From Rhizobacter sp. Root1221 (GTDB lineage: Bacteria > Pseudomonadota > Gammaproteobacteria > Burkholderiales > Burkholderiaceae_C), in assembly GCF_001425785.1 (NCBI RefSeq), contig NZ_LMDI01000012.1, forward strand, positions 125,566 to 189,565: a stretch of 64,000 bases of DNA, written 5' to 3'. Positions within the stretch are counted from its first letter, which is position 1, and each line of letters begins with the position of its first letter. Made by a program: the position numbers and the translations under genes. Below, piece after piece: positions 1 through 64,000 of this stretch. The notes beneath the pieces were generated by a model. The model saw only the letters and a list, made by a program, of their open reading frames with translations. It did not search any database and was not told the DNA's origin.

Positions 1-823
1 GTACGAGCCGCTGGCCGCGGCCTTCGACTTCGAAAGCCGCGTCACGTCCGAGCGGCTGGTGCTGGTGGCCGACATCGGCGGCGGCACGTCCGACTTTTCC
101 GTGGTGCGGGTGGGGCCCGAACGGGCCCGGCACCTCGACCGCCGCGCCGACATCCTCGCGAACCACGGCGTGCACGTGGCGGGCACCGACTTCGACCGGC
201 GCGTCGAGCTCGCCAGCATCCTGCGCGAGTTCGGCTACGGTGCGCTCGGCCCCAGCGTCAACGGTGCGCCACCGAAGGAGGTGCCGAGCACCGTGTACTT
301 CGACCTGGCCACGTGGCACCTGATCAACACCGTCTACACCCCGCAGCGTGCGGCCGAGTTGCGCAACATGCGCAGCTTCTACGGCAACCTGGTGCACCAC
401 AAGCGGCTGATGACCGTGGTGTCGGAGCGGCTGGGCCATGAACTGGCATCGCGCGCGGAGGACGCCAAGATCGCCGTGGCCCAGGGGGGAGACACCGCGA
501 TCGACCTGGGGGTGGTCGAGAACCGGTTGACGGTGATGCTGACCGAGCAGCAGGCCGTGGACGCGATCGAGGCCGACATCGGCCGCATCGTCAGCGCCGC
601 ACGCGAGACCGTGGCCCAGGCGGGCCTGCAGCCGGGTGATATCGACGCGTTGTATTTCACCGGCGGGTCGACCGGCCTGCGGTTGCTCGCCGAGCGCATC
701 GCCGGGGCGTTCCCGTCGGCCGAGATTGCCCGGGGCGACCGGTTTGCCAGCGTGGCCACCGGCCTCGGCCTGCACGCCGCGCGCTGGTTCAGCGGCGGGG
801 CGGACGCCGGTTCGGCGGCCTAG
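1..823 (+). CDS. Hsp70-family protein, YegD-like (5' end outside window)
   Basis: The reading frame is open from base 2, so the gene starts to the left of the window; about 273 C-terminal residues are present. The first residues read YEPLAAAFDFE, the phosphate-binding segment typical of actin-like ATPases, followed by VADIGGGTSDFSVV (phosphate-2 loop) and near the end YFTGGSTGLRLL (adenosine loop). Family knowledge: YegD-type proteins are short Hsp70 relatives that keep the ATPase domain but lack the normal substrate-binding lid; their client is unknown. The remaining length matches a protein of about 450 residues. The 3' end overlaps the oppositely oriented UPF0149 gene by 35 bases. A start at the internal GTG at 59 would cut through the nucleotide-binding domain and is not credible. 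Confidence 0.85.
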   Translation, partial: YEPLAAAFDFESRVTSERLVLVADIGGGTSDFSVVRVGPERARHLDRRADILANHGVHVAGTDFDRRVELASILREFGYGALGPSVNGAPPKEVPSTVYFDLATWHLINTVYTPQRAAELRNMRSFYGNLVHHKRLMTVVSERLGHELASRAEDAKIAVAQGGDTAIDLGVVENRLTVMLTEQQAVDAIEADIGRIVSAARETVAQAGLQPGDIDALYFTGGSTGLRLLAERIAGAFPSAEIARGDRFASVATGLGLHAARWFSGGADAGSAA

Positions 824-1496
824 GGCCGGCGAGCCGCGCAGGCGCTGTCTGCAACGGGCGGCTGATGTCCGCCAGCAGCAGCGTGGCACGCACCAGCGTT
901 TCCACCGCCTCGGTCAGGTCCGAGGGCGGCTCCATGGTCTCGATCTCGGTGAGCAGGTCGTCCGCGTCCTCGAGGTCGTCGGCGTCCAGGTGCTGGAACA
1001 CGAGGGCCAGCGGTTCGGTGAGCTGCCGGGCATCGAGCTGCATCAGCCCGGGGAACAGGTCCACCGCGGCGGCAAACCCGGCCACCCACGGGTACACCGC
1101 ATCCACCTCGGGCGGGGCCTCGCCGAAACCGTCGTCCTCGGCGGGTTCGTCGTCCGCGTCCTCGGCGTCCAGCTCGAACACCCACGGGTCGAACCATTGC
1201 CGCGCGATGATGGCCGCATTTAACTCGACGTACCGGCGGTGCACCAGCTCGTGCAGGCGCGTGGGGTCGAACTTCGGCGGCAGCGGGCGGCCCCGTTCGG
1301 TGTCGGTCACGTGGGCGAGCCACTGCGCTTCGGGCACACGCCGGGGTTGCAGCAGCACGCCGCACAGGTAGCCGTCGAGCATGGTGACGTCGAGCGGCTC
1401 CAGGGGGGCCGGCACACGGTCGAGCAACGCCTGGAGTTCATCGATCTCGCGTTCGTCGAGCGGGCGGGCGGGGGAGCGGGGCGGGGAGGAAGCCAT
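789..1496 (-). CDS. UPF0149 (YecA/YgfB-like) family protein
   Basis: The protein of about 235 residues begins LDEREIDELQALLD and contains the UPF0149 signature MLDGYLCGVLLQP, a very acidic middle stretch (residues about 110-135) and a C-terminal helix pair. The function of the family is not established; E. coli members are YgfB and YecA, the latter carrying a metal-binding tail that is absent here. The ATG at 1496 is preferred because the conserved domain begins about 12 residues later; an upstream ATG at 1550 would add 18 unconserved residues. The gene is convergent with the Hsp70 gene and overlaps its 3' end. Confidence 0.75.
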   Translation of the reverse strand: MASSPPRSPARPLDEREIDELQALLDRVPAPLEPLDVTMLDGYLCGVLLQPRRVPEAQWLAHVTDTERGRPLPPKFDPTRLHELVHRRYVELNAAIIARQWFDPWVFELDAEDADDEPAEDDGFGEAPPEVDAVYPWVAGFAAAVDLFPGLMQLDARQLTEPLALVFQHLDADDLEDADDLLTEIETMEPPSDLTEAVETLVRATLLLADISRPLQTAPARLAGPRPPNRRPPRR

Positions 1497-1695
1497 CCCG
1501 CCATTGTCGCCGGGGTGCGGGGTGCTGCGGGTTGCTGCATCGTGAGGCATACCCCCAAAAGGGGGTGTCCGCCCTGTGAGGTACTGCTCAGGAGAATGGC
1601 CGCACCTCTACGCTGCAAGCCATTGATTGGCAAGGGTTTGTGGTGCGTTTGGGACCGGTTCCGGTAAAAAATCGTCCCTCCTCTTAGGGATGTCT

Positions 1696-1914
1696 CACCC
1701 CCGGGGGTGCCCCTACAGTCCCTCTCGTGCTGTCACACGGCTCTCCGGGGCCTCTGCCCCTACAGGGATGACTCGCCCGGCTCTGCAGGCCATCAATCCA
1801 ACAACGCGAACACGCGAAGGCCTGCAGCAAGACAAGGGCGACAGACCGATCGGTCCCAACGACGTCCTTTCGAGGACTTTGAAAGCCCACCCCGCAACGG
1901 GTGGGCTTTTTTTT
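1696..1914 (+). ncRNA. candidate structured non-coding RNA ending in a rho-independent terminator
   Basis: No convincing coding frame lies between the UPF0149 start (1496) and the protease start (2015). The stretch contains a series of inverted repeats: CACCCCCGGGGGTG (1696-1709), GGGGC/GCCCC with a 4-base loop (1747-1760), CTGCAGGCC (1783-1791) pairing with GGCCTGCAG (1819-1827), the palindrome GACCGATCGGTC (about 1844-1855), GTCCT-TTCG-AGGAC with a UUCG-type tetraloop (1864-1877), and a terminator (1882-1914). A short motif, cccctacag, occurs twice (about 1709 and 1758). The 5' end is not defined and no clean sigma-70 promoter was found, so 1696 is only the first hairpin. I could not match it to 6S, tmRNA, SRP or RNase P RNA. 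It could also be a leader of the downstream protease gene with a premature terminator. Confidence 0.4.
1882..1914 (+). terminator. rho-independent terminator
   Basis: An 11-bp stem AAAGCCCACCC / GGGTGGGCTTT with a 6-base loop is followed by eight T residues. It points rightward and lies 100 bases upstream of the protease start, with no gene directly before it. Confidence 0.85.
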
Positions 1915-2014
1915 GATCACGCGAGGATCATCTGGGTGCTTCAGGTCTCAGCATGGGGGGCTCCGGCGGCAACACGACATCCCCAGCATATCCAGACCTC
2001 TAGAATCGACCGCC

Positions 2015-3343
2015 ATGAACAAACCCTCGTGGTGGAGCGTCTGGTTGCTGGCGGCCATGCTGTGTCTCGGCCAGGGCGCCGCGGCACAGGCGCCCGCGGT
2101 GGCGCCGGCGGCGTCGGCCCCGCCCCCGCCGGTGTCGCTGTCGGCCCGCAAGGTGTACGAGCAGGCCCGGTCGCAGCTGGTGCAGATCCGCACGTTGCTG
2201 AAGGGGCCGGGCACCCAGTTCACCGTGGGGTCGGGGTTCGTGGTGTCCGACCAGGGGCACATCGTCACCAACTACCACGTGGTCAGCAACGTGGCCCTGG
2301 AACCCGATCGGTACAAACTCGTGTACGTGACGGCCGACGGCCGTGAGTCCACCGTGCAGGTGCTGATGCTCGACGTGTTGCACGACCTGGCGCTGCTGAA
2401 GGCGGCGCCCCGCCCCGAGCCATTCGACGTGCTCACCTTTCGCACCAACAGCCAGCCGCTCGGCCAGGGCGAGCGCATGTACTCGCTCGGCAACCCGCTC
2501 GACGTGGGGTTCGCCGTGGTCGAGGGCAACTACAACGGGCTGGCCGAACGCAGCTTCTACCCGCAGATCTTTTTCGCCGGGTCGTTGAACCCCGGCATGA
2601 GCGGTGGGCCGGCGCTCGACCAGGAAGGCCGGGTGATCGGCATCAACGTGTCGCGCCAGGGTGAGCAGGTGAGTTTCCTCGTGCCGGCGGAGTTCGCCCG
2701 CGTGCTGCTTGAGCGGGGCCGCGACGCCCAGCCCATCACGGCGTCCGCCTGGCCCATCGTGACCGACCAGCTGACGACCCACCAGGCCTTGCTCACCGAC
2801 CGGTTCATGCGCCAAGGCTGGAAGGCGTCCACCCACCCCCGCTACACGGTGCCGGTGCCGCCCGACCGCTTCATGCGCTGCTGGGGCCGCAGCCAGAACT
2901 CCGAGAGCGGCGGGCTGAGCCACGACCGATCGGATTGCCAGATGGACACGCGGATCTTCGTGGGCCAGTTCACCACCGGGTCGCTGAGCACCTCGGCCCA
3001 GGCGTACGACGGCGCGCAGCTTGGCAGCCTGCGGTTCGCGAAACGCTATGGCGACCGCTTCAACGTGGGCGGATTCCAGCGGTTGTCGTCCCGCCACCAG
3101 ACCAAACCGCAGTGCCAGGAAGACTACGTGGACCGCGACGGGCTGCCCCTGCGCGTGGTGGTGTGCCTGCGTGCGTACAAGAAACTGCCTGGGCTCTACG
3201 ACGCGTCGGTGCTGGTGGCCACGCTCGACCACCCCACGTCCGGCGTGCAGGGCCAGTTCGACGTGCAGGGGGTCGGCTACGCCAACGCGATGAAACTCAC
3301 CCGCCACTACCTGGAGGCCTACGGATGGGCGCGCTCGCACTGA
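2015..3343 (+). CDS. secreted trypsin-like serine protease (S1 fold) with C-terminal extension
   Basis: The 442-residue product begins with a signal peptide (hydrophobic LLAAMLCLGQ, cleavage near AQA at 24-26). The catalytic triad is visible: His88 in TNYHV, Asp124 in HDLALL, Ser196 in NPGMSGGPA. The protease domain ends near residue 240; about 200 residues follow that I do not recognise, with several cysteines and aromatic residues. ATG 2015 is chosen because the signal peptide starts there. The stop overlaps the start of the FHA gene by 19 bases, so the two are probably translated together; this suggests an extracytoplasmic sensing or quality-control role linked to the FHA membrane protein. 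Substrate unknown. Confidence 0.8.
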   Translation: MNKPSWWSVWLLAAMLCLGQGAAAQAPAVAPAASAPPPPVSLSARKVYEQARSQLVQIRTLLKGPGTQFTVGSGFVVSDQGHIVTNYHVVSNVALEPDRYKLVYVTADGRESTVQVLMLDVLHDLALLKAAPRPEPFDVLTFRTNSQPLGQGERMYSLGNPLDVGFAVVEGNYNGLAERSFYPQIFFAGSLNPGMSGGPALDQEGRVIGINVSRQGEQVSFLVPAEFARVLLERGRDAQPITASAWPIVTDQLTTHQALLTDRFMRQGWKASTHPRYTVPVPPDRFMRCWGRSQNSESGGLSHDRSDCQMDTRIFVGQFTTGSLSTSAQAYDGAQLGSLRFAKRYGDRFNVGGFQRLSSRHQTKPQCQEDYVDRDGLPLRVVVCLRAYKKLPGLYDASVLVATLDHPTSGVQGQFDVQGVGYANAMKLTRHYLEAYGWARSH

Positions 3344-4326
3344 TCGAGGTGCTCGACCGCGACGGCAGCGTGCGCCACGCGCAGAAGGTGCTCGCGTGGC
3401 CGCTTCGGGTGGGCCGGTCGCTCGACAACGACCTCGTGCTCGACGACCCGCATGTCGCGGGCCACCACTTCACCGTGGACGCGAACGACGACGGGGTGTA
3501 CCTGGCCGTCGGCGACACGGTCAACGGCGTCGGTGTGGGCGGCCAGCGGCTTGCCGCCGGCGAACGCTGGCAGGCCGCCGCCGTGCCGTCCACCATCGTG
3601 GCCGGGCGCAGCCACCTGCGGCTTCGCCTCGCCGAACACACGCTGGCGCCCGAACAGCCGCTCGTGGCGGCGCGGGTGCTCACGCAGGGCCTCGCGGTGC
3701 TCGCGTGGTTGGTCGGGCTCAACCTGCTGGTGCTGGTGTTCCGCACCTGGCTCGACACCGATCCCGAACCGTTTGCGCGCACCGTCTCGGTGGCAGTGCT
3801 CTCGGCCACCGCGGTGGTGCTGGGCTGGTGTGGCGGGTGGACGCTGTTGTCAAAGCTGTTCGCGCACCAGGCCCATTTCGCGTGGCACGTGCGGGTGCTG
3901 CTGACGGCCACGCTCGCATGGGAGGCCATGGGCCTGCTGTTCGCCTGGGTGGGGTTCTCGCTGTCGTGGCCGTGGCTCCCGGGGTACACGTTCGTGGTGC
4001 AGATGGCGGTGGCGAGCCTTGCGCTCTACTTCCACCTGCAGGCCGTGGAACCGCACCGGCCCCTGTTCACACGGGCGTTCGCGGCGAGCGCGTTCGCGGT
4101 GGGCCTCGGGCTGCTGGTGTGGGGCCATTGGCAACGTTTCGAGAGCACCCGCAGCGCGCTGTACCAGTCCACCATGTTCCCGCCGGGCACCCGCGTGGCG
4201 CGGCCGGTGGACACCGACACCTTCGTCGAGCGCCTCGCGCCCCTCGAGGGCCGGCTCGCCGACAAGGCGCGCCAGGCCGACGACACGGACAACCCGGCCC
4301 AGGGAGGAAGTGACGATGAAGAATGA
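3325..4326 (+). CDS. FHA-domain membrane protein
   Basis: The 333-residue protein starts with a forkhead-associated domain (residues about 5-105) carrying the typical core GRSLDNDLVLDDP and a later H-H-F strand; FHA domains bind phosphothreonine peptides. From about residue 125 there are five hydrophobic segments, consistent with an inner-membrane protein, and an acidic soluble tail. The gene starts inside the preceding protease gene and ends 11 bases inside the following SDR gene, so three genes form one unit. No Ser/Thr kinase, phosphatase or type VI secretion gene is in the window, so the phospho-partner is not known. The pairing of a periplasmic protease with a membrane FHA protein is worth noting. 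Confidence 0.75.
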   Translation: MGALALIEVLDRDGSVRHAQKVLAWPLRVGRSLDNDLVLDDPHVAGHHFTVDANDDGVYLAVGDTVNGVGVGGQRLAAGERWQAAAVPSTIVAGRSHLRLRLAEHTLAPEQPLVAARVLTQGLAVLAWLVGLNLLVLVFRTWLDTDPEPFARTVSVAVLSATAVVLGWCGGWTLLSKLFAHQAHFAWHVRVLLTATLAWEAMGLLFAWVGFSLSWPWLPGYTFVVQMAVASLALYFHLQAVEPHRPLFTRAFAASAFAVGLGLLVWGHWQRFESTRSALYQSTMFPPGTRVARPVDTDTFVERLAPLEGRLADKARQADDTDNPAQGGSDDEE

Positions 4327-5068
4327 CACCACGGTGCTGGTGACCGGGGGCAGCCGCGGCATCGGGGCGGCCACTGCGTGGCAGTGTGCCCAGGCGGGTC
4401 ACGCGGTGGCCGTCAACTACACCCGCGACGCGGCCGCCGCGGACGCGGTGGTGGTCCGCATCGCCGCGGCGGGTGGGCAGGCCATCGCCGTGCAGGCCGA
4501 CGTTTCGGACGATGCCCAGGTGTCGGCCCTCTTCGCGCGCATCGACCGTGACCTGCCGCCATTGGCCGGCCTGGTCAACAACGCCGGGGTGGTGGACGTT
4601 CCGGCGCGGGTCGACGAGATGAGCGCCGCGCGCGTGCAGCGGATGTTCGCGATCAACGTCTTCGGCAGCTTCTCGTGCGCCCGCGAGGCCGTGCGCCGGT
4701 TGTCCACGCGGCACGGCGGACGCGGAGGGGCCATCGTCAACGTGTCGTCGGTGGCGGCGCGCATCGGATCACCCGGCCTGTTCGTCGACTACGCTGCCGC
4801 CAAGGGGGCCATCGACACGTTCACGGTGGGCCTGGCCAAAGAGGTGGCGGCCGAGGGCATCCGCGTGAACGCGGTGCGGCCCGGCATCATCGACACCGAC
4901 ATCCACGCCTCGGGCGGCATGCCCGGGCGCGCCGCGGACTCGGCGGCACTGATCCCCATGTTGCGCCCGGGCCGGGCAGACGAAATCGCGGCGTCGATCG
5001 TGTGGTTGCTGTCGCCCGCCTCGGCTTACACCACCGGCGCGCTGCTCGACGTGTCGGGCGGGCGCTGA
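4316..5068 (+). CDS. short-chain dehydrogenase/reductase (SDR)
   Basis: The 250-residue protein is a classical SDR: nucleotide-binding TGGSRGIG (residues 10-17), NNAG (88-91), catalytic Ser144/145, Tyr159 and Lys163 in SS...YAAAK, and a C-terminal GxxLDVSGG end typical of FabG-like enzymes. It should be a cytosolic NAD(P)-dependent oxidoreductase of unknown substrate. The start is at an ATG preceded by GGAGG, 11 bases before the FHA stop. A role in fatty acid synthesis is not indicated by the context. Confidence 0.8.
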   Translation: MKNDTTVLVTGGSRGIGAATAWQCAQAGHAVAVNYTRDAAAADAVVVRIAAAGGQAIAVQADVSDDAQVSALFARIDRDLPPLAGLVNNAGVVDVPARVDEMSAARVQRMFAINVFGSFSCAREAVRRLSTRHGGRGGAIVNVSSVAARIGSPGLFVDYAAAKGAIDTFTVGLAKEVAAEGIRVNAVRPGIIDTDIHASGGMPGRAADSAALIPMLRPGRADEIAASIVWLLSPASAYTTGALLDVSGGR

Positions 5069-5085
5069 CCCTGACGCCCGACGGC

Positions 5086-6069
5086 TCAGCGGCGTTTCTC
5101 GACCACCACCGGCACCAGCTGCAGCAGCGTGCGGATGCGCTCGGCGGCACCCTGTGCCTCGGCCCGCGACGGGTACGGCCCGGCCTGCAGCCGGTACATC
5201 GACGGCTCGCTGAACACCGCCAGCAGCGGCGCGAGCCAGTCGAGGTCACTCGCGACCCGGCGCTGGAACTGCTCGGCGCCGTCGCGCTGGCGGAACGCCC
5301 CCAGCTGGATCCAGAAGCCCTGGGCGGCGGTGGTGTCGGCGCGCGCGGGCGGGGTGTCGGGCACCATGGTTGGCAGGGGGGCCGCGGCGGGCACCGGGTC
5401 GACCGGTGGTGGCGCGGCGGCCACCACGGGGGCCGCGGGTTCGGCCGGGGTGTCCGCCGGCGGGTTGCCGCGGCGCCAGGCGCCGGTGCGGATCTGCTCG
5501 TGCGTGATGCGTTCCACCTCGACCGGGGCCACACCGTTGAGCACACCGAGCTTCATCGCGGCCGTGTAGCTCAGGTCGATGACCCGGCCCTTGTGGAACG
5601 GCCCGCGGTCGTTCACGCGCACGATCACCTCGCGGCCGTTTTTCGGGTTGCGCACCCGGGCGTAACTCGGGATCGGCATCGTCTTGTGGGCGGCCGTCAT
5701 TGCGTACATGTTGTACGTCTCGCCGCTGGCCGTGCGGCGCCCGTGGAACTTCTTGCCGTACCACGACGCGAGGCCGCGTTCGGTGAAGTTGGCGTCGCCG
5801 TCCATCGGTGAATAGTCCTGGCCGAGCACCTCGTACGGCTTGTTGGGGCCACCCTTGCGGATGGGTTCGACCTTGGGTTCGGCGTCGGGCACCTGGGCCA
5901 GGCCCGAGGGGGGTTTGGCTTCCGCGCCGTCACGGCCGGCGGGCGCCTTGCCAGGGCCGGATGAACAAGCCGTGAGCAGCAGCACCACCGCGGCCATGGC
6001 CGATGCCACGACCCGTCGCAGCGGAGCGGCCAGTGGAGAACGGAGGGCGTGGGGCTGGGGGGGTGTCAT
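5086..6069 (-). CDS. rlpA: septal ring lytic transglycosylase RlpA-like lipoprotein
   Basis: The 327-residue protein has a lipoprotein signal with lipobox LLTAC (Cys35). Residues about 110-200 form the double-psi beta-barrel RlpA domain (GLASWYGKKFHGRRTASGE, then NDRGPF and DLSYTAA). A proline/alanine-rich linker follows, and residues about 250-325 are a SPOR domain (FWIQLGAF ... YRLQAGPY), which binds denuded septal peptidoglycan. Family knowledge: RlpA cleaves glycan strands lacking stem peptides during cell separation. The gene is convergent with the SDR gene at a 17-base gap. ATG 6069 is chosen because the lipoprotein signal follows; it lacks an obvious ribosome-binding site. Confidence 0.85.
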   Translation of the reverse strand: MTPPQPHALRSPLAAPLRRVVASAMAAVVLLLTACSSGPGKAPAGRDGAEAKPPSGLAQVPDAEPKVEPIRKGGPNKPYEVLGQDYSPMDGDANFTERGLASWYGKKFHGRRTASGETYNMYAMTAAHKTMPIPSYARVRNPKNGREVIVRVNDRGPFHKGRVIDLSYTAAMKLGVLNGVAPVEVERITHEQIRTGAWRRGNPPADTPAEPAAPVVAAAPPPVDPVPAAAPLPTMVPDTPPARADTTAAQGFWIQLGAFRQRDGAEQFQRRVASDLDWLAPLLAVFSEPSMYRLQAGPYPSRAEAQGAAERIRTLLQLVPVVVEKRR

Positions 6070-6124
6070 GCGGCAGAAGGGCCCGGGTTGGGCCGATTGT
6101 GCCGCAGCGCGCCGAGCGCTCTTT

Positions 6125-6637
6125 TCAGGATGTGACCGCCTCGGGCAGCTGGCGGGCGGCTGTGGCGGCAGTGTCGAGCGCCTGGCGCACCCAGTTGCCG
6201 AGCTTGGCCTGCCCGTACGGCTTGGCCAGCAGCGGGTACGCCCCGGCGGCGGCGCGCTCCGCATGCGACGGCACCGAACCCGACGTCAGCAGCACCCGCA
6301 GTCCGGGTTGCCGGGACACGGCCTTCTGGATGACGGCCAGGCCGTCCGGGATGGATGGCAGCGCGAGCGGGCAGACCAGCAGGTCGATCGGGTCGCCCGA
6401 GGCGAGGAGGTCCAGTACATCGAAGTCGTTCACACCCCAGTAGGCGACGTACCCGAGGTCCGACAGCATCCTGGCCGTGATCGCGGCAAGTTCCGCGCGT
6501 GGGTCGATGACCAGGATGCGCTCGCTGCCGGCGGCGAGCGGCAGGCGCACCACGGGCTTCGGAACGCGGGGAGCCAGGATCGTGACGGGCAAGCGGTGGC
6601 TGGCGCGGTGCACGTCCATGCGGTCAGCGATGGCCAT
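6125..6637 (-). CDS. degenerate receiver-domain protein
   Basis: The 170-residue protein has the fold pattern of a response-regulator receiver (residues about 40-155): ILVID, a beta3 strand DLLVC, LLTSG with Thr118, and LLAKPY with Lys139. The phosphoacceptor Asp expected after DLLVC is Pro90, and only one residue (Asp45) of the usual acidic pair is present, so phosphorylation is unlikely. There is no output domain. It is the last gene of a four-gene leftward operon and its start overlaps the preceding gene by 14 bases. Met7 (6619) is an alternative start. It may act as a phosphorylation-independent interaction module. Confidence 0.6.
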   Translation of the reverse strand: MAIADRMDVHRASHRLPVTILAPRVPKPVVRLPLAAGSERILVIDPRAELAAITARMLSDLGYVAYWGVNDFDVLDLLASGDPIDLLVCPLALPSIPDGLAVIQKAVSRQPGLRVLLTSGSVPSHAERAAAGAYPLLAKPYGQAKLGNWVRQALDTAATAARQLPEAVTS

Positions 6638-7055
6638 GTTTGTGGCCCTTGCCGTGTCCTTGACCGTGGTCGTCGCCTCGGTCGCGGTCGCCGTGGCCCC
6701 GCGCCTGGTCACGCACCCATTCCTCGCGCACGAAGTACACCGGGCGGCCGCAGGCGTCGTAGCGCCCGCAGTGCTTGGCCCATTTTTTCTGGTGACCGGG
6801 CGGCACGTAGAGGTACAGCGGCTCCTGGCGCACACGCGCCGGCACGACCACGATGGGCTGGGCATACACCACCTGCGGCGGAGGCTGGTTGCCGATGTCG
6901 ATGCGGCCGTAGACGCCTGGTTGGGCCACCGTGACGGAGACCCCCACCTGCGCTTGTGCGGCCGGTGCGGCGACCAGGGCGGTGACCAGGGCAAGCGCGG
7001 CAGCGATGCCAAGGACCGGCGGGCGGAAGGTGGTTGGTGTGGAAGAGGTGGTCAT
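6624..7055 (-). CDS. small secreted protein with His/Gly-rich tail, function unknown
   Basis: The 143-residue protein has a long signal peptide ending near AAQAQ (residues 33-36). The mature part contains a proline- and valine-rich section and a middle segment with two cysteines (HCGRYDACGRPVYF), and ends in a tail rich in His, Gly, Asp and Arg that might bind metal. I do not recognise a named domain; proteins of this general make-up are common in Burkholderiales. Its start codon shares four bases with the stop of the upstream DUF4382 gene and its end overlaps the receiver gene, so it is co-translated with both. Confidence 0.6.
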   Translation of the reverse strand: MTTSSTPTTFRPPVLGIAAALALVTALVAAPAAQAQVGVSVTVAQPGVYGRIDIGNQPPPQVVYAQPIVVVPARVRQEPLYLYVPPGHQKKWAKHCGRYDACGRPVYFVREEWVRDQARGHGDRDRGDDHGQGHGKGHKHGHR

Positions 7056-8230
7056 GGGAAGTTGAACGTGAGTGAGGAGGTGAGGTCCACGGCGGTGATC
7101 GACCGGGTCTGGCGGGCCGGGCCCGAGGTGGCCTCGACGGTGTAGCTGCCCGCGACCGATGTGTCGGCCGCGAACACCAGGGGCGACGCCGAGAACGGCG
7201 CCACCACCGGGGCCCCGTCGGGCAAGGCGCCACCGAAGGCGCCACTGACCGGGTCCACCGGCAGCCAGGTGGTTTCGAGCGTTGGCCCGCCCGAGAGGGT
7301 TTGCAGCGCACGCACCGTGGCCGAGGCGGGTGACACGGTGCCAGTCACGGCGCGCGACGAGGTGGCGGGCGGCAGGATGCGGGCCGCCTGGCTGTTGATG
7401 ACCGTCTGGGAGTCGGCGGCCACCGGCACGCCCCTGACCACCGCGGTGACACGCCCCTCCGCCGACACGACGAGGTCGTAGGTGCCGGTGGGCACCGGGT
7501 ACAGCACGAAACGGCCGGTCGCGTCCGGCACGGTGGCCTTCACCGGCGTGCCGTTGAACTGGAGGGACACGGTGGTGTGGCCCGTGGCGATGGCCGCATC
7601 CACATGGCCCGTGACCCGCATGCCGGCGTCCGCTCGGACAGGGATGGCGGAGATGACGGGCTTGAGGTTGAACTGCCCCGAATTGCCGCGTTTGACGACG
7701 GACTTGCAGGCGTCGAAATCCAGCACCACGTCGGCCACCTGTCCAGCCGGGACGTCGATGCCGAGGTCGAGCTTGATGCCACTCTGCTGCCCGCTCGGGG
7801 TGGTCATTTCGGTTTCCGTGCCCCCGGTGGGCACCACGGCGTTGGCTCTGGGCTGCGCGGTGTCGTTGGCCGCGAGCACGAGCCGCATCTGCGTGTAGCG
7901 CCCGGCCGGCAGCGAGGCCTCGCCGAGTTCGGTGAGCACGCCATTGGTCAGCGTGAGCAGGTCGATGCGGCGCGCGGGAGAGACCACGATGTCCTGCCAG
8001 CCACTGGCGGTGTCGGCCGCCGTGCTGTCCTGGTGGACCCGGATGCGGTCGATCGTCACGTACACGGCGTCGTGGCCGCAGGCCGGTGCATCGGTGAGTG
8101 ACATCCGCATCGTGCCCGGGGCACTGCTGCCCGTGCCGCCGATGCCGCCGCCGTCACCGCCGCCGCCGCACGACGACAGGGCCAGGGTGGCGGCGATCAC
8201 ACCGGCGGAGATCAGGGAAAGGAACTTCAT
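7052..8230 (-). CDS. DUF4382-domain lipoprotein
   Basis: The 392-residue protein has a lipoprotein signal (LALSSC, Cys21) followed by a glycine-rich spacer. Residues about 40-195 match the DUF4382 pattern: MRMSLTDAP at the start, VYVTIDRIRVH, IDLLTL, LPAGRYTQMRL, and VLDFDACKS. Two carboxypeptidase-regulatory-like beta-sandwich segments follow (about 200-275 and 290-390). Family function is unknown; location is outer membrane or periplasm. It sits between the DUF6502 gene and the small secreted protein with 4-base overlaps on both sides. Confidence 0.75.
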   Translation of the reverse strand: MKFLSLISAGVIAATLALSSCGGGGDGGGIGGTGSSAPGTMRMSLTDAPACGHDAVYVTIDRIRVHQDSTAADTASGWQDIVVSPARRIDLLTLTNGVLTELGEASLPAGRYTQMRLVLAANDTAQPRANAVVPTGGTETEMTTPSGQQSGIKLDLGIDVPAGQVADVVLDFDACKSVVKRGNSGQFNLKPVISAIPVRADAGMRVTGHVDAAIATGHTTVSLQFNGTPVKATVPDATGRFVLYPVPTGTYDLVVSAEGRVTAVVRGVPVAADSQTVINSQAARILPPATSSRAVTGTVSPASATVRALQTLSGGPTLETTWLPVDPVSGAFGGALPDGAPVVAPFSASPLVFAADTSVAGSYTVEATSGPARQTRSITAVDLTSSLTFNFP

Positions 8231-9111
8231 GACACGGCGCTTTCGTTGGCGGGCCTGGAGGTGAGCGGTTCCTCGAAGGCGTAGATGCCCACGCCGAGCC
8301 GCACCCGGGGCAGGCCGGGCTGGTCGGCGGGGTTGGGGGTGTCGTGTTCGGCGAGCCAGGCATCCAGGCGCTCCAGCAGCGCCTGGGATTCGCGTGCGCT
8401 CAGCGCGCGGAAGGCCGCCACCGAGGCGGCCGGGATGCCGTGGTACATCACCTTGCGTTGGAAGCGCGGCTGCGTGGCGCCGTGCTCGATGTTGTGGTCG
8501 ATGGTCTCGATCAGGTCGGCAACGTCGCTGCCGAGGATATGAAGCTTGTCGTCCGCACCCTGCTGCGGCACGTAGGCCCGGGCGACGAGTTCGATGCGCC
8601 CGTCCCCCACCTCCCGCACCGCGCCTACCCGCAGCAGTTCGTCGCGCACGGCCCGTGCGGGCACGTCGCCGCTGTGGCGGCGCACGAGCGTGGCGAAGCT
8701 GAGATCACCCTCACCCGGCAGCGCGCGGGGTTCACCCTGGGGGTCGCAGAAGTCGCGGTCGCGCACCCAGCCGGTCAGCACGCGCGCGGCCCGGTTGTAG
8801 CGCGTGCCGGTGTCGTCGCCGTCATCGGGTGGCGGGCCGGCCAGTCGCTGGACCTCCTTGCGCGTGAGCCCCGACAGGATGGCCGCGCGTGACAGCGAGG
8901 CCTTCTTGCCGGGCAGCGTGAACTCCGACAGGGCCACGTCGATGTACATCCGCTTGGCCAGTTCCTCGAACGCACCAAACGGCATGCCCTGGCGCAGCAG
9001 CAGGCGGCAAAGCGGCCGCAGCAGGCGAAGAATCGCCCGCTGCAAGGCGGAGGGGGAAACAGACCGGTCGTTCACATTGGGAAAATAATCCCAAATCGGT
9101 CCGCTGTCCAT
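8227..9111 (-). CDS. DUF6502 family protein
   Basis: The conserved part begins LQRAILRLLRPLCRLLLRQG and continues through YIDVALSEFTLPGKKASLSRAAILSG, which I recognise as the DUF6502 pattern: a winged-helix-like N-terminal half followed by an all-helical half. Cytosolic; function unknown, possibly DNA-binding (inference). It is first in the overlapping operon with DUF4382. The start is uncertain: ATG 9111 is given, but GTG 9075 would place the conserved domain about 10 residues in, as is usual, and leaves two inverted repeats (9077-9094 and 9105-9120) in the promoter instead of the coding region. Confidence 0.7.
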   Translation of the reverse strand: MDSGPIWDYFPNVNDRSVSPSALQRAILRLLRPLCRLLLRQGMPFGAFEELAKRMYIDVALSEFTLPGKKASLSRAAILSGLTRKEVQRLAGPPPDDGDDTGTRYNRAARVLTGWVRDRDFCDPQGEPRALPGEGDLSFATLVRRHSGDVPARAVRDELLRVGAVREVGDGRIELVARAYVPQQGADDKLHILGSDVADLIETIDHNIEHGATQPRFQRKVMYHGIPAASVAAFRALSARESQALLERLDAWLAEHDTPNPADQPGLPRVRLGVGIYAFEEPLTSRPANESAVS

Positions 9112-9120
9112 ACGTGGACA
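9077..9120. promoter_or_regulatory. pair of inverted repeats at the start of the DUF6502 operon
   Basis: TTGGGA-N6-TCCCAA (9077-9094) and TGTCCA-N4-TGGACA (9105-9120) lie next to each other in an unusually A/T-rich patch. If the DUF6502 protein starts at GTG 9075, both are directly upstream of the start and could be operator half-site pairs. If it starts at ATG 9111 they are within its first codons. Confidence 0.35.
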
Positions 9121-9281
9121 CGCGAACGGTGCATGCGGCAAGGAATTGTTAAGAATTTGTCACGCAATCGAAAACCCTGCTCCCGCCGGCGAAACCGCCG
9201 CTCCCCGGAGCGAAGTGGTCCGGCCGCCGTTCGTGCAAATTTTCACACCCGTGGTCGTGGACCATGATTCTGGAGAAAGCG

Positions 9282-11279
9282 ATGCGACATTCCCGGACGC
9301 CAGCCACCTGGGTGGCCGCCAGCCTGATCGGTGCCAGCGTGCTGCATGGATGCGGCGGCGGTGACGATGCGGCCACCCCCCAGACCCCCGTGACCCAGGC
9401 CCCCCTCGGCCGCACGACCGCCCCGCTGCTCACGGTGGCCGGGTTCCAGTTCAAGGACCTGAACCGCAACGGCCAGCTCGACGTGTACGAGGACTGGCGG
9501 CAGCCCGCTGGCGTGCGCGCGAACGACCTGGTGGCCCGCATGACCCTGGCCGAAAAGGCCGGCGCGATGATGCACGGCACCGCCCCCACCACCGCCACCG
9601 GCTACGACCTCACCGCCTTCGCGGCGCTCGTCAACGACACCGGCGTCAACAGCTTCATCACCCGCCTGAGCCTGCCCGCCCAGGCGATGGCCGAGGCCTC
9701 CAACCAGTTGCAGGCCGTGGGGGAAGGGTCGCGGCTCGGCATCCCCGTGTCGATCAGTTCGGACCCCCGCCACCACTTCCAGTACACCGCCGGCGCCAGC
9801 GTCGACCCGGGCAGCTTCTCGAAGTGGCCGGAAACGCTGGGCCTGGCCGCCATCGGGGACGCGGAACTCGTGCTGCGTTTCGGGGACATCGCGCGGCAGG
9901 AGTACCGCGCCGTGGGCATCCAGCTGGCCCTGTCGCCCCAGGCGGACCTCGCCACCGAACCCCGGTGGGCCCGCACCACCGGCACCTTTGGCGAAGACGC
10001 CGACCTCGCGAAGCGCATGGTCCAGGCGTACATCGAGGGGTTCCAGCACGGCGGCGCCGGCATCGGGCGGGACAGCGTGGTGGCGGTGGTGAAACACTGG
10101 GTCGGGTATGGCGCCGCGAAGGACGGGTGGGACAGCCACAACGTCTACGGCAAGTTCATGACCTTCCCCGGCAACAACTTCGCGTACCACCTGAAGCCCT
10201 TCGAGGGGGCGTTCGCGGCGCGGGCCGGGTCGGTGATGCCCACCTACTCGGTGGCCGCCGAGCCGTTGACCTACGACGGCATCACGTTCGAGGCCGTGGC
10301 CGCCGGGTTCAACAAGCAGATGCTGACCGACCTGCTGCGCACGAAGATGGGCTTCCAGGGGGTGGTGCTGTCCGACTGGCTCATCATGAACGACTGCGCC
10401 GACGAATGCCTCACCGGCGCGCCGGCCGGCACGTCGCCCTGGGCCTACATCGGCAAGCTCGGGATGCCGTGGGGCGTGGAGAACCTGACCAAGGCGCAGC
10501 GGTACGTGAAGGCCGTGAACGCGGGCATGGACCAGTTCGGTGGCGTGACCGAAAGCCAGTACCTGATCGACGCGGTGACGAACGGTGACCTCACCGAAGC
10601 CCGCCTCGGCGAGTCGGTGTACCGCATCGTGCTGCAGAAGTTCCAGCAAGGGCTGTTCGAGAACCCGTACGTCGACCCGGCGGCGGCCGCGGTCACGGTG
10701 GGCCAGGAAGCGTTCCTGACGGCGGCGGCCGAGGCCCAGCGCAAGTCGCTCGTGCTGCTGGAAAACAGGAACGCCGTGTTGCCGCTGGCGGCGTCGGTGA
10801 AGAAGGTGTGGCTGCACGGCATCGACCCCGCCGCGGCCGAGGCCCAGGGGTACGTGGTCGTGAGCCAGCCCGAGGACGCGGACGTGGCGCTGCTCCGTGT
10901 GGCTGCGCCCTACCAGCAGCCGCACGCGACGTTCGTGTTCGGGTCGATCCAGCACGAGGGCAGCCTCGCCTACGAGGATGGCAACGCCGACTACGAGGCG
11001 ATCAAGGCCGCCAGTGCGAAGGTGCCCACGATCGTCACGGTCTACCTCGACCGTCCGGCGATCCTGACCAACGTGCGTGACAAGGCCGCGGCCGTGCTCG
11101 GCAACTTCGGGGTTGACGATGCCGCGCTGTTCGACGTGCTCACCGGCAAGGCCGCACCACAGGGCAAGCTGCCGTTCGAGCTGCCATCGTCGATGGCCGA
11201 GGTGGAGGCGCAGCGGTCGGACGTGCCGTATGACACGGCGAACCCGCTGTATCCTGTGTTCCACGGGCTGTCGTACTGA
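9282..11279 (+). CDS. glycoside hydrolase family 3 (beta-glucosidase-like) lipoprotein
   Basis: The 665-residue protein has a lipoprotein signal (Cys24 in LHGC) and a leader segment FKDLNRNGQLDVYEDW that resembles a calcium-binding or dockerin-like loop found at the N-terminus of many secreted GH3 enzymes. The GH3 barrel follows; the nucleophile is expected to be Asp365 in GVVLSDW, and KHWVGYGA is the conserved Lys-His region. Expected activity is exo-cleavage of beta-glucosides or related oligosaccharides at the cell surface. ATG 9282 is chosen over 9264 because GGAGAA lies 5 bases upstream and the signal peptide starts there. The C-terminal half is shorter than in large GH3 enzymes. An AraC regulator follows. 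Confidence 0.85.
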   Translation: MRHSRTPATWVAASLIGASVLHGCGGGDDAATPQTPVTQAPLGRTTAPLLTVAGFQFKDLNRNGQLDVYEDWRQPAGVRANDLVARMTLAEKAGAMMHGTAPTTATGYDLTAFAALVNDTGVNSFITRLSLPAQAMAEASNQLQAVGEGSRLGIPVSISSDPRHHFQYTAGASVDPGSFSKWPETLGLAAIGDAELVLRFGDIARQEYRAVGIQLALSPQADLATEPRWARTTGTFGEDADLAKRMVQAYIEGFQHGGAGIGRDSVVAVVKHWVGYGAAKDGWDSHNVYGKFMTFPGNNFAYHLKPFEGAFAARAGSVMPTYSVAAEPLTYDGITFEAVAAGFNKQMLTDLLRTKMGFQGVVLSDWLIMNDCADECLTGAPAGTSPWAYIGKLGMPWGVENLTKAQRYVKAVNAGMDQFGGVTESQYLIDAVTNGDLTEARLGESVYRIVLQKFQQGLFENPYVDPAAAAVTVGQEAFLTAAAEAQRKSLVLLENRNAVLPLAASVKKVWLHGIDPAAAEAQGYVVVSQPEDADVALLRVAAPYQQPHATFVFGSIQHEGSLAYEDGNADYEAIKAASAKVPTIVTVYLDRPAILTNVRDKAAAVLGNFGVDDAALFDVLTGKAAPQGKLPFELPSSMAEVEAQRSDVPYDTANPLYPVFHGLSY

Positions 11280-11368
11280 CCGCCCCCAAGGGACGGGCCG
11301 TGCCCGGCCCAGAGCCCCGGTCCGGGTCGCCGCGTGCGGTGGCCCAGGCCCCAAGGAGGCCCCGCCGC

Positions 11369-12403
11369 ATGGATGTCAGAGCCAAGACCGTGTCCAACGC
11401 CATTGCGCGGGGCGTGTTGCAGGTGGCGGAAAGCCTCGACGTGTCGGGCGAGCAGTTCCTGCGGCTCGCCGGGCTCACCCGGGCCGAGGTGTTCCAGCCC
11501 CACGGCCGTGTGGCCGGGCACAAGCACCAGCGGCTGATGCGGCTCACCGAACACGCGCCCGTCAACACGAGCCTGTTGCGGGGCGGCCTCGAACCGCTGT
11601 TCGCCGACTATCTGAACCTCGCTTCGGTGTGCACCAACTGCGCCACGTTGCGCGAGGCGGTCGACACCTTCCTGCGGTACCGCGGCGTGATCGGTGAACT
11701 CGACGTGCTCGTGTGCCGGGAGCGCGACGACGCACTGCTGTTCGACTACATCTCCGACGACCCGCTTGAGTCCAGCGGCAAGAGCGCGCTGGCCAACTTC
11801 GCGATGCTCGTGAAACTGGTTCGCCACTACAGCCTCGACCGCGCACCGCGCTTCGACTGCGCGTTGCAGGCCGCACCGCTGCGCCAGGCGGCCGCGGTGG
11901 AGGCGTTTTTCGAGGGGCCGGTGGCCAGCCACCAGGCCGCCAACCAGCTCAAGGTGACGTGCGCCGCGCTGGACACGCCCTTCCCCCACCACAATCCGCT
12001 GTTGCACGCGGTGTTCCTCGCGTCGCTGTCGGCCGAGCACTCGGCCATCGTGCAGCCGGACTCGTTCGCGGGCCGCGTGACCCAGTTCGTGCGCGATGCG
12101 CTCGTGTCGGGCGGGGATGAACCGGAGGTGTCGGACGACCGGTTGCTCGACCAGCTCTGCGAGGCGATGAACCTCACCCGCTGGACCGTGCGCCGCCGCC
12201 TGCAGCGCGACGGGTGCACCTACAAGGACCTGGTGGTGCACGTGAAACTCGCGGAGGCGCGCCGCCTGCTGCGCGAGGACACGATGCCGCTCGGCCTGAT
12301 CAGCGACCTGCTCGGGTTTGCGTCGCAGGGGTCGTTCACGCGCTTCTTCAAGGCGAACGAAGGCGTGGCACCCCTCACCTACCGGCGCGCGGCGCCGGGG
12401 TGA
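11369..12403 (+). CDS. AraC-family transcriptional regulator
   Basis: The 344-residue protein has an N-terminal arabinose-binding-like domain of the type found in OruR/ArgR-like AraC regulators (residues about 20-210) and a C-terminal double helix-turn-helix (about 240-335) with LISDLLGFASQGSFTRFFK, the second HTH signature. AAGGAGG lies 9 bases before ATG 11369. It follows the GH3 gene in the same direction by 90 bases and is a plausible local regulator of it, which is inference. It is convergent with the protease gene at 12410. Confidence 0.85.
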   Translation: MDVRAKTVSNAIARGVLQVAESLDVSGEQFLRLAGLTRAEVFQPHGRVAGHKHQRLMRLTEHAPVNTSLLRGGLEPLFADYLNLASVCTNCATLREAVDTFLRYRGVIGELDVLVCRERDDALLFDYISDDPLESSGKSALANFAMLVKLVRHYSLDRAPRFDCALQAAPLRQAAAVEAFFEGPVASHQAANQLKVTCAALDTPFPHHNPLLHAVFLASLSAEHSAIVQPDSFAGRVTQFVRDALVSGGDEPEVSDDRLLDQLCEAMNLTRWTVRRRLQRDGCTYKDLVVHVKLAEARRLLREDTMPLGLISDLLGFASQGSFTRFFKANEGVAPLTYRRAAPG

Positions 12404-12409
12404 CGGGGC

Positions 12410-13375
12410 TCACTTCGTGTTCGACGTGGTGGCCGGGCCGGTGCGGTAGACGATCTTGTTGTCGAGGGCGTAGAGCGTGCAGGGCTTGTGCGCGCGCTTC
12501 TCGCATTCGAACAGTGCAGTCACCTGCGGGCTCATGCCACGCGATGCCCACGCGTGGTGGCCGTTGTCCGAGATGGCAAACGCGCGGGGCTCATCGGCCT
12601 TCAGGTATTCCTGGTCGTAGACGGCCTGTGTGCGGGTGTCCAGCAGCGGGGCCCCGTTCGCGGCTGCGGGGCTCGAGGCGGCCGCGTCGCCACCCTGGGT
12701 GCGGCCGCGTGCCGCTGCATGGCGCTGGGGCAACTCGCGCCAGTAGTCCACCGGGATCGCGAAGTTCAGGTTCTGCGAGGCGCCGTCGCCGATGAAGGCC
12801 GTGGTGATCCCCACCAGCCGGCCTTGTTCGTCGAACAGGCCGCCGCCGCTCGACCCCTGCGAGATGGGCGCCGATGTCTGGATGGCGAACAGGCGGCTTG
12901 ATTCGTCCTTGCGCAGGCTCGACACCAGGCCTGCGCTGAGGGTCAGCTCGAGCCCTTGCGGGGCACCAACGGCGTAGGCCGCCTGCCCCACGACCAGCTT
13001 CTGCGTGTCGGCGGTCTCGACCGGGGGGGCCTGCAGGTTGCGCACCTGCACCTGGCAGATGTCGCGCTCCACGTCCCAAAGCATCAGCGTGCCGTCATAA
13101 GTGGCCTTGTCGCGGGCGACCACGAACCGGGCGGCCTTGCGCAGCACATGGCAATTGGTGATCAGCGTGTCGGCGGCCACCACGACGGCGCTGCCGAGGC
13201 CCAGCCTCAGCCCTTCCTTGTCGTAGGTGCGGACGATCCAGACGCTCGGGGATACCTTGGCGAATACCTCGGCCGGGGGCAGCGCCCGTGCCGGTGCGCC
13301 AGACAGGGCGCCGAGGCAAACGAGCACGGAGGGGGCCCACCGGGCCACGGGCTTCAGGAGGATGGCGGCCATCAT
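12410..13375 (-). CDS. secreted trypsin-like serine protease
   Basis: The 321-residue protein has a signal peptide (LVCLGALSGAPARA). The triad is visible as His76 in TNCHV, Asp105 in VERDICQV and Ser176 in GSSGGG. The domain ends near residue 215; the rest is an unrecognised tail with three cysteines (VTALFEC, KPCTLY). It is the second trypsin-like protease in the window but only weakly like the first. The start codon overlaps the stop of the lipoprotein gene upstream by 4 bases, so they form a two-gene unit. No PDZ domain is present, so it is not a DegP-type protein. Confidence 0.8.
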   Translation of the reverse strand: MMAAILLKPVARWAPSVLVCLGALSGAPARALPPAEVFAKVSPSVWIVRTYDKEGLRLGLGSAVVVAADTLITNCHVLRKAARFVVARDKATYDGTLMLWDVERDICQVQVRNLQAPPVETADTQKLVVGQAAYAVGAPQGLELTLSAGLVSSLRKDESSRLFAIQTSAPISQGSSGGGLFDEQGRLVGITTAFIGDGASQNLNFAIPVDYWRELPQRHAAARGRTQGGDAAASSPAAANGAPLLDTRTQAVYDQEYLKADEPRAFAISDNGHHAWASRGMSPQVTALFECEKRAHKPCTLYALDNKIVYRTGPATTSNTK

Positions 13376-13983
13376 GGGCGGCTCAGGTTCTGGAGGTCGT
13401 CGTCCGCCGTCGGTGCGTTGCCCTGAGGCGCCGACGGCTTCTGCTTGGCGGTGTCGTTGTCGGTGGCGGCCGTGAGGAGGCGGGTCTGGCTCATCGGGAT
13501 GCAGATGTTCTCGGCGGAGTTGCGCCGGCGCAACGTGGGTTCGGCGACCGGGCGGTCGGGGTCGGTCACGTCGAGGAGCCGGGAGGCGCAACCCCCTTCT
13601 CGTGCGCTCATGGTGATGACGTACGAACGGCCCGCCTGGGGCAGGAACGACCAGCGGATCGCACACACCGTGCGGTCGGGTTTGTAGAGGGCGGCGCTGA
13701 CGGTGGACAGCTCGCCGGCGCGCAGCCGGGTGGCGTCGGGGTTGTGGGTGGCGGTGCCGGCACCCGCCTTCTGCGGCTCCATGCAGGTTTCGGCGTTGCC
13801 GAAAACGAACACCCCGTAGGTGTCGCCCGCGGGGATGTAGCCCCGCATCAGCAGGCGCGCGGTGTGCGTTCCGGCAGGTGCGAGGTAGGTCGGAAGCGGT
13901 TGTTGCGGCGGCTGCGCGCAGCCCACCAACACGAATCCGATGCACACAGCCACGAGGCCGCGTGCGAACCGACGGTAGAACAT
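13372..13983 (-). CDS. lipoprotein of unknown function
   Basis: The 203-residue protein begins with a lipoprotein signal (FVLVGC, Cys22). The mature part has several cysteines (ETCM, TVCAI, GGCAS, NICIP) suited to disulfides in the periplasm, a beta-rich composition and a disordered C-terminus. I recognise no domain. Its stop overlaps the start of the downstream protease, so a partner, anchor or inhibitor role for that protease is possible but unproven. Confidence 0.6.
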   Translation of the reverse strand: MFYRRFARGLVAVCIGFVLVGCAQPPQQPLPTYLAPAGTHTARLLMRGYIPAGDTYGVFVFGNAETCMEPQKAGAGTATHNPDATRLRAGELSTVSAALYKPDRTVCAIRWSFLPQAGRSYVITMSAREGGCASRLLDVTDPDRPVAEPTLRRRNSAENICIPMSQTRLLTAATDNDTAKQKPSAPQGNAPTADDDLQNLSRP

Positions 13984-14024
13984 GGCGTGATCGAGGTTGC
14001 CGGCATCAGTGCCGCGCGATTACA

Positions 14025-14044
14025 GCACGGGCGTTTGCCCGTGC
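14025..14044. repeat. perfect 8-bp stem-loop between genes
   Basis: GCACGGGC-GTTT-GCCCGTGC lies between the Bug gene stop and the lipoprotein start. There is no T-run on either side, so it is not a standard rho-independent terminator; it may stabilise a transcript end. Confidence 0.4.
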
Positions 14045-14110
14045 AAAGGTGACCGCACCACGTCACGCGCCCGGAACGTCAATACTTCGCGCCGCCGGGC
14101 GTGCGGAGGT

Positions 14111-15094
14111 TCACAACTCCAGCTTCGCGTCCTTCGCAACCTTCTCCCACTTGACGATCTCCGCCTTCTGGAAGGCGCCGAGCTGGGCGGGTGTCATCGG
14201 GGCGTACTCGACACCCATCGCCTGCAGGCGTGCCGCGGTGGCGGTCTGCCCGGCCATCTTCGCGAGTTCCTCGTGGAGCCTCGTGATGATGGGCTGCGGT
14301 GTGCCGGCGGGTGCGAAGAAGGCCTGCCACGAGCTCACGTCGAACCCGCGCAACCCCGACTCGGCGAGCGTCGGCACGTCGGGCAGCGCCTTGGCACGTT
14401 TGCCCGAAGTCACGGCCAGCGCGCGGATGCGGCCGGTCTTGATCTGCGGCAGTGCCACCAGGGCGGTGTCGAAGCTCATCGGGATCTGCCCGGCGATCAG
14501 GTCCTGCATCGACGGGCCGCTGCCCCGGTAGGGCACGTGGGTGATGTCGACGCCCGCATCCAGCTTGAACTTCTCGCCGGACAGGTGCTGTGAACTGCCG
14601 GCGCCTGCCGTGCCGAACGACAGCGAGCCCGGCTTGGCCTTCGCGGCGGCGATCAGTTCCTTGACCGAGTGGATCGGCTGCTGCGCGTTGACGAGCATCA
14701 CGTTGGGCACGTTGCCGATGAAAAACACCGGCACGAAGTCTTTCACCGCGTCGTACGGCACCTTCTTCTGGACCGCGGGGATGATCGCGTGGGACGAGAT
14801 GGTGCCCAGCACGATCGTGTAACCGTCCGGCGGCGACTTGGCCGCGGCGTCGGACCCGATCATGCCGCCGGCACCCCCGCGGTTTTCCACGATGACCGTC
14901 TGCTTCAGCGCCTCCTGCAGGCGTTCGCCCAGCAGGCGCGCGAGGGCGTCGGACGTGCCACCGGCCGCGAACGGCACGATGATCTTGATCGGCTGCTTGC
15001 GCGGCCACGTGTCGTCCTGGGCGTGGGCCACGTTGAGGCCCAGGCCGCCCGCGACAGCGGCGGCACAGGCGAGGAGGGTTCGGCGACGGATCAT
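14111..15094 (-). CDS. Bug-family tripartite tricarboxylate transporter substrate-binding protein
   Basis: The 327-residue protein has a signal peptide with an RRR start (MIRRRTLLACAAAVAGG) ending near AHA. The Bug-family pattern is clear: PIKIIVPFAAGGTSDALAR, VIVENRGGAGG, HVPYRGSGPSMQDLIAGQI, and FFAPAGTPQPII. These periplasmic proteins bind carboxylates and serve TctAB transporters, but are present in very many orphan copies in Burkholderiales; no tctAB is nearby here. It is downstream of the lactonase-like gene by 28 bases in the same direction and is probably co-transcribed with it. Confidence 0.88.
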   Translation of the reverse strand: MIRRRTLLACAAAVAGGLGLNVAHAQDDTWPRKQPIKIIVPFAAGGTSDALARLLGERLQEALKQTVIVENRGGAGGMIGSDAAAKSPPDGYTIVLGTISSHAIIPAVQKKVPYDAVKDFVPVFFIGNVPNVMLVNAQQPIHSVKELIAAAKAKPGSLSFGTAGAGSSQHLSGEKFKLDAGVDITHVPYRGSGPSMQDLIAGQIPMSFDTALVALPQIKTGRIRALAVTSGKRAKALPDVPTLAESGLRGFDVSSWQAFFAPAGTPQPIITRLHEELAKMAGQTATAARLQAMGVEYAPMTPAQLGAFQKAEIVKWEKVAKDAKLEL

Positions 15095-15122
15095 GAGGGG
15101 CTCCTCGGAATGATGGATGGCT

Positions 15123-16211
15123 TCAAGGCAGGTCGACGATCTCGACCCAGTTCGGGTTCTTGCCCACGGGCAGGCGGCGTGCCTCGCCGAGGGCCCCGGT
15201 GGCCGGATCGATGGGGTACAGCGACACCGAATGCGATTCCTGCCCCGCCGCGACAAGGAAGCGCCCCGATGGGTCGATGGCAAAGCCGCGCGGTGTCTTT
15301 TCGGTGGGGGTATGCCCGGCAGGTTCCAGGATGCCACTGACGCTGTCCACGCGGAAGGTGGCGAGCGTGCTGGACGTCCGCTCGGACGCGTAGAGGAACC
15401 GGCCATCGGGGCTCAGGTGCATGTCCGCGGCCCAGGGTTTGCCGGTGAACCCGGCCGGCAGCGTGGTGGTCCGCTGCAGGTGGCGCATGGCGCCGCTGGC
15501 CGAGTCCCACGCGAACACGTCGAGGGAGGCATCGAGCTCGTTGAGCAGGTACAGGTGCTTCTGGGCCTTGTCCCACACGAAGTGCCGCGCGCCCGACTTC
15601 GGCACGGTCTTGACTACGGCAGGGTCGTTGGCGCTGAGCTGCCCCTTGGCGGCATCGAAGCGCCACACCGACAGGTTGTCGCCTCCGAGGCTGGTCGCGA
15701 CCACGAACTGGTTGCTGGCGTTGGCGTGGATCGCGTGGGCGTTCGGCGCGGTCGGTATCAGCTGCTGGATGGCGCCGGCCGCACCTTTGTCGTCGATGCT
15801 GTTGACCGTGATCTTGTGGCCCGGGTACGACGCGGCGAACAGCCAGCGGCCCGAGTGGTCCACGTCGATGTTGGCCATGCTGTCGGCGAGCGGGGCTTCG
15901 CCCAGCTTCTTCAACTTGCCCGAGGTGGCATCGATCGCGAAACTGACCACGCGGAACGGCTGGGAGCGCAGCGCGGCATAGAGGAAGCGCTTGTCGGGGC
16001 TGACGGCCAGGGGCATGACCGTGCCGCCCACGGCCACCGTCTCGATGGAGGTGAGCTGACCCGACTGGTGGTCGAGTTGGAGAACCGACACCTCCTGGCT
16101 GTCGGCATTGGCCACGTAGACCATCGTGGCGGCGGTGGCGGGCAGGCTGCCCAGCGCGAACAAGGCGGCCAGCAGGGAGCCGCGGGACATGGAATGGAGA
16201 GTACTGCGCAC
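15123..16211 (-). CDS. secreted lactonase-family seven-bladed beta-propeller
   Basis: The 362-residue protein has a signal peptide (LLAALFALGSLPATA) and then repeated propeller strands of the type VSPDKRFLYAA, LSPDGRFLYASER, IDPSGRFLVAAGQ. This is the 6-phosphogluconolactonase (Pgl, lactonase) family, but an exported member cannot act on cytosolic 6-phosphogluconolactone. Hydrolysis of an external sugar lactone, with the downstream Bug protein binding the product acid, would fit the operon and is inference. Met8 is an alternative start. A perfect palindrome lies 18 bases upstream of the start. Confidence 0.75.
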   Translation of the reverse strand: MRSTLHSMSRGSLLAALFALGSLPATAATMVYVANADSQEVSVLQLDHQSGQLTSIETVAVGGTVMPLAVSPDKRFLYAALRSQPFRVVSFAIDATSGKLKKLGEAPLADSMANIDVDHSGRWLFAASYPGHKITVNSIDDKGAAGAIQQLIPTAPNAHAIHANASNQFVVATSLGGDNLSVWRFDAAKGQLSANDPAVVKTVPKSGARHFVWDKAQKHLYLLNELDASLDVFAWDSASGAMRHLQRTTTLPAGFTGKPWAADMHLSPDGRFLYASERTSSTLATFRVDSVSGILEPAGHTPTEKTPRGFAIDPSGRFLVAAGQESHSVSLYPIDPATGALGEARRLPVGKNPNWVEIVDLP

Positions 16212-16228
16212 GGAAATCCTTCGGATTC

Positions 16229-16248
16229 GTTGTCAGTCGTCTGACAAC
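16229..16248. promoter_or_regulatory. palindromic operator candidate (GntR/FCD-like)
   Basis: GTTGTCAG-TCGT-CTGACAAC is a perfect 8-bp inverted repeat with a 4-base spacer, located just upstream of the lactonase start and within the divergent region to dctP. The TTGTC...GACAA form is like operators of FCD-type GntR regulators of carboxylate and sugar-acid catabolism. No GntR gene is in the window. Confidence 0.5.
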
Positions 16249-16439
16249 TTGTGCGAAGCATTTTCCAACGGCCCGGACCGGTCAATCGTCGTATTCCCGT
16301 GTCAGCGGAACCACGTATGCCTTCCATGTGGCATTTCTGCACGTTCCGTGCCGGGATGTCGGGGGCGGGCTCTTGACCCGCATCCGGTGGACACGAACCA
16401 TTGCCGCTCGTTGTAGGATATCTGATCAAGGCGGTACCC

Positions 16440-17423
16440 ATGAACAAACAGACGAAGCTGCGCCGCCTGCTGGTGGCGTTGGCGTGCGGGTTGGGGGCGG
16501 CGGCCGCGTGGCCCCAGTCGGCGTTGCGCGCCTGGAACACCCATCCCGAGGGCTACCCCGTCACCGAGGCGCTGAAAAGTTTCGCCCAGGACGTCGACAC
16601 CGCCACCCGCGGCAAGTACAAGATCCAGGTGTTCTCGAACGCGGTGCTCGGCGACCAGGTCAAGGCCATCGCCATGCTGAAGTCCGGAGAGATCGAGGTC
16701 GCCGAGTTCAACTCCGGGCAGCTGTCGGAGTTCGCGCCCGGCCTGAAGGCGTTCAACCTGCCCTTCCTGTTCCTCGATGCCGCGCACATGTTCCGGTACC
16801 TCGACGGGAAGATCGGCGACCGCCTGGCCGAGCAGCTCAAGGCCTCGGGCTTCGTGGTGCTGGGCTGGTACAACGGCGGCGCGCGCTCGTTCTATTGCGC
16901 CGGCAAGGCGCCGGCCAAGCCGGAAGACATGGTGGGGCTGCGCGTGCGGGTGCCGCAGTCCGAGGTGTACACCGAGATGGTGAAGCTGCTGGGCGCCACG
17001 CCGGTGGTGCTTCCGTACAAGGACGTGCTCGACGGCTTCCAGCAGGGCAAGATCGACTGCGCCGAAGGCAACGTGCCGTCGTTCGAGGCGACCGGCCACT
17101 ACAAGCAGGCCAAGTTCATGCTGCTCGACAACCACGTGATCTCGCCCGAGCTGCTGGTGGTGTCCACGAAACTCTGGAACAGCCTGGACGACCGCGAGAA
17201 GGCCCTCTTCAAGGAGGCGGGCGCGAAGTCGGCCCGGCTCATGCGTGACCTGTGGGAGAAGCGCGTGGTCTCGGCTCGGGCCGCCGTCGCGAAGGACGGC
17301 GTCCAGTTCACCACGGTCAAGGACTTCTCGCCCTACGTGCGCAAGATGTCACCGCTGTACGGCAAGTACATGGCCGACCCCGCGGTGCGCGGAGACCTGT
17401 TCGCCATCATTGGCAACCAGTGA
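16440..17423 (+). CDS. TRAP transporter substrate-binding protein, DctP family (orphan)
   Basis: The 327-residue protein has a signal peptide ending near AAAWPQS. The DctP pattern is present: FSNAVLGDQVKAIAMLKSGEIEV, LPFLFLDAAHMFR, VPQSEVYTEMVKLLGATPVVLPYKDV, and DCAEGNVPSF. TRAP binding proteins usually capture organic acids and hand them to DctQM membrane subunits. No dctQ or dctM is present on either side, so it either uses a remote transporter or acts as a sensor-type binding protein. It is divergent from the lactonase/Bug unit. Confidence 0.85.
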   Translation: MNKQTKLRRLLVALACGLGAAAAWPQSALRAWNTHPEGYPVTEALKSFAQDVDTATRGKYKIQVFSNAVLGDQVKAIAMLKSGEIEVAEFNSGQLSEFAPGLKAFNLPFLFLDAAHMFRYLDGKIGDRLAEQLKASGFVVLGWYNGGARSFYCAGKAPAKPEDMVGLRVRVPQSEVYTEMVKLLGATPVVLPYKDVLDGFQQGKIDCAEGNVPSFEATGHYKQAKFMLLDNHVISPELLVVSTKLWNSLDDREKALFKEAGAKSARLMRDLWEKRVVSARAAVAKDGVQFTTVKDFSPYVRKMSPLYGKYMADPAVRGDLFAIIGNQ

Positions 17424-17432
17424 CCGGCCTGG

Positions 17433-17451
17433 TGGCGGGCGGTGCCCGCCA
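17433..17451. repeat. GC-rich stem-loop downstream of dctP
   Basis: TGGCGGGC-GGT-GCCCGCCA, an 8-bp perfect stem ten bases after the dctP stop, without a T-run. It may protect the 3' end of the dctP mRNA. The rest of 17452-17653 holds no recognisable gene and looks slightly less GC-rich than its surroundings. Confidence 0.4.
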
Positions 17452-17653
17452 TCGATCGCCTGCACCAATCGGATCGAGGGCGAGCAGACCCGGCCGATCG
17501 AGATCGAAGACGCGCTGCATCGGGACTTCTACAGGAGATGAGAACGCTGTCCATTGGCAGCATTGGCTTTGCCAAGCCTCATGTCAGCGTAACGGTGGAC
17601 ACTCGTCGAATTCTTCACGACGCTCCCATCCATCAATGACAGCAAGACAATCC

Positions 17654-18196
17654 ATGCGCAATGCCTGCATCGCGATGGCGGTGAGTTCACTCCTGGCTGC
17701 TTGCGGGTCGCACGATCCCAAGCCGCCCGAGCGAATGCCACCCGCACCTGCTGCCTACAACACGCTGATACTGCCACCAGTGGGGTACGGACGTTACCAG
17801 GGCCGTCAGATGTCTGAATCCGATGACGCGTGCGGCGTGCCGGACCCGTTGCGTCAGGCGGTACAAGATCAGCTGGCAGCGCAGTATGAATTCGTGCTCC
17901 CCGTGTTGGGTACCGGTAGGGATGCCGCCCCTTTGCTGAAGATCGACATCATGGACATCGTGACCGTCAGCGCGGGCGGCCCCACGATCGTGGTCATCCA
18001 TGTGGTGCTCGAACGACCGGGCCTGCCAGCAGCGCAATTCACAGGCACGCGCCAGATGCACACGCCGTCTTCCGATATCACGGCGGAGACAACCGAATGC
18101 AGCGCCATGGGGGCGGTGATTCACGCGTTGGGCGTGGACATTGCGACATGGATGCGCAAGCCGGTGGACGGGTTATTCCTGGTGAACGGGGGGTGA
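17654..18196 (+). CDS. lipoprotein of unknown function
   Basis: The 180-residue protein starts MRNACIAMAVSSLLAACGS, a lipoprotein signal with Cys17. A proline-rich spacer is followed by a compact domain with the pattern NTLILPPVGYGRY, a DACGVPDPLRQAVQDQL helix and a strand pair LLKIDIMDIVTV / TIVVIHVVLERPG, somewhat like small periplasmic lipoproteins of GNA1162 or DUF4136 type, but I cannot assign it. ATG 17636 would add six residues before the signal and is possible. The gene has no clear operon partner. Confidence 0.55.
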   Translation: MRNACIAMAVSSLLAACGSHDPKPPERMPPAPAAYNTLILPPVGYGRYQGRQMSESDDACGVPDPLRQAVQDQLAAQYEFVLPVLGTGRDAAPLLKIDIMDIVTVSAGGPTIVVIHVVLERPGLPAAQFTGTRQMHTPSSDITAETTECSAMGAVIHALGVDIATWMRKPVDGLFLVNGG

Positions 18197-18211
18197 CGGG
18201 GCCAAAACCGT

Positions 18212-19549
18212 TCAGCCGAACCCCTTTTCCTGCAACTCCGGGAAGTTCCAACTTGCCAGGTGTGTGAGTTCCTTGGCTTGTCCGAACGGAATGCGTTCGG
18301 GCACGGGTTGGTCATGGGCCGGCGCCGCCACCTGTGCGGCGATGCGCTTCACGCCGGGCGTCTTGTCCAGCCCGGCGAACCACCCTTCCCAGCGCTTGCC
18401 GTCTGTTCGATCACGAAAGTTCAGGCGCTGCACCTGCTCTGCCGTGGGCGGCGTTGGCGAAACGATGTCGAGGTATTCCATCCGACCGCGCGTGATACCT
18501 CGTGCGTCGGTGCACACCTCGTGGCAGTACGCCGCGCCCCACAGATCTTCCCGGTAGCGCACCGCATACACATCACCCGCAGCCACCGGCCCGCCCACAG
18601 CCTTGGGCCGGGCGGGTGGTGCAGCCGTCTTGGGGCGAGCTGCCTTCACGGCTTTCAGCGCCACCGGTTCGCTTGCCGGGCGCCGCAGGTGACCGAAAAG
18701 CCGCGTGACCAAGGCTTCGTTCAATCCGTCGCTGCTGCGCCACCAAGCCAGCGGTCCGGGCACTTCCACCCGCGTGTTGGGCCTCTGGTCGCGATCCACG
18801 GCACTCGTGAACTGCGTGAACATGCCAGGGCGTTCTGCTGTCGCCATCACGCCGATGAGTGCCAGCGCTTCGAGCAGCGTTTCACAGCGGTACTGATTGT
18901 TGCTGGCCAGCAGTTTCGCGTCCTTGAGCGCGCTGCGGGCCTTGCTGTAACGCGCATCGGGTGGCAACCCGCGCAGCAGGTCCAGTACTTGGTGAAACAC
19001 CCAGATGTCGCGATCGGTGGGCTGGGGCCAGGCCGCCGAATCGCTGCCCAGCGAATCTTCAAGTGCGAGCACGCCGGCCAGCGGCCCTTCGCTGGAACCC
19101 CAACCCGCGCCCTGCAGCTGCCGGAAATACGATCGCATCGTGCGATCCTCGCTGCCGTCGCTGTGAAAGCAGATGCGGCATGTGATGCCCGTGGCATGGC
19201 TCGACATCGGTAGCGCGGTGTGCGCCGGCATGGCCAGGCCGAGCGCCGTGGCCGGCAGCACGGTCAGCCATTGCAGCCCGGCCGAGCCGAGCGACGCCAC
19301 GAATGCCCCGGCCGCGCGCTGCAGGTCGACTGCAGCAGCAGCCGATTGCAGCCGGGCGATGGCCTCGTCATGCGGCATCGAGACGAACGTGTTCGGCAAC
19401 AAGCCGGCATCGGCCAGTGCCTGGCGCTCGGCCGCCGTGAAGGTGTCAGGAATGCGATGGCAGTAGTTGCGCTGCTCGTCGAAGTAGCTGTTGCCAGTTG
19501 CATAGACGCGCTTGAGCAAGGCGAGGATGTCGGCAGCGGCGTGAATCAT
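18212..19549 (-). CDS. large protein of unknown function
   Basis: The 445-residue protein has no signal peptide. Visible elements are a helical N-terminal part (residues 1-110), a central segment starting with a CRICFHSDGSEDR motif (about 123-135) that is followed by an aromatic-rich helical region, and a C-terminal section (about 340-425) beginning GDVYAVRY and containing WGAAYCHEVCTD, which recalls small immunity-type domains of SMI1 or Imm26 flavour. An alanine/proline/lysine-rich linker (about 305-335) separates the last two. No homologue is recognised with confidence and no toxin or secretion gene is adjacent. It is convergent with the lipoprotein gene. Confidence 0.5.
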   Translation of the reverse strand: MIHAAADILALLKRVYATGNSYFDEQRNYCHRIPDTFTAAERQALADAGLLPNTFVSMPHDEAIARLQSAAAAVDLQRAAGAFVASLGSAGLQWLTVLPATALGLAMPAHTALPMSSHATGITCRICFHSDGSEDRTMRSYFRQLQGAGWGSSEGPLAGVLALEDSLGSDSAAWPQPTDRDIWVFHQVLDLLRGLPPDARYSKARSALKDAKLLASNNQYRCETLLEALALIGVMATAERPGMFTQFTSAVDRDQRPNTRVEVPGPLAWWRSSDGLNEALVTRLFGHLRRPASEPVALKAVKAARPKTAAPPARPKAVGGPVAAGDVYAVRYREDLWGAAYCHEVCTDARGITRGRMEYLDIVSPTPPTAEQVQRLNFRDRTDGKRWEGWFAGLDKTPGVKRIAAQVAAPAHDQPVPERIPFGQAKELTHLASWNFPELQEKGFG

Positions 19550-19777
19550 TTTTCAGGTATCTGGATTCGGTTCTACCTCGGCGGACCTTGACCGCCTGGC
19601 AGCCTGCAAGGGCGAAGTCGCGCTCGGGCCAGTGAAGGCTGGCAGGTGGAATCGATCATAGCGATCTGGCGAAGGGCTGGTCGTGCGCTCCTGCAATGAG
19701 GCACGCAATGAAACTCATGCTGCCCGGGAACATTTCGCGCTGGTCACTGCCCACTGGCCAAACCGGCGGGCGGCAGC

Positions 19778-21964
19778 TCAGGATTTCAGCAGCTCCGTGT
19801 CGAACGGCAGGCGTCGCAGTCGCTTGCCGGTAGCTGCGGCAATGGCATTGGCCACGGCCGGCGCCACCGGCGGCACGGCGGGTTCGCCCATGCCGCTGGG
19901 CGCCTCGGCGGAGGCCAACAGATGCACTTCGACACGCGGCATCTCGTTGATGCGGATCGGCGCGTAGTCGTGAAAGTTGGACTGCTCCACGGCGCCGTCC
20001 TTCAGGGTGATCTCGCCGTGCAGCGCCGCGGACAGCGCGAAGCCGACGGAGCCCTCGACCTGGGCGCGTACGTTGTCAGGGTTGATCGCGATGCCGCAAT
20101 CAACCGCGCTGACGATGCGGTCGACCTTCAGGCTGCCGTCGGGTTTGACCGTGACCTCGGCCACATGGGCGACGAAGGAGCCGAAGGCCTCATGCACGGC
20201 CACGCCGCGGCCACGCCTGTCGCCGGGTCCGCCGGCGGCTAGCGGCTTGTCCCAGCCAGCCTTCTCTGCAGCGAGCTTGAGCACGCCGGCATGTCGGGGG
20301 TGCTTGGCCAGCAGCGGCAGCCGGAAGGCGACCGGGTCCTGCGAGGTTGCAGTGGCGACTTCGTCAATGAAGGTCTCGGTGGAATAGGCCGTGTGCGTGG
20401 AGCCAACTGAGCGCCACCACAACACCGGTACCGGGACGTCGGTGGGAGTGTGCAGGTCGACGTGCAGGTTGGCGATCGCGTAGGGAAGCGTGGCCGCGCC
20501 TTCGACGGACACCGGGTCCACACCGTTCCTGACCCTCATGGCGAACGGCGTGCCCGCGAGGATGGATTGACCGACCAGCCGGTGCCGCCAGCCCGTCAAC
20601 TGGCCCTGCGCGTCGATCGCCGCCTCCAGCGCGTGGTGGAAGGCCGGGCGGTAGTAGCCGCCACGCATGTCGTCTTCGCGCAGCCACACCAACTTGACCG
20701 GCGCCGGCCTGCGCAGGGCCTTGGCGATGTGGACGGCCTCCAGCACATAGTCGGACGCGGTGCTCGCACGGCGGCCGAAGCTGCCGCCAGCGAAGAGCAT
20801 GTTGATGCTGACCTGCTCGGGCTTGAGGCCCAGCAGTGTGGCCACACTCATCTGGTCAGCCGTCTGCGACTGCTCGCCGTTCCATATCTCGCAGCCGTCG
20901 GCGCCCAGGCGCACGACACAGTTCATCGGCTCCATGGTGGCGTGCGCCAGATAGGGGAAGTCATAGGCTGCCTTCAGCACGCGTGCAGGAGCTGCAAAAG
21001 CGTGGTCGGGCGCGCCGTCCTGGCGGGCAACTGCGCCGGGCTTCTGGGCCAGTTCGTGGTAACGCTGGAAGATCTGCTCCGAGCCGAGCTTGAAGGCCGC
21101 ACTGTCGTCCCAGATGACCTGAAGCGCATCGCGTCCCTTTTTGGCGGTCCAGGTGTCCTTGGCCACGACCGCCACGCCTGTGGGGATCTGCACCACCTCG
21201 ACCACGCCCTTGACCGCCAGCGCCTTGCGCGGGTCGAAGGACTTGACCTTGCCGCCGAAGCGGGGCGAATGGGCCACCACCGCCGTCAGCATGCCGGGCA
21301 GGTGGACGTCCTGCGTGAAGCGCGCGCTGCCGTTGGTCTTGGCCAGCGAGTCCTTGCGCGGGGCATGCTTGCCGATCAACCGGAAGTCCTGCGGCGCCTT
21401 CAGCTTCACGTCGGCCGGCACGGGCTGTGCCGCGGCCGCTGCTGCGAGCTGGCCGAAGCGGGCCTGCCGCTGTGTGGGCGCATGCGAGACGACGCCCTGG
21501 CTGACAGAGATCTCCGCGGGCGACACCTGCCACTGCTGCGCGGCGGCTGACACGAGCATGGCGCGCGCCGAGGCGCCGGCACGGCGCAGCTGCTCCCAGG
21601 AGTTGGCCATGGCCGTGCTGCCACCGGTGCCTTGCATCGGTCCCATGCGCAGGTTGTTGTAGCGCCGAGCGTCTGCAGGCGCGGCCTCCACCCGCACTTG
21701 CGACCAGGCCGCGTCGAGTTCTTCGGCCACGATGGTGGCAAGGCCCGTGTAGGTGCCCTGGCCCATCTCCAAGTGCTTGGAGATGACGGTAACGCTGTCA
21801 TCGGCGGCCACGCGGACGAATGCATTGGGTTCGAACACCACAGGCGTGCCAGGCGCAGCCGGCGCCGCAGCGCTGCGCGGCAGGTAGACCGCCAGCGTCA
21901 GCGCCCCGGTGCCCTGCAAGAAGTGGCGACGGCTTTCGTTGATGATCGTGATCGTTTGGGTCAT
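19778..21964 (-). CDS. molybdopterin-binding subunit of isoquinoline 1-oxidoreductase-like enzyme
   Basis: The 728-residue protein is the large subunit of a xanthine-oxidase-family enzyme. A Tat-like start ([18 protein letters not shown]) suggests export. Diagnostic segments are [42 protein letters not shown], and near the end [22 protein letters not shown] with the catalytic Glu of the GxGE motif. Members oxidise aldehydes or N-heteroaromatics with water as oxygen source. The enzyme needs the [2Fe-2S] subunit encoded directly upstream (12-base gap). GGAGAG precedes ATG 21964. No dedicated cytochrome subunit or molybdenum chaperone is nearby. Confidence 0.88.
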
Positions 21965-21975
21965 GGCGACTCTCC

Positions 21976-22434
21976 TCAGGCCAGCGACCGTGCTGCTTCG
22001 TGGATGGCCGCGCGGATGCGGACATAGGTCGCACAGCGGCAGATGTTGCCGCCCATCGCCTCGTCGATGTCGGCATCGGTTGGGAGGCGCTTGCGCCTGA
22101 GCAACGCCACCGCGCTCATGATCTGGCCGGACTGGCAGTAGCCGCACTGCACGACGTCCAGCCGCAACCAGGCGGCCTGCACGGCCTGGCCGACGCGGTC
22201 GGCGCCGACGGCCTCGATGGTGACGACCTTCTTGCCGCGCACCGCCGAGATCGGCGTCACGCAGGAGCGCGTCGGCTCGCCGTCGACATGCACGGTGCAG
22301 GCGCCACACAGAGCCATGCCGCAACCGAACTTGGTGCCGGTCAGCTGCAGCGTGTCGCGCAGCGCCCAAAGCAGCGGGGTGTCGGCAGCCGCGTCGACGC
22401 GCGTGGCTTTGCCGTTGATATCGAGTGTGGGCAT
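21976..22434 (-). CDS. [2Fe-2S]-binding subunit of the molybdoenzyme
   Basis: The 152-residue protein has the two cysteine clusters of the xanthine-oxidase-family small subunit: the plant-ferredoxin-type cluster [15 protein letters not shown] (plus a later RSC) and the C-terminal helical cluster CGYCQSGQ ... NICRCATY. It relays electrons from the molybdenum site of the partner encoded 12 bases downstream. There is no Tat signal, as expected if it is exported in complex with the large subunit. Length is normal for IorA-type subunits. Confidence 0.9.
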
Positions 22435-22450
22435 GAGGCCTCCAGGAATG

Positions 22451-23500
22451 TCAGGCGCGCAGCGTCGCCATGTCGATGACGAAGCGGTACTTCACGTCGC
22501 TTCTGAGCATGCGGTCGTAGGCCACATCGATCTGCTGGATGGGGATCACCTCCACGTCCGAGGTGACGCCATGGGTGGCGCAGAAATCCAGCATCTCCTG
22601 CGTCTCGGCAATGCCGCCGATGAACGAGCCGGCCAGCGCCCGGCGGCCGTAGACGAGGGGCGAGGTGTCAAGGGTCTCATCCAGCGGCCCCATGTAGCCG
22701 ACGAGCACATGGGCGCCGTCGAAGCGAAGCGTCGGCAGATAGGGTGCAACCGAGTGGGCATAGGGCACCGTGTCGATGATGAGATCGAACCGGCCAGACA
22801 GCGCGGCCATCTCGGCCGGGTCGGTCGACAGCACGATGTGGTCGGCGCCCAAGCGGCGCGCGTCCTCGGACTTGCCGGGCGAGCGGGTGAACAGCGTCAC
22901 ATCGGCGCCCATGGCGCTGGCGAGCTTCAGGGCCATGTGGCCCAGGCCACCCAGGCCAACGACGCCGACGCGGCTGCCGGGGCCGACGTTCCAGCGTCGC
23001 AGCGGCGACCAGGTCGTGATGCCGGCGCACAGTAGCGGAGCGGCGCCGGCCAGGTCCAGGCCATCGGGCACCTGGAGCACGAATCGGTCGGAGACCGTGA
23101 TGCGCTTCGAGTAACCGCCGAAGGTGCGGGTGCCGTCGTGGCGGTCCGTGCTGCCGTAGGTGAAGGTGGGGCCGTGGTCGCAGTGCTGCTCATGGCCGGT
23201 GGTGCAGGGTCTGCAGTGGCGGCAGGAATCCACCATGCAACCCACGCCCACGGTGTCGCCTGGCTTGAATCGGGTCACGCTGGCGCCCACGCTGCGGACC
23301 CGGCCGATGATCTCGTGCCCAGGCACGAGGGGGTAGCTGGTGAAGCCGCGGTGGTTGCGCACCAGGTGGAGATCGGTGTGGCAGACGCCGCAGTAGAGGA
23401 TGTCGATGTCGACGTCGTCAGGCCGGGGCTCGCGGCGCTCGAAGACGAAGGGCGCCAGCGGCGCCGTGGCGGAATGGGCTGCGTAGCCGAGCACGTTCAT
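22451..23500 (-). CDS. zinc-dependent alcohol dehydrogenase (YahK/CAD-like)
   Basis: The 349-residue protein is a medium-chain dehydrogenase: catalytic zinc ligands in CGVCHTD and PGHEIIG, structural zinc lobe [12 protein letters not shown]...C, and NADP(H)-binding [11 protein letters not shown]. It closely resembles aldehyde-reducing members such as E. coli YahK, which reduce a broad range of aldehydes to alcohols with NADPH. Start at ATG 23500, 16 bases before the iron-sulfur subunit gene in the same direction. A decayed fragment of a closely similar gene lies at about 30.77-30.86 kb. Confidence 0.87.
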
Positions 23501-23537
23501 GGGTTGTTTGCAGGAGGTTGTTGCGCCGGTGACGCGT

Positions 23538-24767
23538 TTACAGCCCGAGCAGGCGCTCGGCATTGCCGTGAGCGATGAGCGCGCGGTCTGCGTCGCTGAC
23601 GGGGAGGCTGTCGATGAAGGCGCGCGCACCGTCCAGGCTCTGATACGGATAGTCGATGGAATACAGGATGCGCTCCGCCCCCATCACGGCGTGGATGAAT
23701 TGGAAGTGCGGCAGGGTCAGCATGCCGCTGGGCGAGACATACACGTGCTCGCGGTAGGTCTGCACGACGGGGCGCTTCAGGCCCGAGGCCTCCTGCGGGA
23801 TGGCGTCCTCGAGCCTCTGCAGATAGAAAGGCACCATCTCGCCCCAGTGACCGCTGATGACCTGCAGCCCGGGATGGCGGTCAAACACACCAGCCAGCAG
23901 CATGCGCACGACCTGGATGCCGGCCTCGTTGTGCCAGCCCCAGGCGAACATCGACAGACGCGCACTGAGTTCCCGCTCGAAGCCGCCGTAGTACGGTGCC
24001 CGCACGGCCTGCAGGGGCAGGCCGGGGTGGACATAGAGCGGGACCTTCAGGTCGCTGAGCGTGGCAAGGATGGGCGCGTAGCGCGCGTCATCGAGAAAGG
24101 TCTCGCCAGGTCGGCCGTTGATGAGCGCGCCCTTGAGGCCCAGTTCTTTCACCGCCCGTTCCAGCTCGCGGGCCGCTGCCTCGGGCGCCTGCCAGGGCAA
24201 CGTCGCGAAGCCCGAGAAGCGCTGCGGATGCGCGATGGCCGCCTGCGCCAGCCTGTCGTTCGCGGCCTTGTTCAACTCGATGGACTTGGCAGCCGGCAGC
24301 AACTGCGGGAAGCCGCCGTAGGAAAGCACCTGCATGCCGATGCCTGCGCCATCCATGTCGGCCAGTCGTGCCGCCCCCATGTCGAGCGCCTTGCGTGCCG
24401 ACTCGCTGGGCGCCACGACGTGGGGGCGGCTCGCGTCGGCGACGCGCACACCATCGACCACCCGCCTGCCCCAGTCGGCCAGGTAGGGAGCCTCGTTGCG
24501 CACCAGGCCTTGAGTGGCCGCACCGATGCCCGGGTCGAGCACATGTTCTTCGACACAGATCAGTTTCATGGGGCCTTTGCTCCTGCGCACTTCGGACGAT
24601 CTCGCCCGGGTTGCCGATTCGTTGCCCGACGACGGGGTTGCCGCGGCGGCCTCGAGACCCCAAGGTGCAGAGGCACTGACCAGCGCTGCGCCAACCTTGA
24701 GAAGCTGCCGACGCCTATGCCTCGAGGTGTTCGAGAACTTTGACGAATAGGTCGCTGGTCTGGGCAT
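23538..24767 (-). CDS. Tat-exported amidohydrolase-family protein (decarboxylase-like)
   Basis: The 409-residue protein starts with an arginine cluster and hydrophobic stretch (RRRQLLKVGAALVSASAP), a twin-arginine-type signal, and then an amidohydrolase_2 domain: metal-binding EEH near residue 72, VHPGLP, ISGHWGE and SIDYPY with the conserved Asp. Relatives include 2,3-dihydroxybenzoate and 5-carboxyvanillate decarboxylases, so decarboxylation or hydrolysis of an aromatic acid is plausible. Start 24767 has AGGGAG at good spacing and yields the export signal; the inner ATG 24569 would give a cytosolic form that starts exactly where cytosolic relatives start. Which one is used cannot be decided here. 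Confidence 0.75.
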   Translation of the reverse strand: MPRPATYSSKFSNTSRHRRRQLLKVGAALVSASAPWGLEAAAATPSSGNESATRARSSEVRRSKGPMKLICVEEHVLDPGIGAATQGLVRNEAPYLADWGRRVVDGVRVADASRPHVVAPSESARKALDMGAARLADMDGAGIGMQVLSYGGFPQLLPAAKSIELNKAANDRLAQAAIAHPQRFSGFATLPWQAPEAAARELERAVKELGLKGALINGRPGETFLDDARYAPILATLSDLKVPLYVHPGLPLQAVRAPYYGGFERELSARLSMFAWGWHNEAGIQVVRMLLAGVFDRHPGLQVISGHWGEMVPFYLQRLEDAIPQEASGLKRPVVQTYREHVYVSPSGMLTLPHFQFIHAVMGAERILYSIDYPYQSLDGARAFIDSLPVSDADRALIAHGNAERLLGL

Positions 24768-24822
24768 CGAAGCTCCCTGAAGTCCATCCGGCGAGCCGCG
24801 GTTCGGGGCGTCGTGCCGTTGC

Positions 24823-25518
24823 TCAGGCCAACAGTGCGTTGCGAAGCGCGAGGCCAAGGCTGGACGCGGACTGCGGGTTCTGGCCCGTGATCAGGCGGCC
24901 ATCGACGACGACGTTGTCGGACCAGTTGGCGGAGTCCTGGTGTAGGGCGCCACGCTCGCTGAGCCGGGTGGCCAGCAAGAAGGGCACGACGTGGGCCGCT
25001 TGGACTTCCTCTTCCTCGCCGTTGGTGAAGGCCGCGAGCCGTTTGCCGGCGACCAGCAGGCTGCCGTCGGTGCGACGCGCATTAACCAGCGCCGCCGGGC
25101 CGTGGCAGACGGCCGAGACGATGCCACCGGCGGCATCGATCTCGCGAATGACCTTCTGCGCACTGGCGCTGTCGGGGAAGTCCCACATCGTGCCGTGGCC
25201 GCCCGCGAACATGACGGCCGAGTAGCGGGTGGGGTCGACGTCATCGATGCACAGCGTATTGGTCAGGGCGCGGCGGAATTCAGCATCGGCCCAATAGCGG
25301 ACGATGACCGGATCCTTCATGTCCTCCAGGCCGTCGAGCGGCGGCTCGCCGCCCTGGATGGAGGCGATCTCCGTGCGGATGCCTGCGTCCTGCAGCTTGG
25401 CCATGGGGTGAGTCAGTTCAGCCAGGTTGAAGCCGGTGGGGATGCCGGTGTCGCCCTTGACGGCACAACTGGTGACGACGAGAAGGACGGGCTTGATTTG
25501 GGCGGCTTGCTTTGTCAT
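24823..25518 (-). CDS. DJ-1/PfpI family protein (Hsp31-like glutamine amidotransferase-like)
   Basis: The 231-residue protein has the nucleophile elbow AVCHGPAAL with the catalytic Cys and an upstream GGHGTMWDF, the arrangement of type 1 glutamine amidotransferase-like DJ-1 proteins of the Hsp31/HchA kind. These are linked to glyoxalase, deglycase or chaperone activity against reactive carbonyls. Its place among aldehyde- and quinone-handling enzymes supports a carbonyl-detoxification role. The first 20 residues resemble a decayed copy beginning at 30646. Confidence 0.82.
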   Translation of the reverse strand: MTKQAAQIKPVLLVVTSCAVKGDTGIPTGFNLAELTHPMAKLQDAGIRTEIASIQGGEPPLDGLEDMKDPVIVRYWADAEFRRALTNTLCIDDVDPTRYSAVMFAGGHGTMWDFPDSASAQKVIREIDAAGGIVSAVCHGPAALVNARRTDGSLLVAGKRLAAFTNGEEEEVQAAHVVPFLLATRLSERGALHQDSANWSDNVVVDGRLITGQNPQSASSLGLALRNALLA

Positions 25519-25610
25519 GGTCGTGGGTTCTGGTGGTTAGGCAGGGGTGGGGGAAGCCAAGCCGCGTGCCGAGGAAAGAGGCAAGCTTTGGCAACCGCCG
25601 CTCTGAACAC

Positions 25611-25910
25611 TCAGGCGTTGCCTGGTGCGAAAAGCAGTTCCCAGTTCGCGAACGCGCCGAGCGGGATGACTTCCCAGCCGATGAGGCCGGCCTTGGCCAG
25701 CGGGAACTCGCCCAGCGCCTTTTGGGCGGCTTCGACCGAATCGGCTTCGGCGATGACGGCCACGCCGGGACGATCCTGGCGGAAGTAGATGTCGCGCACG
25801 ACACCGCTCTTGTAAAGCTGCCAGCAATGGCGCGCTTCGTCCACCATGTGCGGCTGGTACTTCTCCATCGTGGCGCCGGGTTGCGGGACGTCGAGGCAGA
25901 GGAATTTCAT
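25611..25910 (-). CDS. small dimeric alpha/beta-barrel (YciI- or muconolactone-isomerase-like) protein
   Basis: The 99-residue protein starts MKFLCLDVPQ and shows a beta-alpha-beta-beta-alpha-beta pattern (VAVIAEADSVEAAQKALGEFPLAKAGLIGWEVIPL) typical of dimeric alpha+beta barrels such as YciI, muconolactone isomerase or related small enzymes. No catalytic residues can be assigned. It is positioned between the flavodoxin-type reductase and the DJ-1 gene in the same leftward operon. Confidence 0.65.
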   Translation of the reverse strand: MKFLCLDVPQPGATMEKYQPHMVDEARHCWQLYKSGVVRDIYFRQDRPGVAVIAEADSVEAAQKALGEFPLAKAGLIGWEVIPLGAFANWELLFAPGNA

Positions 25911-25951
25911 GTAAGTGCTCCTTGAAGTGCAGGGTGAACAGAAAGATGGGA

Positions 25952-26521
25952 TCAGTTGCGATTGAGGCGGCTGGCGGTCCGCGCTACGCGCTGGCCGAGG
26001 TAGGCAGCGGTATCGAGATCGCTCTGGATGGGCGCTTGCTCGGGGCCTTGGTCGCCGTTGGACTGGGCCATCGCGCCCAGCCAACTGCCCAGCCGGTTGA
26101 GGTCGTGCACGCTGCCGTGGCTGTTGTCGTTGCCAGGCTTCAGGTCAAGGCCGACCCAAAGCATCCCGTGCTGGGCCCCGAACAACGCCATCGAGATCAG
26201 CGAGTGCAGCTTGTCGCCGTTCTGCGCACCGGAGTTGGTGAAACCGGCAGCGACCTTGTCGCGCCACTTCATGCCGACCCAGGCGGGACGGGTCGAGTCC
26301 TCGCAGAATTGCTTGAAGCGCGCGCTCGGCGCGCCGTTGTAAGTGGGAGCGCCGAAAACGATGGCGTCACTGGTTTCGAGCGTCTCCCATGGGGTTTTCC
26401 CGTCAGCCAGCGGAATCAGTTCGACCCGCGCGCCCGCCACCTTGAGCACGCCTTGAGCGACAGCTTTTGCCTGTTTGGCGGTGTGGCCGTAGCCGCTGTC
26501 ATAGACGATGGATATCAGCAC
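25952..26521 (-). CDS. flavodoxin-family NAD(P)H-dependent oxidoreductase (WrbA/KefF-like)
   Basis: The 189-residue protein begins VLISIVYDSGYGHTAKQAKAV, the FMN phosphate loop of flavodoxin-like reductases, then IVFGAPTYNGAPSARFKQF and AAGFTNSGAQNGDK, typical of NADPH:quinone reductases of the WrbA type. It would reduce quinones by two electrons. Start is taken at GTG 26521, with GAGG five bases upstream; a longer frame to 26608 is open but runs through the A/T-rich promoter region. First gene of the leftward redox operon, divergent from the LysR gene. Confidence 0.8.
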   Translation of the reverse strand: MLISIVYDSGYGHTAKQAKAVAQGVLKVAGARVELIPLADGKTPWETLETSDAIVFGAPTYNGAPSARFKQFCEDSTRPAWVGMKWRDKVAAGFTNSGAQNGDKLHSLISMALFGAQHGMLWVGLDLKPGNDNSHGSVHDLNRLGSWLGAMAQSNGDQGPEQAPIQSDLDTAAYLGQRVARTASRLNRN

Positions 26522-26578
26522 GGTTTCCTCGTTGAGATGAGCAAAGAACAACAGCCGCCATGCTAAAGTTGAACCAAA

Positions 26579-26627
26579 TTCTCCATTGGAGAAATAAACA
26601 TTCATCAATGGCGCCTTGAGGGCGCCA
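26579..26627. promoter_or_regulatory. inverted repeats in the LysR/redox-operon divergent region
   Basis: TTCTCC-ATT-GGAGAA (26579-26593) lies in an A/T-rich patch midway between the divergent starts, and TGGCGCC-TTGAG-GGCGCCA (26609-26627) lies just before the LysR start. The first is a plausible LysR operator controlling both directions; the second could fold in the regulator's leader. Confidence 0.45.
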
Positions 26628-26638
26628 ATCGGGCGGAA

Positions 26639-27547
26639 ATGCAGGATCGGCTTGACGGTGTGACGGTGTTTGTCGAGACGGTGCAGGCCGGTGGCTTTGC
26701 GCGCGCCGCCGAGCGCCTGGGCCTGTCACGCTCCGCAGTGGCCAAGGCCATTGCGCGAGTCGAGGCCCGCCTTGCGGTGCGCCTCTTCCATCGAACGACA
26801 CGCGTGCAGAGCCTGACCGACGACGGTCAGCTCTACTACGAGCGCTGCCTGCGGGCGCTGGAGGAACTGCGCCTGGCAGAAGCGTCGCTGGAATCGGGCC
26901 GGCACGAGGTCAGCGGCCGCTTGCGGGTGTCCATGCCGGTGCTGTTCGGCCGCCTCTGTGTGGCGCCCGTACTGGTGAAGCTCGCAGGCGCGCACCCCAA
27001 GCTGGAACTGGACCTGCTGTTCAGTGATCGTCCGGTGGACGTCATCGGCGAACGCATCGATCTCGTAGTTCGCAACGGCGCCATCGGTGCTGCCGGCGAG
27101 CAGTTGCGGGCGCGCCGCCTGTCCAGCCAGAGGAAGGTGCTTTGCGCAGCGCCTGCCTATCTTGCCCAACGCGGGCACCCGGCCGACATCGCGGCCCTGT
27201 CGGAACATGACGCGCTGCTGTACCGGCGCGCCGACCATGTTCAGCCCTGGCTGCTACCCGACGACGAGGGCAAGCTGACCGAGGTGACGCTGAGTTCGCG
27301 GATGCGCTTCGACGACCTGGCCGTGGTGGCCGATGCGGCGGCGGCAGGCATGGGACTGGCCTGGTTGCCGGAATGGCTGGTCCGCGACCGCTTGGCCGCC
27401 GGCCAGCTATTGCCCTTGCTGGATCGGCATCCGCCCGCCTCGGTGCCGTGCCACGCGCTGTGGCCGGCCGCTCAGCACATGCACTTGCGCATGCGCCTGG
27501 CGATTGATGCGTTGGTCGCCGAGTTGCCGGACGCCGTCGGCGATTGA
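26639..27547 (+). CDS. LysR-family transcriptional regulator
   Basis: The 302-residue protein has the LysR winged HTH at residues 5-62 (FVETVQAGGFARAAERLGLSRSAVAKAIARVEARL) and the periplasmic-binding-like effector domain (about 90-295). It starts 117 bases from the divergent flavodoxin gene and very probably controls the leftward redox operon and its own strand. The ribosome-binding site is weak (GGCGGAA). A truncated, frameshifted relative of its N-terminus is found at 29415-29584. Confidence 0.88.
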   Translation: MQDRLDGVTVFVETVQAGGFARAAERLGLSRSAVAKAIARVEARLAVRLFHRTTRVQSLTDDGQLYYERCLRALEELRLAEASLESGRHEVSGRLRVSMPVLFGRLCVAPVLVKLAGAHPKLELDLLFSDRPVDVIGERIDLVVRNGAIGAAGEQLRARRLSSQRKVLCAAPAYLAQRGHPADIAALSEHDALLYRRADHVQPWLLPDDEGKLTEVTLSSRMRFDDLAVVADAAAAGMGLAWLPEWLVRDRLAAGQLLPLLDRHPPASVPCHALWPAAQHMHLRMRLAIDALVAELPDAVGD

Positions 27548-27735
27548 GGCTCAGGCCCTGGCTGGCCGCAACAGCGCATGCTGCGGGATCTTGGTAAGGG
27601 GCGCGCTGCGGTCGGGCGGATCAGGCAAGCTTTCAGCAGCTTCGGCGTATCGCAAGAGGATGCCGCGCCACAGAATTGGCGGCAGGAGCGTGTGTCGATG
27701 AGAAAAGAGATTTCCTGGCCAGTGTCGGTGTGTTC

Positions 27736-28125
27736 ATGCTGAGCAGCATGGTGACGAGACGCCAGGTCCACGAGACCCTGCCTGTGCGGCTTAGGGCGAA
27801 GGACAGCCTGGCAGGCGCACCGCTGGTGCGCATCGCGCTGCTCGATATCGACCCTGCGCAACTGGCCGCCTACCGGGCTGCGGTGTCGGAGGAGATCGAC
27901 GACTCCATCCGGCTAGAGCCGGGCGTGCTGAGCATCTCTGCGCCCGCACTGAAGGACCAGCCGCACCAACTGCGGTTCTTCGAGATCTATGCGGACGCAG
28001 CTGCCTGCCGCCGGCACCTCGACTCGGCTCATTTCAGGAAATGCGTCGACATCACCCGGCCCATGATCGCGTCGCGCCGGTTGCTGGAGACGACGCCCTT
28101 GTTCCTTTCGTTGAGGCCGCGATGA
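27736..28125 (+). CDS. putative quinol monooxygenase (ABM domain)
   Basis: The core (from about residue 30 of this 129-residue frame) reads LVRIALLDIDPAQLAAYRAAVSEE, then LRFFEIYADAAACRRHL and HFRKCVD, which is the antibiotic-biosynthesis-monooxygenase fold of YgiN-like small enzymes acting on quinols. The N-terminal 25-30 residues are atypical and the start is unclear: the frame is open back to TTG 27676 and no good ribosome-binding site precedes the ATGs at 27736 or 27748. The stop overlaps the LtrA start by 4 bases (ATGA). The 128-190 bases before it hold nothing recognisable. Confidence 0.65.
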   Translation: MLSSMVTRRQVHETLPVRLRAKDSLAGAPLVRIALLDIDPAQLAAYRAAVSEEIDDSIRLEPGVLSISAPALKDQPHQLRFFEIYADAAACRRHLDSAHFRKCVDITRPMIASRRLLETTPLFLSLRPR

Positions 28126-29399
28126 GCCCCGATCAACCATCGCCGCGGCCCGGAGCCGGCGACGCGCCCGTGGAGATGCCCCCGTCACTTGCCATCTGGC
28201 GCCACATGGGTGGCCGCGACATTCATGAGCAGCACCGGGCCTCGACGCCCCTCGAAGCGCTGTTCGACCTCACCGCCGTCGTGGCCGTGGCCGCCGCCGC
28301 CACGCGCCTGCACCACAGCTTGCTGGAGCACGGCATCGCCCATGCCGGCGCCGAGTTCGCCGAGTCTTTCTTTGCGATCTGGTGGCCCTGGATGAGCTAC
28401 ACCTGGTTCGCCAGCGCCTATGACACGGATGACGTGCCCTTTCGCATGGCGACGCTGGTGCAGATGATTGGCGTGCTCCTTATTGCGGCGGGCATTCCGC
28501 AGGCGCATGGCGCCGAACTCGCGGGCGCGTTGGGTTTTTTCCTGATGCGGGCCGCCCTCGTGGCGCAGTGGTGGCGAGCCTCCCTGGCGCATCCCGAGGG
28601 GCGATCCACCTGCCGGCGCTACGCCGTCGGGATCACGCTCGTGCAAGTGCTGTGGGTCGGGCGGGTCGTCCTGGTGCCGCAGGAATGGCTCTTCCCCGCC
28701 TTCTGTGCGCTGGCGCTGCTGGAGATGTCGGTGCCGGTGTGGGCAGCGCGCGCTGGTGACACGCCCTGGCATGCCCACCATGTCACGGAACGGTATGGAC
28801 TCTTCACCATCATCCTGCTCGGCGAGTGCATGGTGGCCGCTGCGAACGCCATGTCGGGCGTGTTGGCCGTGCAGGGTTTGCATCTGGAACTGGCCGTTGT
28901 TGCCATCGCCACGGTCGGTCTCATCCTCGGGTTGTGGTGGGCCTATTTCCTGGTGCCGTTCGCGCAGGTGCTGCATCAGCGGCGTGAGCGCGGCTATCTA
29001 TGGGGCTACGGGCATGCCTTCGTGTTCGCCGCGCTCGTTGTGCTGGGCGGCGTTCTCGAAGTGGCCGCCGATGCGCTGAAAGCCCACGGCTCAGCAGCAG
29101 GCGACAGCGCATCTCACGGCCACGTCTCGTCGCTCTATGCCATCAGTCTCTGCTCAGCGACGGTCGCGGCCCTCTTCTTGGCCCTTTGGTGGTTGGGTGG
29201 TCAGACGACACGACGAGCGGCTCGCAGCCCTCTCTATGTGCTGCCCGTCCTGGCCGTAGCGCTGCTGGCCGTGGCGCTGGTCGCCGCCGGCGTGCCGTTG
29301 TCCTGGGGACTGTTGCTGTTGGCCACAGGGCCTGGCTTCATGCTGATCTGGATCACGCGGGACAGGCAGCGAGCCCCGCATCGGTTCGCGGTGCGGTAA
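28122..29399 (+). CDS. low-temperature-requirement A (LtrA) family membrane protein
   Basis: The 425-residue protein has an N-terminal cytosolic segment with the LtrA signature EQHRASTPLEALFDLTAVVAV and then 10-11 transmembrane helices, with the conserved WWPWMSYTWFASAYDTDDVPFR and HHVTERYGLFTIILLGE. LtrA was named from cold growth of Listeria; its biochemical role is unknown. Its start codon shares four bases with the stop of the ABM-type gene, implying translational coupling. Confidence 0.85.
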   Translation: MSPDQPSPRPGAGDAPVEMPPSLAIWRHMGGRDIHEQHRASTPLEALFDLTAVVAVAAAATRLHHSLLEHGIAHAGAEFAESFFAIWWPWMSYTWFASAYDTDDVPFRMATLVQMIGVLLIAAGIPQAHGAELAGALGFFLMRAALVAQWWRASLAHPEGRSTCRRYAVGITLVQVLWVGRVVLVPQEWLFPAFCALALLEMSVPVWAARAGDTPWHAHHVTERYGLFTIILLGECMVAAANAMSGVLAVQGLHLELAVVAIATVGLILGLWWAYFLVPFAQVLHQRRERGYLWGYGHAFVFAALVVLGGVLEVAADALKAHGSAAGDSASHGHVSSLYAISLCSATVAALFLALWWLGGQTTRRAARSPLYVLPVLAVALLAVALVAAGVPLSWGLLLLATGPGFMLIWITRDRQRAPHRFAVR

Positions 29400-29414
29400 C
29401 GGCGCCCGGGCTCA

Positions 29415-29584
29415 TATGGCCTGCCAAACGAAGTGTTCGCACAGACGGCTCCCAAGACGCGCAACGGACTTGGCGACGACGGTCAGGGTCAAGCCGACCG
29501 TTTTGCGGCGCGTGCGAAGCCGCCGGCGTCCACCGTTTCCACGAACACCGCCACGCCGTCCAGCCAATCTTGCATGCGATTCAT
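29415..29584 (-). pseudogene. remnant of a LysR regulator N-terminus (frameshifted, truncated)
   Basis: Reading leftward from 29584 the frame gives MNRMQDWLDGVAVFVETVD then AGGFARAAK, almost the same as the start of the intact LysR protein at 26639, and stops at 29489. Shifted to another frame the similarity continues as VGLTLTVVAKSVARLGSRL, matching the recognition-helix region, and ends at about 29415, 15 bases from the LtrA stop. About 60 codons of a 300-codon gene survive. It was once divergent from the alpha/beta hydrolase gene at 29719. The remainder of the 29400-29718 gap holds no gene. Confidence 0.75.
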
Positions 29585-29718
29585 TGCCGACCTGCAGGCG
29601 ACATTGGTTGGAAATTTCTTCGCCACCGGCGCACTCGAGGCAACTCTAGCATCGCGTGGTTTCACCGCGCCCGCACCTGCCATGCGGATCACGCCTTCGT
29701 CAGCAAAGGAGAACCGCC

Positions 29719-30630
29719 ATGGTCAAGCCCGTCTCGTTCCCGAACCGATCGATCCAGCTTTCTGGGCACCTGCACCTACCGGATGACTTCCGGGAAGACA
29801 AAAAATACCCGGCTCTCGTCGGCATTCATCCGGCAGGCGGAGTGAAGGAACAGACGATCGGCCTGTATGCCGGGAAGCTGGCGGCCCGTGGATTCGTCGT
29901 CGTTGTGTTCGACGCCTCCTACCAGGGCGCGAGCGGTGGCGAACCCCGCCTGCTGGAAGACCCGTCGGCCCGTGTTGAAGATGCGCGTGCCGCGGCCGAC
30001 TTTCTCTCGACACTTCCCTACGTCGACGTGGAGCGGATGGGTGTCTTCGGCATCTGCGCCGGTGGCGGCTACGCGCTCGCCGTGGCCCAGTCGGAGCGCC
30101 GCTTCAAAGCAGTGGGCGTCGTCAGCGCCACGCCGATGGGCGAGGCGGCCCGGACCATCCTCGGCAACCCCATCCCCGCGGTTGCCTTGATCGGAACGCT
30201 GCAAGCGGCGGCGCAGCAGCGTACGGCCGAAGCCAGGGGCGCTGAACCCCTCTACGCACCGTTCGTTCCTGAGAAGCTGGAGGACATCGACGACAACACG
30301 CCGACCTTCCTGCGGGAAGCCTACGACTACTACCGGACGCCGCGCGGCCAGCATCCCAACTCCAAGGGCCGATTCCTGATGACCAGCCTGGACAAGATGT
30401 TGTCCTTCACGGTCTTCCACCTCATTCCTGACCTGCTGACCCAGCCGCTGCTGCTGATCGCCGGGAGCATCGCCGACACCAAGGTCTACAGCGAGCAGGC
30501 TTACGCGCTGTCCAAAGGCCCGAAAGAGCTGGTCGTCATCGAAGGCGCCACCCACGTTGCGCTCTACGACCGGCCTGAGTACGTGGATCAGGCGATTGCC
30601 AAGCTCGTCCCCTTCTTCAGCCACCTGTGA
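29719..30630 (+). CDS. alpha/beta hydrolase (dienelactone-hydrolase-like)
   Basis: The 303-residue protein has an alpha/beta-hydrolase core: oxyanion region IHPAGG, nucleophile elbow GICAGGGYA in which the nucleophile position is Cys as in dienelactone hydrolases, a late Asp in IADTKVYSEQ, and catalytic His in EGATHVALYD. Likely cytosolic hydrolase of esters or lactones. AAGGAG lies 7 bases before ATG 29719. It lies beside a decayed divergent LysR gene, so its original regulator seems lost. Confidence 0.8.
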   Translation: MVKPVSFPNRSIQLSGHLHLPDDFREDKKYPALVGIHPAGGVKEQTIGLYAGKLAARGFVVVVFDASYQGASGGEPRLLEDPSARVEDARAAADFLSTLPYVDVERMGVFGICAGGGYALAVAQSERRFKAVGVVSATPMGEAARTILGNPIPAVALIGTLQAAAQQRTAEARGAEPLYAPFVPEKLEDIDDNTPTFLREAYDYYRTPRGQHPNSKGRFLMTSLDKMLSFTVFHLIPDLLTQPLLLIAGSIADTKVYSEQAYALSKGPKELVVIEGATHVALYDRPEYVDQAIAKLVPFFSHL

Positions 30631-30645
30631 TCACAGCCATAGCCC

Positions 30646-30720
30646 ATGACCGGACACGCCGCTGGACTCAGGCCTGTCCTCTTCGTTGTCATCGGCAACC
30701 CGGTCAAGGGGCAGCGTGCA
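30646..30720 (+). pseudogene. remnant of a DJ-1/PfpI gene start
   Basis: From ATG 30646 the frame reads MTGHAAGLRPVLFVVIGNP then VKG, which aligns without gaps to the first 22 residues of the intact DJ-1 protein at 24823-25518 (MT..AA..PVL.VV.....VKG). The similarity stops after about 25 codons. It is followed within 60 bases by a piece of an alcohol dehydrogenase gene in another frame. Confidence 0.6.
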
Positions 30721-30767
30721 TCGCGTCCGACGCGCGATGCGCTCCGGAGTAGCCATCGAAGGGGCGT

Positions 30768-30856
30768 GCAGAACGTGCAGATGGCCTTGACCTTGCCGGC
30801 GGCGCGCCACTGCTGTGCGCCGGCATCACGACCTGGTGGCCGCTCCGCCGCTGGAA
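30768..30856 (+). pseudogene. remnant of a zinc alcohol dehydrogenase gene
   Basis: From 30780 the frame reads [19 protein letters not shown] then WPLRRWK, nearly the same as the segment [19 protein letters not shown] of the intact alcohol dehydrogenase (22451-23500). The codons before it fit VQNVPDGL only if one base is missing. About 27 codons survive without the zinc lobes or nucleotide site. No complete gene occupies 30631-31086; the right part has two inverted repeats listed separately. Confidence 0.7.
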
Positions 30857-30924
30857 AGGGACGGGGCCTTCGATACCTCGCCGCACGCCCACTACGCGAA
30901 AGAGGCATGCGTGCGCGTCGCTCA

Positions 30925-30976
30925 ATGGTGCCGGAAATTGGCACCATGCGCGCCTACATTGAACTCCTCAGTTCAA
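30925..30976. promoter_or_regulatory. two inverted repeats upstream of the QOR-like gene
   Basis: ATGGTGCC-N7-GGCACCAT (30925-30947) and TTGAACT-CCTC-AGTTCAA (30959-30976) are perfect 8- and 7-bp repeats spaced 11 bases apart, about 110 bases before the QOR start. They look like regulator-binding sites in the promoter of the QOR/WYL pair. Confidence 0.45.
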
Positions 30977-31086
30977 CAAGGGATTCCGATGTCCAGTACC
31001 CAGCCTGCTGCATTCAAGTGCATGCATGCCACCCCCCACCGGCCCAACGGCCACGTCGGTAGCAATGTCGCAATGAGTGGCCTCAC

Positions 31087-32019
31087 ATGAAACGCATTCA
31101 GTATCACAAGTACGGCGGACCAGAGACCATGCAGCTTGAGGACTTCAAGCTGGGAGAGCCCGGCAACGGACAGGTCGCGGTCCAAGTGAAGTTCGCCGCG
31201 ATCAATCCCATCGACTGGAAGTTGCGCAATGGCCTGATGAAGATCGTTACCGGGCACAGTTTCCCCCGCGCGATGGGCATGGATTTCTCAGGAACGGTCA
31301 TCTCCGTTGGCCGTGGCGTGACGCGTTTCAAGCCCGGGGACCCCGTCTTCGGCATGGCCCGACTGAAGCAAGGCGGCGCTTTCGGCAATGCGGTGATTAC
31401 CAACGAGTCGTTCCTCGTCAGAAAGCCCGACAACGTCTCGTACGAAGATGCAGCCTGTCTGGCGACCCCGGGCGTCATGGCCTGGATGGGTCTCGTCGAC
31501 AAGGCCGGGCTGCAACCTGGCCAACAGGTGTTCGTCAATGGATGTGCCGGCGCTGTGGGCGAAGCGACCGTTCAGGTGGCCCGGATGCTGGGAGCCTCCG
31601 TGTCAGGCAGTTGCAGCGTCGGCGACATGGAGCGAGTCCGTGCACTGGGTGTAGAGCACGTTTACGACTACCGAAAAACCGACTTCGCGAAGCTTGGCGA
31701 GCGCTTTCATGTCGTCTACGACACTGCAGCGACGCTGCCTACAGCGGTGGGTTATTCGCTATTGCGAGAAGGCGGCACGCTTCTTGACCTCGACCCCACG
31801 CCCATGAAGTTCCTCCGTGCCCTCATCTCCCGCTGCTTCAAGGTCATCATTTGCAAGGCGAATGCTGACACTCTTGAACGAGTGGCGCATGCTGCCGACG
31901 ACGGCCGGCTGCGGCTACCTATCGGCATGAAGGTTCACTTGAACGAAGCCATCCGACTCATCGGCGACGTCGAGGCCGGCAAGAAGATGGGCGGAAAAGG
32001 GCTCATCGCAATGGAGTGA
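31087..32019 (+). CDS. NADP-dependent quinone-oxidoreductase-like protein (MDR superfamily)
   Basis: The 310-residue protein is a zinc-free medium-chain reductase: N-terminal NPIDWKLRNG, GMDFSGTVISVG, KPGDPVFG, and the nucleotide-binding GCAGAVGEATVQVARMLGA. Such enzymes reduce quinones or alpha,beta-unsaturated carbonyls with NADPH. GC content and codon use look lower than in the flanking core. Its stop codon overlaps the GTG start of the WYL regulator by four bases. Confidence 0.85.
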   Translation: MKRIQYHKYGGPETMQLEDFKLGEPGNGQVAVQVKFAAINPIDWKLRNGLMKIVTGHSFPRAMGMDFSGTVISVGRGVTRFKPGDPVFGMARLKQGGAFGNAVITNESFLVRKPDNVSYEDAACLATPGVMAWMGLVDKAGLQPGQQVFVNGCAGAVGEATVQVARMLGASVSGSCSVGDMERVRALGVEHVYDYRKTDFAKLGERFHVVYDTAATLPTAVGYSLLREGGTLLDLDPTPMKFLRALISRCFKVIICKANADTLERVAHAADDGRLRLPIGMKVHLNEAIRLIGDVEAGKKMGGKGLIAME

Positions 32020-32723
32020 TCGTGTCACGGAGCTACCGACTCAATGAACTTCTGCAGGTGATGCGCCGGTGCCGTGGCACGGTGTCCGGGGAGATGCTTG
32101 CCCGCGAGACCAACGTGTCGCTGCGCACGATCCGCCGGGACATCGCCACCTTGCAAGGGATGGGCGCACAAATTGAAGGCGAGGCGGGGGTCGGCTACAT
32201 CTTGCGTCCGGACTCCTCGCTTCCACCAATGTCGTTCACCGAGGAAGAGATGCAAGCCCTGGTAGCCGGTGCGCAATGGGTGAGCCGTCAGCCGGATCAA
32301 GCATTTGCGCGCGCTGCTCAGAACGCTCTTGCCAAGATCAGCGGGGTAGTCCCTGCCGAGATGAGGCGTGTTCTTGACGACGACTCGATCTATGTCGGGG
32401 GTCAAGACGCCTCGTCAGGCCTTGACTTGGGTGAAGTCCGTCGCGCTCTGCGTGAGCAGCGCAAGATGCGCATCGTGTACGTGGATCGCAACGGATCGAC
32501 AGGCCAGAGAATCATCTGGCCCATCATGATCGGATATGTCGAATCTCGCCGGTTGATTGCCGCTTGGTGTGAACTGCGGCAGGACTTCCGGCGCTTTCGC
32601 GTTGATCATATTCATGAAGCGGACTTTCTTACAGACCGGTATCCCGGGGAACGGCGCCACCTCGCAAAAGAGTGGAGAACCCGATGCTGCCTAAACAAAT
32701 GCGCGGACCAGGTTATTGAATGA
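32016..32723 (+). CDS. HTH/WYL-domain transcriptional regulator (YafY-like)
   Basis: The 235-residue protein has an N-terminal HTH_11 domain (RLNELLQVMRRC ... TNVSLRTIRRDIATLQGMGA) and a WYL domain (about residues 135-205: LREQRKMRIVYVDRNG, WCELRQDFRRFRVDHI). WYL proteins sense small ligands or nucleic acids and often regulate the neighbouring enzyme. Start is GTG 32016 overlapping the QOR stop; GTG 32022 is also possible. Confidence 0.85.
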   Translation: MIVSRSYRLNELLQVMRRCRGTVSGEMLARETNVSLRTIRRDIATLQGMGAQIEGEAGVGYILRPDSSLPPMSFTEEEMQALVAGAQWVSRQPDQAFARAAQNALAKISGVVPAEMRRVLDDDSIYVGGQDASSGLDLGEVRRALREQRKMRIVYVDRNGSTGQRIIWPIMIGYVESRRLIAAWCELRQDFRRFRVDHIHEADFLTDRYPGERRHLAKEWRTRCCLNKCADQVIE

Positions 32724-32835
32724 GGCACTGCCCGCGGGCGAATGTTGATGGAGGCCGATTGCAACGGAGACCCGCAACAGAAAGACCGCCCAGCGTTCCG
32801 CTCAGGAAGCAGCCGGCCGCAGTACAGCCTCGACA

Positions 32836-32943
32836 TCGCGGCGGGGTTCCAAACTGGCGGGCGTAATCTCGATTGAACTGGGACGGACTGCCATAGCCCA
32901 CTTGATATGCAGCTGCTGCGGCATCCATGCCCTGGGTAACCCG
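32836..32943 (-). pseudogene. remnant of the C-terminus of an AraC-family regulator
   Basis: The leftward frame reads GMDAAAAAYQVGYGSPSQF followed by NRDYARQFGTPPR, the second HTH and tail of AraC regulators of the CFEM/SoxS-like group. Nothing resembling the first HTH or the ligand domain lies upstream, so only the last ~36 codons remain. The rest of 32724-33254 holds no recognisable gene. Confidence 0.65.
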
Positions 32944-33254
32944 GTACGGAGCCGGCGCGATCGAGCGCCCGGAAATCAAGAACAGGCAGTCCAAGTACCG
33001 GCTGTTGTAGAGCAGGCAGTTGAAGTGCTGTATGGCACCTGGCACGCCGGACGGATGCGGCTTGAAGCTTGGCCATCGGTCTTGTGGCTGCTTCACGCCC
33101 CTTGGATCATCTCGGCCAATCTTTAGCGATTGCGCTTTGCCGCACGCAGATTTTGTGGGGCAAACATTGACCAAGCGCAGTACCAGCTCTGGCACGCTTG
33201 TTGGTCAAGGCGTGGAGCAGGTCACAGCGGATGTGGGCATTCCGCTGCATCGGA

Positions 33255-33330
33255 TGGCGCGTCCGGCTGGGATCGAACCAGCAACCCCTGCCTTCGGAGG
33301 GCAGTACTCTATCCATTGAGCTACGGACGC
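33255..33330 (-). tRNA. tRNA-Arg(CCG)
   Basis: Reading leftward the sequence starts GCGTCCGTAGCTCAATGGAT and folds as a cloverleaf: acceptor GCGTCCG/CGGACGC, D-arm with AGCTCAATGGATAGAG, anticodon stem CTGCC/GGCAG with loop CTCCGAA (anticodon CCG), T-arm with GGTTCGATCC. The discriminator base is G and CCA is encoded (33255-33257). Its 3' end faces the accessory region to the left. Confidence 0.95.
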
Positions 33331-33445
33331 CAAGTCTTCCATTCTATCAGTCAGAAGCGACAGTCCCCAAGCCTGACTGTCGTCCCCTTATAATCCCGAG
33401 GTTGTGCGCTCCCCCGCGCACGTTCCCCTTGCAGTCGAGGACTCC

Positions 33446-34006
33446 ATGGCCGACGCCCACCAGACCCCTGATCACGACGCCCCGCACGAAGGGCCCATCA
33501 AGACGCCGAAGCAGCTCATCTGGGCCGTGGCGTTTGCGTTCCTCGTGCCGATCATCGGCATCATCCTGCTCGCCAACTTCGTCGCTGCAGACAACAAGCC
33601 GGCCGCGGGCAGCGATGGCATGAGCGCTGCCGCGATCGCCAAGCGCATTGCCCCGGTGGCAGGCGCCCCCGAGGTCAAGGACATGTCCGACCTCACCACC
33701 ATGAAGACGGGCGAGCAGGTGTTCGCGGGCCAGTGCGCGGCCTGCCACGCCACCGGCGCCGCTGGCGCCCCGAAGATCGGCGACTCCGCAGCCTGGGGCC
33801 CGCGCGTGTCCCAGGGCTTCGACACGCTGCTGCACAGCGCCCTCAAGGGCAAGGGTGCCATGACGGCCCAGGCCGGCGGCGATTTCAGCGACTTCGAGAT
33901 CGCCCGCGCCGTGGTGCACATGGCCAACCAGGGGGGCGCGAAGTTCGCCGAACCCAAGGCGCCGGCCCCGGCCGATGCAGCGTCGGCCGCCTCCGCCGCG
34001 CAGTGA
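33446..34006 (+). CDS. membrane-anchored class I cytochrome c (c5-like)
   Basis: The 186-residue protein has one transmembrane helix (residues about 25-47, LIWAVAFAFLVPIIGIILLA) and a periplasmic cytochrome domain with heme-binding CAACH (about 103-107) and a distal Met ligand probably in KGAMTAQAGG. This is the cytochrome c5 family, an electron carrier to terminal oxidases. The C-terminal tail is Ala/Pro-rich. ATG 33446 follows a GAGGA motif. A terminator follows the gene. Confidence 0.85.
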   Translation: MADAHQTPDHDAPHEGPIKTPKQLIWAVAFAFLVPIIGIILLANFVAADNKPAAGSDGMSAAAIAKRIAPVAGAPEVKDMSDLTTMKTGEQVFAGQCAACHATGAAGAPKIGDSAAWGPRVSQGFDTLLHSALKGKGAMTAQAGGDFSDFEIARAVVHMANQGGAKFAEPKAPAPADAASAASAAQ

Positions 34007-34033
34007 TCCCCGGAAGGCCTCGTGCCTTCGACG

Positions 34034-34060
34034 AACCGGCCCGCGAGGGTCGGTTTTTTT
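34034..34060 (+). terminator. rho-independent terminator of the cytochrome c gene
   Basis: AACCGGCCC-GCGA-GGGTCGGTT (one G-T wobble) followed by a run of T residues to 34060, 28 bases after the stop codon. Confidence 0.85.
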
Positions 34061-34125
34061 ACGTCCATGACGCTCGTGAAAGCCGAGCCGCAGACCGGCA
34101 CGAGGGCGCTGCGGAACGACGTGTT

Positions 34126-34686
34126 CTACCGCGCCAGGTGAGCGTCGGCGGCCTGCAGTGATTGCGGGCTGAGCTGGTGGCCGAACCGTTGGGCCAGGGC
34201 TGCCAGCGTGGTGGCCTCGGGAGCCCAGTGCCCCTGCTCCACCGCATCCGCGGCAGTCTCCATGTCGAGCGTGTGCACGATGCCGAAGCCGATGTCGGTG
34301 GCCACGAACAGCCGGTCGTGTTCATCGAGCCAGACCGACTGGTGCACGGCGTCGCGTCCGGTGTGGCTGCGCAGCACCGGCGGCCCGCCGTCGACCGCGC
34401 GCAGCCGCCACACGAACGGCGCGGCTTCGAGTTCCACGTACACCCGCTGCGGCCCGTTCTGGAAGAACCAGCAGCCGTGGTCATCGGTGTCGTAGTTGCG
34501 CTCGATGAACTCGCGCAGCTTGTCGTGCTGGATGCGGCTGCCCTTGGCCTTCGGGAATGGCCCGGCGTGTTGCGTTCGGTCGTCGCGCATGTACCAGTCG
34601 CCACGGGCGTCGAGTGCGAGCCAGCCGTAGCAGTCGGGCACGTTGGGCCACTTCTTCAGCGCGGCCTTGACGATGTCGTCCATCAC
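34126..34686 (-). CDS. DUF2946 family protein
   Basis: The 186-residue protein starts MMDDIVKAALKKWPNVPDCYGWLALDARG and contains WFFQNGPQRVYVELEAAPFVWR, a pattern I know from DUF2946 proteins of Burkholderiales. Soluble, no signal peptide, no known function. Its start overlaps the stop of the YheT-like gene by four bases, so it is the distal gene of that unit. Confidence 0.75.
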   Translation of the reverse strand: MMDDIVKAALKKWPNVPDCYGWLALDARGDWYMRDDRTQHAGPFPKAKGSRIQHDKLREFIERNYDTDDHGCWFFQNGPQRVYVELEAAPFVWRLRAVDGGPPVLRSHTGRDAVHQSVWLDEHDRLFVATDIGFGIVHTLDMETAADAVEQGHWAPEATTLAALAQRFGHQLSPQSLQAADAHLAR

Positions 34687-35729
34687 GGTACTCCTGGGGT
34701 GGAGGGGTCATTGTGGACCGGCGGGGAGTCCGCCGCGACATGGCCGCTCATCCACCCCATCACCTGCTCGGGCAGGGTCAGCACATGGCCCGGCCAGCGG
34801 CCGCGGGGGAAACCCACGTGGCCGCCGTGGTGCGGTTGCCAGAGGGTCACGCAGGCGCCCACTTCACCCGGGTGCGGCAGCGAGTAGCTGGGCACGAACG
34901 GGTCGTTCAGCGCGTTGATCACGAGCGTGGGAATGCGAATGTGGTGCAGGTGCGGCTTGGCCGAGCCTCGCGCCCAGTAGTCCTCGGTGTTGCGGAAACC
35001 GTGCAGTGGCGCGGTGAAGAGGTTGTCGAACTGGTACAGGTCGCGCACCTGGCGCAGTGCACGGGCGTCGAGGAGTTTCGGGTACTGCGCGGCCTTCTTG
35101 AGCGCCTTCGGCACCATCGAGTTCAGGAACATGCGCGTGTACAGGTGGCGGTTCACGCCACGGCCGATGGCCGCGCCACCGGCGGCCAGGTCGAGCGGGG
35201 CCGACACGGCCGCGACCGCGTTCACGGCACCACCAGCCGTGGCCCCGGCCTCCTCCGCCCACCGCAGCAGGGCATTGCCGCCGAGCGAGACCCCCACCGC
35301 GGCGATCGGGCCCACGTGCTTGGACCGCATGCGGTCGAGGATCCAGCCGATCTCCTCGTAGTCGCCGGAGTGGTACGCCCGCGGGGCGAGGTTCATCTCC
35401 CCCGAGCAGCCACGGAAGTGCGGCACCGCGTAGCGCCAGCCGTTCTCGCGTGCCCAGTTCGCGAAGGCCTGGGCGTAGTGGCTGCGCGACGACCCCTCGA
35501 GGCCGTGGAACAGCACGAGCAGCGGGCGCTGCACCGGGGCCATGGACGCCGGCAGCTCTTGCCAGTCGACGTCGATGAAATCACCGTCGGGCGTGGTCCA
35601 GCGCTCGCGGGTGAAGACCGGCGGGGGCCCCTGGTAGCGCGTGGAAAAGAGCGCGGGCCAGATCGTCTGGAGGTGCCCGCCCAGCTCGCTGTCGCCGGCC
35701 AGCCACGCCGGCGAACGGTAGGTGTCCAT
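34683..35729 (-). CDS. YheT-family alpha/beta hydrolase
   Basis: The 348-residue protein is an alpha/beta hydrolase of the YheT/ABHD type: FHGLEGSSRSHYA, HFRGCSGEMN, nucleophile elbow GVSLGGN, and late ALNDPFVP (Asp) and HHGGHVGF (His). Family members are carboxylesterase-like with uncertain substrates, possibly lipid esters. It overlaps the DUF2946 gene by four bases and the SnoaL-like gene by one base, giving a three-gene leftward unit. Confidence 0.88.
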   Translation of the reverse strand: MDTYRSPAWLAGDSELGGHLQTIWPALFSTRYQGPPPVFTRERWTTPDGDFIDVDWQELPASMAPVQRPLLVLFHGLEGSSRSHYAQAFANWARENGWRYAVPHFRGCSGEMNLAPRAYHSGDYEEIGWILDRMRSKHVGPIAAVGVSLGGNALLRWAEEAGATAGGAVNAVAAVSAPLDLAAGGAAIGRGVNRHLYTRMFLNSMVPKALKKAAQYPKLLDARALRQVRDLYQFDNLFTAPLHGFRNTEDYWARGSAKPHLHHIRIPTLVINALNDPFVPSYSLPHPGEVGACVTLWQPHHGGHVGFPRGRWPGHVLTLPEQVMGWMSGHVAADSPPVHNDPSTPGVP

Positions 35730-36178
35730 CAGTGCAGCACCGAAGGCGGATCGCCGATCTCCGGCAATTCCGATGCGGTGCCCGGGCTCGCGTGGTGGGC
35801 GACCAGGCGCCAGCCCAGGTCGGTCTTCAGGTAGACGTTGGTGGCCAGCACCCAGGCCACCTGCGGGCCTTCGTCGGTCAGCACCTGGATGCGTTCGAGC
35901 ACGCTGTGCACGGCGCTCGATTCGTTCCGGATGCGGCGCACCTTTTCCGGGTGGGCGTCGATGGCACCGTTCGCGAACATGGCCTCGAATGCCGACCGGA
36001 TGGCGGCCGCCCCGTTCACGCGCGGCCCGCCGGGGTGCACGCAGGTGATGTCGTCCTCGTCGGACCAGACGGACATCAGGCGTTCGATGTCACCGCGCTG
36101 CAGTGCGTCGTAGAACTGGTGCTCGATGTCGTCGGGCGTTGCCAGCAGGGCGGCTTCGGGCGGTTTGGGGCGGGCCAT
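35729..36178 (-). CDS. SnoaL-like / nuclear-transport-factor-2-fold protein
   Basis: The 149-residue protein has the cone fold pattern: EHQFYDALQRGDIERLMSVWSD, then ITCVHPGG and a C-terminal WRLVAHHASPG, as in DUF4440/YybH proteins. The role is unknown; such small proteins bind hydrophobic ligands or act as accessory enzymes. ATG 36178 has GGAA at proper spacing; ATG 36184 is two codons upstream. Confidence 0.75.
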   Translation of the reverse strand: MARPKPPEAALLATPDDIEHQFYDALQRGDIERLMSVWSDEDDITCVHPGGPRVNGAAAIRSAFEAMFANGAIDAHPEKVRRIRNESSAVHSVLERIQVLTDEGPQVAWVLATNVYLKTDLGWRLVAHHASPGTASELPEIGDPPSVLH

Positions 36179-36199
36179 CGTCATGTTCCGTCGGGCGGG

Positions 36200-37096
36200 T
36201 CAGAGGAAAACCACGGTCTTCTGGCCGTTGAGGAGCACGCGGTGTTCGACGTGCCAGCGGACCGCGCGGGACAGCACCATGCACTCGACGTCGCGGCCCA
36301 CCGCGGTGATGTCCTGGGCGCTCAGCGAGTGGTCGACCCGGGCCACGTCCTGCTCGATGATGGGGCCTTCGTCGAGGTCGGCCGTGACGTAGTGCGCCGT
36401 GGCGCCGATCAGCTTGACGCCGCGGTCGTGGGCCTGGAAATACGGCTTGGCGCCCTTGAAGCTGGGCAGGAAGCTGTGGTGGATGTTGATGGCGCGGCCG
36501 CGCAGGAACGTGCAGAACGCGGGGCTCAGGATCTGCATGTAGCGGGCAAGCACCACGAGGTCGATGCCGTGTTCGTCGACCAGGGCCTCCACCTGCGCTT
36601 CCTGCGCGCGTTTGGCCTCGGCGCTGGCGCCGGCGGCAAGCGGAAGGTGGTGGAACGGGATGTTGTAGCGCTGCGCCAGTTCCGCGAACGTGGCGTGGTT
36701 CGACACGATGGCCGGGATGTCCACGTCGAGTTGGCCCGAGTGCCAGCGGTACAGCAGGTCGTTCAGGCAGTGGCCGTGCTGGCTCACCATCAGCAGCAGG
36801 CGGGGGCGGCGGGCCACGCTGTGGAACTCGGCCGTGAAGCCGAACTGCTCGCGTACGCTGGTGAACAGGTTGGCGAGCATCGCCGCATCGGCCAGGTGGG
36901 CCGGCGCCTCGAAATGCACGCGCATGAAAAAGAGGCCGGTGGCCGCGGCGCCGTCGTCGCCGGTGGGCAGGTCGCCGAACTGCTGGGAATCGAGGATGTT
37001 GCAACCGGCCTGGTACAGCAGGCCGGACACCGCGTAGACGATGCCCTTGGCATCTCGGCACGACAGTGTGAGGATGAATTGTTGTGCGCGGGACAT
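36200..37096 (-). CDS. purU: formyltetrahydrofolate deformylase
   Basis: The 298-residue protein has an N-terminal ACT-like domain (SRAQQFILTLSCRDAKGIVYAV) and a formyltransferase-fold catalytic domain with SNHATFAELAQRYNIPF, LARYMQILS, INIHHSFLPSFKGAKPY and the Asp in DLDEGPIIEQD. It hydrolyses 10-formyl-THF to formate and THF, balancing one-carbon pools. Length is typical (about 280-300). It is divergent from the ECF sigma gene. Confidence 0.92.
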   Translation of the reverse strand: MSRAQQFILTLSCRDAKGIVYAVSGLLYQAGCNILDSQQFGDLPTGDDGAAATGLFFMRVHFEAPAHLADAAMLANLFTSVREQFGFTAEFHSVARRPRLLLMVSQHGHCLNDLLYRWHSGQLDVDIPAIVSNHATFAELAQRYNIPFHHLPLAAGASAEAKRAQEAQVEALVDEHGIDLVVLARYMQILSPAFCTFLRGRAINIHHSFLPSFKGAKPYFQAHDRGVKLIGATAHYVTADLDEGPIIEQDVARVDHSLSAQDITAVGRDVECMVLSRAVRWHVEHRVLLNGQKTVVFL

Positions 37097-37195
37097 GGTG
37101 TCTTTTCGGGGGGATGTGCGATTGTACGGAGCGGGCGCCGGGCGGGATCCCCCCGATAGAATGCCCCGACGTGATGTTGCTCACCCCGGAGGGCC

Positions 37196-37828
37196 ATGGC
37201 CTCAGCCGCACCTGAAGACTGGAGCGAACGGAGCCGCCTGCTCTCGGCGCTGCTGGCGCGTGCTGCACTTGGCGATCGCGAGGCTTTTGCACGCCTTTAT
37301 GATCGGTCCAGCCCGCATCTGCTCGGCGTCATCCTGCGTATCAACCGGGACAGGGCGCAGGCCGAGGATCTCCTGCAAGAGGTCTACGTGAGCATCTGGC
37401 GTGCCGCCGGCACGTTCGACGCCGCACAAAGCCAACCCCTGACGTGGTTGACCAGCATCGCACGCAACCGCGCCATCGACAGCCTTCGACGCAAGCAGAC
37501 CGAGCCGCAAACCCGGCCTGCCCCGCTGAACGACGACGAGGACCGCGACGTGTACGACGATGTGGCCGATCCGGCTCCCGGGCCGGTCGCCCTGCTGGGC
37601 GAAGCCTCCGACGCCCGTGCGCTGACGCACTGCCTGGACCAGTTGAGCGGCCCGCAGCGCCAGAGCGTGGCGCTGGCCTTCTACGACGGACTCACCCATG
37701 CCGAGGTGGCGGCACAGATGCGCCAGCCGCTCGGCACCGTGAAATCGTGGGTGCGGCGTGCGCTGCAGGCGCTCAAGAGCTGCCTCGACAGCGCGGTCGT
37801 TCGCGACACCCGCGCCGGGGAGTCCTGA
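37196..37828 (+). CDS. ECF RNA polymerase sigma factor
   Basis: The 210-residue protein has region 2 (FARLYDRSSPHLLGVILRI ... AEDLLQEVYVSIWRAAGTFD, with LTWLTSIARNRAIDSLRR) and region 4 (LTHAEVAAQMRQPLGTVKSWVRRALQALK). It is followed one base later by a membrane anti-sigma gene, the standard arrangement. Target genes are not evident; a second RskA-like protein is encoded at 53064-53564. Confidence 0.9.
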   Translation: MASAAPEDWSERSRLLSALLARAALGDREAFARLYDRSSPHLLGVILRINRDRAQAEDLLQEVYVSIWRAAGTFDAAQSQPLTWLTSIARNRAIDSLRRKQTEPQTRPAPLNDDEDRDVYDDVADPAPGPVALLGEASDARALTHCLDQLSGPQRQSVALAFYDGLTHAEVAAQMRQPLGTVKSWVRRALQALKSCLDSAVVRDTRAGES

Positions 37829-37829
37829 G

Positions 37830-38519
37830 ATGGACTACTCCCGCACCGAACGGGCCGACCGCCTCGCCGCGGCCTATGTCGCCGGCACGTTGCGGGGCCG
37901 CGCGCGCCGGCGTTTCGAATCGCTGCTCGGCGGCCACCCGGCGCTGCGCACGGCGGTCCGGGCCTGGGAACACCGCCTGATGCCGCTGACGGTGACCGTG
38001 CCACCCGTGCAACCGTCGCCCCAGGTGTGGAAGCGCATCCAGGCCCGCACCGCCGAACCCGCACCCGCGGCCGGCGGCTGGTGGGCGCGGCTGTGGGTGT
38101 GGCGCGGCCTCACCGCCGTGGCCACGGTGGCCATGCTGTCGCTCGGCCTGCTGCTGGCGCTGCCCGACGCGGCCCGGCCGCCGGTGGTGGTGGTCCTCGC
38201 GGCCACGGGCGGTGCACCGGGCGACGAGGGGGTGATCCCCGCGTCGTTCGTGGCCGGCATCAGTGCCGATGGCCAGGCCATGGTCACCAAGCCGGTCACG
38301 CCGGGCGCGCTGCACGCCGGGCGTTCGCTCGAACTGTGGTCGCTGCCACCCGCGGGGGCACCGCGCTCGCTGGGCGTGATCTCGGCCCACGGGACCACGG
38401 TGGTGCAACAGGGCAAGGTGCTCGACAACACCGCAGCGCTGGCCGTGAGCCTGGAGCCCGCAGGTGGCTCACCCACGGGCGCCCCCACCGGCCCGGTGCT
38501 CTTCGTCGGGAAACTATGA
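37830..38519 (+). CDS. anti-sigma factor (RskA C-terminal domain)
   Basis: The 229-residue protein has an N-terminal helical part that would hold the sigma factor (residues 1-70, with RRRFESLLGGHPALRTAVRAWEHRL), one transmembrane helix (about 92-112, TVAMLSLGLLLALP) and a periplasmic anti-sigma-K domain with LELWSLPPAGAPRSLGVIS. No zinc-binding HxxxCxxC motif is seen, so it is the non-zinc type. It begins one base after the sigma stop and overlaps the convergent waaF gene end by six bases. Confidence 0.85.
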   Translation: MDYSRTERADRLAAAYVAGTLRGRARRRFESLLGGHPALRTAVRAWEHRLMPLTVTVPPVQPSPQVWKRIQARTAEPAPAAGGWWARLWVWRGLTAVATVAMLSLGLLLALPDAARPPVVVVLAATGGAPGDEGVIPASFVAGISADGQAMVTKPVTPGALHAGRSLELWSLPPAGAPRSLGVISAHGTTVVQQGKVLDNTAALAVSLEPAGGSPTGAPTGPVLFVGKL

Positions 38520-39515
38520 AGCCAGCGCGTCGTCGAGCGCAGCCTCGACACGCGCCGGGGTCATCTCCACCAGGCAACGGGTGTGGCCGAAGCGGCAGGT
38601 GCGCTCGAAGCACGGGGCGCAGTCGAGCTGCAGCTCGTCCTTGAGCCACAACACCCGCGCCCGCGGGTTCAGCGGGGGCGTGTGTTCGGGGCTCGTGGAC
38701 CCGAACGCCGCCACCTGGGGCACCCCGAAGGCCGCGGCCACGTGCATCAGGCCCGAGTCGTTGCTGACCACACCGCGTGCGGCGGCGATCAGCACCATGG
38801 CGTCGATCAGCTGGGTCTTGCCCGCCAGCACACGGCAGGCACCCGGCGCGGCCTGGGCAATCTCCTCGCACAGCGTGGTTTCCTTGCCCGACCCGAGCAG
38901 GATCACGGGCTGGCCGAAGCGTGCGTGCAGCGACCGGGCCAGTTCGGCGTAGTGGCTCGCGGGCCAGCACTTGGCCGGGCCGTACTCGGCGCCCGGTGCA
39001 AATGCGAAGTAGCCGCCGGGCACGAGGCCCAAGGCCCCGGTGACCGACGCGAGGCGGCCGGCATCGAAATGGAGTTTCGGGTGTTCGCCCTTCGGCGGCG
39101 GGAACCCGGCGAGCGCGCTGTAGAACGCCACCATCGGCGGGCGGCCGCCGGTGTTCGGCAGGCGCCGGTTCAGCAGGAACGGACGCCCTTCCCCCTGGTA
39201 CCCCACGCGTTGCGGGATGCCCGCGAAAAACGGGATCAGCGCCGACTTGATGGAGTTGGGCAACACGTACGCCGTGTCGAACCGGCCGCGCAACGTGGCG
39301 GCCAGCTGCCGGCGTGCGGACCAGTCGAGCCGGCCGTGGGCGAACGGCAGGTCGATCACCGCCTGCACCTGCGGCATGGCCCGGTACACCGGCGCCACCC
39401 AGGGCAGCGCGGCGACCGTGAGGCGTTCCCCCCGCGCCGCGAGCCGCGCACACAGCGGCTCGGACATCACCGCGTCGCCAATCCACTGCGGCGCGATGAC
39501 GAGGGCGCGTGTCAT
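38514..39515 (-). CDS. waaF: ADP-heptose:LPS heptosyltransferase II
   Basis: The 333-residue protein is a family 9 glycosyltransferase: N-terminal VIAPQWIGDAVMSEPL, FAPGAEYGPAKCWP, VILLGSGKE, and SNDSGLMHVAAA of the donor site. It adds the second heptose to the lipopolysaccharide inner core. It is the last gene of a leftward unit with the zinc-finger and ilvE genes, an arrangement familiar in Burkholderiales. Confidence 0.9.
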   Translation of the reverse strand: MTRALVIAPQWIGDAVMSEPLCARLAARGERLTVAALPWVAPVYRAMPQVQAVIDLPFAHGRLDWSARRQLAATLRGRFDTAYVLPNSIKSALIPFFAGIPQRVGYQGEGRPFLLNRRLPNTGGRPPMVAFYSALAGFPPPKGEHPKLHFDAGRLASVTGALGLVPGGYFAFAPGAEYGPAKCWPASHYAELARSLHARFGQPVILLGSGKETTLCEEIAQAAPGACRVLAGKTQLIDAMVLIAAARGVVSNDSGLMHVAAAFGVPQVAAFGSTSPEHTPPLNPRARVLWLKDELQLDCAPCFERTCRFGHTRCLVEMTPARVEAALDDALAS

Positions 39516-39522
39516 GCGGGCC

Positions 39523-39741
39523 TCAGTGATGGCCGTGGACCACTTCGCCCGCCTTCAGGCGGTAGAGCGTGCCGCAGTATGGGCACTTGCCTTCGTGCGC
39601 GGTGACCACGTCGATGTAGACCTTGGGATGGTTGCTCCACAACGACATCTTCGGGTTCGGGCAGGCGACGACGCCCGGGCCCTGCAGGTCGGATGCGAGC
39701 AGTTCGACGGTGGACGGCGCCTTGGTATTGCTGCTGCTCAT
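39523..39741 (-). CDS. small zinc-finger protein (zf-CHCC type)
   Basis: The 72-residue protein has a C-terminal zinc-binding motif with Cys27 (VVACPNP), Cys53 and Cys56 (GKCPYCGT) and C-terminal histidines (HGHH), the zf-CHCC pattern shared with the NDUFS6/complex I accessory subunit. It lies four bases after ilvE and seven bases before waaF. Function in bacteria is unclear. Confidence 0.82.
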   Translation of the reverse strand: MSSSNTKAPSTVELLASDLQGPGVVACPNPKMSLWSNHPKVYIDVVTAHEGKCPYCGTLYRLKAGEVVHGHH

Positions 39742-39745
39742 GGGG

Positions 39746-40669
39746 TCAGACCTTGCTCAGCCACTCGGCGTACTTCGGGTTGCGGCCGTTCACGATGTCG
39801 AAGAAGGCGCTCTGGATCTTCTCGGTGATGGGGCCGCGCGAGCCCTGGCCGATCTCGATGCGGTCGAGCTCGCGGATGGGCGTGACTTCGGCAGCGGTGC
39901 CGGTGAAAAACGCCTCGTCCGAGATGTAGACCTCGTCACGGGTGATGCGCTTCTCCACGAGCTTCAGGCCCAGGTCGCCGCAGATGGCGAGGATCGTGTT
40001 GCGGGTGATGCCATTGAGGGCGCCGGCCGACAGGTCGGGCGTGTACACCACCCCGCCCTTGATGATGAAGATGTTCTCGCCCGCGCCTTCGCTGACGAAA
40101 CCGGCGGAGTCGAGCAGCAGTGCTTCGTCGTAGCCGTCCTCGGTGGCTTCCATGTTCGCGAGGATCGAGTTCGAGTAGTTGCTGACCGCCTTGGCCTGCG
40201 TCATCGTGATGTTCACGTGGTGGCGCGTGAAGCTGCTCGTCTTGACGCGGATGCCGCGTTTCAGGCCTTCCTCGCCGAGGTATGCACCCCACGCCCAGGC
40301 TGCCACCATGAGGTGGATCTTGTTGCCCTTCGGGGAGACGCCGAGCTTCTCGTCGCCGATCCAGGTCAGCGGACGCAGGTAGCAGCTCTCGAGCTTGTTC
40401 TCGCGCACGACGTCGAGCTGGGCCTGCATGACCTGCTCCTGCGTGAACGGGATCTTCATGCGCAGGATCTTGGCGCTGTTGAAGAGGCGTTCGGTGTGCT
40501 CGCGCAGGCGGAAGATCGCCGTGCCGTTCACCGTGTTGTAAGCGCGCACGCCTTCGAAGGCGCCGCAACCGTAGTGCAGCGTGTGGGTGAGCACATGGAT
40601 CTTGGCGTCACGCCAGTCGACCAGTTGCCCGTCCATCCAGATTTTTCCGTCGCGATCGGCCATCGACAT
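39746..40669 (-). CDS. ilvE: branched-chain amino acid aminotransferase
   Basis: The 307-residue protein is a fold-type IV PLP aminotransferase: HTLHYGCGAFEGVRAY, LRPLTWIGDEKLGVSP, QAKAVSNYSNSILAN with the PLP-binding Lys, EGAGENIF and FFTGTAAEVTPI. It makes and breaks Val, Leu and Ile using 2-oxoglutarate. Start at ATG 40669 (MSMADRDG) or two codons downstream. Confidence 0.93.
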   Translation of the reverse strand: MSMADRDGKIWMDGQLVDWRDAKIHVLTHTLHYGCGAFEGVRAYNTVNGTAIFRLREHTERLFNSAKILRMKIPFTQEQVMQAQLDVVRENKLESCYLRPLTWIGDEKLGVSPKGNKIHLMVAAWAWGAYLGEEGLKRGIRVKTSSFTRHHVNITMTQAKAVSNYSNSILANMEATEDGYDEALLLDSAGFVSEGAGENIFIIKGGVVYTPDLSAGALNGITRNTILAICGDLGLKLVEKRITRDEVYISDEAFFTGTAAEVTPIRELDRIEIGQGSRGPITEKIQSAFFDIVNGRNPKYAEWLSKV

Positions 40670-40709
40670 GGCTAGGCTCCTGTGAGATGCGGGTGCAAAA
40701 CCTGCGATT

Positions 40710-41129
40710 TTACGGACTTGCGGGACCCGTGCCGGAATCTTCGGCTCCGGCGGGCGTTTCCGGCCGCGTCAGATGCCACGATTCGAGCTTCGCGCGTTTC
40801 ATCGTGGCGGTCACCACGGCGCCCCCCTCGTCGGCCCAGGCCCACACTTCCGGCTCGGCCGACACCTGGCGTCCGAGCGCCTTCGAGACCTGCACGATGT
40901 CGAGCAGTGTCATGCCCGGCTTGAGGCGGGCATTGAGCATCACCGCGCTGGGCACGAGGCCCACCGGCGAGCGGCCGGCGTTCTGCATCACGCGCAACGA
41001 CTGGCTGAACTGCAGCAGCAGCCAGAACACGAGCAACGACACGGCCATCGCGATGCCCGGCCAGCCATACAGGCGCCAGCCGGCCGCCAGGGCCAGCACA
41101 GCCAAGATCAAACCCAAGGTGCGATTCAT
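40710..41129 (-). CDS. small membrane protein of unknown function
   Basis: The 139-residue protein has two N-terminal transmembrane helices (TLGLILAVLALAAGWRLYG and AMAVSLLVFWLLLQF) followed by a cytosolic domain with the conserved-looking stretch LRVMQNAGRSPVGLVPSAVML. It is upstream of ilvE by 40 bases on the same strand. Similar proteins are sometimes misnamed glycerate kinase in databases; nothing here supports that. Confidence 0.65.
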   Translation of the reverse strand: MNRTLGLILAVLALAAGWRLYGWPGIAMAVSLLVFWLLLQFSQSLRVMQNAGRSPVGLVPSAVMLNARLKPGMTLLDIVQVSKALGRQVSAEPEVWAWADEGGAVVTATMKRAKLESWHLTRPETPAGAEDSGTGPASP

Positions 41130-41202
41130 GCGCGGATGTTAGGCCCGCCAACGGGCCTCGGGCGTACGGGGTGCCCGCAGTGCGTTCGCCGGCTGCGGGT
41201 CG

Positions 41203-41460
41203 TCAGGCGTGGGGCTTGCGCACGAAACGCACCGGTTGCGCCTCGCCCGGTTTCCTCGCCACCGCGGGGCTGTCGCAGCCATCACAGCCGCAGCCCGGGG
41301 CGGAGCGGGCCAGCCGCTCGAACCGGGTGCGCAGCGGAGCGGGCAGCGGCAGGCCCGAGGCCCGGCCGGCCGCGGCGCGGCGCCACGACGCCGGCATCAG
41401 GACCCAGGCTGCATACAGCGCACATCCGGCGACGATCAGTCCGACAACGAGGTCCTGCAT
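41203..41460 (-). CDS. FeoB-linked small Cys-containing membrane protein (DUF6587-like)
   Basis: The 85-residue protein has one N-terminal transmembrane helix (LVVGLIVAGCALYAAWVL), a basic amphipathic region and a CGCDGC motif near residue 57-62. It follows feoB by 33 bases in the same direction. Proteins of this type (similar to FeoB-associated Cys-rich proteins) sit after feoB in many betaproteobacteria and may handle Fe(II) at the transporter exit; this is inference. Confidence 0.65.
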   Translation of the reverse strand: MQDLVVGLIVAGCALYAAWVLMPASWRRAAAGRASGLPLPAPLRTRFERLARSAPGCGCDGCDSPAVARKPGEAQPVRFVRKPHA

Positions 41461-41493
41461 GTCCGTTCCTTCCGTGGTGTGAACAGGCCGTGG

Positions 41494-43356
41494 CTAGACC
41501 GTGAGCCACGTGGTGACGTGGAACGTCACGTAGGCGGCGGCATAGGCCAGTGCAAACAGATAGCCCGCCATCAGCAGCGGGTACCGCCATGAATTGGTTT
41601 CGCGGCGCACCACGGCGAGCGTGGCGAGGCACTGGGGGGCAAACACGAACCAGGCGATCAGCGCGTACGCGGTGGCGAGCGACCAGGTCTGGCCGACGAC
41701 CTGATGCAGCGACTGCGTCACCTCGTCCTCGCTGCCCGACAGTGCGTACACCGTGCCGAGCGCTCCCACGGCCACTTCGCGGGCGGCCATGCCGGGCACC
41801 AGCGCGATCGAGATCTGCCAGTTGAAGCCGATGGGCGCGAATACCTTCTCGAGTGCCTTGCCCAGCTGGCCGGCATAGCTGTACTGGATGGGTGCGCCCG
41901 TGGCACCTTCCGGGGCGGCCGGGTAGCTCGACAGGAACCACAGCAGCACCGTCAGCGCGAAGATGATGCCGCCCACGCGGCGCAGGAAGATGGTGGCGCG
42001 CTCCCACAACCCGATCACCAGGTTGCGCAGGCTGGGCCAGCGGTACGGCGGCAGCTCGAGCATCAGCGGCTGGTAGTTGGAGCCGCTGCGGAAGCGCTTG
42101 AGCACCCAGGCCACGGCCATGGCCGACAGCACGCCGGCCACGTAGAGGCCGAAGAGCGTGAGGCCCTGCAGGTTGAACCAGCCCACCGAGCGGGACGGCA
42201 CGAACACCGAGATCAGCAGCGCGTAGACCGGCAGCCGCGCCGAACAGGTCATCAGCGGGGCGATCATGATGGTGGCGAGGCGGTCGCGCCAGTTCGGGAT
42301 GGTGCGGGCGGCCATGATGCCGGGGATGGCACACGCGAAGCTCGACAGCAGCGGGATGAATGCACGGCCGGACAGGCCCACCTTGCCCATCAGCGTGTCG
42401 AGCAGGAACGCCGCGCGCGGCAGGTAGCCCGAGTCTTCCAGGAGCAGGATGAACAGGAAGAGGATCAGGATCTGCGGCAGGAACACCAGCACGCCGCCGG
42501 CCCCGGCGATCACCCCGTCCACCAGCAGGCTGCGCAGCGGCCCGTCGGCCATGTTTCCCGTGACCCACTTGCCGAGGCCGCCCACCGTGGCCTCGATGGC
42601 CTCCATGGGCACCGAGGCCCAGCTGAACACCGCCTGGAACATCAGGAACAGCAACACGGCGAGCAGCGCGAGCCCCAACACCGGGTGCATCACGACGGCG
42701 TCGATGCCGTGGTTGAAACGCTTGAACGACTTCGCGCCGGGGGCCACCAGCGCCAGCAGGCGGCGCACCTCGGGTTGCAGGTCGGCGTAGGACAGCGGTT
42801 GTGCGGATGGCTGCGGCGGAGCCGGCCACGAGGCCTGTTGTTCAAGCTGTGCGAGCAGGGCCGCGTGGCCGTGGCTCTGCACCGCCACCGTCTCGACCAC
42901 CGGCACGCCCAGCTCGGCGGACAGGCGGGCCACGTCGATGGCAAGGCCACGCTTGCGCGCCACGTCCATCATGTTGATGGACACGATCATGGGCCGGCCC
43001 AGGCGCTTGAGTTCGAGCACCAGGCGCAGGTTCATCGGCAGGTTGGTGGCATCGACCACCGCGACGATGGCGTCGGGAGCGGCTTCGCCGGCCCGGTGGC
43101 CCATCACCATGTCGCGGGTGACCTGCTCGTCAGGCGTGGCTGGGGTGAGGCTGTAGGCGCCCGGCAGGTCGATGACGGACACCGTGCGGCCGTTGGACAG
43201 CTTCGTGGTGCCCACCTTGCGTTCGACCGTGACACCCGCGTAGTTGGCGACCTTCTGGCGGGCGCCCGTCAGCAGGTTGAAGAGGGCGGTCTTGCCGCAG
43301 TTGGGGTTGCCGACCAGCGCGATGCGCAGCGGCGTGGCGAGGACGTCGGCGGTCAT
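41494..43356 (-). CDS. feoB: ferrous iron transporter FeoB
   Basis: The 620-residue protein has the N-terminal G domain (GNPNCGKTALFNLLTG at 16-31, DLPGAYSL, and NMMD for guanine) and then the membrane domain with two Gate motifs (LPQILILFLFI, SFACAIPGIMAARTI) and about 8-10 helices. It imports Fe(II). It is shorter than the E. coli protein (about 770), mainly in the linker and C-terminus, as is usual in betaproteobacteria. ATG 43356 overlaps the feoA stop by four bases. Confidence 0.93.
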   Translation of the reverse strand: MTADVLATPLRIALVGNPNCGKTALFNLLTGARQKVANYAGVTVERKVGTTKLSNGRTVSVIDLPGAYSLTPATPDEQVTRDMVMGHRAGEAAPDAIVAVVDATNLPMNLRLVLELKRLGRPMIVSINMMDVARKRGLAIDVARLSAELGVPVVETVAVQSHGHAALLAQLEQQASWPAPPQPSAQPLSYADLQPEVRRLLALVAPGAKSFKRFNHGIDAVVMHPVLGLALLAVLLFLMFQAVFSWASVPMEAIEATVGGLGKWVTGNMADGPLRSLLVDGVIAGAGGVLVFLPQILILFLFILLLEDSGYLPRAAFLLDTLMGKVGLSGRAFIPLLSSFACAIPGIMAARTIPNWRDRLATIMIAPLMTCSARLPVYALLISVFVPSRSVGWFNLQGLTLFGLYVAGVLSAMAVAWVLKRFRSGSNYQPLMLELPPYRWPSLRNLVIGLWERATIFLRRVGGIIFALTVLLWFLSSYPAAPEGATGAPIQYSYAGQLGKALEKVFAPIGFNWQISIALVPGMAAREVAVGALGTVYALSGSEDEVTQSLHQVVGQTWSLATAYALIAWFVFAPQCLATLAVVRRETNSWRYPLLMAGYLFALAYAAAYVTFHVTTWLTV

Positions 43357-43604
43357 GGCACCGAGACCTCCACGCATTGCGCTTCCACGAGGCGCAGCGC
43401 AAACAGCGTTTCCCCGATCTGCACGGCGATGGGTTCGCGGCCCCCCGGGCCCCGGCGCAGCACCCGCACCTGTTCACCCGGCAGGAAGCCCAGTTCGCCG
43501 AGGCGGTTCAACGTGGATGGCTCGGCGCCATGGTCACCTGCGCTCACGGCGAGCACGGTGCCCACGGCACCGCGGGGCAGGTCGGAAAGACGGGGAGAAG
43601 GCAT
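43353..43604 (-). CDS. feoA: FeoA SH3-like protein
   Basis: The 83-residue protein has the FeoA beta-barrel pattern LSDLPRGAVGTVLAV ... RLGELGFLPGEQVRVLRRG ... PIAVQIGETLFALRL. FeoA interacts with FeoB and is needed for Fe(II) uptake. It is coupled to feoB. Start chosen at ATG 43604; the frame is open further to 43649 but that part lies against the Fur-box candidate. No feoC is present. Confidence 0.88.
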   Translation of the reverse strand: MPSPRLSDLPRGAVGTVLAVSAGDHGAEPSTLNRLGELGFLPGEQVRVLRRGPGGREPIAVQIGETLFALRLVEAQCVEVSVP

Positions 43605-43638
43605 GGCGGCAGTCTGGAACGGCGCAAGGCTGGTTGTG

Positions 43639-43658
43639 AATGATAACAACTCGCATCT
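43639..43658. promoter_or_regulatory. Fur-box candidate upstream of feoA
   Basis: AATGATAACAACTCGCATCT resembles the 19-bp Fur consensus in the form aATGATAATnATTcTCATTt common in betaproteobacteria, with the left half nearly perfect and the right half weaker. It lies 35 bases upstream of the feoA start in an otherwise A/T-poor region. Confidence 0.55.
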
Positions 43659-43710
43659 AAGGTTGCTTGGTCCTTTGTGCGTTGCCGCGGTTCCGTGCGC
43701 CGGAAAAGAT

Positions 43711-45066
43711 TCAGAGGCTGCGCATCAGGTCGACCGCCTGCTCGATGCGTTCCACCGGGTGGATGGTGAGCCCCTCGACCGGTTTCTTGGGCACGTTGGC
43801 CTTGGGCACCACGGCCACGCTGAACCCGAGCTTGGCGGCTTCCTTCAGCCGCTCCTGGCCGCGGGGGGCCGGGCGCACCTCACCCGCGAGGCCCACTTCC
43901 CCGAATGCGAAGAAGCCGCGGGGCAGCGCCTTGCCACGCAGGCTGCTCTGGATGGCCAGCATCACCGCCAGGTCACCCGCCGGTTCGCCGATGCGCACGC
44001 CACCCACGGCGTTGACGAACACATCCTGGTCCATGCAGGCGATGCCGGCGTGGCGGTGCATCACCGCGAGCATCATGGCCAGGCGGTCGCGGTCGAGGCC
44101 CACGCTCAGGCGCCGAGGGCTCGGGCCGCCGCTGTCCACCAGCGCCTGCACCTCGACGAGCAGCGGCCGGGTGCCCTCCAGCGTGACGAGCACGCAGGAG
44201 CCTGGCACCGGATCGCCGTGGGTGGACAGGAAGATGGCGCTCGGGTTGGCCACGCCCTTGAGCCCCTTCTCGGTCATCGCGAACACGCCGATCTCGTTGA
44301 CCGCGCCGAAGCGGTTCTTGATGGCCCGCACGAGACGGAAGCTCGAATGGGTGTCGCCCTCGAAGTACAGCACCGTGTCGACGATGTGCTCCAGCACGCG
44401 GGGGCCGGCCAGCGCCCCTTCCTTCGTGACGTGGCCCACCAGCACGATGGACGTACCGGTGCTCTTGGCGATGCGCGTGAGCTGCGCCGCACACTCGCGC
44501 ACCTGGGCGACGGAGCCGGGCGCGGACGTGAGCTGGTCGCTGTACACCGTCTGGATGGAGTCGATCACGCAGACCGTGGGCTGCTCGGCGGCGATGGTGG
44601 CCGAGATCTTCTCGAGCTGGATCTCGGCGATCACCCGCACCTGCGAGCCGTCGAGCCCCAGGCGGCGGGACCGCAGCGCCACCTGGGCGCCCGATTCCTC
44701 GCCGGTCACGTACAGGGTGCGCACCGATTTCGACAGGGCGTCGAGCGCCTGAAGCAACAGCGTGGACTTGCCGATGCCCGGGTCGCCGCCGATCAGCACC
44801 ACGCCACCGGCCACGATGCCGCCACCGAGCACCCGGTCCAGTTCGTCGATGCCGGTGGGCTGCCGGTCGACGTCGGTGGCCTCGATCTCGGACAGCGTGG
44901 TGACGGGCTGCGCGGCCGCGAGTGACTGATAGCGGTGCCTGCCGGGGGTGTCGGCGACCGATTCGGTCAGGGTGTTCCAGGCATTGCAGCCCGGGCACTT
45001 GCCGAGCCACTTGGGGCTGGTGGCACCACATTCGGTGCAGGTGTAGATCGATTTGTCCTTGGCCAT
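43711..45066 (-). CDS. radA: DNA repair protein RadA
   Basis: The 451-residue protein has the N-terminal C4 zinc finger (Cys10, Cys13, Cys24, Cys27), Walker A GGDPGIGKST (Lys100), the RadA-specific KNRFG motif, and a C-terminal Lon-protease-like domain (VGGVRIGEPAGDLAVMLAI). It promotes branch migration in recombination. It is in the leftward run alr-arfB-radA; feoAB follow with their own promoter. Confidence 0.94.
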   Translation of the reverse strand: MAKDKSIYTCTECGATSPKWLGKCPGCNAWNTLTESVADTPGRHRYQSLAAAQPVTTLSEIEATDVDRQPTGIDELDRVLGGGIVAGGVVLIGGDPGIGKSTLLLQALDALSKSVRTLYVTGEESGAQVALRSRRLGLDGSQVRVIAEIQLEKISATIAAEQPTVCVIDSIQTVYSDQLTSAPGSVAQVRECAAQLTRIAKSTGTSIVLVGHVTKEGALAGPRVLEHIVDTVLYFEGDTHSSFRLVRAIKNRFGAVNEIGVFAMTEKGLKGVANPSAIFLSTHGDPVPGSCVLVTLEGTRPLLVEVQALVDSGGPSPRRLSVGLDRDRLAMMLAVMHRHAGIACMDQDVFVNAVGGVRIGEPAGDLAVMLAIQSSLRGKALPRGFFAFGEVGLAGEVRPAPRGQERLKEAAKLGFSVAVVPKANVPKKPVEGLTIHPVERIEQAVDLMRSL

Positions 45067-45117
45067 CGGGCGATTGTCGCCGTTGGGCCCTTCCCTCTGC
45101 CGCTCAGACCCCCAGGC

Positions 45118-45513
45118 TCACTCCGTCACCTTGCCGCGCCCGGCTTTCACCTGGGCCCGCTGGCTCTTGCCTTCCAGGCGCCGGCGTTTCGACCCCAGCG
45201 TGGGACGGGTGGGCCGGCGGGTGCGGGGCGGCACGGCCACGCTGTTGACGAGCGCGGTGAGCCGCTCGAGGGCGTCTTGCCGGTTCATGTCCTGGCTGCG
45301 GGACGTCTGGGCCTTGATGACCACCACGCCGTCGGCCGTGATGCGCTGGTCCGACAGCGCGAGCAAGCGTTCCTTCACCGGCTCGGGCAGCGACGACGCG
45401 CGGATGTCGAACCGCAGGTGCACCGCGCTCGACACCTTGTTGACGTTCTGCCCGCCCGCCCCCTGCGCCCGGATGGCCGAGAACTCCACCTCGGCGGGGT
45501 CGATCTCGATCAT
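45118..45513 (-). CDS. arfB: alternative ribosome-rescue factor ArfB (YaeJ)
   Basis: The 131-residue protein has the RF-1-like peptidyl-tRNA hydrolase domain with GGQ at 20-22 ([22 protein letters not shown]) and a basic C-terminal tail ([19 protein letters not shown]) that enters the mRNA channel of stalled ribosomes. It releases peptides from non-stop complexes. The ATG overlaps the alr stop by four bases. Confidence 0.9.
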
Positions 45514-46610
45514 GGCACCTGGCGCACCGGCACCCGGGGGGCCACCGCACACATCAGCTCATAGCCCACGGTGCCGGCGTGATGTGCCACCTCGTCGATG
45601 GGCAACACGGCGCCGCCGGGCCCGGTTCCCCACAGGGTGACCTCGGTGCCCGGGCCCGCGTCGGGCAGCCCGGTGAGGTCCACCGTGACCATGTCCATCG
45701 ACACCCGCCCCACCATCCGCGTGCGCACACCGCCCACGAGCACGGGCGTGCCGGTGGGGGCCGAGCGGGGGTACCCGTCGGCATACCCGCAGGCGACGAC
45801 GCCGATGCGCATGGCTTCGCCGGCCTTGAACGCACCGCCGTACCCGACGGCGTCGCCGGCGGCGAGTGTCTGCGTGGCGATCAGCTTCGACCGCAGTGTC
45901 ATGGCCGGTTGCAGGCCCCAGTGGGCGATGCCGTGTTCCGGATGGTCGGGCGAGGCGCCGTACAACATGATGCCGGGGCGCACCCAGTCGCCGCGCACCT
46001 GGGGGCGGGTGGGTGACTCGCGCAGCGTGGCCGCGCTGTTGCAGAGCGACCGCTCGCCGGGCAGGTCGTGCGCGACGGAATCGAAGGCCGCCAGCTGGGC
46101 GTCCACCCCGCGCGGGCCGTCGGCCTCGGCGAAGTGGGTCATCAGCGAGATCTCGTCCACCTGGGTCAGGCCCGACAGGCGCAACCAGGCGGAACGGTAG
46201 GCGGCCGGCTGGAAGCCCAGGCGGTTCAGCCCGCTGTTCATCTTCAGGAACACGTGGTGTGGCCAGGTGGTCTTGTGGGCGGCGAGCCAGTCGATCTGGT
46301 TCTCGTCATGCACGGCATGCCAGAGGTTGAGCCGGGAGCACACCTCCAGGTCGCGGGCGTCGAAACAGCCTTCGAGCAGCAGGATGGGGCCGCGCCAGCC
46401 GAGGCGGCGCAGGTGTTCGGCCTCGGCCAGGTCGAGAAGCGCGAAGCCGTCGGCACCGCGCAGGCCTTCGAACGCGTGTTCGATGCGGTGGCCGTAGGCG
46501 TCGGCCTTGACGACCGCCCAGACCTTGGCGTCCGGGGCCATTTGCCGTGCCCGGACCAGGTTGTGAGCGAGGGCCTCGGTGTGGATCAGCGCTTCAATGG
46601 GACGTGGCAT
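45510..46610 (-). CDS. alr: alanine racemase
   Basis: The 366-residue protein has the PLP site VVKADAYGH (Lys35), [11 protein letters not shown], and the second catalytic Tyr in VGYGGAF. It supplies D-Ala for peptidoglycan. It is divergent from lplT and followed by arfB and radA on the same strand. Confidence 0.93.
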
Positions 46611-46771
46611 GGTTGAATTCTGCCAGTGCCCCCGCCCCGGTGCGCAGGGGGCGCGGCGGACGCGCGTGCTATAACGCCGCCGCAGGGAACCAGGACCAGC
46701 GGAACGAACTGCCGCATGACTACTCTGACCGGGCCCACCCGGCAGCCTTCGAGGCGCATCAGCACGAGCGA

Positions 46772-48049
46772 ATGAAAAAAGGTTTCTACACCATCATGTC
46801 GGCGCAGTTCTGCAGCTCGCTGGCAGATCAGGCGTTGCTGGTCGCCGCAATCGAGCTGCTGAAGACCACCGGGGCGCCGGCGTGGATGACGCCCGCGCTG
46901 GGCCCGATGTTCGCGTTGTTCTATGTGATCCTCGCCCCCTTCGTGGGCGCGTTCGCGGACGCCATCCCGAAGGGCAAGGTGATGTTCTATTCGAACCTCG
47001 TCAAGCTCGTGGGCTGCGGCATGATGCTGTTCGGCGTGCACCCGTTGCTCGCCTACACCGTCGTGGGCCTCGGCGCGGCGGCCTACTCGCCGGCCAAGTA
47101 CGGCATCCTCACCGAACTGCTGCCCAACTCCCAACTGGTCAAGGCCAATGGCTGGATCGAGGGCCTCACCATCGGCTCCATCATCCTCGGGCTGCTGCTC
47201 GGCGGCCAGCTGGTGGGCCCCTCGCTGTCCGGCTACCTGCTCCAGTTCGACCTGCCCGTGGTCCAGACGGGCATCGACACCGCCCCCGAGGTGGCCATCG
47301 CGGCGCTGATCTCGATCTACATCCTCGCGGCCATCCTGAACCTGTACATCCCCCGCACCGACGCCCCGCTGCAACCGCTCGCCCACGGCCCCGCCGGCCT
47401 CGTGCGCGATTTCGCGGCCTGCAATGCGCGCCTGTGGGGCGACAAGCTCGGCCAGATCTCGCTGTCCACCACCACGCTGTTCTGGGGGGTGGCGGGCAAC
47501 CTGCGCATCATCGTGTTCTCGTGGGCGGCCGCGGCGCTCGGCTACGGCACCACGAAGGCATCGCTGCTGGTGGGTGTGGTGGTGGTGGGCACCGCCCTCG
47601 GCGCCGTGTTCGCGTCCATGAAGATGCGCCTCGACCAGGCCACGTCGGTCATCCCGCTCGGCATCGGCATGGGCCTGCTCGTGATCGCGCTGAACTTCAT
47701 CAACGGTCCCTTGGTGGCCGCACCGTTCCTGATCCTGCTGGGCGGGCTCGGCGGTTTCCTCGTGGTGCCGATGAACGCGCTGCTGCAGCACCGCGGGCAC
47801 AACCTGATGGGCGCGGGCCGCTCCATCGCCGTGCAGAACTTCAACGAGCAGGCCTGCATCCTGGCGCTCGGCGCGTTCTACGCCGGCATGACCAAGTACG
47901 GCCTGTCCGCGTTCGTGGCCATCACGGTCTTCGGCCTGGTGGTGGCGGGCATCATGTGGCTGATCGGACGCTGGCACCGCCGCAACTGCGTGGTCTACCG
48001 CGACGAGGTGGACCACCTGCTGGCGCTGGCCCGCAGCGACAAGCACTGA
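46772..48049 (+). CDS. lplT: lysophospholipid transporter LplT (MFS)
   Basis: The 425-residue protein starts [29 protein letters not shown] and has 10-12 transmembrane helices; [28 protein letters not shown] is the typical cytosolic loop 2-3 region of LplT. It flips lysophospholipids for re-acylation. In E. coli the partner Aas is fused or adjacent; here no aas gene follows, only an EamA-type transporter three bases downstream. GAGCGA precedes the ATG. Confidence 0.88.
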
Positions 48050-48051
48050 CG

Positions 48052-48942
48052 GTGCTGAACAGCCGCACCGTCCTCCCTGCCCTCGCCCTCGTCTGCAACG
48101 CGTTCGTCTGGGGCACCTCGTGGTACCCGTTCCGGTGGCTCGAGGCCGCCGGTCTGCACCCGCTGTGGACGACGGTGGCCGTGCACTCGCTGTCGGTGCT
48201 GACCATCCTGGTGTTGCGGCGCGGGGCCTTCGTGCACGTTTGGCGTACCCCCGCGCTCTGGGTGCTGCTGCTGGCCGCGGGCATCACCAACGCCGCCTTC
48301 AACTGGGGGGTGGTGGCTGGCGACGTCGTGCGTGTGGTGCTGCTGTTCTACCTGATGCCACTCTGGGCGGTGCTGTTCGCCCGCTGGCTGCTGCACGAGC
48401 CGCTGACACGGGCCGCGGGTCTGCGCGTGCTGCTGGCGCTGGGCGGCGCGGCCATCGTGCTGTGGCCGGTGGATGGCCAGGGATTCCCGTGGCCCCGCAC
48501 CATGCCCGACTGGCTCGGCGTGATCGGCGGCATGGCCTTCGCGCTGAACAACGTGATGCTGCGCCGGGAATCGGGCCGGCCCGAGGCGGCGCGTGGCCTG
48601 GCGATGTTCCTGGGCGGTGTGCTGGTGTCGAGCGTGGTGGCCACCACGCTGGCCCTGCGCGGCGAGGCGCCGTGGCCACCTGCCCCGGCCGTGGGCTGGG
48701 TCGTGCTGGCCCTGGCGCTGGGTGCGCTGTTCCTGGTCAGCAACATGGCGCTTCAATACGGGGCGTCGCGGCTGCCGTCGAACGTGACGTCGGTGGTGAT
48801 GCTGACCGAGGTGCTGTTCGCTTCGGCGTCCGCGGTGGCGTTGGGTGGCGGCACCCTCACGCCCCAGCTGCTGGGCGGCGGGGCGTGCATCGTGGCCGCG
48901 GCGGTGCTGGCGGCATTCGGGCCGGCGCCGGCGGAGCACTGA
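48052..48942 (+). CDS. EamA/DMT-superfamily transporter
   Basis: The 296-residue protein has ten predicted transmembrane helices in two EamA repeats (FVWGTSWYPFRWLEAAG at the start of repeat 1, MAFALNNVMLRR at the start of repeat 2, QYGASRLPSNVTSVVMLTEVLFA near the end). Substrate unknown; relatives export amino acids or metabolites. It starts at GTG two bases after the lplT stop, so the two are probably one transcript. Confidence 0.82.
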   Translation: MLNSRTVLPALALVCNAFVWGTSWYPFRWLEAAGLHPLWTTVAVHSLSVLTILVLRRGAFVHVWRTPALWVLLLAAGITNAAFNWGVVAGDVVRVVLLFYLMPLWAVLFARWLLHEPLTRAAGLRVLLALGGAAIVLWPVDGQGFPWPRTMPDWLGVIGGMAFALNNVMLRRESGRPEAARGLAMFLGGVLVSSVVATTLALRGEAPWPPAPAVGWVVLALALGALFLVSNMALQYGASRLPSNVTSVVMLTEVLFASASAVALGGGTLTPQLLGGGACIVAAAVLAAFGPAPAEH

Positions 48943-48944
48943 CG

Positions 48945-49265
48945 CTATTGAAGCGTCTGCGAGGCCGGCGCGCAAAAACTGTCGTCGGACGGTGCGAGCA
49001 CCACGTCGGCGGCTTCGAGCGTGCAGTTCGACATCACCGCCCACCGTTCGTGCAACTGCCACAGCACACAGCGGCAGTCGGGTGAGAGCTGCGGGTGTTC
49101 GGCCAGCATCGCCAGGTTGCGGGTGATCTTTTCACCCATGCCGATGCGGTGCGCGGGGTTGGCCTCGGCCTGCAGGAACTGGCTGTAGCCGGTCATCAAC
49201 GCCAGCGTGCCCGCGAGCACGGCCTCCACCTGGGGCATGTGGTGTTCTTCGATGAGGGGGTCCAT
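48945..49265 (-). CDS. small protein of unknown function
   Basis: The 106-residue protein starts MDPLIEEHHMPQVEAVLAGTLALMTGYSQ and looks all-helical, with three cysteines (CRCVLWQL, NCTLEA) and no signal peptide. GGAG lies 6 bases before ATG 49265. It is convergent with the EamA gene and is followed upstream by the two-receiver gene. I do not recognise a family. Confidence 0.6.
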   Translation of the reverse strand: MDPLIEEHHMPQVEAVLAGTLALMTGYSQFLQAEANPAHRIGMGEKITRNLAMLAEHPQLSPDCRCVLWQLHERWAVMSNCTLEAADVVLAPSDDSFCAPASQTLQ

Positions 49266-49358
49266 GGGCTGCTCCCGTTGGCGTTGCGTTCCGAACATCC
49301 TATTGCAAATGCGATTCATTCGCAATTGGTTGAGGCGAGGCAAAGTAGGGGGAGTCTC

Positions 49359-50156
49359 TCAGGCCGCGAGCGGGGGGTCGAGCATCCGCAAGGTTTGCAC
49401 CAAGTCGTCTTCCATCACGGGTTTGGTGAGGTACGCGTCGCAACCGGCCAGCGCGCCGCGCACGCGGTCGCTGGATGTCGACAGGCCGGTGACGAGCACC
49501 ACCAGGGGCGAGGTACCGTCGGGCTGGCTGCGGCCTTGCTTGATGCGCTGGCACAGCGTCAGCCCGTCCATCGACGCCTGGGGGCCGAGCGCCACGTCGA
49601 GGAACACCATCGAAAACGCCTGTGCGGCCAGGCGGTCAAGCGCTTCGTCGGGGGTGACCGCCGTGTGCACCCGGTAGCCGCGCTGCTGCAGCCGCACCTG
49701 CAGGAACCGCAACGCTACCCGGCTGTCGTCGACGACGAGCACGTCCTTCGGGTGCGGACCGTCATCGGCGGTGCCGAGGAGCCCGGGCGCTGAGCCCATC
49801 CAATCGGGGGCGGCGGGTTCGTCGAGGCTCGCGAGGCGCTGCTCGAGCAGCAGGTCGAGCTCACGCACGATGTGGGTGGGTTCGATGGGGCGGTGCAGGC
49901 AGGTCACCGCGCCTGGTGGCGGGTGGGCGCCGATGAACACCGTGTCGAGCAGGCGTTCGCCCTGGCGCACCGAGGCGACGGTGGGGGCGTGGTCCGCGTT
50001 GGCGATGAGGAAATCGGCCTCGTCGGGCTGCGTGGCCTCGGCGTAGGCAGGCGTGCGGGCCTCGGCGAGGCGGAAGAACGACGACATGCCGCTGCGTTCG
50101 AAATCGCTGAAACCCAACAACGCAACGGTGTAGCGCAGGGCGATGCGCTCGCTCAT
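49359..50156 (-). CDS. two-receiver response regulator without output domain
   Basis: The 265-residue protein has an N-terminal receiver-like domain without phosphoacceptor Asp (residues about 5-115, ending HRPIEPTHIVRELDLLLEQ where a Lys would be expected) and a complete C-terminal receiver (about 140-262): DVLVVDDS acidic pair, Asp in MVFLDVAL, Thr in LVTGLST and Lys in YLTKP. There is no DNA-binding or enzymatic output. GGAGG lies 5 bases before ATG 50156. No histidine kinase is nearby, so its partner is remote. Confidence 0.8.
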   Translation of the reverse strand: MSERIALRYTVALLGFSDFERSGMSSFFRLAEARTPAYAEATQPDEADFLIANADHAPTVASVRQGERLLDTVFIGAHPPPGAVTCLHRPIEPTHIVRELDLLLEQRLASLDEPAAPDWMGSAPGLLGTADDGPHPKDVLVVDDSRVALRFLQVRLQQRGYRVHTAVTPDEALDRLAAQAFSMVFLDVALGPQASMDGLTLCQRIKQGRSQPDGTSPLVVLVTGLSTSSDRVRGALAGCDAYLTKPVMEDDLVQTLRMLDPPLAA

Positions 50157-50266
50157 GGTGTGCCTCCGGCCGGGCGAAGAGGCCATGTTCGGCGGGTCGC
50201 GCTGCGGCGTCAAGGCGGTGCACGCTACGATGCCCTTCCCGACGCCACTTTCCCGAAGGATTCCGC

Positions 50267-50764
50267 ATGGGCACTCCCGCCGCTTCGGTCTACGATTTCG
50301 AGGCCCGCACCATCGGCGGGCAGCCGGTGTCCCTCGCGGAACACCGCGGCAAGGTGCTGCTGGTGGTCAACACGGCCAGCGCGTGCGGGTTCACGCCGCA
50401 ATTCGGCGCGCTGGAAACGCTGTGGCAGACGTACCGCGACAAGGGCCTCGTGGTGGTCGGGTTCCCGAGCAACCAGTTCGGCCAGCAGGACCCTGGCAGC
50501 AACGAAGAGATCGCGTCGTTCTGCTCGGCGAACTACGGCGTCTCGTTCCCCATGATGGCCAAGGTCGACGTGAAAGGTGACGACGCCCACCCGCTGTTCC
50601 GCTGGCTCACCGGCGAAGCGCCGGGCCTGCTTGGCACGAAGTTCATCAAGTGGAACTTCACCAAGTTCCTCGTGGGCCGCGACGGCCAGGTGATCAAGCG
50701 TTACGCACCCATCGACAAGCCCGAGCAGATCGCGGCCGACATCGAAGCCGCGCTCGCCCGATGA
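50267..50764 (+). CDS. glutathione peroxidase family protein
   Basis: The 165-residue protein has the Gpx signatures NTASACGFTPQ (active Cys40), FPSNQFGQQDPGS (Gln) and WNFTKFLVGRDG (Trp-Asn). It reduces hydroperoxides, in bacteria usually with thioredoxin. It has the resolving region of the monomeric BtuE type. Coupled by a 4-base overlap to the DUF2332 gene. Confidence 0.9.
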   Translation: MGTPAASVYDFEARTIGGQPVSLAEHRGKVLLVVNTASACGFTPQFGALETLWQTYRDKGLVVVGFPSNQFGQQDPGSNEEIASFCSANYGVSFPMMAKVDVKGDDAHPLFRWLTGEAPGLLGTKFIKWNFTKFLVGRDGQVIKRYAPIDKPEQIAADIEAALAR

Positions 50765-51837
50765 GCGAGCGCCTGGCCGCCGCCTTCCGCCAATTCGCCA
50801 CGCGGGAATGCCCGGACGACCCGCTGTACGTGGCGCTGTGCCTCCTCGTGGCGGACCAGCCGGCCCTGGCCGCCGGCCTCTCCGCGGCGCCACCCGAGCA
50901 GCGCCGCCCCAACCTGTGGCTGGCCGCGGTCCAGGACCGCCTGCTCGAACTCGGCGGGTCGCACCCGCTGGCCGCCTACTACCCGAGCCTGGGTGGCGGC
51001 CGCGCGCCCGACCCCGCGCTGGCGGCCACCGTGGCCGATTTCGTGGCAAACGAGGGCGCGGCGCTGGACGACATGATGCGCACGCGCAGCACGCAGACCA
51101 ACGAGATCGGCCGCTGCGCGGTGCTGTACCTGATGCTCCTTGAACTGGCGCGGCGGTTCCCGGGCCGGCCACTCGCGCTGCTGGACGTGGGCACGAGCGC
51201 CGGGCTGAACCTCGGCGTGGACACCTACCGGTACGACTATGGGGGTGCCATGGCGGCCGCCCCCGCGGCACCAGGGGTGCCGGTGATCGCCTGCGATCCG
51301 GTGGGGCTGCTGCCATTGCCGCTGGGCGGCACGTTCACGCTCGCCCACCGCCTCGGCATCGATCCCTCCCCCGTCGACATCCACGACGAGCGCGCCGTGC
51401 GCTGGCTGCGCGCGTGCCTGTGGCCGCACGACCGCGCGCGGGCCCGGCGTTTCGACGATGCCGTGGCACTGGCCCGCACCCACCGGTGGCCCGTGCGCCG
51501 CGAGGCCGATTGCACCGCCGCCCTCGAGCCCTGGGTCGACAGCCTGCCGGACGGGGTGCTGCCGGTGGTCTTCAACAGCTGGGTGCTGGCGTACTTCAGC
51601 GCCGACGCGCTGCGCCACCACGTCGACACGTTGACCGGCCTCGTGGCGCGTCGCGGCGTGGCCTGGCTGTCCGCCGAGGCGCCCGGTGTCGGCGTATCGG
51701 CACCCGGGCGGCCACCGCTGACGCCGGGGTCGTCGGCCTGGACCCTGGTGTCGCGCCACGCGGACGGCGTGCGCACCGAGTGTGTCGCCTGGTCCCATCC
51801 ACACGGCCGCCACCTGGAATGGCGGGCCCCGCGATAA
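50761..51837 (+). CDS. DUF2332 family protein
   Basis: The 358-residue protein has the DUF2332 pattern: [43 protein letters not shown] (methyltransferase-like glycine loop), and [12 protein letters not shown]. It resembles SAM-dependent methyltransferases but the reaction is unknown. The ATG lies within the last four bases of the Gpx gene. Confidence 0.8.
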
Positions 51838-51866
51838 TCGCGGTCTTGATTGCAGGAGCCGATTCC

Positions 51867-53060
51867 ATGTTCGAGCACGTCGATGCCTACGCAGGCGACC
51901 CCATCCTCACCCTCAACGAGGCGTTCGGCCGCGATCCGCGCGCCCACAAGATCAACCTGAGCATCGGCATCTACTTCGATGACGCGGGCCGCCTGCCCGT
52001 CATGAAGTCGGTGCTCGAGGCCGAGACGTCGATGCTGCAGACGCTCGGCCCCCGCCCCTACCAACCCATGGAGGGGGCCACGAACTACCGCCAGGCGGTG
52101 CAGCACCTGCTGTTCGGCGCCGGCCACGAAGCCGTCACCAGCGGCCGCATCGCCACCATCCAGACCCTCGGCGGATCCGGTGGCCTGAAGGTGGGGGGCG
52201 ATTTCCTCAAGCGCTACTTCCCCGCGTCGAACGTGTGGGTGAGCGACCCCACGTGGGACAATCACCGTGCCATGTTCGAGGGCGCCGGGTTCGCCGTGAA
52301 CACGTACCCGTACTACGACGCGGCCACCAACGGCGTGCGTTTCGACGACATGCTGGCCGCCTTCCAGCAGCTGCCCGAAAAGAGCATCGTGCTGCTGCAC
52401 GCGTGCTGCCACAACCCCACCGGGGTCGACCTGACGCCGGCGCAGTGGGACCGCCTGATCCCCGTCATCGCGGCACGCAAGCTGATCCCCTACGTCGACA
52501 TCGCGTACCAGGGTTTCGGCGACGGCATCGAACAGGACGCCTTTGCGCTGCGCGCGCTCGCGAGTGCCGGGGTCAGCTTCTTCTGCGCCAGCTCGTTCTC
52601 GAAGAGCTTCTCGCTGTACGGCGAACGCTGCGGCGGGCTGAGCGTGGTGTGCCCCAATGCGGCTGAAGCCAGCCTGGTGCTCGGCCAGCTCAAGGCCACC
52701 ATCCGCAAGAACTACTCGAGCCCACCCACCCACGGGGGCCAGATCGTCGCCCGCGTCCTGCAGACCCCGGCGCTGCACGCGCAGTGGGCCGCCGAACTCG
52801 ATGCGATGCGGGTGCGCATCGCGCAGATGCGCCAGAAGCTGTACGAGGTGCTGTCGGCCAAGCTGCCGGGCCGCGATTTCCGCTACTTCATCACCCAACG
52901 CGGCATGTTCAGCTACACCGGCCTGTCCGCCGAACAGGTGGACCGCCTGCGCGAGGAACACGCCGTGTACCTCGTGCGTTCGGGCCGCATGTGCGTGGCC
53001 GGCCTGAATTCCGGCAACGTCGAGGCCACCGCCGTGGCCATCGCGGCCGTGCTCGGCTGA
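51867..53060 (+). CDS. tyrB: aromatic amino acid aminotransferase
   Basis: The 397-residue protein is a class I aminotransferase of the AspC/TyrB type: [33 protein letters not shown], and [16 protein letters not shown] containing the PLP Lys. It forms Phe and Tyr and may also act on aspartate. CAGGAG lies 8 bases before ATG 51867. It is separated by 29 bases from the DUF2332 gene. Confidence 0.9.
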
Positions 53061-53063
53061 ACG

Positions 53064-53564
53064 TCAGCCGATCCACGCGGTGGGCGGGGTGACCCGCCAC
53101 ATCCGCTCGCACGGGCCGCGGTACACGAAGGCCCCGGCCGGCCCGTCCGGCGGGGTGTCCGTGCGTTCCACCGACACCGCCAGTTCGACGGCCGACGCCA
53201 GGAGCGTGTGGGCATCGTCGTCCAGCACGAGCCGGCCGGTGGGCTCCGCCGGGAGCGGCCCCACGCGGCGGGCGGCGCCCGACGGGTCGATGGCCCACAG
53301 GTAGAGGGTGCGGCCATCGGGCAGGCCCAGCGGCATCGCCTGTTGCACGTCCAACTGCCGGCCGAGCCGCCGCGCCGACACCACCAGCCCGGGACGCCCT
53401 TCGGCGTCCGCCAGCACCCCCACGTAGCTCGACGGCAGCTGCGCTTCCGGCGTGGACCGTTGCAGCCACGGGCGCGCCAGCGGCAGGGTCAGGCCTATCA
53501 CCAGCCCGAGGGCCAGTGCGCCCGCGGGGATGGGGGCGAACAGGCGGCGCAGGAGGTGGGCCAT
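53064..53564 (-). CDS. RskA-like anti-sigma-K-domain protein without sigma-binding part
   Basis: The 166-residue protein has an N-terminal transmembrane helix (ALALGLVIGLTLPLA) and a periplasmic domain with LPDGRTLYLWAIDPSGAARRVGPLP, the pattern of the anti-sigma-K (RskA) C-terminal domain. The cytosolic sigma-holding region is absent and no sigma gene is adjacent. It is convergent with tyrB and divergent from the DUF349 gene. It may be a stand-alone derivative or a partner of the ECF system at 37.2 kb. Confidence 0.65.
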   Translation of the reverse strand: MAHLLRRLFAPIPAGALALGLVIGLTLPLARPWLQRSTPEAQLPSSYVGVLADAEGRPGLVVSARRLGRQLDVQQAMPLGLPDGRTLYLWAIDPSGAARRVGPLPAEPTGRLVLDDDAHTLLASAVELAVSVERTDTPPDGPAGAFVYRGPCERMWRVTPPTAWIG

Positions 53565-53670
53565 GGGTGTCTTTCGGGGAGACCCATTGTTGGCCGTGCG
53601 GTGTGTTGGGGCAAGCGGGTCTGGCCGTGGTGAAATGTGCGGTTCGCTCCCGACGCAGGACCTCGTGACC

Positions 53671-56193
53671 ATGTTGAACTGGCTTTTCAAGAAAAAAACC
53701 GTGGCACCCCCGGCGCCGGTGCGCCCCGCGACACCCCCCGCCCCGGCGGCGCCGTCGCCCGAGGTGCTGGCCGCGCGAGCCGCCGAATGGTCGGCACGCC
53801 TCTCGCAGGCCCTCGGGGACGACACGGCGCTGCTGGCGCTGGCCCGCGAGGCGCCGGGCGTGGACACCAAGCTCGCGGCCGTCGAGGCGCTCGCCGGCGA
53901 GGTGGCGCTGAAAGAGGCCGAGCGCGAATTCCGCACCCACGACCGCCGTGTGCACCGCGCCGCGAAACAGCGCCTCGCGGCCGCCGTGGCCACCCGCACC
54001 GCCCGCGAAACCGCCGACCGGCTGATCGACGCGGCCGAGGGCCTGCGGGGCGAGGCTGTCATCCCGGCGAACCGCCTGGTGGCGCTTGACCGCGACTGGC
54101 ATGCGCTCGATGCCGCCCTGCTCGACCCCGCCCAAACCGCGCGGTTCGCCGCACTCACGGCCCAGCTCACCGCGTTGATGCACGAACGTGCAGAACGCGA
54201 AGCGGCCATCGTCCGCTGGACGGCCTCGGCGCGCGAGGCACTGGCCGGCCTGCAGACCACGTGGCTTGCCGTGGCACAGGGCGTGGAAGCCGTGCCCGTG
54301 CTGACGGCCGCGAACGACGCCGCCGGGGCCCTGCTGGCGGCCCTGCCGCTCGGGCATGTCGACGTGGCGCTGGTGGATGGCCTCACGGCCGCGCGCCTGA
54401 CCGCGCAGCAGGTGGCCGGCCGCGCCGTGGTGGTGGTGTCGCTCGACGAGCCGATCGAGGACGCCGCCGCCGTGACCGCCAGCTGGACGAACCTGCCCCC
54501 GGTTGCCGACCCGCGTGCGGCCCGCGCACTCGACCAGCGCTGGGACGCCTGGTGGCGTGCCCAGGCCACCCCCGACGTGGCCGCCCCGCCGCCGCCCGAG
54601 AAAAAGCCCGCGCGCCCGCGCCCGGCGCCCGTGGACCCGGAATCGGTTGCCCGTGCCGAGGCGCTGTTGCAGCAGGCCGAGGCCGCGCTGGCCGAAGGCC
54701 ACCTGGCCGAGGCCCACCAGCACCTGGCCGCGCTCGACGACATCGCCACGCCGGGCCAGCGCCCGCGCCTGCAGGGCCTGTGGGCCGAACACGGCCGCCT
54801 GAAGGGCTGGCAGCAATGGGGCGGCGCCCGCGCCCGCGACGACCTCGTCACCGAGGCCGAGGCCCTGGCCACGGCGTCCGCCGCGCCCGACGCGAAGGTC
54901 AACGCCCGCCAGCAGGCCGACACCATCGACGGCCTGCGCAAGCGCTGGAAGGAACTCGACCGCCTGGGTGGGGCCACCGGCCAGCCGCTCTGGCTGCGGT
55001 TCGACGCGGCGCTGAAAACCGCTTACGAGCCGGTGGCCGCCGCGCAGGCGCGGGTGGACGCCGAACGGGTGGCCAACCTCGAGGCGCGCGAGGCGCTGCT
55101 CGCGGTGCTGGAGGCCACGCCGCCGGCCCACGACACCGGGTGGCGCGAGCAGGTGCGAGCGCTCGACACCTTCCAGCAGGCCTGGCGCAAGCACGGCCCC
55201 ATCGAACACACCGTGCCTCACAAGGCACGCGAGGCGCTCGTGGCCCGCTGGCGTGCCGCGGTGGCACACATCGAAGCGCCGCTCGAGGCCGCCCGGCGCG
55301 AGGCCGAACGCGGCCGCGAGGCCCTGATCGAACGCGCGAACGCGCTGGCGGCCGAAGGGGCCTCGGGCCGCGGCCGCGACCTGATCCCGCGGGTGCGCGA
55401 CCTGCAGGCCGAATGGCAGGAACATGCCAAGACCGTGCCACTCGCCCGCGCCGCCGAAAACGCGCTGTGGACCCGCTTCAAGGCCGAGACCGACGCGGTC
55501 TTTGCGCAACGTGAAGCTGCCTTCAGTGCGCGTGACGACGAATATCGGGCCAACCAGGCCGTGCGCGAAGGGCTGATCGAACGCCTGGCCGCGCTGGGTG
55601 CCGACACCCCCGCCGGCGAATTGAAGAAGGTGATGGGTGAGGTGGACCGACAGTGGTACCACGCCGGGGACGTGCCGCGACAGGAAGTGGGCCGCCTCGA
55701 ATCCGCGTACCGTGCTGCACACGATGCCGCCCTGTCGCACCTGGCGTCCAGCGCCCAGCGCACGTGGCAGGCCACGGTGGACGCCGTGATCGCCCGCCAC
55801 GGGTTGTGCGAGCGCCGCGAGCGCGACGGGGCCCATGCCGACCTCGATGCCGCCTGGGCGGCCCTGCCCGCGGTGCCGGCCACATGGGACCGCGCGCTCA
55901 CCGCCCGCTGGTCGGGCAGCCCCGCCACCGCAGACAGCGCGGTGGTGGACGACTGGCTGCTGCAGGTGGAAATGGCGCTCGACATGCCGTCGCCCGAGGC
56001 CTACCAGGCCGCGCGGCGCGACTGGAAGCTGCGTGCCATGAAGGCCGCGCTCGAATCGCGCCAGGGGTCGCCCGACCACACGGTGGGGCTGGACGACGGC
56101 CTGGCGCGCCTGCTCGCGCACGCGGCGCTGACGCTGGCGCAGCGCGAGCGTTTCGACGCCATCGTGGGGGTGCTGCGCACGCGGCCGCGCTGA
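53671..56193 (+). CDS. large DUF349 protein
   Basis: The 840-residue protein consists of an N-terminal low-complexity Pro/Ala linker (residues 10-35) and several helical DUF349 repeats, recognisable by W-aromatic and basic patterns such as LRKRWKELDRLG, FQQAWRKHGPIEH and LQAEWQEHAKT. It is rich in Ala, Arg and Glu and likely forms long coiled-coil-like bundles. Family function is unknown; some DUF349 proteins have been tied to cell envelope or stress. Start at ATG 53671; no operon partner. Its high Arg/Ala content keeps long shadow frames open on the other strand. Confidence 0.8.
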   Translation: MLNWLFKKKTVAPPAPVRPATPPAPAAPSPEVLAARAAEWSARLSQALGDDTALLALAREAPGVDTKLAAVEALAGEVALKEAEREFRTHDRRVHRAAKQRLAAAVATRTARETADRLIDAAEGLRGEAVIPANRLVALDRDWHALDAALLDPAQTARFAALTAQLTALMHERAEREAAIVRWTASAREALAGLQTTWLAVAQGVEAVPVLTAANDAAGALLAALPLGHVDVALVDGLTAARLTAQQVAGRAVVVVSLDEPIEDAAAVTASWTNLPPVADPRAARALDQRWDAWWRAQATPDVAAPPPPEKKPARPRPAPVDPESVARAEALLQQAEAALAEGHLAEAHQHLAALDDIATPGQRPRLQGLWAEHGRLKGWQQWGGARARDDLVTEAEALATASAAPDAKVNARQQADTIDGLRKRWKELDRLGGATGQPLWLRFDAALKTAYEPVAAAQARVDAERVANLEAREALLAVLEATPPAHDTGWREQVRALDTFQQAWRKHGPIEHTVPHKAREALVARWRAAVAHIEAPLEAARREAERGREALIERANALAAEGASGRGRDLIPRVRDLQAEWQEHAKTVPLARAAENALWTRFKAETDAVFAQREAAFSARDDEYRANQAVREGLIERLAALGADTPAGELKKVMGEVDRQWYHAGDVPRQEVGRLESAYRAAHDAALSHLASSAQRTWQATVDAVIARHGLCERRERDGAHADLDAAWAALPAVPATWDRALTARWSGSPATADSAVVDDWLLQVEMALDMPSPEAYQAARRDWKLRAMKAALESRQGSPDHTVGLDDGLARLLAHAALTLAQRERFDAIVGVLRTRPR

Positions 56194-56305
56194 CCGGAAG
56201 AAAGTCGTAAGGCCCTGGGCTCCGGGGCGACAGAGGGGGGTGGGTCCTGCGGTGCACATGCCGTGTGCCGGGGCCCTCACCCCTTTTTTCATCCAGGAGC
56301 TCACC

Positions 56306-56563
56306 ATGATCCAGTTCAAGTCCGGCCTCGCGATGGCCACCGCAGCCGCCGCCCTGTTCGCGATGGGTGTGACGGCCCCCGTCCATGCTGCCGAGGAGGG
56401 CATGGTCAAGTGTTCCGGCGTCAACAGCTGCAAGGGCACGTCGGAATGCAAGACGGCCAAGAGCGACTGCAAGGGCCACAACAGCTGCAAGGGCCAGGGG
56501 TGGGTGTCGAAGAAGTCGGCCGAGGAATGCATGAAGGCCGGTGGTACCGTCGTCAAGGGCTGA
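56306..56563 (+). CDS. bufA2: bufferin-type (BufA2-like) exported Cys-rich metallophore precursor
   Basis: The 85-residue precursor has a signal peptide (MATAAAALFAMGVTAPVHA, cleavage near Ala29) and a short core with six cysteines at 36, 42, 48, 55, 61 and 75, in the repeated pattern K-C-x-G-x-N-S-C-K-G and KGHNSCKGQG. This is the BufA2 family. Family knowledge: bufferins are ribosomally made peptides whose cysteines are converted to thiooxazole-type groups by a DUF692 (MNIO) enzyme with a DUF2063 partner and which sequester copper in the periplasm. Both partner genes follow at once (6-base gap). AGGAG precedes the ATG. A GTAAG (56207) / CGACA (56228) pair upstream could be an ECF-type promoter, tentatively. 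Confidence 0.85.
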   Translation: MIQFKSGLAMATAAAALFAMGVTAPVHAAEEGMVKCSGVNSCKGTSECKTAKSDCKGHNSCKGQGWVSKKSAEECMKAGGTVVKG

Positions 56564-56569
56564 CAGGTC

Positions 56570-57406
56570 ATGGCACCGGCACTGCGTGGTTTCGGCCTCG
56601 GGTTGCGGCCGGCGCACTACCGTGATTTCCTGGACACCCGGCCGCGTGTCGACTGGCTCGAGGTCATCTCGGAAAACCACATGGTGCCCGGTGGCAAGCC
56701 GCTGTTCCACCTCGACCGCATCCGCCGGGACTTCCCCGTCGTGATGCACGGCGTGTCGCTGTCGATCGGCGGCACCGACCCGCTCGACCGCACCTACCTG
56801 GCCGGCCTGAAGGCCCTGGCGGCGCGTGTCGAACCGGCGTGGGTGTCCGACCACCTGTGCTGGACCGGTGTCAGTGGCCGCAACCTGCACGACCTGTTGC
56901 CCGTGCCGATGACCGAGGAGGCCCTCGACCACCTCGTGCCGCGGGTGCACCAGGTGCAGGACACGCTCGGCCGCAAGCTCGTGCTGGAGAACGTGTCGAG
57001 CTATGTGCGGTTCGACGGCGACGAGATGCCCGAATGGGAGTTCGTCCCGGCACTGCTGCAACGCACCGGCTGCGACCTGCTCCTCGACGTCAACAACGTC
57101 TACGTGAGCAGCCGCAACCACGGCTTCGACCCGGTGCGCTGGCTCGACGCGGTGCCCCGCGACCGCGTGCGCCAGATCCACCTCGCCGGCCACGACGACC
57201 AGGGCGACGTGGTCATCGACACCCATGACCGCCCGGTATGCGATGCCGTGTGGGCCTTGTATGCCCACGCCGTGCACCGTTTCGGCGACGTGCCAGCCAT
57301 GATCGAACGCGACGACCACATTCCCCCGCTCGGTGAACTGATTGCCGAGCTCGACATCGCGCGCCGCATCGCAGCCGCGGTCCTGCAGCCGGCGGAGGCC
57401 GCCTGA
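56570..57406 (+). CDS. bufB: DUF692 multinuclear non-heme iron oxidase (BufB-like)
   Basis: The 278-residue protein is a TIM-barrel of the MNIO/DUF692 family: [70 protein letters not shown] and THDRPV, which together supply the His/Asp/Glu ligands of two or three iron ions. These enzymes oxidatively modify cysteines in partner peptides such as BufA. It lies between bufA2 (6-base gap) and the DUF2063 gene (1-base overlap). Confidence 0.9.
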
Positions 57407-58122
57407 TGAGCGCCTACGGCACGCAGCTGCGCGGTTTGCAGCGGGCCATCCTGCGGGGGGGCGCTGCCCCGGGGGTGTCTGGCCACCTGCCGGTGTACCA
57501 GCACGCGGTGCCGGCGCGCCTGTCCGCGGCCCTGCGGGACAACTTCGGCGTGTTGCCGCAGCTGATGGGTGACGACGGCTTCGAGGCCCTCGCCCTCGCA
57601 TACCAGCAGGCCCACCCGTCGCGTCACCCGTCGATCCGCTGGTTCGGCGACCGGCTGGCGGCCTTCATGGCCGAACGCGACGACCTCGTGCGCCACCCTG
57701 CCATGGCCGACATGGCCCGCTTCGAATGGGCGCTGCGCACCGCATTCGATGCGGCCGATGCCACGCCATTGCAAGGAGAGGACCTCGCGGGGCTGGCGGC
57801 CGACGACTGGCCGGGGCTCGTGCTGCACCCGCACCCCAGCGTGCAGACCGTGGCGCTGCAGTGGGCCATCGCACCCGCCTGGCGCGCGCTGCAGGCGGGA
57901 TGGGACGCGCCGGAACCCGAACCGTTCGTGCACACGGTGCTCGTGTGGCGCGCGGGGCTGGCCACCCGGTGGCGGTCGCTGGACCCGATGGAAACCACGC
58001 TGCTCCACGCGGCCCGGGCCGGTGAACCGTTCGCCGCGCTGTGCGAGCGGTCGGGCGGACCGGAGGCCGCCGTGGCGGCGCTGCAGCAGTGGCTGGCCGA
58101 CGGCCTGCTGGTCAGGCCGTGA
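57406..58122 (+). CDS. bufC: DUF2063 putative DNA-binding/partner protein (BufC-like)
   Basis: The 238-residue protein starts YGTQLRGLQRAILRGG and has the helical DUF2063 N-terminal domain (LPVYQHAVPARLSAALRDNFGVLPQLMGDDGFEALALAYQQAHP) and a C-terminal domain. Although the domain is named putative DNA-binding, family knowledge is that it partners the MNIO enzyme and helps to recognise the peptide, much like a RiPP recognition element. It overlaps bufB by one base and ends convergent with the NadR-like gene (11-base overlap). Confidence 0.85.
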   Translation: MSAYGTQLRGLQRAILRGGAAPGVSGHLPVYQHAVPARLSAALRDNFGVLPQLMGDDGFEALALAYQQAHPSRHPSIRWFGDRLAAFMAERDDLVRHPAMADMARFEWALRTAFDAADATPLQGEDLAGLAADDWPGLVLHPHPSVQTVALQWAIAPAWRALQAGWDAPEPEPFVHTVLVWRAGLATRWRSLDPMETTLLHAARAGEPFAALCERSGGPEAAVAALQQWLADGLLVRP

Positions 58123-59110
58123 ACGGCATCGCGGCCACGGTGGCCCGCACACGTGCGGCGAGCGGGCCGCGCACCTCGATCCAGGGCATGCCCCGGGCTG
58201 CGAGCTGTTCGCGGTACCAGGCCTGCTGGCGGGTGCGGAAGGCGGCGTCCAGGCGGGAGCCATCCTGGTGGAAGGCGATGTCGTCGCCGCACAGCACGTT
58301 CAAGGTGTAGGGCCGATCGGCCAGGTCCGCGAGCGCAGGGTCGGCGCGGCCGTGCATCCAGTGGGCGTAGCCGAACGTGGTGAGCGGCGAGGTGTCGCAC
58401 ACCAGCACGGGCGCGGCCGTGCGTGCGGCCATGTCTTCCCGGCGGCCCTGTTCGATGGCGATCGCGAGCAGGTCCGGCTCGGTCAACTCGCCACCCTGCA
58501 CCTCCCACCGTTCGCGGCCGTATTCGGCAACCCACACCGTACCCCAGTGGTGGGCCAGGGCCGCGGCCAGCGTCGTCTTGCCAGTGGACTCGCCCCCCAG
58601 CAGCGCGACGCGGGGCACGAGGTCGGCGCGCACGGCGGCCGGCAACCAATCGAGCATCGACGCCGGGCGGGCGCGGATCGCCGTGGCGCTGACCGGCACC
58701 AGCGCCCGCGCCGGGTCGAACAGCACCGGTGCCACCGGGTGACCCAGCGCGGCTGACAGCACCGCCGCACACGGTCCCACGTAGGGTTCGCTCGCGAACA
58801 TCGCGTCGGGGCGGCGCTGCAGGTGCATCAGCAGCGAGGCCAGGTGGCGCTGGTGAGTGCGGTCGTCGGCCGAATTGGGCGGCGCGTCCGCGCCGTCAAG
58901 CACGAGGGCCTCGTGGCCGGGGCACACCGCGGCCAGCCAGCGCCGCCGGCGTTCGGGGCCGAGGCCGGGGAACTCGGGGTTCGAGTAGCTCAGCAGCAGC
59001 AGGCGGTCGCACTGCGCGGCGGCGTGGTCGATCAGCGCGAGGTGCCCGAGGTGCAGCGGGGCGAACTTGCCCACCACCAGGCCCAGGCGGAAGCGTTTCA
59101 GGCTCGCCAT
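58112..59110 (-). CDS. nadR: NadR-like bifunctional NMN adenylyltransferase / nicotinamide riboside kinase
   Basis: The 332-residue protein has a nucleotidyltransferase domain (residues 1-155) with GKFAPLHLGHLAL (HIGH-type) and VSATAIRARP (ISSTxxR-type), and a kinase domain (168-332) with P-loop GGESTGKTT (172-180) and AEYGRE and DTSPLTT. It would make NMN from nicotinamide riboside and NAD from NMN. The N-terminal HTH of enterobacterial NadR is absent. It overlaps pnuC by 13 bases, consistent with joint use: PnuC imports NR and the kinase traps it. Confidence 0.87.
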   Translation of the reverse strand: MASLKRFRLGLVVGKFAPLHLGHLALIDHAAAQCDRLLLLSYSNPEFPGLGPERRRRWLAAVCPGHEALVLDGADAPPNSADDRTHQRHLASLLMHLQRRPDAMFASEPYVGPCAAVLSAALGHPVAPVLFDPARALVPVSATAIRARPASMLDWLPAAVRADLVPRVALLGGESTGKTTLAAALAHHWGTVWVAEYGRERWEVQGGELTEPDLLAIAIEQGRREDMAARTAAPVLVCDTSPLTTFGYAHWMHGRADPALADLADRPYTLNVLCGDDIAFHQDGSRLDAAFRTRQQAWYREQLAARGMPWIEVRGPLAARVRATVAAMPFTA

Positions 59111-59649
59111 TGCCGCCACCAGTGCCAGCCGCCCCACCAGGCGTTGAGCCAGTACAACGCGTACAGCCCCGCGGTGAGCGTGAGCCCGCGCGAGGCGAAC
59201 AGCGGCACCGACACCGTGTTGACCAGCAGCCAGAACGCCCACGTCTCAAGGCGCCGCTGCATCAGCAGCAGCTGGGCCACCACGCTGAAGGAGAGCACGG
59301 CCGAATCGGCAAACGGCGCGTACGCGTCGGTGAAGTGGTGCAGCAGGGCCCCGTAACCCACGGTGACTGCCGCTGCGCCCAGGCCCATCCAGGCCAGGCC
59401 GCGCGGTGCCGCGCGCGACACCGGTGCCACCTGCCGCCGCCAATACCACCACCCGAAGGCGCTGGTGACCACGAAAAACACCTGCAGCAGCGCGTCCGCG
59501 TACAACTGGGCTCCGTGGAACACCAGCCCGAACAGCACGCACCCGGCGATGCCCGTGGGCCAGGTGGCCACGTGGTTGCGGGCGGCCAGGCCGATCGACA
59601 CGGCGGTGACCAGGTTGGCGGCCAGTTCCAGCGGTGGCGGGATCAGCAT
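59098..59649 (-). CDS. pnuC: nicotinamide riboside transporter PnuC
   Basis: The 183-residue protein has six to seven transmembrane helices with PnuC features: ELAANLVTAVSIGLAARN at the N-terminus, WPTGIAGCVLFGLVF, VVTSAFGWWYWRR and, near the end, GLYALYWLNAWWGGWHWWRQW. It carries nicotinamide riboside into the cell by facilitated diffusion. It overlaps the adenylating-enzyme gene (7 bases) and the NadR-like gene (13 bases). Confidence 0.9.
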   Translation of the reverse strand: MLIPPPLELAANLVTAVSIGLAARNHVATWPTGIAGCVLFGLVFHGAQLYADALLQVFFVVTSAFGWWYWRRQVAPVSRAAPRGLAWMGLGAAAVTVGYGALLHHFTDAYAPFADSAVLSFSVVAQLLLMQRRLETWAFWLLVNTVSVPLFASRGLTLTAGLYALYWLNAWWGGWHWWRQWRA

Positions 59650-61010
59650 GGGTCGGCCAGGTCGCTCGTGTACTGCCGCAGCTTGTCGTCGGCCACGAGC
59701 GGTTCGATGGTGAGTGGCAGCGGTTCACCGAACCGGGCCTCGATGGCCTCGCGCAACCGGGGCGCCAGGCTCGCCAGCGGTTCGGTGGCTTCGGCACGCA
59801 GCACGAACGGGCCATCGGCCTGCTGGTGGAACGCGAACCGCACGAGGGCGAACGGTGCGAGCGCCTGGCTCAGCTCCACGTTGTTGACCCAGCGGCCGCT
59901 GGGCGCGCGGTAACGCACCGGGGCGCGGCCCACGAGCCCGCGCAGCACCGGGCCGCGCGGGCTCATGTCGAGACGCGCGCGGTCGCCGGTGCGGTAGCGC
60001 AGCAGCGGCAGGCACGGGTTGAATCCGCCGCTGACGACGATCTCGCCAGGCTGGCCGTAGGGCAATGGGTGGCCCGCGTCGTCCACGATCTCGACGTGCA
60101 GCCGCGGCTGCAGCAGCACGAACCCGTCCACCTTCGGGTCGAACACCCCGATGGGCCCCACCTCGTTCATCGAGTACAGGTCGAGCACCGGGCAGCGGAA
60201 CTGCCACTCGAGTTCACGGCGCAGGCCATCGTGCAGTGCCATCGACGTGGACAGCAGGGCGCGGGGCCGGTGTTTCAGCCCCAGGCGGGCCAGCTCGGCC
60301 AGCGAGATCGGGTCGCCGGACACCAGCTCCGGCGCCATCGCGTCGAGGTACGCCGCGCGGTCGGCCGGCGAGCGCCAGTCGTCCGGGTTCAGGTTCAGCT
60401 TGGCCAGCCCGCATTCGCCTTGCAGCGGGTTGACCGACACGTAGGTGAAACAGCGCTGCTGGAAGCCTGCGAGCACGATGCCCACCTGCCCCGGGCCCGC
60501 CTTCAGTTCCACCCCGGCGTGCCGCAGTGCCCGCCGGTGGTAGGCCTGGTAGTCCACCGCCACCCGGGGCAGCGATGGCACCTTCAGCGGGTGACCGGTG
60601 GTGCCGCTGGTGGAAAAGCACAGCAGCTGGTCCACCGGCACGCCGGACGGCGTGTGCAGGTGCAAGGCGTGGGACAGGTCCGCGCGGGACACCAGGGGGA
60701 GATCGCCCCAGGGCTGGCCCGCGAGACCGCGCGCCGCCGGCACCGTGTGGGCCAGCTGGCGCACCCAGGCCTCGGCCCACGGAGGCGGGTCGGTGGCATC
60801 CAGGGCCCAAGGGATCTCGGCATTCATCACCTGCCACTGGCGCCAGTGGGCCTGCCAGACGCCAAGGCGGGTCAGCCGGTGGCCGCTGAAGTCGCGGTAC
60901 AGCGGGGCGTTCGGGTGGTCGACCAGGTGGCGCAGCATCGCGCGGCCCGCCGGCCCCAGCACGGGAAACCGCCGCGGGGAAAACAACTGCTCGTCGGTCA
61001 CGGGGTTCAT
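59643..61010 (-). CDS. acyl-adenylating enzyme (phenylacetate-CoA ligase / F390-synthetase-like)
   Basis: The 455-residue protein is an AMP-forming enzyme: P-loop CFSTSGTTGHPLKVP, LYSMNEVGPIG (A5-like), and LRYRTGDRA (A7-like, Tyr-Arg-Thr-Gly-Asp). This places it near phenylacetate-CoA ligases and coenzyme F390 synthetases. Substrate is unknown. It is embedded in the NAD-salvage operon by 4- and 7-base overlaps, which is unusual: a role in activating an acid linked to pyridine metabolism or an unrelated acid is open. Fused thiolation domain is absent. Confidence 0.75.
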   Translation of the reverse strand: MNPVTDEQLFSPRRFPVLGPAGRAMLRHLVDHPNAPLYRDFSGHRLTRLGVWQAHWRQWQVMNAEIPWALDATDPPPWAEAWVRQLAHTVPAARGLAGQPWGDLPLVSRADLSHALHLHTPSGVPVDQLLCFSTSGTTGHPLKVPSLPRVAVDYQAYHRRALRHAGVELKAGPGQVGIVLAGFQQRCFTYVSVNPLQGECGLAKLNLNPDDWRSPADRAAYLDAMAPELVSGDPISLAELARLGLKHRPRALLSTSMALHDGLRRELEWQFRCPVLDLYSMNEVGPIGVFDPKVDGFVLLQPRLHVEIVDDAGHPLPYGQPGEIVVSGGFNPCLPLLRYRTGDRARLDMSPRGPVLRGLVGRAPVRYRAPSGRWVNNVELSQALAPFALVRFAFHQQADGPFVLRAEATEPLASLAPRLREAIEARFGEPLPLTIEPLVADDKLRQYTSDLADPC

Positions 61011-61552
61011 TCGCGGGTGTACTTGTCGGCGGCTTCGTTGGCCTCGGGGGTGTCCAGCCGGGCCTGCAACTCGGCCGCGGGCACCGGTTCCGGCTCGGGC
61101 CGGGGCACCACGCGGGCCAGCACCACGGCCGCGGCCAGGGCCACGAGGCCCACCACCAAGGCCAGGCCCAGCACGGCGCGGGTGTCGGCCACCCAGCCCA
61201 CCGCGGTGGCCAGCGCCACGGCCAGGCACAGGAAAAACAGCATCGCCGCGGCCCCGCCGAAGCGGGCGCTGCGCACGAAAAGGGGCAACACGAACAACCC
61301 GACCAGCCATTGCCATGGTGCCAGCATCGGTGGCGGCGCGTTCACGGCCAGGCCCACGCGCAGCAGCAGCCCGAAGCCCAGCAACAGCACCGCCACCCCG
61401 CCGGCGTGCCGTGCGATGCGAGCGGACGCTTCGTCGGCCCACCGGTACAGCGCCCACAACAGGGCCACGGCGCCACACCCGCCGACCAGCAGCGGATGGG
61501 CCCCGCCAACGGCCCGCAGGCCACCCACCAGCACGGCAAACGGTTCAGGCAT
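61007..61552 (-). CDS. membrane protein of unknown function
   Basis: The 181-residue protein has five hydrophobic helices (for example HPLLVGGCGAVALLWALYRW, GVAVLLLGFGLLLRVGLAV, WQWLVGLFVLPLFV) and a Pro/Glu-rich cytosolic C-terminus. I recognise no family. It is first in the overlapping operon with the adenylating enzyme, pnuC and nadR. Confidence 0.6.
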   Translation of the reverse strand: MPEPFAVLVGGLRAVGGAHPLLVGGCGAVALLWALYRWADEASARIARHAGGVAVLLLGFGLLLRVGLAVNAPPPMLAPWQWLVGLFVLPLFVRSARFGGAAAMLFFLCLAVALATAVGWVADTRAVLGLALVVGLVALAAAVVLARVVPRPEPEPVPAAELQARLDTPEANEAADKYTRE

Positions 61553-61651
61553 CGGTGAAGGAAGTTGTGCGAATGACCACGGCCCGCACTATAGGCCGGC
61601 CGCGAGGGGCCGCTGGCCGCGATAATCGAAGGTTTTGACGCGCCCCGTTCC

Positions 61652-63280
<1,629 letters not shown>

Positions 63281-63286
63281 GCAGGT

Positions 63287-64000
63287 GTGAACGAGCCCGC
63301 CCCGTCCCGCCTGTCGCTGTACCTGAACCTGATCCGCTGGGACCGCCCGGCGGGCACGTACCTGCTGCTGTGGCCCACGCTCGCCGCGCTGTGGCTGGCG
63401 GCCGGCGGGTTCCCGGGGTGGCACCTGCTGGCGGTGTTCGTGCTGGGCACCTACCTGATGCGCAGCGCGGGCTGTGCCGTCAACGACGTGGCCGACCGCG
63501 ACTTCGACAAACACGTCAAGCGCACCGCGCAGCGGCCGGTGACCAGCGGACGCATCGGCGCGCGCGAGGCGCTGGGCGTGGGTGCCGCGCTGGCGCTGGT
63601 GGCCTTCGCGCTGGTGCTGACCACCAACACCACCACCATCGCGCTGAGTTTCGGTGCGCTGGCCGTCAGCATCTTCTACCCCTTCACGAAACGGTTCCTG
63701 TCGATGCCGCAGGCGGTGCTGGGCGTGGCCTTCAGCTTCGGCATCCCGATGGCCTACGCCGCGGTGCTCGACCGGGTGCCGGCCCACGCCTGGTGGCTGC
63801 TGCTCGGCAACCTGTTCTGGGTGCTGGCCTACGACACCGAATACGCGATGGTCGACCGCGACGACGACCTGAAGATCGGCATCAAGACCTCGGCCATCAC
63901 GCTCGGCCGGTTCGACGTGGCCGGCGTGATGCTGTTCTACGTCGTGGCCCTGGCCATCTGGACCGCCGTGGGCTGGTCGGCCGGGCTCGGACCCATCGCC
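63287..64000 (+). CDS. ubiA: 4-hydroxybenzoate octaprenyltransferase (3' end outside window)
   Basis: The visible 238 residues begin [29 protein letters not shown] and contain both Asp-rich prenyl-diphosphate sites: [19 protein letters not shown] and [23 protein letters not shown], with at least six transmembrane helices. It prenylates 4-hydroxybenzoate in ubiquinone synthesis. GTG 63287 is taken as start after GCAGGT; GTG 63285 is in another frame. The gene runs past the right edge. Confidence 0.93.

Follow-up and report, generated by a model that had tools for sequence, protein, structure and literature searches.

The operon and its neighbourhood

This study concerns a bufferin-2 gene cluster at 56306-58122 of a 64-kb stretch of DNA (the window, by which the whole stretch is meant) from a 6.9-Mb Rhizobacter genome, G000. 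The features that enter the argument, in order of position, are these:

37196..37828, plus strand: SigK-like ECF sigma factor (PF04542, PF08281)
37830..38519, plus strand: RskA-type anti-sigma factor of the SigK-like ECF (PF10099, 64.6 bits, cut-off 29.4)
56207..56231, plus strand: putative ECF-type promoter element GTAAG-N16-CGAC (-35 at 56207-56211, -10 at 56228-56231), lying 99 nt upstream of bufA2
56306..56563, plus strand: bufA2, 85-aa type-2 bufferin precursor (NCBIfam equivalog NF050166, 94.1 bits, cut-off 60)
56570..57406, plus strand: bufB, MNIO (DUF692) bufferin maturase (NF050167, PF05114, PDB 3bww, ERDD)
57406..58122, plus strand: bufC, predicted DUF2063 + RRE-like partner of PME type 1 (Pfam DUF2063, PF09836, 58.9 bits; structure-model matches)

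The three buf genes lie on one strand, with a gap of 6 nt between bufA2 and bufB and an overlap of 1 nt between bufB and bufC, which bears out the tight three-gene set proposed in an earlier note on this DNA. The family assignment made there, bufferin 2 with an exported Cys-rich precursor, an MNIO and a DUF2063 partner, agrees with the NCBIfam, Pfam and structure matches, and the order of bufA2, MNIO gene and DUF2063 gene is that expected for a Buf2 bufferin. It is also true, as had been claimed, that neither DoxX nor a sigma gene adjoins the cluster: the upstream neighbour of bufA2 is a DUF349 gene, and downstream of bufC, at 58112-59649 on the minus strand, are a NadR-like gene (AAA_28 + cytidylyltransferase) and an NMN-transporter gene, likely a NAD salvage pair. 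One copy of BufA2 over the NF050166 cut-off was found in G000.

BufB scored 386 bits against the NCBIfam equivalog NF050167 (cut-off 310) and 376 bits against the Pfam family MbnB_TglH_ChrH (PF05114), matched PDB 3bww by sequence at 2.7e-51, and fell 92 bits below the HvfB cut-off (267.8 vs 360). A search of GTDB genomes with BufB gave 303 loci, and relatives were drawn from the best 80 of these. Residues H60, D94, E140, H184, H204, D217, H219, E246 and D248 are kept in at least 98.5% of 81 aligned rows, ERDD is present in 79 of the best 80 relatives, and the Asp-Asp pair of the window enzyme, D248-D249, is as in Cys-Lys type enzymes. According to the accessible text of PMC13097082, the second Asp of ERDD is tied to the substrate Lys of Cys-Lys precursors, and a Lys-Asp contact is proposed. 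No PDB chain matching BufC by sequence was found. Its predicted structure (pLDDT 94.5, 43-sequence alignment) matches Neisseria 3dee (E 3.2e-5) and chain A of 8hci, the TglHI complex (1.5e-5); chain D of 8hci is the MNIO, as seen in the BufB search, and therefore chain A should be the partner protein. At 39.1 bits BufC lies under the HvfC equivalog cut-off of 142 (NF050145), outside HvfC, and by its modelled fold it is a PME type 1 partner with a DUF2063 and an RRE-like domain.

The precursor, its relatives and its proposed maturation

The six Cys at 36, 42, 48, 55, 61 and 75 of the precursor were read in the translation as the earlier note had given them. By eye alone, the N-terminus appears to be of Sec type, with a charged start, a hydrophobic stretch and a VHA-A site, and each of the four inner Cys (42, 48, 55 and 61) is directly followed by Lys. 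Among the best 80 of 303 BufB loci, 74 have BufA2 directly upstream of bufB, and 45 of these 74 have 5-5-6-5-13 as their last five Cys gaps, which is the commonest pattern and exactly that of the window, so that the idea of a spacing peculiar to this precursor has to be given up. In a further 25 the pattern is 5-5-6-5-12, with the last gap alone differing, and the remaining four comprise two precursors at contig ends (L030, L071), one with a longer core (L020) and one with a misread start (L076). At the four inner Cys the next residue is Lys in 71, 69, 65 and 66 of the 72 precursors with at least six Cys in the same best-80 set. The motif EGKCG, said earlier to mark BufA1, belongs instead to oxazolin/fontiphorin precursors, BufA1 being DUF2282 in the accessible portions of PMC12452194 and PMC13097082. 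No BufA2 directly upstream of the MNIO gene on the same strand was found at six of the 80 loci (L016, L053, L057, L063, L068, L070); of these L063 begins at a contig end and L016 has its precursors on the opposite strand. L053, L057, L068 and L070 are MNIO + DUF2063 loci whose enzymes are close relatives of BufB, with no BufA2 found adjoining. In nine loci (L020, L024, L036, L042, L055, L065, L075, L077, L085) the BufA2 relatives bear an additional N-terminal Cys in a lipobox-like setting, and the longer core of L020 has additional Cys repeats.

DoxX follows bufC directly in three of the best 80 of 303 loci (L030, L031, L041), five of the 80 ending less than 1300 nt past bufB and being too short to show it; elsewhere it lies upstream (L048) or on the opposite strand (L042, L050, L073, L078, L080). 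The purpose-built profile used for this count recovers DoxX in 11 of 11 buf1-type loci of the genus (L226-L236). Sigma genes are reported in Buf1 clusters and not in Buf2 clusters in the accessible text of PMC12452194. With its common Cys spacing, with DoxX rare among relatives and a sigma gene usually absent, the cluster is thus typical of Buf2. What had been called a minimal version does stand without DoxX and without a sigma gene; this is, however, the usual Buf2 composition, a Buf1-DoxX cluster is present elsewhere in the genome, and an ECF-type promoter element stands in front. That complete Buf1-type cluster with DoxX (L002; G000:C56:79320-83150) is preceded by the same element. Its members are a DUF2282 precursor (86.6 bits vs 22.4), a DUF2063 protein (50.2), DoxX (64.3) and an MNIO which is 46% identical to BufB and, at 309.5 bits, just below the BufB cut-off of 310. 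As far as sequence can tell, the three genes in the window are a bona fide and ordinary bufferin-2 operon.

A path of maturation may be proposed from characterized relatives. In the accessible portions of the published work, MNIO-PME1 pairs convert Cys to 5-thiooxazole with loss of four H (PMC13097082), Buf1 has its central Cys modified and its outer two in a disulphide (PMC12452194), and bufferins are copper chelators aiding growth in copper excess (PMC12452194). BufA2 would be synthesised as an 85-residue preprotein and its Cys oxidised in the cytoplasm by a BufB-BufC complex, most likely at the Cys-Lys pairs 42, 48, 55 and 61; each modified Cys would become a 5-thiooxazole, losing four H, and Cys 36 and Cys 75 would form a disulphide after Sec export, both steps by analogy with Buf1 and fontiphorin. 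The mature periplasmic peptide would then bind copper. We infer the modification sites, the chemistry and the metal of the window bufferin from these analogies.

The promoter element

The gap of 112 nt before bufA2 holds GTAAG-N16-CGAC. A single match to GTAAG-N15..17-CGAC was obtained in the 64-kb window against 0.48 expected by chance, so that the lone match is not significant, and its weight is supplied by comparison with relatives. In upstream regions of at least 200 nt each (82 after L001, L003 and L004, which are copies, and L016 were dropped), GTAAG-N15..17-CG[AT]C occurred in 54, compared with a mean of 0.32 and a maximum of 2 in 50 shuffles and with 1 on the reverse strand. Four of the 82 regions are duplicate records and one belongs to buf1; of the 77 distinct buf2 loci, 49 bear the motif, the window included (shuffles ~0.3). 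When all 5-mer/4-mer pairs at spacings 14-19 were counted, GTAAG-N16-CGAC came first (36 loci). Spacer sequences vary among the loci, which argues for selection, although the loci are related. The -10 before buf2 is mostly CGAC, with CGTC alone in 4 of 49, and the window copy reads CGTAAG and not TGTAAG. We infer from these sequence comparisons that GTAAG-N16-CGAC functions as a promoter.

Genes sharing the element

The same element precedes the buf1 and the msrP of G000 itself. Across 11 genomes of the genus TGTAAG-N15..17-CGAC gave 84 matches vs 145 for the reversed control pattern; it is not enriched genome-wide, and the location of the matches is what counts. Forty-eight of the 71 matches examined (of 84) sit 25-200 nt before a recurring set of genes, a share that is partly circular since the set was defined from these same matches, and 23 have no assigned target. 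The element was found before buf2 in all seven genus genomes with BufA2 (the G000 copy in the CGTAAG form), before buf1 in nine and before msrP in eight, these three targets being the part to be expected from the Caulobacter SigF regulon, whose unlinked MNIO operon we take to be buf2. The precursors of both Caulobacter SigF MNIO operons are listed as DUF2282 in the accessible text of PMC3511200. The msrP genes of G005 and G007 were left out of the count although similar motif copies exist there, and a buf2 target in G005 was dropped; that genome has no BufA2, so the match was taken as belonging to its buf1. Other genes preceded by the element were msrA, egtB, egtD and an alpha/beta-hydrolase-like gene (three genus genomes each), a DM13-like protein gene (four; DM13 under the Pfam cut-off), thioredoxin-like, catalase-related and small membrane protein genes (two each) and the SigK-like ECF gene (one). 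Among these targets, NCBIfam models confirm MsrA, EgtB and EgtD in one case each and MsrP in two, including that of G000. In G000 the TGTAAG form has six matches, assigned to buf1, msrP and a small membrane protein gene with three left without an assigned target, and the CGTAAG form is known before buf2 and beside L111, an ECF gene considered below. In three Rhizobacter genomes (L150, L154, L167, L152, L158, L164) the first base of the element lies 49-64 nt ahead of the starts of egtD and egtB. Gene position here suggests that ergothioneine synthesis may be under ECF control in these three genomes.

It could be argued that the operon is an ordinary copper-response operon under a copper regulator or a housekeeping promoter, with GTAAG-CGAC a relic or a product of chance. 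Bufferins are, as noted, reported to chelate copper and to help in copper excess (PMC12452194), one window-wide match to GTAAG-N15..17-CGAC did arise in 40 of 100 shuffles, and in the accessible text of PMC10304878 the related gig operon of Cupriavidus is induced by Cu and Au, while deletion of the neighbouring ECF gene rpoQ raised and did not lower gig expression, a result that counts against the oxidant link. Against this explanation, the element is found, with spacers that vary, at 54 of 82 loci when 0.32 are expected, it is common to buf1 and msrP in the same genome, and no match to a sigma-70 type promoter was found at 56000-58400; we regard the explanation as unlikely. A copper signal could act through the ECF system.

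Candidate sigma factors

An ECF-type promoter shared with buf1 and msrP, the reading that we prefer, has counterparts in pathogens. In the accessible portions of the papers, msrA/msrB and the factor's own operon, NMB2140-NMB2145, are transcribed by Neisseria sigmaE, for which the promoter consensus is GTMAGBWTT - 12-13 nt - CGTCTAAH (PMC2893595), and in H. influenzae exposed to hypochlorite the factor RpoE2, which has an anti-sigma of 67 aa, governs msrAB together with one operon that comprises DoxX, COG3220 and DUF2063 genes (PMC7907618). These gene names come from the H. influenzae work; the meningococcal paper calls NMB2141-2143 hypothetical (PMC2893595, PMC7907618). The window element fits the Neisseria consensus at the right spacing, the -10 being CGTC there and CGAC here. 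Roseateles koreensis has a sigmaE-type ECF (NF009173, 294 vs 255 bits; TIGR02943, 230 vs 162) whose gene is back to back with buf1 and the motif, and it is taken as the Neisseria sigmaE counterpart on the grounds of its TIGR02943 match, its promoter and its neighbours.

Proteins at least 42% identical to the Roseateles ECF were sought in 58 genomes, the 11 of the genus set and 47 from the 80 loci (two of these Rhizobacter), and association with the motif was assessed over 46 of the 47 outside the genus set, G031 having no upstream DNA. Of the 35 genomes in which the motif precedes buf2, 33 had a sigmaE-type ECF, as against 3 of the 11 in which it does not (p 2.5e-5, a value which ignores kinship). 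The exceptions lacking a strict motif before buf2 were G014, G034 and G035, which have a sigmaE-type ECF, and G011 and G012, which have an L111-type ECF, while G057 has the motif and neither type of ECF. Among 30 fetched loci buf1 lies beside the sigmaE-type ECF in 20, all but one of which have the motif ahead of buf1 (19 of 20), and a protein of 57-79 aa with HxxxCxxC lies beside it in 25; two of these small proteins were tested, one being an NF052368 anti-sigma and the other meeting no Pfam model. A motif match within the region 4 coding sequence of the sigmaE-type ECF was discounted as a coincidence of coding, because many loci have it at the same place in the gene.

No sigmaE-type ECF of at least 42% identity was found in G000, where the best match is L111 (C12:6165-6623), an ECF factor of 36% identity, which at 100 bits is below the TIGR02943 cut-off of 162 and beside which no small anti-sigma was found at the locus. 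The L111 clade joins the sigmaE-type ECFs at 98/98, with long branches flagged, and L111 is present in 10 of the 11 genus genomes, G001 being the exception; G003, G004 and G010 have a 51% sigmaE-type gene in addition. In G000:C12 (L329:2700-3627) L111 is back to back with the response-regulator gene of a two-component system. A CGTAAG element stands between L111 and the divergent response-regulator gene in 8 of 13 L111 loci, ~34 nt before the regulator start where checked. L111 is our first choice for the sigma that would serve the bufA2 promoter in this strain.

The other candidate is the SigK-like ECF/RskA pair at 37196-38519, 18 kb upstream, and the SigK-like ECF was at first taken as the likely sigma from its genus distribution: orthologues of 76-78% occur in 9 of the 10 other genus genomes, all motif-bearing, and G001, the sole genus genome without the motif, has no orthologue at this level. 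The motif is also in the gene's own promoter in G007 (L192) and in Methylibium G014 (L243), but not in the other 9 of 10 genus genomes, G000 included. L111, moreover, is distributed over the genus in the same way and clusters with the sigmaE-type ECFs. Over the 46 other genomes the SigK-like ECF was found in 6 of 35 with the motif before buf2 and in 3 of 11 without it (p 0.66), and after this wider test gave no support the pair was ranked second; that it, and not L111, reads the bufA2 promoter seems improbable.

Control of the window cluster by SigF/NrsF, as for the two DUF692/DUF2063 operons and the YedY gene that Caulobacter SigF controls from GTAACC-N16-CGAA in the accessible text of PMC3511200, was rejected as very improbable indeed, for although in the relative G001 a set of this kind lies next to buf1 (an ECF gene, NrsF at 220 bits, TGTAAC..CGAA elements), G000 has no NrsF at E 0.1 and the window element is GTAAG/CGAC and not GTAACC/CGAA. 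The G001 set is at L344 (G001:C1:39000-43500), and no match to TGTAAG-CGAC was found in the G001 genome. Between G001 and the other Rhizobacter, to judge from these genome sequences, the control system is swapped inside one genus.

Proposed regulation and its meaning

In the arrangement that we favour, the bufferin-2 operon would be transcribed from GTAAG-N16-CGAC by a sigma whose gene lies at another place in the genome and which belongs, or is akin, to the group of Neisseria sigmaE and H. influenzae RpoE2, and buf2 would be co-controlled with buf1 and msrP in G000. We consider it probable that the window holds a bufferin-2 operon whose BufA2 is oxidised by BufB-BufC and binds copper, and which has an ECF-type promoter shared with buf1 and msrP and read by a sigma acting in trans; the inducing signal and the particular sigma of the operon are putative. 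The best reading of the gene and promoter patterns is an ordinary bufferin-2 cluster that would be wired in trans into a periplasmic oxidant and methionine-repair regulon. Gene company and promoter likeness hint that the bufferin peptide may be part of a wider repair response and not of copper defence alone. More tentatively, and with rather less confidence, it is possible that the bufferin-2 operons of Burkholderiales and their relatives belong, in trans, to a sigmaE/MseR-type regulon with msrP, msrA, egtB, egtD and peroxide handling, which would place bufferins in a combined oxidant-and-copper defence of the periplasm, and that in Rhizobacter this regulon has passed to a diverged ECF which has no small anti-sigma and whose gene adjoins, back to back, a two-component system bearing the motif.

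The cluster is one more member in a family of thousands, and the promoter matters more. Buf2 clusters bear no regulator, and in the accessible portions of the open-access literature we found no statement of how they are switched on in Betaproteobacteria, nor of ECF control of a Buf2 cluster there. A promoter shared with methionine sulfoxide reductases opens a direct test of whether bufferins respond to oxidants (hypochlorite), to copper or to both, and such a test concerns environmental bacteria instead of pathogens.

Comparison with known systems

Compared with other Buf2 bufferins (NF050166, Buf2 of C. vibrioides and the Cys-Lys captophorins in the accessible text of PMC13097082), the window cluster has the same six-Cys spacing and bufABC order, a precursor with an apparent signal peptide, Cys-Lys motifs, the Asp-Asp of BufB, a predicted DUF2063-RRE partner and neither DoxX nor a sigma gene; the differences are at residue level alone and nothing in them is defining. 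With HvfABC oxazolin/fontiphorin it would share the MNIO + DUF2063 chemistry and, by analogy, the 5-thiooxazole product, whereas their precursors bear EGKCG (Lys-Cys) repeats and the window BufB is under the HvfB cut-off. Caulobacter SigF/NrsF offers a parallel in which, in the accessible text of PMC3511200, two MNIO operons, of which one is unlinked, are under the same ECF sigma as YedY; the promoter element there is another, and G000 is without NrsF in the E 0.1 search. A further resemblance is to sigmaE/MseR of Neisseria meningitidis, which has near-identical -35 and -10 elements (PMC2893595), and, as far as the accessible portions of the papers extend, both sigmaE/MseR and H. influenzae RpoE2/HrsE join methionine sulfoxide reductases with a DoxX/COG3220 (MNIO)/DUF2063 operon (PMC2893595, PMC7907618). 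As with sigmaE/MseR, the ECF gene has a small HxxxCxxC protein next to it at 25 of 30 related loci. Unlike that system, buf2 stands apart from the sigma gene, its -10 is mostly CGAC, the Rhizobacter ECF candidate L111 is distant and without a small anti-sigma, and the element also precedes ergothioneine genes in three Rhizobacter genomes.
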